Positions 1-64,000 of a DNA stretch of 64,000 nt are shown piece by piece. Below the pieces are notes generated by a model. It had not been told where the DNA came from and made no database searches. It saw only the letters and a list, made by a program, of their open reading frames with translations. Position numbers and translations under genes: made by a program. The DNA lies in contig WFMF01000024.1 of NCBI GenBank assembly GCA_011033025.1, positions 62,001-126,000 on the forward strand, written 5' to 3'. This stretch comes from Beroe forskalii. Its lineage: Eukaryota > Ctenophora > Nuda > Beroida > Beroidae. Position 1 is the first letter of the stretch, and each line of letters opens with the position of its first letter.

Positions 1-501
1 GGTGTGGTAGTGGTGTAAGCAGATCACCCAATTTACCACAATATACAACGTGTATGGGGTTAAAACAGCCGCCGATTTGGAGTAGTAGACTTTGATACGT
101 ACATGTATATCGATAGAAAAGATAGAATATTTGCGAGCAAAGCTCGGTGAGCTTGTTGAAGATGTACGCAGTCAACATAATATAAAGAAGGAGAATGAAT
201 GATGAGATATTATGTGGTATGTTGATGATGTATTACAGATAAAAATACGAAGTCGAGAGAGTGTTGTTTTACCGAGTTGTGTATTTGTTTTCTATCCGAC
301 GCCGGCAAACATGGTGCATATGATTTCTGGATATAATATACAATTGATTACATATATCATACGATTTTATAATTAGCAGTGTCTAATTAATTACGTAAGT
401 ATATAATTAATCATGCCTAATTACATCTGTTTCTCACCTGCTACATATTATAATATACCATGATGAGTATATGCCGCCCACTACCAATATAGGTGGGCTC
501 T

Positions 502-545
502 GGCGTCATTATATTTCGCCACTTTAAACCACTATGATGACGTCA
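502..545 (-). repeat. CRE-flanked 43-bp dispersed unit, outlying copy
   Basis: GCGTCATTATATTT, then CCACTTTAAACCACTATGA, then TGACGTCA. It has the same order and spacing as the units clustered at 18.8-37.4 kb, with a degraded left end. The nearest other copy is more than 18 kb away. Confidence 0.55.
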
Positions 546-3177
546 CTCAACTGCAACTGCCCGTTACTTGTGCGCGTCATATATGATACATGGTGCACTT
601 TCTTTCGTGTTATGAACATACTGTATTTTCTGTGGTACAGTGTCGTGGTAATTAGAAAACGACCGGTCACCATTTCTCAATAAATCCGGTTACGGTTTCG
701 GTTGGCTAAAACACCCGGTGAACCGGTATTTCGGTTTCGTCTCGGTCGTTTCCTAATGGTAATTGCAACCCTCCAGATATAATTATATTAACTTGCGCAG
801 CTCCGTCGTAGATTGATATATTAATATTATTATTATTTTGAATTTTGATATATGATTTAGTAAGTGTATTTGAGATATATATTACCATACATAATATACA
901 TGCCTCGATATGTATATATCTCAATATATATCCTAGATACAATATGATGTATGACAACTGTGCGGGAGGTGCGATATATACATAAGATGGATATGTATGG
1001 TGTGTATTGATTGTATACATGTATATGTACAATGTATACACATATATGTATTCCTCCTGCCTCTGTTATGTCTAGGAACAATTTCGTGTGTGCTGCTGTG
1101 TGTGTGGGCGAGCACTTACGATACTTAATGTGTTTCTCTGTGATATAATATATACAATTATAATGCAATTATAATATAACAATTTTAAAATATCTGTCTT
1201 TTCTTTGACTTAAATTTACATGGGTCATATGGAGTATGGACTGAAATTTGACCTCTCTTGCATTCTCCACAAGTCTGTTTCAAGCTTTACCCTTCCAACG
1301 CTTGTGTACGGTGCTCAAAATTTGGTACAAAATGTACATTAATTTGTTGAATGTAATGTACATTGTATAATCCCTCCATGATAAATAATCTACATTATAC
1401 GTCCGCGTGTGTGTAACGCGTGTATATATAACCTACTCACAAAGTTGAGTTGACTACGAAGAGTCTCCGCACTCAATGTCATATGTGTGTATGATAGCAT
1501 CGTGACGACAGCTCCTACTGTAACACGCTGAAGTCATCCTCAGGGCGTGTGTATAAAGGTGTAATATGTTACACTCTTATTATATTACACCCGTATTATT
1601 ACACCCGTATTAATACACTCGGACCACATTCCATTTATAGCACTCGTTTATTGATCTATTTGCCCAATCGGTGTTCGTCAAATGATCATTATAATTCGGT
1701 GTTACGCCTAACACGGAGTTATACCGCCGCCACCGCCCTGACGACTTGGTGACGATGGTTTTAAGTCACATGTGGTTAATGGCCGGTTAGTATTGACGTT
1801 AATATTATGCTTCAGAATTGTAAAAAATTGGCATCTAACTGCGTTTTATCCATTGCTGACTAAAAGAGTTGAGACTTGTGGAGGTGTGGTTGAAGTTGTG
1901 AGGATTGTCTATAGATGGAAATTAAGCGGGAGTGAGGGAGATTCTATCGGCGTATCGCAGCAATGTTCACGATATGGTGGAGGTCGACGGTGTTGGAGTC
2001 TTGGAGATATAATAATATGTGGTTGTCGTGGTTTACTTGTCTCGGTTGTCTTGTATGGAATTGCGTGCTGTACTGTGCCTACTCGTGAAATTGAGCAAAC
2101 CTTTCAAAATTGATGAACCAAGCAATAAATGAACTGTCGCATACATTTATCTGATTGCCTTCGTGCAGAGTATTTCTGAGTTTTGATCTTTATTCTCCAC
2201 CTGTATTCCACGAAAGTATTCAATGCACGTGAAATTTTAATCACCGAACGGACAACATTAGCCCACAATCACCATAGCCGTAAAATATGTTAAAAGCATT
2301 CATGCATACATAGCAAAAAACTAGTACACAATTTGGCAGTAAACCTTCTTTGTTAATTGATTTAAAAAGTAAGAAAGCGTTTTAAGATGTACTCTTATAA
2401 ACGCACAGATTGTAAGTTTTCATGTAGCACAGGCTGCAAACACGGTAAAACCTCAAACATGCTCCTCGCTACTTAAATCAGCTCAAACGCTGTATCAGTA
2501 CACACTCATTACTCACTAGACTAAGCATTGTACCTGTAGTGATGCAGATTACTTCATACTTACATGTGTAGCCAACTACTATGGTCCGCGTTTTAGTTTA
2601 TGTAAACTTAGTTATTCAGACTTGTAATGAGGGATCACTGAGGGCCGGTTAGGGGTTTAGGATTTTAAAAAGCAGACGTCTTCTTCAGCAAAAAAGCAGA
2701 AATTTGTCCGCTTTTTCATTAAAAAAGCAAACGTCCGCTCTTTAAGGTCGAAACTCAAAATTAAGGCATTTGTTTCGAAGGCGAAAACCCATGAAATCAT
2801 CAAAAGGCGTTCTAAATCTAATATAAGTTGTACATATTCCGCATCGCTAGTGCATGCTTGTTCGAATTCACACACAAACCCACACACCGACTTATTACAC
2901 TCATTACGACAATTACTGCTCGCTATTAGACCTGATGTATGTACATTACAGTTGCTACGGGTGTACTATATGATCGTATACAGTACACGACTTTTTCTTC
3001 TGAAAGATGGGCAACTCTCCGATGTCTTGGGCCGCATAGATTTCATCGGATTTTATCAATGATTTTGTACCGAAATGAATTCGATAATTTAAATGAGAGT
3101 AATTGTCGCAATCGTGTAATTTCTGCACAATTCTGAAGATTTTCACTTGTCAGGTGTGTTCTGTGTATCGAGCTTCT

Positions 3178-3206
3178 CCCTCTTCTTCTTCTTCTTCTTC
3201 TTCTTC
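3178..3206. repeat. (CTT)n microsatellite
   Basis: About eight CTT units in a row followed by CCGCC. Simple trinucleotide repeat in non-coding DNA. Confidence 0.85.
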
Positions 3207-4282
3207 CGCCGTTTAATATGAGCTACTCAGATCGCATATTGAGACTGTGTGTGTGTATGGAAATTCTTAGAATTACATTACACCCTTAATTTACACATAT
3301 CGCTCTGTAACTTCCATGCTCCACAGTACTGTCATGATCATTCGGGTAAACAAATACTCTTTGATTCGTGCAAAAAATACACGACAATTCTATCACTGAC
3401 AATAAATTGCTGATGTCAATTCAGAATATTGGAGTATTAACTATTGGACGATAAGTCTTAGATGAAATCTATATTTTTTACTGTAAGTCCGGCAGCTGTC
3501 GTACCAATCATACACTGATTATACAGACTCACGTAACTATTTAACTGTTTTGTACTAAACGTGTGTATTGTCTACATCTAATACGTGTTTCCTGACCTGA
3601 GGTCATCCCCTTACATCGTGCTAATTACATCAGTAAGTTACGACCTCGCCCTGTTAGGTAGTGATATAAGTATGTAGATAGCCTCGGGTTACTAATTGAT
3701 ATGTTAATTAGTATCAAGATCAAGAAAAGTGGACGTAGAATGATCCATAGAAACGGCTTTTTAGTGAGCAATAGCAAGAAGGGTTTTGGTTTTGGGTGTT
3801 TCTTCTGTCTTACGATGCTTGCAAATTTGGAAATTATTATTATTTCTTCAAATTCATTTCCAACATGTAACGTAATGACCAATGAGCCATTAGACTACAC
3901 TATTAGCAGGGAAATTTCCGTCATAAAATCAACCCAAATTGTCCTCGAGTACAATCTTGTGCCAACTGCCCAATTCAAAGACTAAGAAGCTAAGAATAAA
4001 GATGAGCTCATCGATCACAAACATTCGCCCATCGATTATCAATACTCAATAGCTACATGCTCGTACGTCGTATTTTCATGACGTAAAATCAGGGAAGCAG
4101 CTATTATCGTATGATTTAATAGCCTTAGTAAAACTAGCATGGAACAAATTAGCAATAAATATAAGATCCAAGAAATCAGGAAAACCACGTGATTATCTTT
4201 TGAATTTCCCCAAGAGCTGTATTCACTCGACGCACACCAATTATTTCCCACAAAGATACCATATGCCCATTGTCTGTACCCT

Positions 4283-4425
4283 GTGACGTTATCAGCTTAT
4301 CAGCTTATCAGTGACGTTATCAGCTTATCGGTGACGTTATCAGCTTATCGGTGACGTTTTCAGCTTATCGGTGACGTTTTAAGCTTATCGGTGACGTTAT
4401 CAGCTTATCGGTGACGTTATCAGCT
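4283..4425. repeat. 20-bp tandem repeat with GATA and CRE half sites
   Basis: About seven copies of a 20-bp unit, GTGACGTTATCAGCTTATCG, with a partial duplication (CAGCTTATCAGCTTATCA) in the first copy and T/A changes in the fourth and fifth (GTTTTCAG, GTTTTAAG). Each unit carries TGACGTTA (CRE half-site-like) and TTATC (GATA complement), so the array could act as a clustered factor-binding site. That role is inferred. It is not a CRISPR array: there are no spacers. Confidence 0.85.
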
Positions 4426-5490
4426 CTCATACTCTCCGATGTCGCTTGTATAGGATCTGCACTACTGCGTCCAATTGCACCACGCAGGTCACTGAGCTTT
4501 CAGAACGTTAGTGCTCATTTTCAGTGTGTACTAGAAATAGAAGCTGAACACAATATCATGTTTCACCTGTTTCATGTAATTGTATACTCAATGTAATGGT
4601 ATAATGTAATTGTGAACTGCATTGCTGTAGATACGAACGGTTCAATACTGTAATACTGCTCTGCGTTCAACTGTAATATTTCATACTGTAAAGTAACGTT
4701 GGTCAAATCACCTGTGTGAAGTAAACCTATATTTGTTGTGTGCAAGATTTGAGCTATCATTCAAAACATTGTCTTTTATCACAATATGATATGACTTAGC
4801 ACACGTGATGGTGGTCCAAATAGATAGATATATAATAATGGATGATACCTATTGTAATGGAAACTATGAAAAAATAAGTTCAATCACTGAACAATATGAA
4901 ATGTCAATTGTCGGACTATGGGTCAAGTACAAATAGCAGACGGTCTGTTGTGACCGACTGACCAGTTGAACCCTTATGATAATGACCTAATTCTAAACAA
5001 CGTACCATTCATAAATGACATTTGACAGTAATCCCATGCAATGTGCTTTACGTGATGTCGTGTAGATGTTCCCTATTGTTAGCCGTCTTATTGATACCAG
5101 ATAATGTTATATCAGCCGTGTTTCATGAATTGTATTGTGAAATTCGTATTGTTCGTCGTGCCTAACTCTGATGTGTCCACATGCAGTGTGTAACACTAAA
5201 CCAAAGACAATGATGATATGCCCTGGAAATTATTGTGATTTGAATCTTCCAATCCATCCATTCATATCCACATAGACTGGAGCTTTTGTATTTAAGGAAG
5301 GTGAACTTCCCAATGTGTACAAAACAGCAACTCCAACTACTTGTCTTTTGGCCGGAACAACAAACTTGTCGTTAAATAAATAACATAACAACTGTCAACT
5401 GTACAATTCACGTAACTGCTACTTAGCATAATTCAGCGTTAATTAACGAATTGCATTATTATCAATGATAACCCATATTGAATCGTCAAT
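4426..5490. other. Non-coding stretch
   Basis: AT-rich DNA with no recognisable exon, RNA gene or repeat family apart from ordinary short A/T runs. It ends where the first large direct repeat begins. Confidence 0.5.
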
Positions 5491-8343
5491 TGTACTTAAG
5501 TGGTTCCCATAATAGACATTCGAGAGTACTGAACTACTGTGTCAGTTATCAAAATTTCCAACTGGATCACAGAGCCATCCCCAGTTTGGAAGTAAGAATG
5601 AGCCGCCGCCTTTTCGGTTGGTGTTTTTACGGACCCGGAATGTTTACCTTCACATCACAAAAGCAAATCCTCGGTTCCAACTTTTAAGGACCCGGGAGGT
5701 TGTCTTTATTAAACCTCACCAAAAGCTCAAGACGGCTCTACACACCAATACTCTCTGAAATAAGGGTGGGCAGAGCGCTAACCTTTACTCCCCATTACAC
5801 TACAACTCCTTTCTGGGCATAATCGTAATTATATTGGCCCGACGCCCAGGCGCTGATATTACATGCTCAGTACTAAGGTTTTCAGTGAGATGGGTGTTGT
5901 GGCCTGTGTAGTATGAACGTTTTATGAAATTGGTAGATCATAACTGAAAATGGCACTTTATTGACACCAAGGAATCATTGAGAACGGTGATCGGAAACCG
6001 GCACATTATACTGACGTCTGACAACTGTGTGCATTGTACACTGGATTGTACTCTGGACAAGCAAAATCGAATTTTTGATGCGAAAAAAAAATTATTGAAA
6101 CCTATTTCAAGAAACCAGCAACACGTTATGCTCCCAAGATTCCCATTTAAACACGTTGTAGTGTTCTCGTTGTACTTGTAAAACAGTTGTTCTACATATT
6201 GATGGTAGATCCACCTTGCACAGTCTTATAGTCGGGGTTTTATTGTGAACCCGCACTCCATTAGTGATACTGAGTGAGTGCTACAATGCGGTGCAGTGCA
6301 CTATTCACTAGAAAAATACTCCGTGACAGGTCATCACTTCACCATTGGGAACCATGGTAACTACGTCACTCTCAGTCGCGGACTTTTTAGTCAAAAATAA
6401 TCTGAGAAGATTGTGAAGGCGGGGTGTAACAGAAATCTTTCAATATATACCTATAACCAATGGCAAGGCAGTTCTCTTGTCATTGTGAAATTCGAGTGAA
6501 AATGACTATTAGTTCGTATTATGGTGGATGTTGGTGCACAATGTATGACTGCAGAGTTCCTAGGAGTTACACACATATTTGAGTATCAACACATTAACAC
6601 CCACTGTCCACCGTGTAAAGATAGAGTATTGCAGTGTGATCGGGATTCGTGACAGTACATATATTAAATGTTCAATATATACGATCCACTGTATGTTGTG
6701 TGTACATTGCTCTATAGACACTTGTCCTATTACAATGGATGCGATGATTTGAACTCTGTTCAGGGTGTGGCGTTGTGGCATATATTTACAAGGTCTATAA
6801 TATATGTGCTTTATATTTGAGATTTCCGGTCTGATGCACGGCTCAAATGATCCGGATTTCAGTGAATCCGGAAACTGTAGTCTGTGATTATAACCTAATC
6901 ACACCCTACATTGATAGAGAGGTCTGTATATGCCAAAGATCTTCTTATAAACAGGAACTTCCTGGCTTGGAACTCCCTAGCTTGTTCTTCCTTGTTAAGC
7001 GAGATAAGTTCCTGTTTTATTGATACTGAGTGAATATATGGGAATCAGTAAATAACACATAACTGGTGAATGTAAGTCTCTTACTTGCGTGTAATCCTGT
7101 GCAGTTAAGTGAGAAAAGCTGTAGTTCAGGTACTGGATGTTTCAATCTGAAAATGGATGTTCATCATGAATAACTTTTCCGACCTACTTTATGCATTCAG
7201 CATTGATTCCAATCTACCAAAGTTACTAATATAGCGCCTCATCAGGATTGTACAGTTCAAAGAAACATTAAATACATTGTGTTAGATTTAACAACCAGCT
7301 ATCCTTGCATTTGATCAATGTACAACATTTCATTGCTTTTATTAACAGGGTTATTGTATACTATATGAAACAATATACTGTGGGATGTACGTTGTTAAGA
7401 CACACAATACCCTCCTTTATCTTGAACAATGGAGGCCCTCACTAGTTGCTAGTAAAGTCGGGTGTACAGTATATAGTCGAAACAATGTGTCCAGTGGATG
7501 AGATATAAATTCACTTTTGGTGACATATCGCGAAACTGTATAAAAAGTATCGAGATTGAAATTTCATTTAAATGATTCAAAAAGCTTGCTACATTGTGAC
7601 AGGGGCGTAGCCAGGTTTTTTGAAAAAAAAAGTCTGTGAGTTGCATTGAATCTTGTTTATTTCATACATTGCTTGGTTCAAAGCTCAAAATTTTCAAAAA
7701 GGGGGAGGCAGCCGCCTGTGTCGCCCTACCCCTGGCTACGCCCTTGCATTCTGATGTTAGATTGAGAACTATAGAGGTATTATTGAAATGAACTTTTTTA
7801 GAGATAACATTCAATCAACACTCAGACATATCATCAAAAGTGACCCTTGTTTTGAATCACTTCGAAAACCATTTCACTGTAACGAATATCAGCTTGAATG
7901 AAATGCATCGTTAATTTGCCGCACTCGTGCAAGGAGTCTAGGAAAATGTTGCCCTACAGTTTTATCAGCTGAGCATCAGGTCCTGTACTTCTTACTCACT
8001 CAATTCAGAGCGCTTTTGAACTCTCAGTAATAGGTTTACACATTTATATAGATCACAAGGGACAATGACCTGCTCATGTAACCGGGTCTAGATAATTGTG
8101 CCCCTGTCCCCCTGGACCATTGTTTCTCATCCACTTCGATACAGACCGCGCCCTATTGAAGAGATTTCGAGACTTGAGGGGCGTGTATTGTGGTATGCAT
8201 GCCCAGTAATATGTAGAGTGAACAACGGAGCAATTTGTTGCCATTGGTCTTTTGTTACTCAAGCGCGGATCATTTTCGTCTTTACAGGAAGGCGCGGACT
8301 CGAAATCAATTTACTAGCAGTGTAGAATTTAGCATTTAGTTCA
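5491..8343. repeat. Large direct repeat, copy 1 (2.85 kb)
   Basis: This block reappears at 10048-13171 in the same orientation with small indels and substitutions. Both copies begin TGTACT(T/A)AAGTGGTTCCC and end TTTAGTTCA(G). Shared landmarks include the CCGCCGCC/AAGGACCCGG segment, TGATCCGGATTTCAGTGA, and an internal hAT-like MITE (7600-7746 here). The TG...CA termini fit long terminal repeats, but no primer-binding site, polypurine tract or flanking target duplication is obvious, so a plain segmental duplication remains possible. No protein-coding gene is recognisable inside. Confidence 0.85.
7600..7746. mobile_element. hAT-like MITE (copy 1)
   Basis: Inverted ends CAGGGGCGTAGCCAGG and CCTGGCTACGCCCTTG, flanked by CATTGTGA on the left and CATTCTGA on the right. 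This is an 8-bp target duplication with one mismatch, as expected for hAT elements. The interior is non-coding and includes a short GGGGGAGGCAGCCGCC segment. The same insertion sits at the equivalent point of direct-repeat copy 2, so it predates the large duplication. Confidence 0.8.
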
Positions 8344-9378
8344 GGGGCGGACTCACCCACTAAACTCCTAACCTCCGCTCATCTTCAGAGAGAGATTCAA
8401 GTACCCACCTACACAGAGACACGAGACACTGGTTCACTCCCACCAGAACCTTCAACATCCCAAAAGTCATCTACACCACTCACTAAGGGGATCCCTGATT
8501 TCACATTCGATTCAGAGGTCAGTTTCACTCCACCTACCTTTCGGAAATTTTCTAGGACTGCTCCTTCTAACATCAGCCTTGATGTCCTTGATTCTTCAAA
8601 CGAGCTCGGACTGAGTTCCACATCAGTTATGTACATGAACATTCCCCGAAGTGACAATCATTCCATTCAATCTCCTTGCCCATTCATTTCAAAACCACCA
8701 CTGAGTCATTTTTCAGGTACAGCTGCGAGGAGCCCACCATCCATCCCTCCTGGCGACTCATATGGACCTGAGAGAACACAGCACCCTATCATCAAGCTGA
8801 AGAACTCTGTACATCAAACCAATGACTCTGCTGTGATGTATGGGAGGAGGAAAAGTGAAACCCAGATGCCAACAGGAGCTGGACAGGATGACATTAGTCT
8901 AATGCCACCACCTTTGCACGAGACAGCTCTTGACGAGGCGATCAGTGGTGCACGACGGACTGTCGAGCAGGCAGCCGGAAGGGAGATTAATGATTTGAAG
9001 GTCCCTAACATAACTGATAAACCGAACATCGGTACTTCAGAGACCAAGGTCGAGAGAATTCTCCAATGGGAATCAGCACAGGAAAATTACGATGACCTGA
9101 AAGACTCTACCCCATTGGATTTCGATATCAAGGTCCGGGCTAAAAGCATCAGGGACAAAGAGGCATGGAGCAAGGTAGACGAAATTTTTGAAGAGCGTTT
9201 CAGTAAAGAAATCCAGCAAGTTGACATTGACGATATTGATGTGTACCTCGACACTTTCAAAGAGTGCACATACAAAGCCTTAATTGATGTGGCAGGTACA
9301 GTGAAAAATACTGTGCACAAACACATTGACAAGAGATATGTTGATCAGCAGAAGAAAAAAGTGAGGAAAGAAAAGTAG
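8344..9378 (+). CDS. Unrecognised ORF between the two large direct repeats
   Basis: The frame is open from just after a TTTAGTTCAG acceptor-like sequence at the end of direct-repeat copy 1 and runs to TAG at 9376-9378 (about 344 codons). The first ATG is at 8629, giving 249 aa. The N-terminal part is rich in Ser, Thr and Pro. The C-terminal ~130 residues are charged and probably helical (DKEAWSKVDEIFEERF, then VDIDDIDVYLDTFKE), ending in a basic tail QQKKKVRKEK. I do not recognise the family. Its position between direct repeats and upstream of a 160-bp tandem array suggests a mobile-element protein (gag-like, or a linker region of a retroelement). It could instead be a host exon caught in a duplication. 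Codon use looks coding rather than random. Confidence 0.5.
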   Translation, partial: GADSPTKLLTSAHLQREIQVPTYTETRDTGSLPPEPSTSQKSSTPLTKGIPDFTFDSEVSFTPPTFRKFSRTAPSNISLDVLDSSNELGLSSTSVMYMNIPRSDNHSIQSPCPFISKPPLSHFSGTAARSPPSIPPGDSYGPERTQHPIIKLKNSVHQTNDSAVMYGRRKSETQMPTGAGQDDISLMPPPLHETALDEAISGARRTVEQAAGREINDLKVPNITDKPNIGTSETKVERILQWESAQENYDDLKDSTPLDFDIKVRAKSIRDKEAWSKVDEIFEERFSKEIQQVDIDDIDVYLDTFKECTYKALIDVAGTVKNTVHKHIDKRYVDQQKKKVRKEK

Positions 9379-9514
9379 TCTGGTCAGTATATGCAAAAAT
9401 AGGCTCATCTGTGCAAAAATTCAGGAACTTATCCCGCTATGTTATTTGTGCTTCTTATCATGTTAGAAAACATATAAGCCCAGGAGTATTGAAAAATACC
9501 TTGGGGAAACTCGA

Positions 9515-10047
9515 AAATTGACCACGCCCTTTTCCGACCGTGGGAAAATTTATCGATCACAGAAAAAATAAATTTATTGACATATATAGCATGATGGGTG
9601 TCTAAACCCATGTTTTTTGGGACGCTGAATCGATTGCAAGGGTTATTTTTAGTCTCCGACCATCACATGAGTCATTAGTGACCACGCCCACCCTTTAGCG
9701 TGGGAATTTTTTAAGTCATTTTCATGATATTTTTCCCAAATCAAACTGTGGCATGTTAGGTGTCTAAACCCCATGTTTTTGGGACGCTGAATCGATTGCA
9801 AGTGTTATTTTTTAGTCTCTGACCATCACATAAGTCATTATTGACCACGCCCACCCTTTAGTGTGGGAATTTTTGAGTCATTTTCACATGATATTTTTCC
9901 AAATCAAACTGCATGTTAGGTGTCTAACCCCATGTTTTTTGGGACGCTGAATCGATTGCAAGTGTTACTTTTAGTCTCTGACCATCACATTAGTCATTAT
10001 TGACCACGCCCACCCTTTAGCATGGGAATTTTTGAGTCATTTCATGA
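9515..10047. repeat. ~160-bp tandem array (about 3.3 copies)
   Basis: Units starting with GTGTCTAAACCC(C)ATG recur at 9598, 9760 and 9920. Each continues with GGGACGCTGAATCGATTGCA, a CTGACCATCACA segment, and GACCACGCCCACCCTTTAG. A diverged partial unit precedes them from about 9515. The array lies directly between the ORF stop and the start of direct-repeat copy 2, so it is part of the composite structure, possibly its 3' non-coding end. Confidence 0.85.
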
Positions 10048-10866
10048 TGTACTAAAGTGGTTCCCATAATAGACATTCGAGAGTACTGACCGACATTTTC
10101 ATTTGTCATAAATCAAAATTTCCAACTGGATCACAAAGAGCCATCCCCAGTTTGGAAGTAAGAATGAGCCGCCGCCTTTTCGACTGTTTTTTAAGGACCC
10201 GGAATGTTTGCCTTCACATCACAAAAGCAAATCCTCGGTTCCAACTTTTAAGGACCCGGGAGGTTGCCTTCATTAAACCTCACCAAAAGCTCAAGACGGC
10301 TCTACACACCAATACTCTCTGAAATAAGGGTGGGCAGAGCGCTAACCTTTACTCCCCATTACACTACAACTCCTTTCTGGGCATAATCGTAATTATATTG
10401 GCCCGCCGCCCAGGCGCTGATATTACATGCTCAGTACTAAGGTTTTCAGTGAGATGGGTGTTGTGGCCTGTGTAGTACGAACGTTTCATAAATTGGTAGA
10501 TTACTGAAACCATTGCATAACTGAAAACGACACTTGATTGACACCAATAAATCATTGAGAACGCCCAACGGTGATCGGAAACCGGTACACTGACGTCTGA
10601 CTACTGTGTGCATTGTACACTGGAGATTCCCAAATTTGACAAGCAAAATTGAATTTCGAAACGAAAAAATTATTGAAACATATTTCAAGGAAATAGCAAC
10701 ACGTTATGCTCCCAAGATTCCCATTTAAACACGTTGTAGTGTTCTAATTGTACTTGTAAAACAGTTGTTCTACATGTTGATGGTAGATCCACCTTGCACA
10801 GTCTCAGAGTCGGTGTTTTATTGTGAACCCGCACTCCATTAGTAATACTGAGAGAGTGCTACAATG

Positions 10867-11120
10867 TTTGCTTAGAGCATGGCTGGGAATGCGCTAATGG
10901 AAATTATTGCACGAGGAGAAGCCGAGTGCAATAATTTGTATTGTCGCACGAGGAGCAGGCCGAGTGCGACAATACCAAATTATTGCACGAGGAGAAGCCG
11001 AGTGCAATAATTCTATTGGCGTCATGACCATTTGCCATGCTCTAAGTGTATTAGCCAATGTGAGGGGTGCAATATTACAAATTATTGCACGCATACAAGT
11101 ACCCTCAAAATTGGCTAATG
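10867..11120. mobile_element. Hairpin-rich insertion specific to copy 2
   Basis: It interrupts a segment that is continuous in copy 1 (CTACAATGCGGTG), leaving AATG at both edges as a possible 4-bp target duplication. Inside are CTTAGAGCATGGC with its inverse GCCATGCTCTAAG, repeated palindromes built from ATTGCACGAGGAG and GCCGAGTGCAAT, and a distal pair TTAGCCAATGTGAGGG / CCCTCAAAATTGGCTAA. These stem-loops are typical of a foldback or MITE insertion. It inserted after the large duplication, or was lost from copy 1. Confidence 0.7.
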
Positions 11121-12402
11121 CGGTGTAGTGCACTATTCACTACAAAAATACTCCTTGACAGGTCATAACTTCACGATTGCGAACCATGGTAATTACGTCA
11201 CTCTGAGGCAAAAATAATCTGAGAAGATTGTCAATGCTGCGTATAGCAGAAATCTCTTTCAATATATAACCAATGGCAGTTCTCTTGTCATTGTGAAATT
11301 TGAGTGAAAATGACTTTCAGTAAGATGATCATCTTATGGTGGATGTTTGTGCACAATGTATGACTGCCCAGTTCCTAGCAGTTACACACATATTTGAGAA
11401 TCAACACATTAACACCCACTGTCCACCCTGTAAAGATAGAAAGTATTGCAGTGTGATCGGGATTCGTGACAGTACATATTAAAAGTTCAATATATACGAT
11501 CCACTTTTGTGTGTACATTGCTCTGTAGACACATGTCCTATTACAATGGATGCGATGATTTGAACTCTGTTCAGGGTGTGGCGTTGTGGCATATATTTAC
11601 AAGGTCTATAATATATGTGCTTTATATTTGAGATTTCCGGTCTGATGCACGGCTCAAATGATCCGGATTTCAGTGATTCCGGAAACTGTAGTCTGTGATT
11701 CTAACCTAATCACACCCTACACAGATAGAGAGGTCCGTATGCCAAGAATCTTCTTATAAATAGGAACTTCCTGGCTTGGAACTTCCTACCTAGTTCTTCC
11801 TTGTTAAGCGAGATAAGTTCCTGTTTTATTGATACTGAGTGAATATAATGGGAATCAGTAAATTGCACATAACCGATGGATGTAAGTCTCTTACTTGCGT
11901 GTAATCCTGTGCAGTTAAGTGAGAAAAGCTGTAGTTCAGGTACTTGATGTTTCGATCTTAAAATGGATGTTCATCATGAATAACTTTTCCGACATACTTT
12001 ATGCATTGAGCATTGATTCCAGTCTACCTTAGTTACTAATAAAGCACCTCATCAGGATTGTACACTTCAAAGAAACATTAAATACATTGTGTTCCATTTA
12101 ACAACCAGCTATCCTTGTATAAATGATCAATGTACAACATTTCATTGCTTTTATTAACAGGGTTATTGTATACTATATGAAACAATATACTGTGGGATGT
12201 ACGTTGTTAAGACACACAATACCCTCCTTTATCTCCAACAATGGAGGCCCTCACTAGTTGCTAGTAAAGTCGGGTGTACAGTATATAGTCGAGTGTCCAG
12301 TGGGTGAGATAAATTCACTTTTGGTGACATATCGCGAAACTGTATAAAAAGTCTCGATATTGAAATTTCATTTAAATGATTAAAAGGGTTGCTACATTGT
12401 GA

Positions 12403-12569
12403 CAGGGGCGTAGCCAGGTTTCTGAAAAAGAGACTGTGAGTTGCGTTGAATCTTGTTTATTTTATACATTTCTTGGTTCAACGCTCTTATCTTAACAAAA
12501 TTTTCACGTTGTCTGACCAAAAAGGGGGAGGCAGCCGCCTGTGTCCCCCTACCCCTGGCTACGCCCTTG
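12403..12569. mobile_element. hAT-like MITE (copy 2)
   Basis: Same element as at 7600-7746: ends CAGGGGCGTAGCCAGG / CCTGGCTACGCCCTTG, flanked by CATTGTGA and CATTCTGA. It carries an extra short segment compared with copy 1. Confidence 0.8.
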
Positions 12570-13179
12570 CATTCTGATGGTTCTTGACTTAGATTGAGAA
12601 CTATAGCGGTATTATCGAAATGAACCTTTCTAGAGATAACATTTAATCAACACTCAGATATATCATCAAAAGTCACCCTTGTTTTGAATCACTTGGAAAA
12701 CCATTTCACTGTAACGCTTGAATGAAATTAATACATCGTTAATTTGCCGCACTCATGCCAGGAGTATAGGAAAATGTTTCCCTACAGTTTTATCAGCTGA
12801 GCACCAGGTCCTGTACTTCTTACTCACTCAATTCAGAGCGCTTTTGAACTCTCAGTAATAGGTTTACACATTTATATAGATCACAAGGGACAATGACCTG
12901 CTCATGTAACCGGGTCTAGATAATTGTACCCCTGTCCCCCTGGACCATTGTTTCTCATCCACTTCGATACAGACCGCGCCCTATTGAAGAGATTTCGAGA
13001 CTTGAGGGGCGTGTATTGTGGTATGCATGCCCAGTAATATGTAGAGTGAACAACGGAGCAATTTGTTGCCATTGGTCTTTTGTTACTCAAGCGCGGATCA
13101 TTTTCGTCTTTACAGGAAGGCGCGGACACTAAATCAATTTACTAGCAGTGTAGAATTTAGCATTTAGTTCAGCGCAAAT

Positions 13180-15296
13180 GCGCGCCACGGTTCCGCATTT
13201 GGCCCATTTTGCGGATTTTAGTTCTTCCAAATCCAGGGGGCCTTTCGGGAATAGCGGGTGACTAGCGAGACTATCGGGAACTAGCGCACGCAGGCGGAAG
13301 GCCAGCGCTTGCTACGATAACTGGCGCAGGAGAGTCAATAGCTAGAGGAACGATCGCGTAGCTACAAGCTAGCGCAACTAGCGGGTAGCTAGCGCAATCG
13401 CGATAGCCACATCACCAAGAGAACGTAACTTGCGCATCCTTGCGCAAAACTTGGGGGTACAATCTTCCAAAATTCGAACAAATGAATTGGGAAAAATCCA
13501 CAACAAAAATTTGATTCATCACAAATGATGAAATTATGAAAACAAATTGAAGGTGTGAATCGTCACGTTTTGGTACTTTTCTGATGAGTTTTGAAGCTTT
13601 ATCTACGTCTAGAAAGAACCCTCTTTTTTCCTATTTCCTTCCTCTCTTCCTTCATTCCCTTCCCTCCCCTTCCTTCCCTACCCTTCCTCCTTTCCCTTCC
13701 TCCCTTCCCTTCCCTTCCCTTACGCCCTTCCCTTCCCTTCCTACCTTCTCTTCCTTCCCCCTTTCCCTTCCTCTGTTCCCTTCCTCCGTTCCCTTCCCTT
13801 CCTCCCGTCCCTTCCCTTCCTCCCTTCCCTTCCCTTCTCTCCCCTTTCCTTCCTTCCTCCTTTCCCTTCCTCCCGTCCCTTCCCTTCCTCCTGTCCCTTC
13901 CCTTCCTCCCTTGGCCTTCCCTTCCCTTCCTCCGTTCCCTTCCTCCGTTCCCTTCCCTTCCTTCCCTTCCCTTCCTCCCTTCCCTTCCTCCCTTCCCTTC
14001 CTCCCTTCCTTCCTCCTTCCCTTCCTCCTTCCCTTCCTTCCTCCTTCCTTCCTCCCCTTCCTTCCTCCTTCCCCTTCCTCCTTCCTTCCTCCCTTCCTTC
14101 CTCCTTCCTTCCTCCCTTCCCTTCCTCCTTCCTTCCTCCTTCCCTTCCTCCCTTCCCTTCCTCCCTTCCCTTCCTCCCTTCCCTTCCTCCCCTTCCCTTC
14201 CTCCCTTCCCTTCCTCCCTTCCCTTCCTCCCCTTCCCTTCCTCCCTTCCCTTCCTCCCTTCCCTTCCTTCCCTTCCCTTCCTCCCTTCCCTTCCTCCCTT
14301 CCCTTCCTCCCTTCCCTTCCTCCCTTCCCTTCCTCCCTTCCTTCCTTCCTCCCTTCCCTTCCTCCCTTCCCTTCCTCCCTTCCCTTCCTCTCTTCCGGTT
14401 CCCTTCCCTTTCCTTCCTTCCTTCCTTCCTTCCCTTCCTCCGTTTCCTTCCTCCGTTCCCTTTCTCCCTTCCCTTCCCTTCCTCCCTTCCCTTCCTAGCT
14501 TCCCTTCCCCCCTTCCCTTCCTCTGTTCCCTTCCTCCGGTCCCTTCCTCCGGTCCCTTCCCTTACTCCCGTCCCTTCTCTTCCCTTCTCTTCCTCCCTTC
14601 CCTTCCTCCCTTCCCTTCCTCCCTTCCCTTCCTCCCTTCCCTTCCTCCCTTCCCTTCCTCCCTTCCCTTCCTCCCTTCCCTTCCCTTCCTCCCTTCCCTT
14701 CTCTTCCCTTCTCTTCCCTTCCGCCCTTCCCTTCCGCCCTTCCCTTCCTCCATTCCCTTCCCTTCCTCCCGTCCCTTCCCTTCCTCCATTCCCTTCCCTT
14801 CCTCCCGTCCCTTCCCTTCCTCACTTGGCCTTCCCTTCACCTCCCTTCCCTTCCCTTCCCCTCCCTTCCCTTTCTCCCGTCCCTTCCCTTCCTCGCTTCC
14901 CTTCCCTTTCTCCATTCACTATCTTCACTACGCTATTGATGGAAAACTTCTACGTACAGACGCAAGAGAAACAGAGAGTGCAAACTGTGGCGCAACGAAA
15001 TTATATAAAAGGTCGAATGGTGTTTCCCGCGAGTTCTGCGCGCCACGCAGCGCACGTGCCCCAAGATATAGGACTCTGCATCCAAAGTCACGTGACCTTA
15101 AATTCACGTGCGAAATACGCGCGCATTCTATGTAGCCATTTTGTTTTATTTAGTTGTTGGTAGCGTTTCGCTTTTAAAAAAGTTATGCCCCAGCTGCGGT
15201 TATGCCCCAGCTGCGCTAGCTGATGTATAGTATGCGATAGCTACCCCCTTGGATTTGGAAGAACTAAAATCGGGCAGGAAGGAACCGTGGCGCGCG
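13180..15296. mobile_element. Element bounded by ~60-bp inverted repeats enclosing a polypyrimidine satellite
   Basis: The left arm (13180-13240) contains GCGCGCCACGGTTCC then GATTTTAGTTCTTCCAAATC. The right arm (15243-15296) contains the reverse complements GATTTGGAAGAACTAAAATC then GGAACCGTGGCGCGC in the mirrored order. The arms differ by indels between these blocks. The interior has CTAGCG-rich DNA, then the polypyrimidine array, then TTATGCCCCAGCTGCG repeats. This reads as a non-autonomous DNA transposon or foldback element whose interior expanded into a satellite. I could not define a target duplication, because the left edge abuts direct-repeat copy 2. Confidence 0.6.
13612..14920. repeat. 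1.3-kb polypyrimidine minisatellite (CCCTTCCCTTCCTCC)n
   Basis: Almost every base on the plus strand is C or T, built from CCCTTCCCTTCCTCCCTTCC and shorter variants, with rare G interruptions. The minus strand is therefore pure purine with many GGGAAGG and GGGAGG runs, suited to triplex (H-DNA) or G-quadruplex folding. The long Ser/Pro/Phe/Leu frames (plus) and Glu/Gly/Lys/Arg frames (minus) that cross it are artefacts of the repeat. Confidence 0.95.
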
Positions 15297-15385
15297 CCGC
15301 GCCTTATTTGTCCCTGTTATTTGGATTCAAAGTCCGGCCATTTTCTTTCACATCCAGGACCGGGATGGGATAGAAAATGGCCCGG

Positions 15386-15426
15386 CATGAAAGGACTTAG
15401 GACCAGCGGTCCCAAGTCCTTTCATG
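15386..15426. other. 41-bp near-perfect hairpin
   Basis: CATGAAAGGACTTAGGACC, three bases, then the near-complement GGTCCCAAGTCCTTTCATG. It lies in a longer palindromic neighbourhood containing GGCCATTTTCT and its inverse. Probably part of a further small foldback element; no gene is visible at 15300-15600. Confidence 0.7.
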
Positions 15427-15616
15427 TCGTTGGCAGGACCCTTTTAGCAACGATAGGATCGTTGATACTACAAAGAGGAACCGAACCAGCTCAAAAACCT
15501 TCCCGAATCAAACCCGGGTTGATTAATGATTATCTTGTTTCGGCTAGTTCCTGCTTTTCAGGAATTTCCTAAGCCCGCATAGGTGTGTGCAAACAGGGAT
15601 ATACGTGTTTAGCAAG

Positions 15617-15865
15617 GGTACGTCTCCCATGTAAACGGGAGCCTTCATTATCTATGACAATGACGTCACTCAGAAAAATATAATTAAGCGCACCCTGCGC
15701 TTTTTTACATTAGGGTTAGGTTCTGATTAGGGTCAGGATTTGTTAGGTTCAGGGTTAGGATTAAGGTTAGGGTTTGGGTTAGGGCAATGGTTAGGTTTAG
15801 GATACAGAAAAATTGACGTTTAGATCTGTGACGTCACTCAGAGCCGTTTATATGGGAGAGATACC
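15617..15865. mobile_element. 249-bp MITE carrying telomere-like repeats
   Basis: 22-bp terminal inverted repeats: GGTACGTCTCCCATGTAAAC at the left, and the complement of GGTATCTCTCCCATATAAAC at the right. It is flanked by a perfect 8-bp direct repeat, TTAGCAAG (15609-15616 and 15866-15873). Both ends also hold TGACGTCACTCAG. The middle (15713-15800) is degenerate TTAGGG-type DNA such as GGTTAGGATTAAGGTTAGGG. Non-coding. The TSD length fits hAT-like or P-like transposition. Confidence 0.85.
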
Positions 15866-15873
15866 TTAGCAAG

Positions 15874-16692
15874 CTAGGAATGGGTCTGACGACGTCACAC
15901 AAGACGGTGACGAGATTGCGTTGTCCGACTCATTATTTTGAATTTGACGTCTGACAAATTAGTTTACATTTTGGTTAGCATAGATTTTGCCATTCATTTG
16001 ATGAGGCAAAAATCATCCCACGTGAGAGAAAATTCGGCCGAATAAATCATCTAATCATTATTCTGTTGCAGAAGTCAAGAAATATGCTGATTTCACAGCA
16101 AATTACATTTTCAAGACGCGCCAATTTTTTGACACCCTACTCTGCTAATGCTACTGTACAGCCCCTTAACTCTTCATGTCTTTAATTGGGACATTCACAC
16201 ACAATCGTGTGAATCAATCCAAAAAATAAGTATTTTTGTTTTCTATCAAACCAAATATCAAAAACTTAAAAAAAAAATGGGAACATCGTTTTATTTTCGA
16301 ACAACAACTATTTTTTTTAATAACCTTTAAACCCCTTTAACCAAACATTGAATTTTTGTTTCAAAAAATGAAAAAAACCCCAAACTTTCAACTTCAAATG
16401 AATTAATCTTTTGATTATGACTGATTTTTCTTTTTTGGATTTTTTAAACCCATATAGTAATGATTTAGAAGAGTATAATGTAGCAGTTATGTTTGATGTT
16501 TGTACAGTACAATTAATACTTGACACTCGTCTACAAGACAGAAGGGTCTGGAAGTTGCAGTTTATACTTTAATCAGTTTATACTTTATAATCAGTTGGTA
16601 AAAGAGCAGCAAAGAATGTGAATCATTAATTTTCTGCTGTCGCCATGATTGCGTTATCAATAGATTAAATAAGGTTCGGGTGGGTAACCAAT
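15874..16692. other. Non-coding stretch
   Basis: AT-rich, with an A/T-rich block around 16260-16450. No recognisable exon. It ends in TAACCAAT (16685-16692), the target duplication of the next element. Confidence 0.5.
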
Positions 16693-17635
16693 CAGGGCCA
16701 TAATTCCCAGGGGCTAGAGGCTGAAAGCCCCCAAGATACAGACTGACTCAAAAAATTCTAACTCCCTATTAAAATTTCCAAATTTACTGATCTTTACAGT
16801 TTGCTACATTGAATGGGGAATGATATTGATGCATCATTCACCAATTGTGAAGGTTTTCAACATCATATCAACTCTTCATGTATGCTAGTTTGTAGGTTCA
16901 TCATGGTATTTTTATCTACAAACCCATTGCAGAAGTGCTGTAATAAATCCATGTCTCCATAGTAAGTAGGCAAAAAATAATAATAACAAGGAAAGAATAA
17001 CTAAATATCGTGCTCATATCATGCTCTAACATGCTCATAGATTTATACAAGTGACAAACTCGAAAGATAAAAAAGATTTAATGATTGAGGGCGAGCTCCG
17101 GATGGAGGATAGAGTGTCTTCTAACCATTGGCTCATTGGGCGAAACGGTGGCTGAATGCACCGGTCATGCTAATGATGGGGCGGAGTGGGGTGCCTTGCT
17201 TGTGTACTTTGGGCAGACCGTTTCGCCCAATGGTTAGGAGACACTCTGTCCACCATCTGGAGCTCGCTCTCAATAATCAAGGACTCCTTCAGCCTCAGGG
17301 GAAGTCAAAAAGATTCAATGATGTTCATATTAATTTAACGCCTTAATAAAACAAGCAAGTGCTCTGGGTCATCAGTTGGGTAAGGAGGATTATTACGACT
17401 CATAATTTTCACGATTCTTACCCATTTCTGTAGCCCAAAATTCATTCTCAGACATTGAAAAACCCAAAAATTTTCCGGGGGCTCCGCCTAACCTTCAACC
17501 AGGGCTCTGCCCCTGGACCCCGCTGAAGGCTGCGCCCCCAGACCCCTGCCGCCAGGGGCTCCGCCCCTGGAACCATTCCCTGGGCTCGCTTCGCTCGCCC
17601 AGCCCCCCAACTCGAAATTGAGAATTACGGCCCTG
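16693..17635. mobile_element. Non-autonomous hAT element (943 bp)
   Basis: Begins CAGGGCCATAATTC and ends GAATTACGGCCCTG. It is flanked by a perfect 8-bp target duplication TAACCAAT (16685-16692 and 17636-17643), the hAT hallmark. It has no transposase. It contains a foldback (17083-17276) and a GC-rich 3' segment (17470-17610) with repeated GGGGCTCCGCCCCTGG-type palindromes, very different in composition from the surrounding DNA. Confidence 0.88.
17083..17276. repeat. Foldback (inverted repeat ~65 bp arms) inside the hAT element
   Basis: The left arm includes GCGAGCTCC, AGAGTGTC, TAACCATTGG and GGGCGAAACGGT. The right arm carries their complements in reverse order (ACCGTTTCGCCC, CCAATGGTTA, GACACTCT, GGAGCTCGC). 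The loop is about 60 bp. It would form a long hairpin if transcribed. The short ORF over it is incidental. Confidence 0.85.
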
Positions 17636-17643
17636 TAACCAAT

Positions 17644-18860
17644 ATTGCCTTAAATTAGTGACATCAATGCCATGTCAGATGATGATGTATATCTTGATTC
17701 CTGTCAATCTGCAGGCTCTGCCCTTGAACATCATCACCGCGAACTCTAACCACGATCTAAAGTATCCCACAAATTAGAAAATAACCAGTAAGATCCGCCA
17801 GCCAATCGCATGCCTGTTTTCAAGTCACATGACTACCGCCAGCCAATGGGATGCGTTTTCGGAGGTATGCAACGTGCGGAGGGAACTACAGACAGATGAT
17901 TGGTTTAGAGATATATTTTGTAAGGTGTGGTAAATTGGGACCCCCTGGTCGGGAGGTTTGAATCTGTTGCTGTCTTCCCGGAGCTGTGATTGGCTGAAAT
18001 ATGTCACGTGATTCTAGTTCGACTGTTCTGATTGGGTAACACTGATATCTCGTGGGTGGAAGTGGGGTTAAAGTGTAAATTTGGGCTAGTTTCAGTGACA
18101 ATAGATAGATTAGTCTGCTAATGAATAATGATGTCCTACTGGGTGCCGATAATATAGTTAGATTAATGAGGTCGCGTCAATTGAAAGTGTGGAATGTGAG
18201 TCTGAATGTACGGAACTTCATGTACTGTTTTCGTATGTACATACACTATACTTCCAATGTCGGCATTCTCCAATATCCGGATGGTGACGGGTTGCTGAAA
18301 TGTTTTTTTGGACTTTTGGAATCTCCTCCGACTCAATTCTTGTGTTTGAGAACCACAAAACATGTCTCTTTTCTGGTAAGCCTCTTTACTGTTATAAAGC
18401 GCGCGCTGATTCATGATTGGCCAATGTCAGCTGGACCTCTGGGTAAGCTAAAGCGCGGTTGATAACGAAACTCACCGCTCATAAAACTGCTTTGCGTCAC
18501 ACTTGTTTGCAATTACAATACATGGATCTGAATGTATATATGTCTGAATGTTGGTATGTCTGAATGCAGGTAGGTATTTCTTTCTACAGACTACTCCAGT
18601 ACAAGTATGTCTTGCTGTATGTATACAGTCTGGATGTAGGTATGTCTGATCGTATGTGTATACGTCTGAATGGATGTTTGTTCGTATGTTTGTATGTCTG
18701 TTTTATTCATTTCCCCGTCTATCAGTTTGGAGTTTCTAGTGTTCGATGGTTTGTTCTGGGAAATGTTTTCAGTCAGATTTCAGTCGAATGTTCTATGCCA
18801 CTTAGGGAAAGTAAGTACTTTGTCCTCTGTCTGTGCACACACACACACACCTCTCACGAT
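17644..18860. other. Non-coding stretch with degenerate TATGTCTGAATG repeat
   Basis: No recognisable exon. From about 18535 to 18715 there is a degenerate tetranucleotide-derived repeat (GTATGTCTGAATG and variants), followed by (CA)n near 18834-18850. Short ORFs here lack domain signals. Confidence 0.5.
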
Positions 18861-19387
18861 AATATGACGTCATCATCACACGTTAACGTGTTACTTTACT
18901 GACGCCACACTTAACCTATATTCCCACCTAGGCACAGGCATATATCAGCGCCTGTCTGTCTCCAAGCACATTATAAATATCTGCTATAATCACACAGCTG
19001 AATTCATTGTCAGCTTGCTTTCACAACAAACTATCAATTACCTTGTGCCGAGTACTACTAGATGCGAGCACTCACCCCTCCTAAAGGCGGACTGACGTCA
19101 TCAATTCACCATTTTAAACCCTGATAACGACGTCATTCTTAAGCTATATAGTTGTTCGAGCGCGACTAATACATCTACAGCGAGTTACAGACCAGACTAA
19201 TTACCTAATTATCTAATTACAAGGAGGACCGTGTTACCTGAGAGCAGTTGTCTGCCGAGACACTTTATAAATGCAGACTCTTACTACATTCGTAAACAGC
19301 TTATTACAGGGGTTGAGTGGGGAAATAGTTGAAAACATCAAAATATGACGTCATTATCATGTGTTAGAATGGAGTGTTTGTGACGTC

Positions 19388-21561
19388 CCCTTGCGTACTT
19401 TCCACGCATAACTCGTTTCCAGAGGAATCGTGATTCTTGGGAGAGATTGTTTCGCATGTATTTTACTTATGCTCAAGGATGCTTCAGATCTTCTAGGGGT
19501 ATGACATCATTGACTGCGATCTATCTAACTTTATGTGACGGGTTCTGGAATCATAAATGTCGGAAACTTCAAACTACCGACAGAGAGAACTAGCGTTTTG
19601 GTGATTGGTCTACAGTACTGGGAAACCATTTGATAGAATATCCATAAGACTGTGATGACAGAGTACCTATCTGTGTATCATTGTCAAAAAAAATTCTAGA
19701 ATATGAAATATGTTGTACGAGGGATTGCAATGAGATAATATCGTGTGAATGTTATTCAATCATCCCATCTGTGAAGTCAAATTTGATCTGAAAGTGTATT
19801 ATAGTACTTTATAGTATGTCATGTTATACTTTAGTATGTGATTTATAAATCTGTCCTTGAGTAGATGGAAAACCCATCGTCTTTTTATCTGAGGTAAATT
19901 ATCGAGCCTGGAATCGTTATCAAGTAACGGTTGTACAATCTGATATTCTCGCACAATTGTAAGATGTTATCAAGAATACACCTTGGTAATTTATCTTTGA
20001 GCTAATGAGTTAATCATTGAATATGAGTTGCTTAGGTATGAATGCCGGTTTGTCTCAAGAACAACAATTTTACTACGGTCTACATTATCTACGATATGGG
20101 CACATTTATCTGTGTACCGAATAAATTATCACCGCATCAATATTGCAAAAAATGAGGTAAATTTAGAAGCCTTTAATTCTAATTTTACTAAAAATGAAAT
20201 ATATTTCCACAGCCTGGTATATAATTTTAGCCGTGTTAATATCAAGTCACTACTCTTCATGGACTATTCTACCCTTTCTAATGGCATTAGACAAAATTAC
20301 TTTCTATAAAGTTTGACTTAATTTAAATATTACTAGAAATATTGTTGTGCATTTTATGCCCTGTTTGTACTTTTTCCCAGTCTTTACCCATCCGTGAAAA
20401 CTAGGCTGTTCGATTCCTTCAGTTTCTCACTTGAATCCATCATAATTACACCGCTCTAAACCACCCATTTCATGTGGAAACATATTGTAATTTTAGGAAA
20501 TGAGATTAGGGTGCCACTTGATAACATTTCAAGGGGCTATTTAACCTGATTTGGAATAGAAATCAACAAATACAGTGCTAAAAACTCATTAAAAAACAAT
20601 CATAAAATAATTGGTTGGTCTGCAGTAGGTACTCTGCATAAATTAAGCTTTCAATCTTTAGCATTTGAAAGAAAATTCTCATTGAAATAAAATTTAGATA
20701 ACTAATTTTGCCACTAACAATAAACCTGATATGCAAACTTCAAATTGTATCCTAGACTTTTCATGAGGGTTGGTACCATATATCTATCTATACATGTTAA
20801 CATGTTAGTATACGTGATCACTTATCACTGATAAGTATACTTTGTACAATGTACATAAACTGTTATGTATACTAGAGTTTGAACCAGAGCCCAAATTTAA
20901 CATCACAGAGTTAAGTGCCAAGAATTTTACTCATGAAAATTCGAAAGAGCTGAATGTTGAAGCCTGATTCCGAGATGACTCATAGCACATCACACCCATC
21001 CCATGCTAGTCACGGCATCACCAAGAGTTGTAGTGGATCTTTGTTGACGCATGGCATGGCATGGAAATAAGCTATAAACATGGAAGTTAACATGGTAGTA
21101 AACAATGACATGACGTCACATATTCAACCATTGAACATGGTATTACACACATTGATGAAATTGACACACCATATCTCTTCATCCTTAATTGTTCTGTGCA
21201 TCCCCTTCCATCTCACTGTCACTTCTTTCCTCTTCTTCATTCTATCATCTTGTCAGATTCTTGAATACGCGTCCGTGGTCCATGGCCGAGAAAGCCGAAC
21301 GGCTAGATATTTTATAAAATCACTTTTTCTCTCATCCCCCTTCCACTGTTCCATTCCCTTCCAACGACCATCATCCAATTTCCATGTCACTTCCCCTTTC
21401 CCATCCTCTTTTTCACTCCCCAAATCTCTCAGATCTCACTCCTTAATTTCTCCTATATCACTAGTAAATCTTACCATATAAGGTAACAACTCCTCTTGTT
21501 ATATATTTCCCAACTCCCTCCCTCCATAATACATCAAACACAAACAAAAGAATACTGAAAA
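19388..21561. other. Non-coding stretch
   Basis: AT-rich DNA with no recognisable exon. A pyrimidine-rich segment near 21180-21480 creates a 133-codon ORF without domain features, which I do not call. ATGACATGACGTCACAT near 21107 may be a decayed CRE unit. Confidence 0.45.
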
Positions 21562-21717
21562 TGACGTCATTATCAAAGCTTACAATGGTAAGTTGATGAC
21601 ACTACACCGCCTATCACTCTCACACCCATTATATAACAATCCGTGTTCGCGTCTTGACGTTGGTTGACGGTGTCTTGGTAATCATTATATTTATTACAAG
21701 TCGAGCACAGCGTATAC

Positions 21718-22680
21718 AGGGTGGGTAAAAAGTCTGGACCCCCCCTCTCCAGCCAAAACGGTAAAAGATACGGACTTGTCCTTTTGAACATAATTAGTAC
21801 TATCAATTGTGAGTAGAAAAAAGTTGTCAAAGAAAAAAAATAATCAAAAAAATTTATGAAGGAGCAATTTTACAAAATTTGCAGAAATGACGTTATCTGG
21901 TCACGATCTGTCGACGAAATTCCTGATGAAGAACGGTTCAGAATGGTTGGGGCTCATCCTCAATGTTATGGAGTTTTTGTCTGCTTTTCTGCAGTTAAAG
22001 TGATGTGGGTTGCTAAGGAAGTAGGACAGTCATGGAACGGGGATTATTTTAGAAAAGTTTTGACAGAAAACGTGATACCCTTCCTGAAAGATCCAGACTG
22101 CGTTGTTGACCCCGAATCAGTGGTGTTCTAGCACGATCGTGCTCCGTCCATGAGCTCATTAGCAACACAAGCACTGCTTGAAGAAAACGGGGTTGATTTC
22201 TTCGGAAACTCCCAATGGCCAGGTCACTCACCTGACCTCAATCCGACTGAAAATCTTGGAGCAATCATCAAAGAGAGGGTTAAGCGGAAAATGCTCTCGA
22301 AGAAAAGTGAGGACCTCCAAGACATGAAGAGAATTTTCAAAAGAGTTATCGATGAGATAAATAACGACACTACACTCCTGCAAACGCTACTCAGATCAAT
22401 GAGAGAAAGACTAAACGCAGTGGTAGAGAATAATGGTGGAGCCACAAAATATTAGATATCATTGATCAATTGTAAAATTTTGTATATTTACCTGATAATT
22501 TAGCTCACAAAAGTGTCGTCTTAATGCTCCTTCATAAAATCCGACAAAAATAATTTGGAAAATCCAAAATGACTTTTTTCTACTCACAATTGATAGTACT
22601 TATTATGTTCAAAAGGACAAGTCCGTATCTTTTACTGTTTTGGCAGGAGAGGGGGGGGTCCAGACTTTTTACCCACCCTG
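21718..22680. mobile_element. Defective Tc1/mariner-type transposon
   Basis: Flanked by TA on both sides, with inverted repeats of about 110 bp: outer ends CAGGGTGGGTAAAAAGTCTG and its complement, inner parts sharing GGACTTGTCCTTTTGAACAT and its complement. Total length 963 bp, shorter than an intact element, because the N-terminal part of the transposase is missing. It sits between two CRE-flanked units. Confidence 0.92.
21856..22455 (+). pseudogene. Mariner-type transposase, truncated and interrupted
   Basis: The catalytic C-terminal half of a Tc1/mariner (DDE) transposase. It reads MKEQFYKICRNDVIWSRS at the start, then a stop codon TAG at 22129-22131 directly before HDRAPSM, and then continues in the same frame with WPGHSPDLNPTENLG to TAG at 22453-22455. 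The Asp of HDRAP and the Glu of PTENLG are separated by 37 residues, a DD37E-like spacing rather than DD34E/D. The helix-turn-helix DNA-binding region is absent. The stop plus truncation make it non-functional. Confidence 0.9.
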
Positions 22681-22733
22681 TATACTTCCACTATGACGTC
22701 ATTATCATGGATTATAATGATCAGTTGATGACG

Positions 22734-25700
22734 AGTACCAGCCTTATGTTTGTGATATGTGAGGTGATGATGGGTCGGAACGTCACTGGAAGGTCTGGGT
22801 GTGTTGAGATGTGACACGCTCATGTCAGATCATATTAGCGGGGTGTGTAATGGTCAGGGGGATTTCAGAACCTTGCAAAAATTCTAGCTAAAATTTTGTT
22901 ATTCTTGCAAAAAACTTTTTATATTTTTGGAATTTCAAAGAAATTTCAGAAAAGTTTTTTGAAATATAATCAGTTGATTGTGTCATCAAGTTTATAGATA
23001 TACGTAGGTCGTAGAATGTAGGTGATGTCTCAGTCGTTGTGTACTCATTACAACCAGTAGTGTCCCATTAGAACTGCCATTTGTCACGTACGTTACTTTG
23101 TGCCTGGTACTGTCTGAAAGTGTCTGAAGATAAAATAATGAGATCATGTCAGAGATACGTATCTCATCAATGTGTCTCTTACAATAATAGCACGTGATAT
23201 TATGAGAAGTATTGCCATCATGTCACAAAGCTCATACTTGCTGATGAAAGATGACGTTCTCCACTTATAGTACTGATTACAAACAAAGTACGCATAATTG
23301 AAACTTGAAAGTGACATCATTTTCATGGTTTGAAGTGTTAAATTGTTGATGTTAAATTCGTGCGCGCCCTGTTGGTCTAGAAGCAAACTATTGTGGTTTC
23401 AGTAGCGAGACGATTTATCTATCTATTGAAGTATTGAAATACCGTAACGTCATTTCCATAATAATAATAATATGATAATGGTTACGTCACGATCAAACGA
23501 TAGACACCCAAACATCATAAATTCTCCATTCTAAACCCTGATAATGATGTCACTTTTGACCGTCTACAATTTGTTTATGATACACAAATGTTAGACCAAT
23601 GATCACACCGTTCAAGTGTACTCAGCAGGCTCCATCAAGTACTGTGTGTAATTTCCGGTTTGAGAAGCAATACAAAAGAGAATATATATTTAATTGATTG
23701 GGGACATAATCTGATTCTAATCAGAGTGCATACAGATACACTAATTGATACACCGCGTAAGACAAGGAAATGTCGTCTTTTGTTATTAGATAATCTATTA
23801 GATAATTCGACTCAATTAAGTTTCTCAAAGAATGCAAAAGAAGTATCTGAATGAGTCTGTTTCGCGAAAAATCTGAAAGTAGGCATGAAAGCATGAGGAA
23901 GAATGGTATTTTGGGAATTAGAAAATTAAACTTTTAACATGAAGCCCTCGCAGTTTGCCTAGAGCAACAATTCCCCAAAATATGCATAATAAACATACTT
24001 GGCATCAGTAGTGCCAGAATTCATGGTTTTAATTGTTACTCTACCGGCATTCTATGAACGTTGGAGCTATATTTTCACAATAGAATTGCTTTGTTGTTGC
24101 CGAATGTAATTAGTACCTATTGTAAGTAAGTACTTTTATTAGTTCTGTCACTAAATAAAGGCACTGAGTAGAAAGAAATGAATAGCAAAAGAAGCTGTTC
24201 CATATTTTATAGAAAAAGTAATTTTCGTAATCCTTTCTGATTTCGTGATAATATTCCAGATTCAAAGCTTTCACGATCGAATAAGATCGAATTTACTGAA
24301 ATTAAATAAAAATTAGATCGAATTTACTGAAATTACGAGAAATTGATATAATCGGTCATGAGTTTGATCTCGAGTTACTTCAGCCGTTGTTCCGGTCATT
24401 GCAATTCATCTGGAGCCTGATAGGTATAAGGGCTGCGAAATCTGTGTAGACGTGTTAATTGCTTCAATTCCGGGACATGTTTAGACTTTTCAAGTATACA
24501 ATTAGTCCAATTATCACAGCACTTGAATTCTAGATCGGAAAGACTTCGAAAAATATTATCTTTTCAATTACTGCACTTATATATGTAAAATTTACAATAC
24601 TTATTGAATTTAAACTTGTGAGGTTGTTGAACTATTACATGGCAGAATTACGCTTTCTTCTGATGCGAAATTAGGGGATATGCCCGAAATTAAATCAAAA
24701 ATTTAATTTCTAATCTGCAGACTCATTCCTGAAATATTTTATGTTATATTCGCATTAATTAATGTAGATTTAACACATAAGTATAGGGTACATTATTGAA
24801 GAAATAGAATTTTTACATTTTTTGGAAACCATCCCAGTTTCGAAGCCCCAGAAATAATTTCTGAGACTTACGAGACAATCTTCTGAGTAGGTGATGTTTG
24901 GATATGTCCACAATACCTGCCAATATAATTCATACCATTCTCTGGTGATATTTGCCATGGAATTAGCGGAGAGAATTCACTGTTGATTTGTAGGAATCTT
25001 GTACGAATTCCAGGACAAATTAACTAACGCACATTTGCACGCCCTATCCTGGCATGTGTCAGGCTGTGTGGTGTGTGTGGTATGTGAAATAATTGTGGTT
25101 GGAATGACATTGTGCCAATATATTCGTCAAAACCACAGAACAATCAGTCAATCAACAAGCTATCGCCCGGACACATAGGTCGTCCCACCCGTAGCCACAC
25201 TCGAATACAGGAAGTACCAATACAGGTAGGGCACGTAGCTCTGGTGTTCGGGTGGTCACTGGTTGGTGGATCTTTTCTGGACTCGATTCAGAGTTCAGTT
25301 TTGATTTAGCGCATACACAAAAAACACCTGGCTCGACATGAAGCTATCAACTGTCTAATGTCAGCGGCCTTTTAGTTCACCCACATAGGATCCAGAAATC
25401 CCGATTAACCAATTTACCAATAAACGCACGAGGTTACGCCTTACGGTGATTGGCCAATGCTGAAAGGACCCGTGAGTATGTTAATCCATCTTTGATATTA
25501 TTCAAATACTGTAGGAACAGAGAACTTTCACTTCGTGTCCAGACCTTCTCTGTCAAAGAATCAGTTGATCTTCTAAACAACTCTAGAGACCGCGATTTAA
25601 ATTGTGTTTTAAATAATTTCTAAATTTTTGTCGCGTGGGAATTTCACTTAGTTTTTAAATCATTTAAAGCATATCATTATACTGTTGAGTGCGTTTAAAA

Positions 25701-26448
25701 ATAATGACACTATATAACTTATGTTTTGAGATCATAGAAAAGTACTTGTTATCAAATTCTTTAACTATTCAAATAACATAGTTGTTCTATAGTTATATTG
25801 TGAAATCACTATCAACAGATGTTTTAATGGAGAAATTAAATAACTGTAAATCGCTGTTTAACTGTTTGGTACGTACTGTTCTCAAATAACATTGTTTGAA
25901 CAAGTTTAAATGATACATAATGATTAACTTTTTAAGAAAATGTTATTGGAAAGCAAGTGCTCTGTGTGAAATTTCCCACGGCCAAACAATCAAAAATGAT
26001 GATATGATGCTCAGTGCGTAAGTAGCTTTCAATTCACATTGAATCTTTGAAAGTGCTGCTAGCAGGGTCTACTGAGTGTGGAATAGAGTATGGAATGTGC
26101 GAAACAAGTTTCTGAGTTTTCCTTTTGTATCTTTTGGTATGGACATCTTCACATAAAAATATTAAATTTTGATCAAGTGAGCACAGAAAAATTATTTTTC
26201 TTGTCAGATAACGGCAAATTTTTTTAATTTTATGGCTGGCAGATCTTTTGAAATACCTAAAAAATTGCAACCGTTGTTATAAAAGACGTTGAAAATTTGT
26301 GTCACAGCTCACATTGTCTGAATTTGTCTATTACAAAGATATGAGATGATAATGGAAGCCTTTTTATTTGCAATTGCTGAAAGGATTCATCACTCTGAAG
26401 TGACTACTTGTCTTTCGAGGGTTGCTCATAGAGAGTTATATGCAGTCA
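22734..26448. other. Non-coding stretch
   Basis: AT-rich. Contains CRE-flanked units at 23311 and 23515 and a duplicated segment AAATTAGATCGAATTTACTG near 24280-24340. No recognisable exon or RNA gene. Confidence 0.5.
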
Positions 26449-26586
26449 ATAGTGACGTCATTATCATGGTTTACAGTGATGAATTGATGAAGATATATAC
26501 GCCTACTTTTTATATATCGCCAAGTACAAATCCTTATATATATCTTCGAATCCTAAAACTCGACATCCCTATTAATGCAGTCATCG

Positions 26587-26641
26587 AGGACAAAGATAAG
26601 TACAGATTCCGTCTGACAAAGATAAGTACAGATTCCGTCTG
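26587..26641. repeat. 27-bp perfect tandem duplication
   Basis: GACAAAGATAAGTACAGATT CCGTCT occurs twice head to tail. Short local duplication in non-coding DNA. Confidence 0.85.
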
Positions 26642-27379
26642 ACACATTCAGTCAGTGAAAGGGTAGTTTTGTGACCAGTGACAATGCATGTTCACACTTC
26701 TTATCACTCTTTGTGTGCCAAGGACAGAGTGTTGTTGAGTACATGAAATAAACAGACATACGGACTTAGTGACATTCTGACATGCAGACATACAGACTTA
26801 CTGACATAGGAGTCTGAAATACAATGTGTTGTGTTCCAGTTCATTGGACGTTTGGTTATGATGTCATTATCAGGGTTCAGAATGCTGGGTTGATGATGTA
26901 AAATCACCTATTTTTCATGCTCAAGTACGTGGAAATTATTAAAATACAGATTTAATGTCGGATAGAAGCGCAGACAGAATGACATTTGTCAGACGGACTG
27001 ATTGTGTGGAGCGGAGTTAATTGGGTTGATTAAAATGAGGGGTAATCTCTGCATTTAACTGTCTTATAATACGTGCACTCTTTGTCACTGTGATAATTTA
27101 GTTCAGACTGGACTCATAAACTTTTTGTTTGATGCTGTAAAACACCAAGGATGTGTCTGATAAGACAACACAGTGAAAAGTGGATCCAAATACACATTTT
27201 GAGCTGTGTCTTTGAAGAGCCATAATCATAAAAGAGTTTTTAGCGAGAAAAACAAGATCTTGGCATCCCTGGTATATGCCCCGAGGATTTATAGCTTTAT
27301 AGGCTCTTGTTTACCCCGATAATATTCTAATTTCAAACAGTGCAAACCGTTTAGTAGGGATATAATATTCGGTAGTGAG

Positions 27380-27475
27380 TGCGTGTATGTTTGTTTGTAT
27401 GTTTGTTTGTATGTTTGTGTATATGTTCATGTCTGTGTACGTTTGTTTGTATGATTGTGAGTATGTTCATATCAG
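27380..27475. repeat. (TATGTTTG)n microsatellite
   Basis: GTATGTTTGTTTGTATGTTT and variants repeat for about 95 bp. Simple sequence with no coding content. Confidence 0.8.
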
Positions 27476-29844
27476 TGTGTAAAAGATAATAGGTTTGATT
27501 ATCTAGCGATTACCTAGTCACTAGGGGTGTGCTATAATAAGAGTATTCCTCGCTGAGAAATATAATAAATATACCTGTATTTATAAATGTGGTTTATATT
27601 TTCCATAAACACACGAGTGCAGATAAACCTATATTTTATTATGCTGAATGAGCAGACAGGATATGATCTATATAAATGCTTAAAGTGACGTCATTATCAG
27701 GTTTTAAAGTATACCATTGTCAATGTTTTACCGTCTATATTTTCCTTATCCAAGATAAGACATGCATACACGACAGATAATAATATATCTGTGCCTGTTC
27801 GCTCCACATTATGATATCTGCCAACCCCACTACAGGTCACAAATCATCATCAGACTCTCTAGAAAGACGTCATAATCATGATTTAGAGTAGTGTGTTAAT
27901 GACGGTTATAACCGTCTAGTTTTTCTTCAGCGCAGTTTGCTCAGTGTTTTAACATGGTTAATTGCTTTCCTGCGGTGTATAAGAGGCTGCAGCCGCGCGC
28001 GCTCGGACTAAAAATAAATAGTTCTGTGTCATAAACGCTCCATGTTAAGCTATGATAATGACATCATTATCAACCGCCTGATAAACTCGTGAGGGCGAAG
28101 TTTTATTATTATTATCTAGACATCTTCAGATCTGTACACTGATGTATATCATGATATGACATATCTCAAGTGAAAACTGGGTTCATGTTCCCTCCAATCG
28201 CAGGAATAGACGGTTCGAACCCCTGAGAGCATTCATTTTATACCAAGAAAAGGGCGTAATTTTACTGACCTATTGTTCGTGGGATGGCTATGGTATACTC
28301 TGCTTTGATGCTCAACCCACCGACTACTAAGTTAGATAATCGTTACCAAACCGAAAGTCGAAAGAACTTTCGGCTTTCGCCTGAGCAATAACCCTTAAAT
28401 TTGCCCTGGCGCCAGAACTCCGGTACTCAGGTGCATGCTTGATACAGCTACTATAAATGTGACAGGAACTAATGAAGCTATCATTCCAATGAACGAGTAG
28501 CTGCCATGATACGTGGGGTAAGGAATATCCCGGTTAGGTCTCAAAGTTCTAAGAGAATGGTTGTGAACGATGTCATTATCATGGTTTTTAATGGCAAGTT
28601 ATTGATGTCAGCCAGCCTTTCTTGTGTTCGTAGCTCAACGAACAGGTGTCATGTTAATATCCCTGGAGCTATTGGCTACTTCATCAGCTTATCATGAATT
28701 TTATATCAGAGCTATCATATCCCAGTGTGAATTATTGCAAATTCAAATGTGTCAGGGCATATCAGACGTGGATGCCTCATGTCAATAACCAATATAAACC
28801 TACCTTATGCCAATATTAAACGTCGTGACTGTCAAATACTGAGCAATGCGCAAAATACCAGGTTATGGTTTATAATTATACGATAAAATTTGATGACATA
28901 ATATCTCAGTGGTTCGAATGGCGGTTTATTTAGGGCATAAAGTGCTCACAGAGTTCCTGGGATTTGCCAATTGCCATTGATATGCAAGCTGCATTTCAGT
29001 CTGATCTCCCATTATATTGAAACACGTGTTTTTCTGAGTGTAACCCTCGCCCTGACGTTGACTGTAACAGAAAACACACAAAGTATTACAATGAACCGTG
29101 AGTAGCGTGTGTTAGCAATGAACTCAAGCTGTGAAGTGTAACAAACTTCCCTGTGTCACTTGGAAATGTACATATGTCCCGCTTAGCGTTTTAGCCCTTG
29201 GCTGGCACCATGGTCCTCTGTTTATGAACATGGACTGCTGCCGAGGGGCGGTCAGAGGACTGCTGCCTTGCACTGGTATTCTACCTAAAATATCTCTTAT
29301 TCGGGAACACCTGTTGACTCACACGCTTGTTGTTCCATATTATAACAAGGTGAATAGCAATCCACTAGTTTGTTACACAGCTTTTTTCCATAACAAGGTG
29401 ACAGTAATCCACTTATTTCCATAATTTACGCGGGATTAATCCTTCCTTTATTTCCTGATTTACGACATCAAATCACCATTCAAATCCATGATAATTACGT
29501 CATCAATTCACTATTCTAAGTCCCTCCCTGCTGTCCATTATGGGCTGGTACGTTCTGCATAATTGCAACTATTATTAGGTAGTTGTTGAGAAATTCGCTG
29601 AACCGTACAGCTGCAACCAAGCTATTGTTAAGCTTGTTTCTGGAATGTCATTGAGACTTTGAGAAATTCTCTGAACCGTGGAACGTGTCTCTTTGTACTA
29701 TTGTTATGCAAAATTATAAATAGTGCTAAAGATCCGTGCTCGGAAAAAATAGACGACCTTACGTCATTAACGCCCTATGTTAACCCGTGATAATGACGTC
29801 ACTCTGAAATGTTCAACGTTTAGTATACTATAACTCAACATATA

Positions 29845-29990
29845 GTCGCAGCTGGCGTGGAATGTATGTCACGCTAGCAATGTGCTGCAGCATAGCTTCA
29901 TCACGCCTGTAGTGGGTTACCGCATAGCTTCATCACGCCTGTACTGAGTTCTAGCGTAGGTCCGTCACGCCTGCCAGCTGCGCTACAGAA
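29845..29990. repeat. Short tandem repeat with inverted flanks
   Basis: GCATAGCTTCATCACGCCTG occurs twice, with a third diverged copy (GTAGGTCCGTCACGCCTG). The outer sequences AGCTGGCGTG and CACGCCTGCCAGCT are complementary, so the block could fold as a whole. Function unknown. Confidence 0.7.
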
Positions 29991-32357
29991 GTGCGTCTTC
30001 CACTGCCGTGGTGTGTTTATAATTTGATATTATATACTCAGAATTTAGTGGTGGCATCTAACATTGCTGAAAATATTTTAAAATATTATATATGCTAAAC
30101 ATTATTGAGTTGCTCAACGAAGTAAACTGTAGTCTTCCAGATGTGGTTGAAAACTCAAATCTAAGAATGTGTGGTCTAGCTATGTGAACAATCCACCAAG
30201 CTCAGACGTGTCACGATCTAAACATTGTCCTTCAAATAAGCGTTTAATTTCAAAACTATATGCTTTTGTACAGTCGCTAATCACTAAATCCAAAATAATA
30301 ATGAGCGGTTTTGTCATCTATTTTTGTGGTAACAAAGTTACACAACAAGGACGTGTTCTCCAAAAATATACCGTTTTATGTCTGTATTGTCAAATAGATG
30401 ATTAATAAAAGGCTAAAAACATCCTTAAGATAAATTAACCCAGTCATCCAGACTCCTAAACATTTTTTGGTATGTTTTTACGGTTTATTCTATGTGGATT
30501 ATGGAGTTTATGATGGTCAGATTCGTCCAATACCTACTCTAATTTATGAAAACGTGAATTATGTCTCTGTGAGCGCATAGATTCTTGAAGCATTAGTTCT
30601 TGAAGTATTATTTATTAATTTCAAGACTTCAAGTCGAATATAGCTTTCATTATTTAGAATTTTAGCCTAGATGGAAGATGAATAGAACTATGAAGCACGT
30701 GAATGTCTTCAAATTTCTAGAGAATGTAATCTCTGAAATTCCATGTACAAAAGTACTGACCGGCCGACTCAAAGTTCAATTTAAATGATAATTTGCATAA
30801 TAATGATAGCACAAAAAGAATATGATTAATGAAAGAGTTAGAAAGTTAACAAGGAACAAAAATAAGCTGTTTGTTGTTCAAAGAATCAAAGAAAAGTAAT
30901 TCGAGTATGCTTACCGCAAAAAGAAACCGATTGCAACTTTTGGATCATTAGAAGATTAGAATATCAAAATACTTTTCATTGTGTTACTTACTTTTTAAAT
31001 TAATATTAAATGTACCATTTGTTATCAAAAAATTTCATTTTTAACGTCACCGTTTTAATTTCAGCTAGCAATTTCACCTTTGTTTTTACATGAAAGCAAA
31101 ATTAAAAACTACTTTTCATTTAAAAATTCAAGAATAGGGATCCCGGAATTTGTTGCCGTACACACAGGATTTGTATGTGATTGTTTCGAAAATTGAAACC
31201 TACTGAAAATTTCACTTAATTTATTGTTTAACTTGTTAAATTTCATCATGATCAAATTTACGGCTAAGTTTCGGTTGATGAAAGTGCTATTACCGACTCT
31301 ATTCAGATTTGATAATTTGATAAAGGAGAGGGGTATGTTTTTGATGTCATTGGCCGGGACTCACGACATGCAACATACGGCAGATTTCAACTTTGGCCAT
31401 TGAAATTTGTCTGATTTTGGGACAATCTTCCTTCGAATTATACATTTGCTTGCACCAATAAGTTAATCAATCTTTGATAAATTCTGATAGGGAGTATATC
31501 TGGTCAATTTGTGGCCGTCTGGTCTGGTTTATACCGTTCATAGGCTGTGGTTGTCACTGGCTTGTTACCCTGTTAGACAGTCTAGAGAGGGTACTAAATA
31601 AATATGGTAGGATTAGTAAATATAATATACGGATAGTCTGACTAATGACGGGATTATTTGGGATTATTAGTGATATAAACGTGTACTAAACGCGTCGTTG
31701 TGGTCTGGCATCAATCTTAATTCTTATCAGTGATTAATGCTCAGTCCTATAATAAAGATTGATCCTTAAGCGGGAGTAAACCTTCTTCATTCGGTGAAAG
31801 AAGTTTTCAAGTCAAGTGATTAAAAAAATTAATGAACTTCTACAATAACTTTCTGAAAGTTTTTCCGTATTCCAGAATTATCCTTCTATTATTCAGAATT
31901 TTCTAATATTCAGAATTTTCTATTATATTCAGAATTTTCTATTATTCAGAACATTTTCCCATGTCGGCAAGTGCTCAAGTGTAATCCAGATAAAATTTCC
32001 AAGATCATATTCATAAAAATGCTCACCTCATTAAGATAAATTTATCATAAATATCACTAATTAATAACGTAATTATTCGCTAATTGATGGCGTACTTAGC
32101 AACTCAGCTACCCATTGATAACCCATGCACGTGACCTTTTATAATATGCAACTATCTCCAATCTGACGATACTGTATTGCCTAATGAACCCACGAAAATG
32201 CACCAATTCCCCTTCCTTCATGTTACTGATTATGTACATGTGTTGGCCTTACATATCACTTATCTCAATTGTAATAATTTAATTAGGGAGGCGTGTAATC
32301 AAGGGAGACTTGCCGGCGCCGATGCTTCATTATCTCCCATCCGCAAAACAGGTGTGC
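29991..32357. other. Non-coding stretch
   Basis: AT-rich. Includes a roughly 17-bp tandem repeat ATTCAGAATTTTCTATT at 31887-31950 (four copies). No exon signal. Confidence 0.5.
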
Positions 32358-33127
32358 GTACGTCATCAAAGCACCATTCTAACCCCTGATAATGACGTCA
32401 TCAACTCCCCATTCTAACACAGATAATGACGTCATCAATTTGTGTCGTGTGCGGAGGGCGCCGATGTTACACCTTGGAAATGTGTCCAGTATACTTCAGT
32501 GGATATCTACACTTCATTGCTACTACTGGAGTACCTGTCATTCCAAATTGTGTCACTTTGGAGAAATAGAGGTCAAAGTGACGTCATTATTAGGGTTACA
32601 GTGGTGAATTGATGACGTCGGATAGTCTGGTTTATACGTGAATTTGAGTTTTGTTATTTAGGGAGCAATAAACTTCCAATGGAGATATTAACAGATACTG
32701 GTCATGGAGTAGGTGTCCAGCTTTTGTAATAGAGTCGATTACTTTACTGTACGGCCTTAGATTATGAGAGTTTGAATTTGCACTGGAATGAATTATTAAA
32801 ACCTGAATGGATGAAAATTGAATGCATCGATGGGTAAATGAGGATTATTACTTATCCAATTAGGATGAATATTGTTGAATACATCAATCTATCAATGATC
32901 ATCACTTATCAAAGTATACACCGTGCATAAAAATACGCTGTCTGTAGACATTTATCAATTTACCGTGGCAATGATAGCACGACCTCCAATTAACTGAATA
33001 TGCATTAGAGCTACATGCATGTTTGCATATTGCTCTTCAAATAGGTCCAGCGAATTACTGTACACTCTACTTCTGCAGTAAACACTGCTGAAAACTACCA
33101 CTTTGTCTATTTAAAGTACCATGCATG

Positions 33128-33256
33128 TCTGACACCATTATTCTTTGACACCAGGTTTGTCTAACACCATTCTTCCTTGACACCAGTTTATCTGACATTC
33201 TTCTTTGACACCAGTTTTCTCTGACACCATTCTTCCCTGACACCAGTTTTATCTGA
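33128..33256. repeat. CTGACACCA minisatellite, array 1
   Basis: Degenerate copies of TTTGACACCAGTTTATCTGA and TCTGACACCATTCTTCC. The same 16-bp family forms a cleaner array at 35985-36202. Confidence 0.8.
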
Positions 33257-35984
33257 CATTACTGAAAGAAATTACTGTACACTCTCTGCTAAACACTGCT
33301 GAAAACTCCTACTTTATAGCTTTAAAGTACCATGCATGTGTCCGTCCAACGTGAAATGTATTGTATGCTTTGTGGAGTGATGCTACACAACATTTATTAT
33401 TATTTTCATATATGAAGAAAAATTCATTGCGCATCACTTGAGAATATATTGCTCCGGACTTATAAGTGGCTAGTTTTAGTGACGTCATTATCAGAGGTTT
33501 AAATAGTGTTTTTGTGACGATGAACTTTCAACATTCGTGTGTCTGACATATGTAATAATCACTAAAAGACCTGCGTGTACATTCGTATAGAATATAATAT
33601 GCTTGTATATATATTTATATTATTATCATAAAAATGTGCAGTTGTAAACCAGGCTGAATAGGCATCTGCATGATCTAATATTTATCCACAATAAGAAGCC
33701 CCTGTCACGTCACTAACTTAACATGCTAAACCGTGATAATGAAGTCACTAACTTACCACTCTAAACCATGGTAATGGCGTCACTTTCTACCCTGGGTTAA
33801 TGGTCAGTGTTCATTGCTGTGTTTATGTGTACTGATGTACCACTCAACGAACAAAACGCTTGTTTTAGTTAGACAGTGCTGGACAACTCACGGAAAATGA
33901 AGGGTTTGTGTTTAAGTTGAAGTGGTGAATTTAAAACACCTATCCATGTTAGGTGTCGCAACTCGCAAGTTCTGAGAACACCTAAAATTACCTTCTGGAG
34001 TTTCCACACGATCGCCATTTGTACTGATTGATACTGATTGAACAGTATATCCACTTAAATGGCGCCGCACAACTCGGAAATTTCAGAATAATTCTCATTT
34101 CTCGAACTCGCGACACTTATGTCATATTTTCATTAAAGTTACTTCACATTCGTGTAACAGGTATAGTGCATCCTAAAATATGTGAAAAATGAGGCATATT
34201 TTATACCTTGAATGTGAAATTTTGTAATAGATTATTGTAACTTGAGAGGTTTATGATTGGAAAACTTATAAATTCTTGAGAGAATGAGAGACGCGTGATT
34301 TTTTGCAATTAATTATTTCGTGTAAAATATTCTGGCAAACTTACAATACAATGTTCTTTAATTCTCTATAATTTGAAATCAAATTGCCGTTTTCAATTCC
34401 CCAACAACAAAATGATTGAAGTATTCATTTCCTTTTATTTTGTAAGACTCATCTAGTTTTTTTTTCCGTTTCAGTGCAGGTTACAACTTATAAAAATTCT
34501 TTTAATGAAAATAAAACCGCTTTTCATTGGCTAAAACCCGCTGTCACGTGATAAAAACAAGTAAATCTGCTGCAGAACACTGCACTTCTGAAATAATATA
34601 GGGTAAACTTAATTAATTGTGAATTAGAAGCCCTACAATTGGGTACATTTCAGTAAGTAATATACTGAACATATTATACGCCGCGCGCGAAAAACAGGCG
34701 CTTATTTTCAACATAATTTGGCAGCGCGCACAATGTTAATGACGTCATTGAGACCGCCTATTTATTCTGAGCCCTTATCATGTGGGTAGGAGTTGCTACG
34801 TTCAGTGCTGATTTGATTTGATTATTTAATAATATTACTGAATGAATTCCCGACTCTGCGTAGATAATTTAGCTATACTTAAACCATACAAATTCAACGG
34901 TTGCGCGTTATAGGTTCGCGATTTTATGTTGTAAAATGCTCACTATAAACGATTATAATTGTGCCTATTCTATAATTAGGCCGTGAAATATTGTAGCCTA
35001 ATTCATTGAGGCAAAATCTTCCTGTGTTGACAAGAAAATATACGATGTCCAAAACTTTTTGATTTAGTCTGGTATATATTTTTACGAAAAAAAAGTACTA
35101 AAACTTTCTGCTATACTTGTCTATAGTAATAAACTTATTATATTTTGTTAATATTGGAGTCAATATTGTTAACAAAGTTGGTCACTATCGCGCATTTATC
35201 ACATGTAAAGCGTATAGTATTCTCCACTTCATGTTACCTATAAAAGTTGGAAGCGAGTTCTTCTGTCGAATGGATGAGTTACAGTTCGGCAGGTAATTAG
35301 GTCGTGGCGTAGAGTCTAGGAAATAAGCTGTAGCAAAGAATGTGCGGGAAAAAGTGACGTCATTATCATAGCTTAGAGTGGTATGTTTTTAACGTAGCCA
35401 GTCTAAACTTCGCACGTGCGATCAGAAGCTTATTATCACGTCTTGGAAGTATATGACAACATTTGATATAATGCCCTTGAAATGCATGGTCTGTAGTTTA
35501 AACTTATAAAGAGTGTTTCGACAGAACACTCCCTTAACAACAAGTTGCAGTGAAATGTAGGCGGTTGAATATGACGAGATTCACTTGGTTTAGGATAGCT
35601 TATATTGGTGACGGTGAAGAAAATCCGCCTATTTTTCGGGTGTGAGGTTTGCTGAATGGGGTGTTTCTGGCCAGGCGTCGCTGAGCGTATATCAGATTAT
35701 AATATAACAGATTGAACTATCTAGAAGACTGTGGGAATGGGAGGGAAAGTCAATGGGAAATCCTAAAATTGCTGCTAAGTAGTGGTAATTGACACGCCCT
35801 TGTTGTGTACAGATGTTAAGTAGTTAATGATCTAGTGTTGCTGTCAGACATAAAGCTAATAATAGCTTCAGTATTGTTGCCAATGAGTAAGTAGGGAGCG
35901 GAAAACCATGGCCGAGAGCAATCCCTTCTGACACCAACCCTAGCTGAAATAACCTTCATTGACTGCAGTATTCCATTACAAAAT

Positions 35985-36202
35985 AATCAGCCTTCCTTGA
36001 CACCAGTCTTCTCTGACACCAGTTTTCTCCCACATCATTCTTCTTTGACACCAGTTCTCTATGATGTCAAGCTTCTTGTGTTAACAGTTATGTCTGACAC
36101 CAGTCCTCCCTGACACCAGTCCTCCCTGACACCAGTCCACCCTGACACCAGTCCTCCCTGACACCAGTCCTCCCTGACACCAGTCCTCCCTGACACCAGT
36201 CC
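35985..36202. repeat. CTCCCTGACACCAGTC minisatellite, array 2
   Basis: Degenerate first part, then six to seven nearly perfect 16-bp units CTCCCTGACACCAGTC from about 36102. Same family as 33128-33256, about 2.8 kb away. Non-coding. Confidence 0.9.
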
Positions 36203-36429
36203 CTTTTAGTTTCTAGTTTGACAATACGTGACTATATCATGAAGTTCTGAGTGTTTTAAAACCTCTTCACATAAAGTTCACCCTGTCAATATAGTCATTA
36301 AACGACCGAGTCACACCAAGTTAAACACAACCTTCAGTTAACTGTGCCTTACTCAGGCTGTTAGTTTTTAAAGTTCTCGTGTAATCATGAACCGAGTGTA
36401 TATGTTTACACTACTCTAATATGTAAATG

Positions 36430-36560
36430 TAAACAAGTTGGTATACTTGCATAGTATGGTAATGTATGATGTGTGATAATGTATAATGTATGATTTATGA
36501 TAATGATGTATAATGTATACGTGTATACGTGTATGGATGTATGATGCTCAATGATGATTG
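36430..36560. repeat. ATGTATGATAATG low-complexity repeat
   Basis: Interwoven ATAATGTATGAT / GTATACGTGTAT repeats. Low-complexity non-coding DNA upstream of the SH2D5-like exons. Confidence 0.7.
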
Positions 36561-37477
36561 ATAACAATTCCCAGCTATGAATGATATATTAGAACACTTT
36601 TTACTCGGTAGTAAACGTAGGTACACAAAATCAAGCAGTACTCAAGTGCCAAGGTACATAATGTAAAGTGTAAACATACGTGCTTTACACACTACACTAA
36701 ATGTATTCAAGCACAAATTGTACAAATTGTACATTTTTACACGCTAGTGCCCCATGATGTTTCAGTATCAAATATGCATAGCATCATATACCTATACAGC
36801 ATAACTGTGGCAGGCAAAACGCAGGACATTGTCTGCAGAGTTTGCATCTTTTTGGATGTAATTAAATACATTTGATAAAATATTCGAGCCGCGTATGATT
36901 GGTATTTAGTAAAAGAAAAGTCATTATCATGCTGTAAATTGATGAATTGATGACGTTGAAACTGCTGATTTTTGCACACACGACCCATGCTAAGCCTCGT
37001 TATCTGCCACACTTAACAGGTATTTCATGTAATACGATAAGCTGTTTAATCAAGCCTCAATATATTATGATGATAATTCATATATACGATATGTGTTAAA
37101 TTTAGCTTCATGCTAATTGGAACACGTGTTTATCTCTTTATATCCACCTGGTCAATTTATTGACGTTTTTAAAAGAAAATTATTCCGTGCTAAAATTTGA
37201 TTCTTAATATGTTTTAACACGGTATATATAATTTATTATCTGTTTAACCTTATCACAATTCACCGTATGATTATTAAGAACAGGTGTGTTTTACAGGCCA
37301 GTGTTTTATATTATCTAGTTAATTGTTAAAGGTTATACTGAATAAATGGTTGAAAACAACGTCATTATCATGAGTAAAGGTGGGGAATTATTAACGTTTC
37401 CTGTGTAATTTTTCAAGTGCGAGACCTTGAGATAACTCCGTCATGAGTGTTTTAACACTTTAACACATGAATTTCAG

Positions 37478-40400
37478 GCGGAGTACAAGGCCAAGTCACG
37501 TAAGGACTACAAACCGGTGGCGTTACAGATGCTGGAACAGGGCGTTAAAGTCCTCAATAAGGAGTTGAATGTGAGTTGGGGGGAGTTGAATGTGAGTTGG
37601 GGGGGTTAAAGTCCTCAATAAGGAGTTGAATGTGAGTTTGGGGGGGGGGGTTAAAGTCCTCAATAAGGAGTTGAATGTGAGTCCAGGGGAGTTTTAGAGA
37701 ATTTTATGGGGGGGGGGTTAAAGTCCTTTTGAATGGTTAAATCTATAAATAATTTTTTTGATCTTATCCCTTTTTGGTAAAATCTACAAATAATTTTGTC
37801 CTATCACTTTATCATTGCTCTTTTATACCTCTACCTCTACTATTCACCAAATTATGATCAAATATAACATAGGCGACAACCAACTGTATGGTCACTTGCA
37901 AACCTTAAATTTAGTAGTGACGAAGGGTACCAAGGGTTCAGGTTAGAGATATCATACGATTTAAAGGAGCATTCTGGAATTTACTAATTTATAGGTGCAT
38001 GTATTCTCCACGTACGAACAGAGATGAATTCGATATCCTCCCACAATATATCAGTAAAGAGATTCGATCTTTCAGTCGACGTAAAACAATGATACACTCG
38101 TCATTAGCTCTTTCTGATGTATTTATAGAAATCATTCATGTTTACATATACGTATGTAAATCTCAACGGATTCTAAACGCTCTTGCTGCAAGTGGAGAAA
38201 GTACTCATTTCCCAGGGTCAAATTTTAATGAGCTTTGACGGTCAAGGAAGGCTTTTGTTTCTCGAAACAGTTAAAACATGCCACTTACATTTCGTACGTT
38301 TGTTATGTAAACGTAAGGAGTTGTGGGAAAATAGAAAGGTCGCACAAAGGCTTCCAAAATAACAAAGACTTGGTGTAACGCGCGAAACATCGGCCGCGAT
38401 TAATTTTGCGCACACGCGCGTACGTAGAATGAATTTTGTAGATTTGTTTTGGTCCATGCTTTTGCACGAGTTGTGTAATTTTGTAGTTACACTGAATTGG
38501 GTTAAGTAATTACTAATTTCAACGTAATCTTGCTGTGCCATGAGATCAGTGGCCTTTTATGTATTCTAATTTCAAATTGAATACTCTGGTATAATTCATT
38601 ACCGTGTATAGAGGGAGAATTATGATTTTAGGACCAAGTATGAGATTCCCGAAATTATGATTCGTTGAAAATTTTAAATTACTAGCGACTCGATTTGATC
38701 CAGTGTATAACTTTAACCCTACGTCATTTCAGTGTGTTCTAATGGCACATGCACTGTCTCGCATCTCTTACTCTGTAGCAGAGCCTAAGGACGGACTACT
38801 GGCTTTTGCAGCCAAGGACCCAGAGGGAGTCAGCTGTCAGACCTACTGTCACGCCTTCATATTCGACAACCCCAAAGAGGTGAATACCCTGTCTGAAATC
38901 ACCTTTTCCTTGTTTAATTTTGTGTCTTAAAAGCCCTCCATTTTGCTTAATCTGCATCCTCCAGTAACCTTTGACTCTGATGGACAAGCAAACCTTAAAG
39001 TTAGAACTTGATCTAAGTCTAAGATTGGTTTCTATTGACGATTTCCTTCCCTCAGGCAAGTGAAATCAACACGAGTCTGGGTAACGCATTCCGGTTAGCG
39101 TACTGTAAACGTACGCTAAAACGTCGTACAAAGTGTGAGAGCACGTCGCAAGATACGAATAGCAGCAGTAGCAGTAACAGCACCAATGGCAGGTAATGAC
39201 AGATATATTGGTGTTTCAGTGATCTCAGTCAGATAAGAAAATATGGAGACTTCTGGCGCTCAATCTAGTGCAAAGTTTATATTATCATCCCCACTTGTTT
39301 AATTGTTCGGCTTTGAGGAATTTTGTCTACTGTTATATTCCTAAAATATTTCTCTTCTTTCAGCGGTGCAATCCTACGCTCAAAACGACCGAACGTATGC
39401 CACAACCAAACACCACAAAACGGTTGCCATGACCACGCCGTCAAGTGCCATAGCAACAACAACAACAACGCGGTGTGTCATAACCGCCAAGTCCCCTGCC
39501 ACAACAACAACCATCATCCACCCCACCACCAGCCAGGAGGAGGGCGGGTGTTGAAGTTAGGGTTGTGTGCAGCAGCAGTGCCCGGGGAGGGAGGACTAGA
39601 CGTCCTGTCTCCTTCTAGGTTCTCAGACAAATCTCCTGCTCTCTCAAACCACGATAGGTGAGTGCGGGAGGAATGGAATCTTTGTCCGTGTTAAAAGGAG
39701 GGAGGTCTTAAGGACTGTTGCATATAACTTTGTTTTAAAACGATTTTCATCCACGTCTCTACCTGATTCGTTAGTATGTGAACTATCCCTTTGAAAAGGG
39801 TCCAAAGACTCCTCTACTCGTCGTGTCCTATTTTGATAGATCACTTCGTTACAAGTTAAACCTATTTCCGAACAATTCACTTCAAATCCTACGATCTAAT
39901 CATTTCCCTGTCTCTCTCCTGCAGGTATCAGTTAGATATCAGGCATCTCCAGGACCTTGATTCCAGGATAAAGAACTGGTTGCACGACACCTCACCTATT
40001 CCTCCTGATGACGACCCCTCCCCCACCTACCCTCACGTTCCAGGTAGATATTCAACCTGATTTGACAGGTCAAGTCAACCTTTCAAGGAAAACTTATCGG
40101 TTATACAAAGTGAATTGTTCCTTTTTGGAATATGATGGACCTTGATTCAAGTTGATTACAGAAAACAAATTAATGGATTGCAGAAAAATTGGAGGTGATT
40201 GCAGCAAATGAACATCCATTGTTTCCAGCTGACCCTGTACCTAGAAATGGGGTGAGGTGTAAAAGAAGTGAGAATGGAGTCCACTCTCCTTCACACCATC
40301 AGGTAATTATCAAAATAACAAATTGTATTTTGCTACATAAAGTAATGACTTTATTTAATTTTGAATATTCTCCATCGTAGAGATATCATAAAAAAGCTCA

Positions 40401-41554
40401 ATTTCTTATCACCAGCAGCCCCAGGGATATTCCTGAAAAATAAAGTTGATATTTTCAGCATGATGCACTGAGGCGGCCGTGCAAGGTATTCAAGGAACAC
40501 ATCAGTGTCCCAAAGGAGCTGAGGGATCAGACGTGGTTCCAGGCTGGAATACCCCGGTCAGTATTTGGCTGTAAAATTAGATTGTAAACATCAGATTTTA
40601 ATGAAATTGTTCATTACTATTAGGAATGAGAGGAGCATTCATTACTTCCTCTTTCCTTCATTTCTAAAAACTCCAATTCCTTATATCCCCCTTTCCCTCC
40701 GTCCCTCTTATCGCTATCTTTTACAGGCAAATCGCTCTGGAGTGTCTTAGTATGGAATGCGAAGGAGCATTCATCGTTAGAAACTCTCAAACACATAAAG
40801 GTGAGCGAGAATCAAGTCCCTATCATAATCGCTTGAAATATGATTCTGCGCAATGATATTATGAAGGGATTTTGAGGGGAGAGGTTTTATAGTAGTAGCT
40901 AATTCTATACTTATCTCATTTTCCCCATTTCCAGGGTGTTTTGCCCTGTCTCTTCGAGGGCCGGGAAGGGGCTCGTCTGGTACCTACCACTACCTCATAG
41001 CTCACAACGCAGAGGGATTCTTCTTCCAGGGCGGGGGTGACTCCTTGTTTCTTTGTAATTGCCAGTATTTTCGTACTAAAAATTCGTGCCTAAAATTTGT
41101 CTTTGACTTTAAACTCATTTATCAATTCCTTGGCCCCTCATTAGCTTTTCAACAGGGCGGAGGACGCGTTTTTCCAGACCTCACATCGCTAATCTACCAT
41201 CACTGCTACGAAAAGGAAGGTTAGGAAAGCTTTTGTTTTATGCCAAAAATTCTGTTTGTGGTATCATGATTAAACTTAAATTTTTTGGCAATATTCTCTA
41301 GATAAATGAAATTTCCACATAAATTTCACTTGAAATATCTCCAGGATTTTTGTCTACTACTTAGGGAGCAAGTTGTGTAGTGTTGTTTCAAAGAGGGTTA
41401 TCAAAAGACAATTTCAGGATTGGTGTGTAAGCTGTCCATGAACCGTAACAACCCTCTGTACGGAGACGAACCTGACAGCAGCGACATGGACGATGATCCC
41501 GACTACGACCAACCTCCCAACGCAGGATTTACCACCCTTCTTCCTGCAACTTAG
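37478..41554 (+). CDS. SH2D5: SH2D5-like PTB/SH2 adaptor (5' exons not found)
   Basis: Coding exons: 37478-37570, 38733-38879, 39056-39192, 39364-39657, 39925-40043, 40184-40302, 40459-40556, 40727-40800, 40935-41029, 41156-41219, 41418-41554 (TAG). Phases agree throughout. Exons 1-3 encode the C-terminal half of a PTB/PID domain (VALQMLEQGVKVLNKEL, VLMAHALSRISYSV, GNAFRLAYCKR), matching vertebrate SH2D5 in spacing. Exon 4 is a His/Cys/Asn-rich linker. The exons from 40459 encode an SH2 domain (TWFQAGIPRQIALECL, GAFIVRNS, YHYLIAHN, LSMNRNNPLYGDE). The FLVR-type Arg is present. The C-terminus is acidic. The protein is probably a cytoplasmic adaptor for small-GTPase regulators, as proposed for SH2D5; this is inferred. 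The exon with the first PTB strands should lie upstream of 37.4 kb. Intron 41030-41155 is non-canonical. A polyadenylation signal AATAAA is at 42223. Confidence 0.8.
37549..37727 (+). repeat. Tandem copies of an exon end with its splice donor
   Basis: The end of the first SH2D5-like exon, GGAGTTGAAT followed by GTGAGT, occurs four times, giving four candidate donors at 37571, 37592, 37632 and 37677. The last two copies also repeat GTTAAAGTCCTCAATAAGGA. G-runs of 6-10 bases separate the units. A final partial GTTAAAGTCC is at 37718. The first donor keeps the PTB domain the same length as in vertebrate SH2D5. Confidence 0.9.
41030..41155 (+). other. Non-canonical intron flanked by 8-bp direct repeat (SH2D5-like)
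   Basis: CAGGGCGG occurs at the end of the upstream exon (41027-41034) and at the start of the downstream exon (41153-41160). The SH2 reading frame FFFQ-GGGRVFPDL is kept only if one copy of the repeat is removed. The possible boundaries are then GG-AG, GC-GG and similar, never GT-AG. The nearby GT at 41037 leads to no in-frame AG. Confidence 0.75.
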
Positions 41555-41559
41555 AGACG

Positions 41560-41621
41560 TGTTGCTATTAGCAACCCTTGACGGTTGCTATAAGCAACCC
41601 TTGACGGTTGCTACAGCAACA
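41560..41621 (+). promoter_or_regulatory. Three tandem RFX X-box-like palindromes
   Basis: GTTGCTATTAGCAAC, GTTGCTATAAGCAAC and GTTGCTACAGCAAC follow each other, separated by CCTTGACG. Each fits the RFX X-box pattern of two 6-bp half sites with 2-3 bp between. They lie just after the SH2D5-like stop codon, so in the 3' UTR or downstream flank. Binding is inferred. The alternative is a small hairpin-forming tandem repeat. Confidence 0.55.
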
Positions 41622-42528
41622 TAAACGTGTGTTTTTCTGATACCTATGTATATGGGAGTGAGTTTTTTGTGTTGTTGGACTGGATATTTTCTTATATAAT
41701 TATTTGTGACGTTTTTAGAAGTGATGTTGTGTACTAGTGTGTTACCTATTTTGATATATATTATTGTTAATGTGTGTCACCATGGTTACCTGCGCGTTGC
41801 TATGATAAATGAAAAATTGTAAGGCATTACTGCCATAGTAACCTTACTTGTAGTTGTATGCTATAAGTTACTGTGCCATGGTTTCAGATAATAATACCGT
41901 TGAATACTGTGTGGCTTACGCGTATGTTTGCCCATCAGTCAAGACAACTCGTCAAAAGGGTAGTATCTTAACGAAAAGGGTAGTACAGAAATAGCTCCTC
42001 TTTCTCTATTGGTGGGGACAAAAATACAATATTTTAGCTCTGTATATCTCTTGGCTCTAAGTTTCTACCCTCCCTTCTTACAACCCTTTGGCCATGTTGC
42101 TGTTGACTGATGGGCCCTCATACAGTTATTTTATACCTAGTTCAAACAAGTGAGAGTTTGAAACCGTGATTCTAGTTGCGAGTGTTAATGATATCTTGTT
42201 TAAAACAATTTGTCAAGTGTTAAATAAATGTCGTGGTTCGCCGAATTTCGGAGCCTTATTTAATTCAAGATTTGCTGAATTTTCAATTCATATTGTTAAA
42301 TTTTAGTGTCGATTAGCCCGTCATTACTGAAATGGGATAACTTTGTAATATATTATGATTTTCGAGTATAAACCTATTGTTAAAACTAACCTCTGTTTAA
42401 CAACTTTTGACTGTGGAATTTTCTGATATGAAAAATACAAGGACTTGTTTTGAGGGATTGCTTTGAGTTTGACATATGACGCTGTGTGATTTTCAGTTGT
42501 CATGACTGATGACGATGACATCAGTTTC
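41622..42528. other. 3' UTR and intergenic DNA after SH2D5-like gene
   Basis: No exon. AATAAA at 42223-42228 is the likely polyadenylation signal of the SH2D5-like gene. The remainder is AT-rich. Confidence 0.5.
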
Positions 42529-42688
42529 GGGATCACTCACATATTACGTAATCAATTTTAATTGGCCGATTTTACCCCCCTTCCACTCGTAACCAAGATT
42601 ACAATAGTTGAATTTGTTGCAATAACCTGTAACGTAATCATTCGGACCCCCCCAGGTGATTAAGTAATATGATTATGTGAACGATCCC
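42529..42688. mobile_element. MITE with GGGATC..CACATATTACGTAATCA ends, copy 1
   Basis: Left end GGGATCACTCACATATTACG and right end the complement of GGGATCGTTCACATAATCAT. The interior has a C-run (TTTTACCCCCCTTCC) and AATAACCTGTAACGTAATCA. A second copy is at 43967-44160. Non-coding. Confidence 0.8.
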
Positions 42689-43078
42689 TAACTCATATGT
42701 GTGCAGACCGCTCGATTGACAGAGGCCCCGATAATTACAAAGACGCACGGATTTCCTCTGCACCCTTCAACTTTCTATATAAATTCCGTCAATATCACGG
42801 GTTGGACGGGAGTTGTGGAATATTTCAAAATTTATCAAAACATTTTCTCTTATAAAGCAAATCGAAGTTTCATTTCAAGGAGGATAATTCTGTGTTGGTA
42901 GTGTTGAATTTGATTAATAGCTCAAATGTTTGTTTTTATTTAATCCAAAATAATTTGATTTTCAAAGTTGATTTGTTTGTCTTGTTGCATCGGAAGTTGC
43001 CCGTTTATTTCTTCTGACTGGTTGGCTATCATATCAAGATCCCAAATGTGACCGCCTAATTGTCTAAAATGCATCCTA

Positions 43079-43345
43079 ATGTGGAGCGGGATAGGGTAAC
43101 ATTCCTAAGCTACGTCGTGTAACGGCGCGCCGCGCGCGCAATACAATATAAATAGAGCAAGGGCTTTGCATTTGCTTTGGTGTGGATTAATGTTGTGCGT
43201 GACGCCGAGTAGGATAACATTGTCAGACGTTGTCTGGTCGCTGACCATTAATTCGGTGGGCGCGCGCGCCGCACCTGCCGAAGACGAAGAGTTCCCTCGT
43301 AGGATGTTACCCTACCCTCGCGCGCGCGGCGCGACGTTCCACATT
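43079..43345. mobile_element. MITE-like inverted-repeat element with CpG-rich interior
   Basis: The left arm TGTGGAGCGGGATAGGGTAA, then CATTCCTA, is mirrored at the right by the complement of TGTGGAACGTC plus a GC-alternating run and GGGTAGGGTAACATCCTACG. The interior holds long CG-alternating stretches (GGCGCGCCGCGCGCGC, GGCGCGCGCGCC). The 72-codon ORF over it is incidental. Confidence 0.7.
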
Positions 43346-43819
43346 ATAATTAATTGGACGTCACTTTGTGCCTTCGGCAAATAGACGGGCAATGTCCGTC
43401 GAAGGCTGAGGCCAATCTGTTGCAGGTTTTGTTACCTAGCGATATTTTTTAATTTTCATTATCTCATAAGAGGCTGGAAGATCCAGTCAATAAAGTTTGA
43501 AGTGGAAGTTTGAAGGCAGTTGATTTATGAAAACATTGTTGATGTGTTAATCAAAATATTTATTTTATTTTATTTTGTGAGTCTCTCAACGCAATTTATA
43601 TGGAAGACCTACCGAAGTAGCCTTACTTCAAGGGTTTTTTGTATGTTAAGGTTTAAACTCATATATACTTTGTCACTGTCAATTGCCAGGTTTCACAACA
43701 CTTTAATAAGACACACGAGCTGATTGTTAAATAGCAAAGTAATTTCAGAACATCATCAGTGCTAAAATCATATTTGAGGCCCCCATTGTCTCAGTTAGTC
43801 AATTTAATTTGTGTTATGT

Positions 43820-44280
43820 TGTAAGTTTAAAACACCCTACACATTGTAATTTGTCCATGATTGCTTCGATGCCTCCTGCTACAGATTTAGATTAAGAATT
43901 AATTGCATAACTTTTCCATGTGGTACAGCATAAGGATTAAGGAGTGACCATCTGCATATATCATTTGGGATCGTTCACATATTACGTAATCAATTTTTTG
44001 CCGATTTTAACCCCCTCCCCCTTGCAATCAAGTTTACAGTAGTTGTCTTTGTTCCAATAACATGTAACGTAATCATTTGGAAACACCCCCTCCCTAAGTG
44101 ATTATGTAATTGATGTCTTGAAGAAAGATTTCTTTTTAATTCAAATATGTGAACAATTCCTTATAGTTCAGAGATTTGAGTAATTGTGCTGGCAGATTTT
44201 GGCTTCTATATGGAGGACATCATTTCATGTGACTGAATGTATAACAAGACTCAGTGAGGGGATTTTGATGAGGTCACTTT
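43820..44280. repeat. Duplicated segment upstream of the PLAT-like gene (copy 1)
   Basis: AAAACACCCTACACATTGTA, then TTTGTCCATGATTGC, a TTTCCATGTGGTACA segment and GACATCATTTCATGTG recur in the same order at about 45500-45745, immediately before the PLAT-like gene. In this copy the order is interrupted by the MITE at 43967-44160. It may be the remnant of a duplicated 5' region; no coding exon follows it here. Confidence 0.65.
43967..44160. mobile_element. MITE with GGGATC..CACATATTACGTAATCA ends, copy 2
   Basis: Starts GGGATCGTTCACATATTACG and ends with the complement of GGAATTGTTCACATATTT. Internal CCCCCTCCCCCTTGC and AACATGTAACGTAATCAT match the copy at 42529. It interrupts a duplicated host segment, which confirms insertion. 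Confidence 0.8.
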
Positions 44281-45850
44281 CAGTTTTGTGACTGAAAATA
44301 TTATTGTGATTTGTTTCCACATAGTTAAAGCTATGCATTTAAGCATTCAGTGTGCTTGCCGAAAATTTGCAGCATTCAATTTAATGCTAACAAACAGGTC
44401 TGTATGCAAAATTACTGACAATTTTATGGCACACAAAAGCATCTGTTGAATATTCAATAAACAGTATACCCTTGATCACATGCTTCATGAATTGAAATGT
44501 AAACTGTGCATGGCAACTAGTTGATCACCTGACGTGGCAAAGAACCTTCACATGCTTTGATTATGTTTTGTACATATACAATGTTACCCTTCTAGTTGAA
44601 CAGCCAGATCTGGTTAATGAGTATAGTAACTGATGTTTAGCGACCATGAAATCCCTTGTAGGCCTAGTTGTTGAATTGAATTGAATTCAGTGATTTGTTG
44701 GCAAGCAAGCCACCCACTTAAGTGTGTGGCATACTTTATGTGGGAGCACCACTGTAGTAATAGGATCATGATAATTGGGACCAAATCAGTAACACCAAGA
44801 TCTCAAGAACTGGAGCCATGTATGTGCTTATGTGGTGAGGGTTTGTTTATCTGAGATAAGATTCTGCATCAGACTTTCTGAGAAGGTCCAGTGTGATGTC
44901 ATTGTGACATCAACAACTTCTGGTAAGATCTTTATGCTTTTTTGTTGCAAAAATAGGTCATTTTTTGAGTGAATTTTTCAACAAGAAGAAAAGGACACAG
45001 CAGATAGCTCAAAAACTTTGACATACTTCTGGGTGATCTCAATTTTCATCAAGATATACATGATCTTCTAAAGTTTGGTAAAAATCAATTTCAAAATTTG
45101 TAAGGGCAAGATGCCATGAAAATTAGTGAACTATGACTTATCTTCTTCAGGTGACTAGATGAGACCAGCCAAAATGTGTTTTATTTAGGTGGAATTGTGC
45201 TTTAGGCTATATGAGAAGTTTGTTTAAGCCTTTTTTGATGACTATATAATTCATGTTTGAAGTGATTGATCATTTCAGTGAAACACAAAAATTCTCAAAT
45301 ATGAAATCGAATCCATACACTTTGCACCGCTATTCAACTGTCAGTCTCGAGATAAAATATCTCTTCTTCAGGAACTATATAATTCAAATTTGAAATGCAT
45401 GTCTCAAAACACCCTATACAATAAAAGTTTTCCAAGTTACACAATGCTGTTTTGTCCCTCTGCTTGAAAGAGGGTTGGTCTAGAATGACCTACGACATAA
45501 TCAAAACACCCCTCACATTGTTATTTGTCCATTATTGCCTCAATCCCTCCTTGCCTCTTGGTGAAATTTGATAAGAATGAATTTCCATGTGGTACAAAGA
45601 GATTGTTTACCACAAGAGATTGAAGTATGATTAATGTAATATATAATGCAAAAGTGATCGAAAGCTTTCCTTAATGATGTGACCATCTCCATCACCTGGA
45701 TTACTTTGGCATTTTTTGCTATACAGACATCATTTCATGTGTCCAATATAAAATGGGATGGTTACTGAATCAATTCATTCTGTGAATTGAGTAGTTGTGT
45801 AAAGGTTTAGAAACTTCAACTCTGTGTGACACCTGATTTTGTAATCAATC
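44281..45850. other. Intergenic DNA upstream of the PLAT-like gene
   Basis: No exon. About 45500-45745 is the second copy of the segment at 43820. The promoter of the downstream gene is probably here, but I see no clear TATA box. Confidence 0.45.
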
Positions 45851-47582
45851 ATGATGCACTGCAAAAGTTTGGGACTCTTCCTGGTGCTAACTACATTGCA
45901 ACTCCTTCATCTTGGCAATGGAGCTAGCTGCAAGCTTTCTGAGAAAAAGCTTGCCAAATTTTTCAAGACTTACAAAACGGAATGTCTGGAGAATGGATAT
46001 GAATCAAGCTTAGCAGGATGCAAATCACAGGGAGACCCATCACAGCTGAGCAAGAAGCTAAGAAAGAAATGTGATAAGATCAACAACGAACTTGAAGCAT
46101 GTGAGGTGTTATGTGAGGGTAAGCCACTTTTTCCTTTCGTGATCTCAGATTTTGAGGAATCATCAACACACTAAAATATAATTGTACATTAATATGATGT
46201 AAAATTTGGGGAATGGACATTTCATCTCACGACACTTCATTTCATGACACTTCATCTCATGACAATTTATCTTGCAATATGTAAACTCTATGAAACTCTA
46301 TGAAAGGGTTAGGGTTAGGGTATGTGTAGGAGTTAGTGTTCTGGTTACAGGGGTCAGAACAGGGACATGAAGTGTACTGAGATGAAATATCGTGAGATGA
46401 AATGTTGAACTAATTTTTTCTTCCTTGAATTGATTCTCATTGGTAGACTTATCCTATTTGATGACTGATCACGCTTAATTTCAAGGAGAAACCACGCAGT
46501 ACACAATCACTCACGAAACTGGAAGTGGTGAATATGATGGCGGAGTTTCATATGGATACATGTTCACCATAGTCGGTACTAAAGGTGAAACAATTGCTCA
46601 TGAATGTATAGCAAACAGAGTAAAGGGAACTCCTGGAAGCTGCACTTTTTATGATAATGCCAACATTGGAGAAATCAAAGAAGTTAAAATATACAACTCT
46701 GGGAGCAACTTCTGGGCTTTTACATCCCTCACTGTCAATGGACTTAATATTGGATGTGGAAGTGTGGATGACTATAAAACTGAAATATTTCCTACATATG
46801 GAAAGGACGCACCTGAGTATGAAGTCCTTTTTGAAACTGGAAGTGGCAAATATGATGGCGGAGTTTCATATGGATACATGTTCACCATAGTCGGTACAAA
46901 AGGTGAAACAATTGCTCATGAATGTATAGCAAACAGAGTAAAGGGAACCCCTGGAAGCTGCACTTTTTATGATAATGCCAACATTGGAGAAATCAAAGAA
47001 GTTAAAATATACAACTCTGGGAGCAACTTCTGGGCTTTTACATCCCTCACTGTCAATGGACTTAATATTGGATGTGGAAGTGTGGATGACTATAAAACTG
47101 AAATATTTCCTACATATGGAAAGGACGCACCTGAGTATGAAGTCCTTTTTGAAACTGGTAGTGGTGAATATGATGGCGGAGTTTCATATGGATACATGTT
47201 CACCATAGTCGGTACTAAAGGTGAAACAATTGCTCATGAATGTATAGCAAACAGAGTAAAGGGAACTCCTGGAAGCTGCACTTTTTATGATAATGCCAAC
47301 ATTGGAGAAATCAAAGAAGTTAAAATATACAACTCTGGGAGCAACTTCTGGGCTTTTACATCCCTCACTGTCAATGGACTTAATATTGGAGTTGGAAGTG
47401 TGAATGACTATAAAACTGAAATATTTCCTACATATGGAAAGGACGCACCTGAGTATGAAGTCCTTTTTGAAACTGGTAGTGGTGAATATGATGGCGGAGT
47501 TTCATATGGATACATGTTCACCATAGTCGGTACAGAAGGTGAAACAATTGCTCATGAATGTATAGCAAACAGAGTACTGTAA
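45851..47582 (+). CDS. Secreted protein with tandem PLAT-like repeats, truncated by a frameshift
   Basis: Exons 45851-46118 and 46486-47582 join in frame (Gly codon split). Residues 1-25 are a signal peptide (SLGLFLVLTTLQLLHLG). Residues ~27-89 are a Cys-rich helical region (CKLSEKKLAKFF ... CEVLCEG). Then follow tandem units of 106 residues (318 bp) with features of PLAT/LH2 beta-sandwich domains: FETGSGEYDGGVSYGY, VGTKGETIA, NIGEIKEVKIYNSGSN, FWAFTSLTVNG. Three units are complete and nearly identical in DNA; the fourth stops early. A 5-bp insertion (CTGTA) at about 47576 turns NRVKGT into NRVL-stop. The intact remainder of unit four continues in another frame to 47767. PLAT domains bind lipid or protein partners; an extracellular role is inferred. 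The family call is tentative. Confidence 0.75.
46218..46405. mobile_element. MITE with telomere-like core in the PLAT-gene intron
   Basis: Inverted ends ACATTTCATCTCACGA and TCGTGAGATGAAATGT. The inner parts repeat GACACTTCATTTCATGACAC at the left and complementary GAAGTGTACTGAGATGAAAT at the right. The core contains GGGTTAGGGTTAGGG. Non-coding. It lies wholly inside intron 46119-46485. Confidence 0.75.
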
Positions 47583-47767
47583 AGGGAACCCCTGGAAGCT
47601 GCACTTTTTATGATAATGCCAACATTGGAGAAATCAAAGAAGTTAAAATATACAACTCCGGGAGCAACTTCTGGGCTTTTACATCCCTCACTGTCAATGG
47701 ACTTAATATTGGAGGTGGAAGTGTGAATGACTACAAAACAGAAGTGTTCACTATCCAAGATGCTTGA
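46496..47767 (+). repeat. Four tandem 318-bp units encoding PLAT-like domains
   Basis: The landmark GAATATGATGGCGGAGTTTC (AAATATG in unit 2) recurs every 318 bp at about 46528, 46846, 47164 and 47482. Units differ by only a few bases. The last unit carries the 5-bp insertion and the ancestral 3' end (GTGTTCACTATCCAAGATGC then TGA at 47765-47767). Near-identity indicates recent amplification or gene conversion. Confidence 0.9.
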
Positions 47768-49117
47768 CTTTATCCCATTTTAATGAGGGAATTTAGAAAT
47801 TATAGATGGCATGGAAGTATGAAAAAATTACAGAATGTATTGTAGATTAAATTGTAAAACAACTATTTGTAGTTAACAGCTATTTTCATTCTTACTACAG
47901 TACAATCAAAAAATATGAATTATAGCTAATATGAATATCGAATCACACATCTATACATCAATAGTAGAAGTAATAAAATGGAGGGTGTCACTGTTCCAAA
48001 CTCTAAAAAATGTGAATTGGGACAGGTAAAATTGGAGCAAATTTGACATTTGGGACAAATGGAACGGACAAAATGGGACAATTTAGTGTCAAAAAATTGA
48101 ATTGGATATTGACATAGGAAAAATGGGACGGAGAAAAATAGGTTTTAAAAAGTGAATTGATACAGGAAAATTTGGGACAAATGGCACATTTGGGACAATT
48201 TGGGACAATTCGTACGAAAGTAGGTACTAATTTACCTTACAAGTTACGAAACTTGGTAGCAGCAGTAGCCGTGCCACCAAGAAGAAACTTTTAAAAAACC
48301 ATGTGGATTTTGAAGTCAATGGGCACACTTGAGCAAGCAGTGCCAAAATATTGTATCAAAATTCTAAAATTCTAAAAATGCATGATTATTCAAGTATTCA
48401 CTGTATTCACAAAAAATGCATTCTAATAACAAGATAGATGAGCCTAAGTTGAGATTATAGAATTCAAGACAGAATGCAAGGAGAGGGGAAATGATCGTTA
48501 GGTGAGGGGAAATGGGGTGAAGGGAAGGTGAGGGCAAAGTGAAGCAAGGGGAAATGGGGTGGGGTGAAGTGAAGCTGTGGGGAAAATGGGGTGAGGGGAA
48601 TTATGGTGAAGGGAAGGTGATTGGAATTATGTGAGGGGAAGTGAGGTGATAGGAAGTGAAGCTCGGGGAAAGATGGGGTGAGGAAAATTAACCATGAAAG
48701 TTTCGACTATGACAGGCTGTTGTGATGAAATTATACAGTACCTACCAAATTCATATCACAGGCAGATATCCAGACGTGAAAAATCATACATTACAATATG
48801 TCGGTCAATTACTGGTGTGCTTTATGATGTACTGTAGTAAATTATTCACGAAACTTGATTTAGCATACCCAGTTTATTATGATTTTTTCAATGAGAAATG
48901 GGCACCTGAGTTTCTGACTATTGTTCATGTGAAGAGTGATGGTTTAATATCATCATCCATATATTATATTATCTAAATTTATAAAATGTTTGAATTTATC
49001 GTTATAATTATGTTCCTGTTTTTAAATGAGTTAATAATAATAAATTTTTATCTTTCAAGTCTATCCTAATTGTTTCAACAATTGTTGTCTTCAGATTTGT
49101 TACCATGTTTGCTCCAG
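47768..49117. other. 3' UTR and intergenic DNA with two low-complexity arrays
   Basis: AATAAA at 47972 is a likely polyadenylation signal for the PLAT-like gene. From 48005 to 48215 there is a degenerate TTTGGGACAAAT repeat. From 48478 to 48690 there is a purine-rich GTGAGGGGAAATGGG minisatellite. The 84-codon ORF at 48722 shows no domain. Confidence 0.6.
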
Positions 49118-50752
49118 ATGATGTATTTTCAAAACAAATCAGCTGCTCTGCCTAAAGGACACTATTACCCAACACCTTACAAGCACTATAAAAATGATGG
49201 TGAAAATACCCATAAGTCAAGAAATGAGTTGTGTGATACATCTGAAGATAATTTACATACCAGAACCAATTTGGGACATGCACATATGAACCAAGATGCT
49301 GAGGAAGTGAATACAGATCCCATCGAAGTTGATGAAATTGGCGACGTTTCTTTAACTCTTGAAAATTGTGAAAAAGAAAATGCATCTACATCGGTTGATG
49401 ACTTAATCAGAGATATAGACAAAAAATTGTCAGTTGATCCCCATTTCAATCCCCCAGAAGCAGCTAGTAAACTATGTATTGACAATATTCTGTCTGTAAG
49501 TGATAACTCTAATGATTTGATTAACACCAGCATTATTTCTCCAAATGCCCTAAATTTCTATCTGAATAGATTTAAGAATCATGAGCCTACTCACCCTTCA
49601 AAAAGGCCAAATCATGAGGACGAGAATCCTAAGGCCAGTAGCTCTAAAGAAGCCTGTGAAAATAAATCTCCAGAAACTACAAAATTTGATGACATATCAT
49701 CTAAAAGCTCTGTTTCATTTGATTCAACATCCTTCCTGAATAATGTTCTGAGTTCAGAAGATAGCAGTTCTTGGGAATTTCAAGACAATATATCAACTGA
49801 TGATAGTGCTACTCATAATATGATCAACAAAACTCCTTATTCAGGCAAGGTAGATAACCCAAAGAACAAGCCATCATTTATTGAAGAACTAACTGGCAAA
49901 CCATTTTCAGAGCTATCACAGTTGGTTCCTGATGAAGTACTGAATCCTAAGAATGAAAATGATGATATCTTGTATCAGTGGAGACTGAAGAAGAGGATAA
50001 CTGAAGCCAAGAGCCAAGTTATTGAAATTATGTCAGAACTGCCATCCACTGAAGAAATCAAAAGGATACCATCCAATCAAAGACAGGAAGAAGAGCCAGC
50101 AAGTCATGGTGATAAGTACAACTCAACCAATAAAGAGAACATTGTTTCTAGAGAAATCCAAACAGATGCTGAAAAGGTTGAATCAAGTTGTCAAGTCAAT
50201 ATTGAACTCACCCCAAAAAAGGTCTCGGATGAAGATCCTCAAAAGTGCATCAATAAGGGACTTTTTCATCTGATTTATAATCAGGATTCCTGCTCTGATT
50301 TCTCCATCTCAAGTATGTCAACAGATGATTTGACTAATATTTCATTCCTTGATGATGAAATTGAGGATGATAATGCAGTGGAGCCATCACCATTAGAAGT
50401 TTCTCAAAATAAACCAGAAGCAGATAAATCTTTGGACAAGACTCTGGACACAAGTAATAAATCTCAAGACACTGTCAATGAAAATGACAAGACATTGGAA
50501 AATGACACTGGGGCTCAGAATCTGGAGATTGCAGATAAAAAATCTTGTGCCGATATTGAGCCAGTAATATTCCTAGAGTCATCAGGATCAGATGAACATG
50601 CAAAAACAGAAGAACTCATAACATACCTTGATAATATCAAAGAATCATTAGATGATGAATTGTTAGATGTTTTCATTGAAAAGTATAAGTCAGTTCTAAT
50701 TCAAATAAAAGCTATTGAAAGTGAAATTAATAATAGGTGCAATGAACATTAG
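49118..50752 (+). CDS. PROSER3: PROSER3-like protein
   Basis: Single coding exon of 544 codons. The start is the tandem ATG at 49118/49121, chosen because MMYFQNKSAALPKGHYYP corresponds to the N-terminal GRSHYWP region of vertebrate PROSER3. Two further motifs match that family: NALNFYLNRFKNHEPTHPS (human KYINRF-type motif) at about residues 150-168, and ENDDILYQWRLKKRITEAK (human DDILYQWR-type motif) near the middle. The rest is Ser/Asp/Glu-rich and low in order, with a helical C-terminus (FIEKYKSVLIQIKAIESEI). Vertebrate PROSER3 is poorly characterised; a centrosome or cilium link is my recollection, not sequence evidence. A 5' non-coding exon may exist: an acceptor-like TGTCTTCAG is at 49086-49094. 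AATAAA at 50984. Confidence 0.72.
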   Translation: MMYFQNKSAALPKGHYYPTPYKHYKNDGENTHKSRNELCDTSEDNLHTRTNLGHAHMNQDAEEVNTDPIEVDEIGDVSLTLENCEKENASTSVDDLIRDIDKKLSVDPHFNPPEAASKLCIDNILSVSDNSNDLINTSIISPNALNFYLNRFKNHEPTHPSKRPNHEDENPKASSSKEACENKSPETTKFDDISSKSSVSFDSTSFLNNVLSSEDSSSWEFQDNISTDDSATHNMINKTPYSGKVDNPKNKPSFIEELTGKPFSELSQLVPDEVLNPKNENDDILYQWRLKKRITEAKSQVIEIMSELPSTEEIKRIPSNQRQEEEPASHGDKYNSTNKENIVSREIQTDAEKVESSCQVNIELTPKKVSDEDPQKCINKGLFHLIYNQDSCSDFSISSMSTDDLTNISFLDDEIEDDNAVEPSPLEVSQNKPEADKSLDKTLDTSNKSQDTVNENDKTLENDTGAQNLEIADKKSCADIEPVIFLESSGSDEHAKTEELITYLDNIKESLDDELLDVFIEKYKSVLIQIKAIESEINNRCNEH

Positions 50753-51399
50753 CATTGTATTTTGTTGTATAAAGTACTGTATATTATCATGTTATCACTA
50801 TTAATAAGTAATTAACCTGTAGGTACTCGAATTTCTTTTATAGTGTACCTACAGTAATAACTATCAGGATATTGTTTTCATTCTTCTGTATTTGTATAAC
50901 TATGGATCAGATTATATTGAGGAAGATGGAAATTCTGAAATTGTTGCCAGATGAATATCATTTTTATACCCAAAATAAATTTTTATTGACAGTGCACTGT
51001 GTAGTGCAAAACTACAGCAATGCTGTAGATGAATATCTTATTTATTAAGTATAGTATATAATCTATTTTGTTTTTATGAATTATATTTATTTATTAAATT
51101 CTATTGAAATTGATTGTAATGGATTTCATTTGGCCAAAATTAATTGATATATGAGTCGTCCCAAATCTTTGATGCCCGTTCATTTTCTAATGTATGATCA
51201 CCACTGGGTTACATCACACAAGTGATCAATAACGTTCATATCAATTTCCTGAAAATGATTACTTGTAGGTTTCCCAATTCCACATTATGCTACCTACAAA
51301 TTATTGCGATTGATAATATTATGGTATCAAATGAATGACACATTAACTAATAACTACCTAGTAAAGTAGTAACTAACACCCCATCTACCACCTCATCCT
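50753..51399. other. 3' UTR and intergenic DNA
   Basis: AATAAA at 50984-50989 suits the PROSER3-like gene. No other feature seen. Confidence 0.5.
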
Positions 51400-52597
51400 A
51401 GGTCAATGTCAATGAAAAAGTATCGTATCTCAGAGGAACAAGCATTCTCAAGAACACCAACTCCACCAACAGCCCCCAGCTTGAGATCCATTCCTGGTAA
51501 GTACTGCAATTTTGTCAGCTAACTACATTTCTTCAAAAGTTAGGTTTGATGTTCTGTACTCAGTGGGTATTCAATCCAAATATCATGGTGTCCCTCACAA
51601 TTACTCATTGAATCGAAGTCATAACATTTGGAATTTTGTTTTCAATAGGATCTCGTGAAAAGCGGAAAGAACCTGATAAAGCTCAACCTGACATCGTCAG
51701 TAGGATGCGGTGAGCTGCTAATCCAACCTGGATCCATTGATATCTTCACCTGCAATGTCATCCCGGGTATCAGTAAATATGGTAAGTGGGCTACCTAAAC
51801 TGCTACCTATAGCTAACTACAAATCCAAGTATGATTATAAACTCTGATGTTATTTGCGTTTAAAACTGCTGGTTTTAAACGATTTGTTTACTATAGATTT
51901 ATCACAGAGGTTCCTAAAGAATCAGAAGATGGCATTAAGATTGCAGTGAAAATTCCAGATGCTGTTGCAGCCAACAAGTGCTCTAGCCGTTTATGCAGAA
52001 GGTATGTACTATTGTTGTATCATGGCTAACAGGCTAACTAATCACTAGCAGATTTTTCGGTTTGAGGGACTCATTCAGTCATTCACTTGATAAAATGATT
52101 TTGTCAAAACCTTTTCTATGGCACACTGACAAACTCTTACAGAATTGTAAGCTTAATTCTCTTTTAGGTTCACACAAAGCACTAAGATCGGCAGCGTTCG
52201 ATCCTGGTTGAATTCAGAACTATCCTCCGGCCTTTCTCCTGACCCAACTCTATCTCCTGATTCTATGTTATTCCCTGACGCCATCCCAAGATCACCTTCA
52301 ATTCTCGGCAAAGAACCAGGAACTATTCCACCCTTAGTAGGTGATGTTTCAGGACCTCGCTCTCCCCTTGGCAAAGTTCCAGCAACGAATTCTCCCCTTG
52401 GCAAAATTCCAGCAACAGAGGATTCTCTTGGCAAAATTCCAGCAGCCATGTCACCTTTTGGCAAGGTTCCAGGAGATTTCCTGCTCAAACACAGTGCTCC
52501 GCCTTGTGAAGTATTGAGTGACGATAGTCTGACTCTGGAGGAATGTGGTATTGTTTCAAATACCCTCCTGGTTATGGAGCTACTGGACAACGACTAA
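51400..52597 (+). CDS. UBX-domain protein (UBXN10-like) with a split UBX fold
   Basis: Exons about 51400-51498, 51649-51709, 51897-51999, 52168-52597, all GT-AG and phase-consistent. The first in-frame Met is MSMKKYRISEEQAFS, preceded by an acceptor-like CATCCTAG, so an upstream exon may exist. Exon 3 encodes RRFITEVPKESED and IKIAVKIPDAVAANK, resembling the start of a UBX beta-grasp. Exon 4 opens with FTQSTKIGSVRSWLNSEL (UBX helix region). It then has about 95 residues rich in Pro/Ser with repeats PLGKVPAT, PLGKIPAT, SLGKIPAA, PFGKVPGD. It ends in DDSLTLEECGIVSNTLLVME, the usual last strand of UBX. UBX domains recruit p97/VCP; UBXN10 acts at cilia with p97. The insertion inside the fold is unusual. 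The family is tentative, the gene itself well supported. Confidence 0.6.
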
Positions 52598-53935
52598 AAT
52601 ATTTGAACTGGATCTTACATTTGTCCTGGATTATGACCGTTTGAGTAGCCTGTAGGAGGTAGACACATCTAGAACAGATTAGAGATTGATCCAAGGCTAG
52701 GATGTGCTCAACTGTTACAAAACTTAGACTTTTAACCCATAACAGTCGTTTAAGTCAATATACTAATCAATTAGTAATGATTTGATAAGGACATGAGTCA
52801 TGAGATGAAATATATGAAAGTGACATCAGTACCTATGTGATATGTTGCATTTTTTTTAAGTTTAGGACATTTGGATCGTGATTCAACGACAAGTTTTTAA
52901 TAATGTAAATACTAAATTAGAATTTAAAATTATTCAAAATCGTATTACGTTTTGTACAGTTAAACCATGTAAATACCCGTTTAAATCATAATATTTTGAA
53001 AATATAATGTTTTTGTGTACTTTATCTTATATAAAGTATCAGCAGGCAAGAATAATTGCCTCATTTTCATTCACTCCAGGTGAGTAGATATTGTATAGTC
53101 TAACCCAGTGCATGATTTGGCATTTTTCAAGCAAGTATTTCCAAATATATCCTAGGCACTAATACCACAAAACGGCGTGTTTGGGGGTGTGTTCGTCTCT
53201 CATGGATCAAGAACAAATCAATTTTCAGGTTATCATCAGTTCCTTTCTTTCGTCTAATATTTCGAGCCCTTTCATCCTTTAGTCCGCTGAAGGTTCGCAT
53301 TTTCGGCTTTTCTGATTAGGTCCGCCTTAGTAGGTTCCATTTAAAAAGTCCTCTTTAGGTCCGTCTTCGCCCCTCCTTGAATAGGCCCGTCTAAGTTGAG
53401 TCAGTGCTCTTCCAATCTGCCCCCTTCAAAATACAGGGTCCTTGGTGAACATATTGAAGTATTGAGCTGCTTTTCCAGGTACATCTCTTGAAGTTCTTGT
53501 TCTAATTGAAACAGGATATATATTCAGAATGCAAAGTTCTTATCTTCAATTTGCTTTCCTCACTCCTTAGGACCTTCGTCATTGTGCTTCGGATGTGACG
53601 TATTTCAGAGGTATTATATAATCGCATTTTCTATCTAAGATTGTTGTCAAACAGCTGTTCTCGTGTTTTGTTTGGTTTTCAAAGGTTTTAAATTTCAATA
53701 TAATCAGCGTTCTTGGTTCCTTTTCCTTGGGATTGAACTTTATCTTTTGTTTCCCTGTCATATTATCATGCATTGGATTCTTTAACATCAATTTCTAACC
53801 TGTTACTTGGATTGATGGAAGATTCAAGGATCCTTTCTTTACTCCATGATTCAATGATCATTGATCAATAATTGTTCTATAAATGGCTAAATGTTCTTAA
53901 TTTTTAATCCCCACTCACTCTAACCTCCTGCAGCC
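52598..53935. other. Intergenic DNA
   Basis: No recognisable exon. CTATAAATG at 53878 could be a core promoter for the saposin-like gene. An acceptor-like CTCCTGCAG at 53925-53933 directly before its ATG points to a 5' UTR intron. Confidence 0.45.
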
Positions 53936-54283
53936 ATGAGTGTCGCTACCACTCTTTTCCCACTCGTGTCAGTACTTCTCCTGCTACTGAGCTCAACCAC
54001 ACCCACTCCAATCTCCTCCCCACTCACTGACAACGTCAACCCGCCCGGTTCCGCCTGTGAAACCTGCCTCTTTCTCGGCGATGAAGTGAAACTCTTCCTG
54101 ACCACGAAGCATCACACTGTCAGTGAAGTTATCAGCTGGATGGTCCAGGTCTGTCAGAAACTCCCCTACTTCCTGTCTAAGAACTGTGTGAGTGGTGCGC
54201 AGTGGTACGGACATCATTATCTGGATACCCTGGTGAGGGAGGATGGGTCTGAGAAGGTGTGTACTGAGCTGGGACTTTGTTAG
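53936..54283 (+). CDS. Secreted single saposin-B-type domain protein
   Basis: 115 aa, one coding exon. Residues 1-25 are a signal peptide (LFPLVSVLLLLLSS). A single saposin-B domain covers residues 41-115 with the six cysteines in the family spacing: CETC (41, 44), QVC (73), KNC (84) and VCTELGLC (109, 115). Helical segments lie between them. Single-domain secreted saposin-like proteins bind lipids or membranes; antimicrobial or digestive roles are known in invertebrates, but none can be assigned here. The ATG follows an acceptor-like CTCCTGCAG, so the 5' UTR is probably spliced. AATAAA at 54533. Confidence 0.9.
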   Translation: MSVATTLFPLVSVLLLLLSSTTPTPISSPLTDNVNPPGSACETCLFLGDEVKLFLTTKHHTVSEVISWMVQVCQKLPYFLSKNCVSGAQWYGHHYLDTLVREDGSEKVCTELGLC

Positions 54284-54795
54284 GGGAGAGATTGGAGCTG
54301 GGACTTTGTTAGAGAATGTCAGATTGTCTGAAATGTTGAGATTGTTGAGGGCCATCGAATCTGAATTATTTAGATGACGTTGGTTCCGGTTGGATTCTGA
54401 GATTTCTTTGTAATTTTTGCGGTAAATCTATGTCAAGAATATTATAACAATTTTATTTTTAATGATTCTTGCAGTTCAAATTTCTATGTGGTATAATGAC
54501 TTGTAAGTTACAAGGTATACTGAATAAAGTAGTAATAAATAGTTACGGGATAGTAAATCATGTCACTAAAAATTGAATTACGTCATTGAAGATTCGACTA
54601 CTTTTGTTTTAGATAATCGTATTTCCAAATCCCACCCTAGCCACCAGCAAGAAGTATTTTTCCGGCTTTCTCATCATGGAAAAACGAAGGAATGATTGAG
54701 TTTGATAATCAAATTATCACTTGATTTAACCCGATCCTTCTAAAATTTCCAATACCTCCTGGCCTAAACGTCTTATAAGTTATTCCGTCTGACAG

Positions 54796-54804
54796 TATAT
54801 AAAA
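54796..54804 (+). promoter_or_regulatory. TATA box of the small secreted Cys-rich gene
   Basis: TATATAAAA lies 71 bp upstream of the ATG at 54875, a plausible distance for transcription starting about 25-30 bp downstream. Confidence 0.6.
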
Positions 54805-54874
54805 ATCATTCCTCCCCAAAACACCATTTCAGTTTTTCGCGACTTCATTATCTTTCTCGAATTGCGTCTCCAAT

Positions 54875-55440
54875 ATGATCGTATTGTCGGCCATCTTTCT
54901 TTTCCTCTGCCCTATCGTCTCGCCAGTCTCCATCCAGAACTGTCAGGACATGGAAACCGAGCTTAGGCAGTGTGTGTGCATGGGTGCCTTATCGGAAACC
55001 CTAAATCCGGGGTGAGTTGGGACGTATATCATAGGACAGAGTAAATTAACACTTGAAAGTAGGATAAATTATTCGGCTTCTGGTAAACTTTTTCACTATT
55101 CACTTGAACCTATGAAGGTGCATGATATCATCAAGTTTCATGAAAATCAGGCATCAGGAAATGCATGAAATTAGCGTTTTAAAGAAGTGCATAAAACTGA
55201 TGTTTAAGAAAATGCATAAAACTGGCATGTAAAATCCTATGCGTCTCTATTAGGTGGAGCGAGGATTGCACCATCGCACGGAACATGAAGAGGGATGAGT
55301 ACAGGGAGATGCTTGGACACACCTGTGAGAGGACCGAAAGGTGGACCAAGGTGCAGTGCCCTACCACTTACGAGGGCTTGAAGATGAAAAGGTATAGTAC
55401 TTACGAGGGCCTGAAGATGAAAAGGTGCTGTAATCCATGA
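54875..55440 (+). CDS. Small secreted cysteine-rich protein
   Basis: Exons 54875-55011 and 55254-55440 join in frame to give 107 aa ending in TGA. Residues 1-18 form a signal peptide (MIVLSAIFLFLCPIVSPV). Cysteines lie at 23, 33, 35, 51, 70, 81 and 104-105 (QNCQ, QCVC, DCTI, HTCE, VQCP, RCCNP). The C-terminus contains a duplicated TYEGLKMKR, created by a tandem DNA repeat that continues past the stop. Alternatively the exon may end at the first AAAAG/GTATAG and splice elsewhere; I found no convincing next exon. Family not recognised. The neighbour at 53936 is also a small secreted protein, so the two may be co-expressed. Confidence 0.65.
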
Positions 55441-55575
55441 CTTACGAGGGCTTGAAGATGAAAAGGTACAGTACCTACTTACTTACGAGGGCCTGAAGAT
55501 AAAACAGTACAGTAATCCACCAAAGGTACATTGAACTACAACTTACGAAGGTTTAAAAAGGTACAGTACGGATGA
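55367..55575 (+). repeat. Tandem copies of a coding exon end
   Basis: ACTTACGAGGGC(C/T)TGAAGATG followed by AAAAGGT recurs from 55367, 55409, 55440, 55481 and 55540, the last two diverged. Each of the better copies ends in a donor-like AAAAG/GTAYAG or GTGCTG. The first two copies are read as protein (TYEGLKMKR twice). Confidence 0.85.
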
Positions 55576-56907
55576 AATGATCAAATTACAGTCCATTTCT
55601 GACGCCAAGACTACTTATTTTGTTGTATTGCATTTTGTCTCAGGCCAATGTCACGTATTATTTTGACCAATGTTTAGGTAGGGAATAGGAATCCATGTTT
55701 CATGTTAAGAATCTCATCCGTTTAGTTCCTTCTAAAAGCTCTGCAATCAGAATGGTCAGCTCCAAAGTCAGGTTTGTGGTATTTCATTTCTTCCAAATTC
55801 CTGAACTTGTTCCATATAGTTTCATTCTGTACATAACCAATATCCAATGGTCCCGTTCATCAACAACAGATTAGAATACTTTAATGATAGAGCACTGTCA
55901 TGTGGTATATTGAATTGTTACAGTGGCAGTTCGAACCCAGTTTTGTCATTTCGTGTGCGCAGCGTTAGTTTGTGCGGCGTACAGACATGTCATTTTTTGT
56001 CCATACGCCGCGAAAACTGACGGCGTGCACACAAAACTGCATTTTTAACTGTCACTGTTATCACGAATCACAATCAGCCAAACTGGCATATATTATGACA
56101 TGCCTCGTGATACACCTGGTGAAATGCATGAGAAAATTTGACACTTTTTTAAGCAGTCACTCTTCTTTTCTTATCGCTCTTGTTATTAAAACCTGTTGAA
56201 TGCTAGTAGCTTTGTTTTCTTTTGTCACCCTAAATTATAATGCCTCAGGAGGGAAGCATTTTTAGTTAATCAACAGTTTTCTTTTTCCATTCAGCTTTCA
56301 AGGACCTGCTTAGCATCTTGAGAATTCTAGAGATTTCTGAAATTCTGACTGATGAAATTCTGACATATGGCACCATATTTGGATTTATGATTATGTGAAA
56401 AACACACGTCACTCACTCTTCAGTACTCAAGTCACCATTTCATAGGGTTTGAAATTAAACTTAGAATATCAGGTGTCCAGTTTTTCATATGCTAAATTTA
56501 CCTAATAAGCTAATACTGAATGAGTGAATGGTAGATGTAATGTTTATTATGTTTTCGTCGTTTTTTGACGATTGATGTATGTATAATTTGCAATAATTCG
56601 TTATCATTTTGTAGAGCTTTATTAAATTAGTGTACAGTTCAAGATGTCCAATGGCAAAAAATTCTTATGATTATGCCATGTGTCTTACTCTGTGTCTTCA
56701 AGATTCCAAAGCTAGTCCTGATGATTGCAATTATCAGTAATTAGGAGTTATACTATTCATCAACTCTACATCGACTCTGAAGTTTTGAACTTCAAAATCT
56801 TCAAGAAATTTAGCTTGACATCTTGAAGTGATACAATGTAAAACTTATTAAAGATTATTAACCTTATTAACCATTGATCATAGAGGTTTCTGGTTCTCAG
56901 CTCCATA
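55576..56907. other. Intergenic DNA
   Basis: No recognisable exon apart from the MITE at 55921-56057. The promoter of PEPD should lie at the right end; no clear TATA box. Confidence 0.45.
55921..56057. mobile_element. Harbinger-like MITE (137 bp)
   Basis: Ends CAGTGGCAG and CTGTCACTG, flanked by TTA on both sides (55918-55920 and 56058-56060). A 3-bp TTA duplication is typical of PIF/Harbinger. Subterminal AGTTTTG and CAAAACT, and inner GGCGTACAGACATG / CATACGCC, are also inverted. A related partial copy is at about 63625-63670. Confidence 0.8.
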
Positions 56908-59900
56908 ATGCCTTTAACGTGAGTATTTTGTGCCCTAACCATGATATTAGATTTACTGTTTTAGATGATTACCATGGTATTTTCTGACCTTACGCTCTAA
57001 TCGGTACTCATATTTCCAAAGACATGAGTTGGTCAAATCACTGCAACTTTGTGGATACTGCGTTTTGCAGATTAGAACATAGAAGAAATTATCATGTATG
57101 TCTTAAAAAGCGCATAAAATTGGGAACTTCGTTATTTAATTTCGGATCTTGATCGTAATGTTTTCACTCAGGGACGAGATACCAACGTACTACCAGATGG
57201 GACCAAGCACCCTCAAGATTCCTAACTCTGTGTTCAAACACAACAGGAAACGGGTTAGCTCAGGAGGGGGACACTTCAAAAACTCAAAAAACATTGAGTT
57301 CGTTACGATATAAGCAAAATATATTGAGCCTCAATTTACTGTTTTGAGTAGGTATAAATTGAACTTTTTGGCGCTAGTTCGTCGCATTTTGATCCCCGAC
57401 GACGATACTGATTACTGGCGCGATAACGGCGTGATACTGGCGTGGTACTGGCGTGGTACTGGCCTGATACTGGCCTAGACGGATCGCTCAATTTACCTAA
57501 AATTATTGCCTTCAGACCTTTCTCAGATCTATTTCAGATCTGTGACAGGCTGTCAGGCATTGGGGCGGCGACTGGTGGCGTTATCTTGCTGCAAGGAGGC
57601 GCACAGTTGCAGCAGTATGACACCGATAGGGACCTCGAGTTCCAACAGGAATTTGTCATCGAAATAACCACTCGAATTGGACAAAAGTTTTTCCTGGTAG
57701 AAAAATTACTGTCTATGCTTTAGCCTCCAGCCCTCAGAACAAAAAGCAAGCTCTTTTTACAGCCCAAGTGACTGGTTTCTTTTGACTGAATTATAACCAT
57801 CTAGCATAAAATTGACAGATAAACTGATAAATAAGGTTTTACTCACCTGCCGTCCTGAATCCTGATGGGCAGTGAACACATAGGGTTAAATTGACATATA
57901 AATCAGGTTTTACTCACACCTGCCATCCAGGAATCCTACTTTATGTGGATGTTTGGGGTGATGGAAGCAGACTTCTTCGGAGCAGTGGCAGTTGACACCT
58001 GCACCAGTTATCTGTTCATGCCACGTCTCCCTGCGTCTTACGCTGTCTGGATGGGAGCGTGAGTGCTGTTCAAACACAAGGAAATATATTGTTAATTAAG
58101 GAATGATTTTGAGTTCGTGTATCTTTGTATCTGTTGATTTGATTAATATACATTTTGATAGAAAGTTTGCCGTTATAAGTTACGATGGAACCAATTTACC
58201 GCACACTCAAGCGAGAACGTGGGGGGGGGGGGGGCGTAAAATATTATTCTTTTATCCCGTAGGTAAATAATTATTCTTTCTTCATTCTTATTCCTGCCAG
58301 CCTGAAAACTCCGGATTATTTCAAAACCCGGTACGGTGTAGACGAGGTCTACTACAGCGACGAGATCTCTGAAATCCTCACCAAACTCCGGCCTTCTGCC
58401 CTGCTTACCTTGCATGGAGTTAACAGCGATAGTAAGGCGAGCTTTACTCCCCCTGAGTTCGAGGGGATGGATCAGTTTAAAGTGGATGATTCGTTCCTGT
58501 ATAACGAGCTAGCGGAGTGGTAAGTGGGGTAAGTGGGAGTGGGGATCGGGAGATCGGGGGAGGGTGAGTGGGGATTGTGGACTGGAGAATGGAAACTGGG
58601 GAATGGGGGGATTCATTTACGGTTTAATGGGAGGTTAAACAAAAGAGGGTTCATAATTGACCTACAAATTCAAAATCGGTTATGATGTTTTGATCAAATT
58701 ACTAATCTACTGTATTTGTAAAGTTGTAAATACAATGAACCCCCCTCTCAGTCGTGTAACGAAGAGTGATGAGGAAATGAAGATCATGAGATACGTTAAT
58801 CAGATCAGCTGTGAAGCGCACAAGGAAGTCCTGAAGATGTTGAGACCTGGGATGATGGAGTACGAGGGGAAGCGTGAGTTGGAGCTGAATTCAATCAAAT
58901 TATGTGTTTATTTTCTTTGGAAAATAACGTTTTTATTACGATAAAATTCGGATTATTAAAAGATTAGAATATGTCGCATAACTACCCTTACCTTTTTCTT
59001 TGTTAATGCTGCTCCATAATCATTTCACTTAGTTCTTTCCTCGGGGAGTCTTGTACTGTTCACTGTATCTAACTCAGGAATCTTCAGGACATTCAAGCAC
59101 TATGCCTACATGAAGGGTGGAATGAGGTTTACTGGGTACACCTGTATTTGCGCTAGGTAAGTGAGTCCCGTGAGATCCTTAAGATCAATAACAAATCTTG
59201 ATTTTATTGAAATGTCATCATGAAAAGTTGCGAAATTTGAAGCTTGTTGCTTGAAATTACTTATACTAATGATGACATTTGCAGTGGAGAAAACTCGGCT
59301 GTACTCCACTACGGACATGCTGGGGAACCTAACGATAAGATGGTCATTGACGGGGATATGCTGTGAGTTCTCGAACGTCAAAAATGTGCTGCTTTTCGTT
59401 TTAAAACTATAGATTTTAGCTTGTTTCTAGGTCTCTTAAGGAACAAATGAAATGATCTAAAAGGTATCACATGATACCTAATATCTTAATAGTTAATATC
59501 TGAATCATATTATAAATGTATGTTTTGTTTAATAAATTGTTCCATTAGTGCTCAACTTAGCCTCGTTTATCACTATCGACCCTCAGTTTATTCGACATGG
59601 GAGCTGAATACGCAGGTTACACTGCAGACATCACTGTTTCCTGGCCAGCTAATGGGAAGTTCACCGAACATCAGAAGTTTGTGTACAACACGTGTTTGAA
59701 GGCCAACAGACGGGTCCTTGACGCCATGAGACCGGGTCAGTTGTTTCTAAATCGTTCTCGGTTCTATATGCACTCTAAACGCAACCCATCTGCACCCGAA
59801 AAAGAATGCTTAGATCGGTCAAAACATTATATTTTGATTTTGCCGTTAAGTAGGCCCAGTCTTCATGGAACGCGCGAAATCATTTGCAATTTTATACGAA

Positions 59901-61235
59901 CGTTCGCGCAAAAAGTCAATTAAGACGCGCGTGAATTCCACACGCGCGCAGAAAAATGAGATTGCGCGTTTTTTGTACCAATGGGGCAATAATTACTTGA
60001 CGCTGCGGTGCAATTTAGCAATTAGCGAACGTTTGTGAAAGCCTCTAAACTTGACTTTGGGCAAATGAACGTTCAAAGACGCCATGACTTAATTCCCTTT
60101 TATGACCGGGTGTATCTTGGATCGAAATGCACCGTCTGGCAGAGCGAACAATTCTAGAGGAATTTATCACAAAGGGCCTCCTACACAACGGTGAGTAAAA
60201 TTGATATTTATGCATTAAATGGTAGAAAAAGATGTCTGCAAGAAATTTTGTCGCATTTTACGCAGATATTTTCGATATTTGCACGTGCCACGCAAGAATA
60301 ACACGGCTAAATTCACCAGGAACTATCGAGGAAATGATAGCAGTTCACATGGGTGCAATATTCATGCCTCATGGCCTCGGACATTTGATTGGCTTGGATG
60401 TTCACGATGTCGGTAAGCGAAGAACATGCATGAAACAAGTGTTTTCGTACGTATCGAATTGTTTTACGGTTTACCAGGTTAATACGAAGATGCCAAAAAC
60501 TTCTCAATAACGCATTCAAGGTTTACTTTGTAATTTTGCATCCAACCAGTATTACCAATTCCCCAGGTGGTTACATCAACGCCCCTCAACGGATCGAGCA
60601 GCCTGGAATTAGGAGCCTCAGGACCACCAGGGACCTAGAGAAGGGCATGGTCATCACAGTTGAACCTGGAGTATACTTTGGGGACGCTTTGAGTTGAATT
60701 GTTATCGTGTCAAATACACATCATAGGCCAGAACTCATATTAGGTTTATTCAGATAGAGTGATTGACAGAGTACTGTGCCTGTTGGCTGCTAATGGTCTG
60801 AACTTTAAGGTCATAACAAAATTTAAGCCCGGAATAAAGGAATATTTTCTCCCCAAAACTAACACTATTCAATTCTTCAGTTGATCGAGGGTGCGTACAA
60901 TAACCCAGAACAGGCCAAGTTCATGAACAAGGAGCTCATTGAACAGTATCGAGGAATGGGTGGGGTTCGTAAAATGCTCAAATGTAGTTTATCGAGCGCA
61001 ATCCAAAGTCCAAACTTGGCAAATCCACACAACGTAGACCATACTCATGGACTGAATAAATTTACTTAAATTTACTCGTTAAAACTTAAAGTTCGTCTAT
61101 TTTAAAATTAATTCTAAAAGACTACTTCCCCAGGTTCGTATTGAGGATGGTGTGGCTGTCACGGAATCTGGAGCAGAACTCCTGTCTCATGACCTGCCCC
61201 GGACAGTGGAAGAAATTGAGAAATTCCTTGCATAG
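56908..61235 (+). CDS. PEPD: Xaa-Pro dipeptidase (prolidase)
   Basis: Fourteen exons: 56908-56918, 57172-57253, 57538-57648, 57931-58058, 58301-58519, 58752-58873, 59078-59156, 59285-59362, 59587-59735, 60110-60190, 60320-60412, 60567-60688, 60881-60964, 61134-61235. They give 486 aa, close to human PEPD. It is a cytosolic metallopeptidase of family M24B that cleaves dipeptides with C-terminal proline. N-terminal domain: [47 protein letters not shown]. Pita-bread catalytic domain: both Asp ligands (FDMG, TADIT), His ([17 protein letters not shown]), Glu (TVEPGVYF) and Glu ([13 protein letters not shown]). The short first exon (MPLT) is the least certain. Introns 3, 9, 12 and 13 are bounded by short direct repeats, and the first three have no GT-AG placement that keeps the protein intact. 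If RNA splicing does not remove them, the gene is broken. Confidence 0.95.
57649..57930 (+). other. PEPD intron 3: GA-AG, 7-bp direct repeat
   Basis: CAGGAAT at 57646-57652 and 57928-57934. The family-consistent join FQQ-ESYFMW requires a GA...AG intron. A GT lies 6 bp further (57655) and would add two residues (Glu-Phe) with a normal AG, so a canonical alternative exists here. The last third of the intron is also tandemly duplicated (GGTTTTACTCAC then CTGCC, at 57835 and 57905). Confidence 0.6.
58201..58236. repeat. Poly-G run in PEPD intron 4
   Basis: GTGGGGGGGGGGGGG then CGTAAAATATT. Mononucleotide run in an intron. Similar runs occur at 62679-62692 and 63078-63092. Confidence 0.85.
59736..60109 (+). 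other. PEPD intron 9: GT-GG, 7-bp direct repeat
   Basis: ACCGGGT at 59731-59737 and 60105-60111. Removing one copy and the 367 bp between restores [16 protein letters not shown], the conserved block of prolidase. Sliding the junction along the repeat gives AC-TG, CC-GA, CG-AC, GG-CC, GG-CG or GT-GG, never GT-AG. The nearest upstream AG (60080 region) introduces a stop. The insert has no clear inverted ends. Confidence 0.7.
60689..60880 (+). other. PEPD intron 12: TT-AG or GT-GA, 4-bp direct repeat
   Basis: TTGA at 60689-60692 and 60881-60884. The alignable join [17 protein letters not shown] needs TT...AG or GT...GA boundaries. A canonical GT at 60671 would delete six residues after the metal-ligand Glu. 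Confidence 0.65.
60965..61133 (+). other. PEPD intron 13: GT-AG within a 7-bp direct repeat
   Basis: GTTCGTA at 60965-60971 and 61134-61140, so the exon start repeats the intron start exactly. Canonical GT-AG boundaries are available. The structure is the same as in introns 3 and 9. Confidence 0.75.
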
Positions 61236-62087
61236 GCAGGCTTAGGAACGTTGCACAGAACTAGCTAGTCCTGTCAGCTGATGGACTTTACATTTCTACG
61301 TCAGATGTTCATTTTGGGGTGTAGCATAGAGAAAAAACATTGCAATGGCTGGCCAAAAAGTTTGACTTTCAGAATGATTGAGAACTTAATTTTCATGAAT
61401 AACTGGTTATTGATCGATCGAATCGAAATTAGAATTCTCCACATTTTGATATTTTTCTAAAATTTTTAAAATCGGACCAAAAAAAACTTAACAGTTTGTC
61501 GCAAAGCTTTTTGTTCAATCTACTGTTTCATTTCATTGATCATTCGAACCATTTACATTTTTGATGTTGATTTGATATGATAAATGATGTTTTATCTTAA
61601 ACATAAAATTTTTGATTTTGTTAAACTATTTATAAGTGTGTATTCCTTTTGAATCATTGCCTAGAGAATAGGGGTAGGGTAGAAATATAAAACTACAAAT
61701 TAACAGGGGTTGGAACTAATTCAATTTAATTTACACCTCATTATGTACAAGTTTACAAATATATTAACAGTTTAATTCAATGGCAATTATCAATACAAAC
61801 AATAAATAAACCCTCCTTTCCTCACTCCAGACTCCTTCAAGTACAAACCCACGCCATTGATGAGCCCTCAATATTAGCCACATACAATATACATTTGCCC
61901 GAAGTCGAAAATATTTGCGGAGGGATAATCCGCCTTCCAGTTCCACATATTCCTGCATTAAATTCAACAGGGACTCAAAGTGTCGCTCAACTTGGGTAAA
62001 ATAAGCTCCAATTAATTTCTCGATTCTAGAGTGAGGACTTATGTCTGGTATCTGAATATATGTGAATATAGAACCCTCTGACGTTTT
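61236..62087. other. PEPD 3' flank and convergent region
   Basis: 3' UTR of PEPD, then a minus-strand open frame (62090 down to 61764, ATG start, 108 codons) containing SRIEKLIGAYFTQVERHFE. It follows an acceptor-like ATTATAG on the minus strand and is in phase with the last confirmed coiled-coil exon. It could therefore be a terminal exon of that gene, but the match is weak and I do not call it as coding. Confidence 0.35.
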
Positions 62088-62127
62088 CATGCGGGTCTAT
62101 AATATATACACTTGCCTGATCGGGTCC

Positions 62128-62226
62128 AAATTGGTTTAGACCCTCGCCCTACGGGCTCGGGCCAAAACCGGATACATCCCTGGGGCTTACGCCCTCGGCA
62201 GTATCCCAAAATGGACTCGATAGGCG
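62128..62226. repeat. Palindromic MITE-like block
   Basis: CGGGTCCAAATTGG and the distal CCAAAATGGACTCG are complementary with mismatches, enclosing CTCGCCCTACGGGCTCGGG and CTTACGCCCTCGG. GC-rich compared with its surroundings. Likely a small foldback element. Confidence 0.6.
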
Positions 62227-62959
62227 CGTGTCTATGTATTTCATAGAATAGATTAAGCAATCGCTTCAGATATCGGAATACAATCTGAATTCTAATCTGT
62301 ACAGTTTTAGGTACAAATAATTCTGGTACATAGAAAATAAATTAATGGATTTGAACTGTTTATCTGATTCTGAAAATAACATTTCACGCTTTTATTTCAT
62401 CGTCTACATGAACTTTTCGTAGCTTTCGTAAATCTTTCGTAATCTGGGATTAAAGTATTGTTAGATTATCGTGGGACTGGCCCGGACCGGCGCAGGACCT
62501 GATATTGGGAATTTTAAAAATGACCGAGACTCAGAGATAGAATCTCCCGGTCATTTGGCGTTATAAATTTATAACAAATCATGATATTCACGTTCGGCGA
62601 TGTTCTTTAAATCGCAATTATCTTTGCAATGACTACGGCGACAAGGACGCCTTTTCACTGCAAATATATCCAAAATTGGGGGGGGGGGGGAGGGAATTTT
62701 CTCAATTCTATGTTACTATGTAGATTGTAGGGTATGTAACAAAATACGCAGGTGTCGCGTCCTCGAGAAATGAGAATCATTCTGAAATTTCCGATCTCGC
62801 AGCCATATACGTTAACGTACGTGAATATAACAGTATCACGCACGTACAATGGCAGTTTTGTGGAAATTTTAACACCGATCTCAGAGGTGGCCACACCTCA
62901 GTAGCAAAAATACTTTGTCATTCCGAATGACGAGAATTTTCCGTAATTTGAGAAATCAC

Positions 62960-63910
62960 CTGATGCTCCCTGACCAGTGATTTACGCTGGTTCTGCAGCT
63001 CCAGCTTATGTTCCGTGAGGGCCTGGGACCGTCTGATCAGCGTCAGTAGTTCCTTAGAGAGAAAGTGGTTCAGGGGGTGGGAGGGGGGGGGGGCTGGGGG
63101 GAAAGGGGTTCACAAAGGAAAGGGGGCACGGGGTTCAGTGGTTCACAAAGGGAAGGGGGGCACGGGGTTCAGGGGGGGGGGCAAAGGGTTCACAAAGGAA
63201 AGGGGGCACGGGGTTAAGTGGTTCACAAAGGGAAAAGGAGTGTCCTGGCATCAAATATTTCTGTCTATAATTTAGTAGTTTATCAATCTGATTTAAGCTT
63301 ATTCAAATTGCCACTTATTTCGATGCTGAAATCAGGTCCTGGATACACTTACAGGATTTAACCACGAGCCAAATTGAAGCAATCAGGTCGAAATTGTCAG
63401 GCGTTGCTTGACCCCCTCGCGCGTGCCACGACTCGCAGAAAATTTGAAATTTCAAATAATGGGTCTGACGACGTCAGACAAGGTCGAAATCAGACAAATA
63501 AGATTGTATTTTTCACGTACCTTCCTCAGCAGTTTGTTCTCGGAGCTGATCTTCTGGGTATGCTCCACCAGGCACTGGACAGCTTCATCGTTTGCTTTCT
63601 GCTTCATCTGGGATAATAATCATTGGCAGTTAGAACTGCAGTTTTGTGTGCGCGGCGTGCAGACATGATATTTTAATTATAGAATTTCTGTCGAAATTTA
63701 CGCGTTTTTATCGATCAATCCATGTGATTGTGCACACCTACGCATAACACACGCTTCAATTCAAAACAATACCTGTTTTATCTTCTGGTCGGCATCTTGC
63801 TCGTGGTTCACCTTCTCCTTCAGGAAGTTGCTCTTCATGGCCTGCAGGGCTTCCGAGTGTTCGATCTTCAGCCGCTCGACCTCCGTTTCCAGGCGCCCTA
63901 TCTCAGCTTC
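62960..63910 (-). CDS. Coiled-coil protein, three internal exons (CCDC121/CCDC166-like)
   Basis: Minus-strand exons in transcription order: 63910-63773 (46 codons), 63607-63521 (29 codons), 63052-62960 (31 codons), all phase 0 with AG before and GT after. Together they encode an uninterrupted coiled coil: EAEIGRLETEVERLKIEHSE, LKEKVNHEQDADQKIKQ, MKQKANDEAVQCLVEHTQKI, SSENKLLRK, ELLTLIRRSQALTEHKLELQ, KSLVREHQ. The pattern (EHSEAL..MKSNFLKEK, then ENKLLRKELL) resembles the DUF4515-type coiled coils of CCDC121, CCDC166 and BBOF1, some of them basal-body proteins; this is from memory. The 5' end lies beyond the right edge of the window. The 3' end is not certain. It converges with PEPD. Confidence 0.72.
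63066..63236. repeat. G-rich tandem repeat
   Basis: GGGGTTCACAAAGGAAAGGG then GGCACGGGGTTCAGTGGTTC repeats about 2.5 times (unit about 55-70 bp), with G-runs of 8-10 bases. It lies in an intron of the minus-strand coiled-coil gene. The ORF over it is a repeat artefact. Confidence 0.8.
63625..63670. mobile_element. Partial copy related to the 55921 MITE
   Basis: GGCAGTTAGAACTGCAGTTT then TGTGTGCGCGGCGTGCAGACATG resembles the end of the Harbinger-like element at 55921. The opposite end is not found nearby. Intronic. Confidence 0.5.
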
Positions 63911-64000
63911 CTGCAAACCAGGGTCGAGTTTAGAAAACACGGTCCATGTTAATTGTTAATGTTATGAGAGTTTCATTATATTTCAATGAGATATTTACTT

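Follow-up and report, generated by a model that had tools for sequence, protein, structure and literature searches.

The origin of new introns, and the way they become spliceable, is a long-open question, and births in progress are visible in few lineages. In Daphnia pulex, as described in the accessible part of the source, newly gained introns arise by insertion at breaks; their repeats measured 4-12 bp in 33 cases, and of 120 derived introns 118 are GT-AG, with one GC-AG and one GG-AG (PMC4202315). New introns of Oikopleura are given there as frequently non-canonical, mostly GA-AG (Denoeud et al. 2010, cited in PMC4202315). For Fritillaria borealis and its relatives, the available sections of PMC13326754 give 95% of introns as non-canonical, with frequent AG/AC and AG/AT ends and a duplicated U2AF. 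Introner elements of Amoebophrya fall into families that have inverted repeats as well as direct repeats 3-5 nt long (PMC7789003, accessible part). In a survey across taxa, all 213 introns examined had direct repeats, 4-30 bp long, on or close to their borders (PMC11782384, accessible part); that survey searched up to 80 bp around borders, whereas we counted in-register repeats at the junction against a null that preserves the splice consensus. A survey of G-alpha genes in which ctenophores are represented has GT-AG nearly throughout, which counts against the reading presented here (PMC5896119, accessible part). In the openly accessible literature searched, no report of young non-canonical introns in ctenophores was found.

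The locus considered here is a prolidase (PEPD) gene in a window of 64,000 nucleotides, the whole stretch of DNA that was analysed. Modelled from sequence, the gene occupies 56908..61235 on the plus strand and has 14 exons, 13 introns and 483 aa, with exon 1 (11 bases) placed by its splice sites alone.

56908-56918, 57172-57253, 57538-57648, 57931-58058 and 58301-58519, plus strand: PEPD exons 1-5 of the spliced model
58752-58873, 59087-59156, 59285-59362, 59587-59735 and 60110-60190, plus strand: PEPD exons 6-10 of the spliced model
60320-60412, 60567-60688, 60881-60964 and 61134-61235, plus strand: PEPD exons 11-14 of the spliced model
57649..57930, plus strand: PEPD intron 3, GA-AG in register, with the 7-bp repeat CAGGAAT at 57646-57652 and 57928-57934
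58874..59086, plus strand: PEPD intron 6, GT-CA or TG-AG in the protein-keeping register
59736..60109, plus strand: PEPD intron 9, with the 8-bp repeat GACCGGGT at 59730-59737 and 60104-60111
59720..59737, plus strand: upstream copy at intron 9, GACGCCATGAGACCGGGT, an unbroken run of 18 bases where exon 9 ends
60078..60111, plus strand: downstream copy at intron 9 in two blocks, GACGCCATGA at 60078-60087 and GACCGGGT at 60104-60111
60689..60880, plus strand: PEPD intron 12, with the repeat TTGA at 60689-60692 and 60881-60884
60965..61133, plus strand: PEPD intron 13, GT-AG, with the 8-bp repeat GGTTCGTA at 60964-60971 and 61133-61140

The modelled frame has no internal stop, and the spliced protein aligns with residues 11-482 of human prolidase (E 1.2e-174). 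The alignment is gapless at the junctions of introns 3, 6, 9, 12 and 13; near intron 10 there is a single-residue gap, two residues ahead of the junction. The in-register joins are also backed by an intronless prolidase paralog in the genome (L001), which reads FQQ-ESYF at the intron 3 site, with nothing added, and YEGESTFRHY against YEGKRTFKHY in the intron 6 junction region.

The preliminary description had reported repeat-bounded, partly non-GT-AG introns in this gene, and this is borne out, such introns being present in other sampled genes as well. The perfect repeats it gave for introns 3, 9 and 13 are there, with the correction that those of introns 9 and 13 are 8 bp long and not 7, and both copies of TTGA were located at intron 12. 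At intron 3 the GA-AG join and its GT-AG alternative, which adds two residues, are as described. Intron 9 offers GT-AG in no register (the in-register end pairs are GT-GG, AC-TG and others), in agreement with the claim that no sliding of the junction gives it. For intron 12, TT-AG (donor TTGAGT) and GT-GA are indeed among the in-register pairs, and GT-AG shifts the frame. The labelling of nine further introns as ordinary GT-AG stands except for one of them, intron 6, where a GTGAGT donor and a TTCAG acceptor are both there but one base out of frame, so that a GT-AG reading costs one extra residue; or else, judged by eye, one base may be missing from the GGGG run at 58866-58869. Introns 6 and 12 have little or no junction repeat. 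The two downstream blocks at intron 9 lie 16 bases apart and together repeat 18 exon bases, and the last two bases of the GACGCCATGAGACCGGGT copy fall inside the intron as drawn.

Repeats and terminal dinucleotides were tabulated for 98 modelled introns from 22 genes at 24 loci of this genome. Only in-register repeats at the junction were counted, and the null was obtained by combining donors with acceptors from other introns of the same genome, so that the splice consensus was kept. The 13 prolidase introns were entered from the gene model and the other rows in the placement favouring GT-AG, except that CCT3 159, CCT6 192 and PSMA1 183 were given the protein-keeping join (PSMA1 was later moved to the repeat register), as was the one intron taken from the second CCT3 copy, at residue 36. 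A false 30-bp intron in EF1A was dropped before the count, and the many false introns from a low intron penalty in the first spliced alignments (for example in METAP1D) were discarded. EFTUD2 was counted with the join to its first exon copy; the intron at EFTUD2 110 was rejected as an odd join, being GT-AG to the earlier exon copy, with a 7-bp repeat. Outside the 98 lie L020 (METAP1D-like), the PF00009 loci except L031 and L048, L087-L088, PSMC2, a VCP-like locus too divergent to place, L016-L019, L021 and L022; another CCT7 piece (L062) was modelled once, separately from the 98.

In this sample 87 of 98 introns are GT-AG and 10 are non-GT-AG in register. Re-paired GT-AG donors and acceptors share a 7-bp repeat in 1.7% of pairs, and the earlier figure of one in 16,000 for a chance 7-bp match is therefore too strict, because the splice consensus itself makes repeats. 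Even against this null, repeats of at least 7 bp are clearly in excess: among GT-AG introns outside prolidase they occur in 9 of 78 (1.62 expected), and repeats of at least 9 bp in 4 of 78 (0.12 expected), neither reached in 20,000 permutations. With prolidase included the counts are 10 of 87 (1.5 expected) and 4 of 87 (0.13 expected), with 0 of 5000 permutations. Repeat lengths are not fixed (7, 8, 11, 15, 17 and 19 bp), and by eye their edges look sharp. Half of the non-GT-AG introns (5/10) carry repeats of 11-19 bp. Repeats of at least 9 bp are found in 5 of 10 non-GT-AG introns against 4 of 88 others (Fisher 4e-4), and without prolidase in 5 of 6 against 4 of 79 (Fisher 2e-5), the two variables of this test being coupled, since the protein-keeping join was chosen at five soft introns. 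A repeat of at least 7 bp at an intron junction or an odd intron is present in 11 of the 22 sampled genes, and the remaining 11 have neither. The hold-out gene PSMC2 has five GT-AG introns and one GC-AG intron, none odder, with a 7-bp repeat in one of the six.

The in-register ends of the ten odd introns include an AG acceptor in eight and a GT donor in the other two (prolidase 9 and ATP5A 304); two of the ten are GA-AG. U12-type donors begin RTATCC, and none of the ten in-register donors does. With GT-AG strongly favoured in the model, CCT6 84, ATP5A (ATP synthase alpha) 304 and prolidase 9 still come out non-GT-AG. In-register joins are gapless at the junction against PDB sequences for CCT6 84, CCT6 192, CCT3 159 and ATP5A 304. 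Protein conservation lends partial support to in-register removal.

Several readings compete for these introns. One holds that they are spliced out of register, by standard GT-AG sites whose positions in the two repeat copies differ by a few bases, with the protein gaining or losing one or two residues. Five odd introns do have such an in-frame alternative: prolidase 3 (+2 residues), prolidase 6 (+1), CCT3 36 (-1), CCT6 192 (-2) and PSMA1 183 (+1 relative to the in-register join, +2 relative to human). The CCT6 192 alternative, however, loses V and E from a stretch that is complete in the best PDB match (MVEIMEM), CCT6 84, ATP5A 304 and prolidase 9 remain non-GT-AG, and GT-AG is available only with a frameshift at CCT3 159 (in both copies) and prolidase 12, so we regard it as unlikely for the class. 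On another reading nothing removes the odd introns, which would mark assembly errors, alleles that are broken or a pseudogene in decay. One more G in the GGGG run makes prolidase 6 GT-AG, TTGAGT, the donor of prolidase 12, differs from GTGAGT by a single base, and the intronless paralog is present. Single base errors, though, do not give repeats of 11-19 bp, and the prolidase frame is intact over its alignment to human. ATP synthase alpha was found at one locus in its family search and CCT6 at one among the loci identified, a set to which the loci on C481 and C522 do not belong. CCT3 exists as two inverted copies, each with an 18-19 bp repeat intron at 159, that differ by 30 synonymous and no nonsynonymous changes (481 codons); the first 545 coding bases, out of about 1440, hold only 2 of the 30 differences and include the odd intron, so that recent conversion or allelism weakens this two-copy test. 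We consider error or decay improbable. The 97% identity of the CCT3 159 intron between copies was dropped as a sign of constraint, because the adjoining exon sequence is at least as similar.

The repeats might also be target-site duplications of an intron-carrying transposon or introner family, as their position at the insertion ends would allow. CCT6 intron 192 holds part of a dispersed repeat found at 31 further places, and among the matches scored for ten other inserts it alone has dispersed ones; the search scored 40 of 109 candidates and skipped common words, and does not prove the inserts to be single-copy. Against such a family stand the unfixed repeat length, the four prolidase inserts, which in a DNA search matched only themselves (2 of 2 candidates scored), and the inserts' ends, where inspection by eye revealed no motif in common; we judge it quite improbable. 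Intron-end pairing of the euglenid or Amoebophrya type gave no clear signal (mean z -0.2 in non-GT-AG introns, +0.3 in GT-AG introns), and an antisense of the repeat inside the insert showed at most a weak tendency (mean z -0.7). Among the 21 introns listed, end pairing is strongest in EFTUD2 (GT-AG, z -3.0) and CCT3 159 (z -2.4), and CCT3 159 alone is low in both end pairing and antisense (z -2.4 and -2.3). That the segments are cut from DNA rather than RNA, by recombination between the repeats as for ciliate internal eliminated sequences, would account for exact in-register removal without splice sites, and bounding repeats of variable length are what such a system needs. Yet each of the ten odd introns retains, in register, either an AG acceptor or a GT donor, and the class passes gradually into the GT-AG introns that carry repeats, which makes DNA removal a very remote prospect.

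An altered U1 was considered and rejected: among ten U1 genes found (41 of 3781 candidates scored), eight begin ATACTTACCTG and two ATACTAACCTG, they look ordinary, and none suggests a non-GU donor. Rfam models gave nothing at gathering score on the window, L054 or L048, and Pfam, run on eight window ORFs outside prolidase, returned no family or matches below the cut-off, a match in the 318-bp array being repeat-driven.

Taken together, we think it probable that many introns in this genome were born by DNA insertion with target duplication and that some are still removed without GT-AG; prolidase introns 3, 9, 12 and 13 are likely examples. We infer the insertion event, the youth of the introns and their removal by the spliceosome. 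A staggered break in an exon would have taken up DNA of roughly 100-500 bp, and the repeats suggest that an exon stretch of variable length was thereby duplicated at both ends of the insert. Splice signals may come in part from the duplicated exon sequence, most often as an AG supplied by the downstream copy. If a GT happened to lie in register, an ordinary GT-AG intron still bearing its birth scar would result. Where none did, the insert would be removed in register all the same by means of one usable site (AG acceptor or GT donor), its off-consensus partner giving ends such as GA-AG, CT-AG, AT-AG, TT-AG, GT-TG and GT-GG. The insertion with target duplication proposed in the preliminary description is supported by sharp-edged repeats of 7-19 bp in 11 of 22 genes (genes with an odd intron included in the count), far above the null, and by the 18 exon bases that recur in two blocks at intron 9. 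Its relaxed splicing finds support in part: the joins are favoured in register by L001, by human prolidase and, for CCT6, CCT3 and ATP synthase alpha, by PDB sequences, and removal itself would follow from these comparisons.

Another possible hypothesis, which we hold to be doubtful, is that the repeat is the reason an intron is tolerated, identical ends allowing exact removal without a GT-AG register, either by a spliceosome that would need one good site only or by another route. If so, new introns of this lineage would enter without a ready-made pair of splice sites. The genome shows apparent insertion scars in several conserved genes, and the class with a long scar but without GT-AG is what a first stage would be expected to look like. 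If in-register removal is true, inserts are cleared by the spliceosome of an animal, or by another route, while they still lack a standard site pair, in a phylum for which the openly accessible literature searched gave no such case.

The appendicularian context suggested at the outset was not borne out, as the mitochondrial contig has a ctenophore-like gene set; AGA stands there at cox1 positions that are normally Arg. The parallel with Oikopleura for non-canonical new introns is nevertheless apt. As in Oikopleura, non-canonical introns occur in an animal, and two of our ten odd introns are GA-AG; the ends here vary more than the mostly GA-AG ones given there (PMC4202315, accessible part), and they go together with junction repeats. 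Fritillaria borealis likewise has introns that escape GT-AG, but in place of its 95% non-canonical introns we find 87 of 98 GT-AG, without a larvacean-type majority of non-GT-AG introns (PMC13326754, accessible part). With Amoebophrya this genome shares direct repeats over exon-intron boundaries and variable splice ends; here, however, repeats are longer, pairing of the ends was not found, and dispersed matches were found for part of one insert only, among 40 of 109 candidates scored (PMC7789003, accessible part). Compared with the accessible account of Daphnia pulex, where gains rest on presence/absence and cDNA, the introns here are known from the sequence of one assembly, their repeats run up to 19 bp, and 10 of the 98 sampled are non-GT-AG when read in register (PMC4202315). 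The apparent gain by insertion at breaks is like that of Daphnia, as are secondary insertions, for which prolidase intron 9 may be compared (PMC4202315, accessible part), and the Daphnia-type signature was found: an exon-derived direct repeat at both ends, variable in length and above chance.

Joining the exons of the prolidase gene (window 56908-61235, forward strand) yields a protein of 483 residues, which matches human prolidase over residues 11-482 (E 1.2e-174); in this alignment the junctions of introns 3, 6, 9, 12 and 13 are all gap-free, and a 1-residue gap lies 2 residues ahead of the intron 10 junction. A GT-AG register, meaning a join that keeps the conserved protein unchanged, is available for nine of the 13 introns (1, 2, 4, 5, 7, 8, 10, 11, 13) and for none of the other four (3, 6, 9, 12). 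The preliminary description had named introns 3, 9 and 12 as non-GT-AG, and indeed none of them has such a register; it had also counted intron 6 as ordinary GT-AG, which proved mistaken. Forcing GT-AG adds two residues at intron 3 and one at intron 6 and shifts the frame at intron 12, and intron 9 is non-GT-AG even when forced. Exon 9 ends in 18 bases, GACGCCATGAGACCGGGT, which recur at the 3′ end of intron 9 as two blocks, GACGCCATGA and GACCGGGT, with 16 bases between them; these look like a duplicated target that would have been split later by a second insertion.

A second, intronless prolidase, fused behind a carboxypeptidase-like stretch, is found on another contig of the assembly:

L001:556-2340 (contig G000:C291), prolidase paralog lacking introns, a single open frame, with a zinc carboxypeptidase (M14) stretch in frame upstream, by Pfam

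This paralog resembles a retrocopy that has fused with another gene. It reads FQQ-ESYF at the intron 3 site, has no additional residues at the intron 6 site, reads PG-x-x-W at the intron 9 site and is unchanged in length at the intron 12 site, displaying the joins expected of a spliced prolidase message. Because the paralog may be older than the prolidase introns, its support extends to the joins but not to removal itself.

The repeat-bounded introns are real and reach wider than first described, as long in-register repeats also occur in other conserved genes of the same genome. These genes were aligned with a spliced protein-to-genome aligner written for this analysis, using human query proteins; the joins of CCT6 84, CCT6 192, CCT3 159 and ATP5A 304 were then compared with PDB sequences and found to be gap-free at the junctions.

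Junction repeats (the same sequence at both intron ends) in other genes; numbers after gene names give the residue at which the intron lies.
CCT3 159, 19 and 18 bp in the two gene copies
CCT3 36, 11 bp
CCT6 84, GA-AG, 11 bp
CCT6 192, 11 bp
CCT7 89, 15 bp
CCT7 196, 11 bp
V-ATPase A 295, 11 bp
PSMA6 127, 15 bp
PSMA1 183, 17 bp
PSMA1 76 and PSMA1 121, 8 bp each
ATP5A 373, GC-AG, 8 bp
ATP5A 304, GT-TG, 5 bp
CCT2 364, PSMB7 89 and EFTUD2 110, 7 bp each
HBS1- or eRF3-like locus (the name is a guess; outside the counted set), GT-AG, 8 bp

The curated set comprises 98 introns from 22 genes at 24 loci, the genes being picked non-randomly, by family: 87 introns are GT-AG, one is GC-AG and 10 have neither in any register. 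Half of the genes (11 of 22: TCP1, CCT8, ATP5B, ATP6V1B, PSMA2, PSMA3, PSMA7, PSMB2, PSMB4, PSMB5, EEF1A1) have neither a 7-bp repeat nor one of these odd introns. As a null, donor and acceptor contexts taken from different GT-AG introns were paired, which retains consensus-driven repeats. Repeats of at least 7 bp were found in 10 of 87 GT-AG introns against 1.5 expected, and of at least 9 bp in four against 0.13 (each reached in 0 of 5000 permutations). With prolidase excluded the figures are 9/78 against 1.62 and 4/78 against 0.12 (0 of 20000 permutations each). Intron birth by insertion with target duplication, as the preliminary description had proposed, is well supported by this excess, which persists without prolidase. 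Repeats of at least 9 bp bound 5/10 non-GT-AG introns versus 4/88 others (Fisher 4e-4), or 5/6 versus 4/79 with prolidase excluded (Fisher 2e-5), two variables that are coupled, because in soft cases the protein-keeping join was preferred over a GT-AG join altering one or two residues. PSMC2, a later hold-out gene, has five GT-AG introns and one GC-AG intron, with a 7-bp repeat in one of the six; a VCP-like locus analysed along with it was left unplaced, its sequence being too divergent.

Several structures were observed alongside. CCT5 (L060) and CCT4 (L061) are intronless single frames, versus several introns in CCT2, 3, 6, 7 and 8. In the EFTUD2 locus (L048:1247-1640), part of one exon is repeated in tandem, surrounded by short repeated blocks. 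In a METAP1D-like gene (L020:5597-6447), TTGTCG stands at an intron end in place of the expected AG, after a 39-bp minisatellite; by eye the intron is GT-CG in the register that keeps the metal-site spacing, and a GT-AG alternative loses three residues.

Could the repeats be target-site duplications of a transposon or introner family? One of ten other inserts contains part of a dispersed repeat, among the 40 of 109 candidates scored, a coverage that leaves single copy unproven for the remaining inserts. The four prolidase inserts match nothing except themselves, repeat lengths are variable, and no common terminal motif of the inserts was seen by eye; on the candidates scored, such a family is unlikely. 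Since lengths vary and a common motif was not seen, insertion at staggered breaks suits the data better than a transposon of fixed duplication.

As for removal, the earlier proposal of relaxed splicing is partly supported; that the ten odd introns are removed in register without GT-AG is only likely. CCT6 84 and ATP5A 304 sit within nearly invariant protein stretches and are still non-GT-AG in an alignment run strongly favouring GT-AG; failure to remove them would be hard to sustain in such genes. The odd intron at residue 159 is common to both CCT3 copies, whose 481 compared codons differ by 30 synonymous and 0 nonsynonymous changes, a pattern compatible with a pair of working copies or with a pair of alleles. 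The segment holding the intron 159 site, bases 1-545 of about 1440, has just 2 of the 30 changes, so this intron may be recently homogenised. The two copies (L053 and L059, contig G000:C558) are inverted and some 40 kb from each other; their divergence is uneven, and the 5′ part is nearly identical. The odd introns may be spliced using one good site: eight of the ten keep an in-register AG acceptor, which in several cases, by eye, follows T- or C-rich sequence, whereas prolidase 9 and ATP5A 304 keep a GT donor. For that reason, elimination of the segments at the DNA level is less favoured than such splicing. The two ends of the introns showed no pairing with each other. The odd donors do not appear to be accounted for by U1, of which at least 10 copies were found, eight with the standard 5′ end and two (L078, L086) with ATACTAACCTG. 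The latter are predicted to pair with GTTAGT donors; GTTAGT starts four GT-AG introns of the curated set.

The assembly (216 Mb, 1134 contigs) includes a 13.3 kb mitochondrial contig with cox1 and, by Pfam, cox2, cox3, cob, nad1 and two antiporter-type nad genes; further ORFs are nad2, nad3, nad4L and nad6 by eye, and two ORFs after nad5 have no Pfam family. ARAGORN (bacterial settings) found no tRNA genes on it. A TGA codon lies inside cox1, and AGA occurs at positions that are Arg in animal cox1. One ORF after nad5 (L010:7546-8652) starts with a near copy, by eye, of the start of ORF 4311-4694, as though a duplicate of that ORF had been incorporated. Lack of atp6/atp8 and of tRNAs, table 4 and a pair of unidentified ORFs following nad5 are also what the available text of PMC6991124 gives for the mitochondrion of the ctenophore Beroe forskalii; the genome is therefore probably that of a ctenophore, perhaps one near Beroe, rather than that of an appendicularian. 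Other features of the window are:

46515-47743, tandem array that looks coding, 3.8 copies of a 318-bp (106-codon) unit at 97%
21844-22452, Tc1/mariner transposase remnant-like ORFs, by eye only
15710-15801, degenerate TTAGGG-like array adjoining a long TTCCC-rich tract (13.6-14.9 kb)

Among the open-licence papers listed, we found none describing introns of this kind in a ctenophore. The word intron is absent from the main text of the Beroe ovata genome paper, introner occurs only within the reference list in the accessible part of PMC6142364, and a G-alpha gene survey including ctenophores gives GT-AG nearly throughout, in the portion consulted (PMC5896119). Repeats near splice sites are reported as general (PMC11782384, in part), and Amoebophrya introners have short direct repeats together with inverted repeats (PMC7789003, in part). 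As excerpted from PMC4202315, this scar is also found in Daphnia neointrons, where the repeats are 4-12 bp long, though 118 of 120 introns there are GT-AG. Mass non-canonical splicing in Fritillaria-group larvaceans, from the available sections of PMC13326754, is other in kind than that described here. New introns in Oikopleura are often non-canonical, mostly GA-AG (as cited in PMC4202315). The introns described here would be a variant within a known kind of intron gain, in a phylum without such a report among the papers listed, and Oikopleura is the precedent for new introns that are non-canonical.
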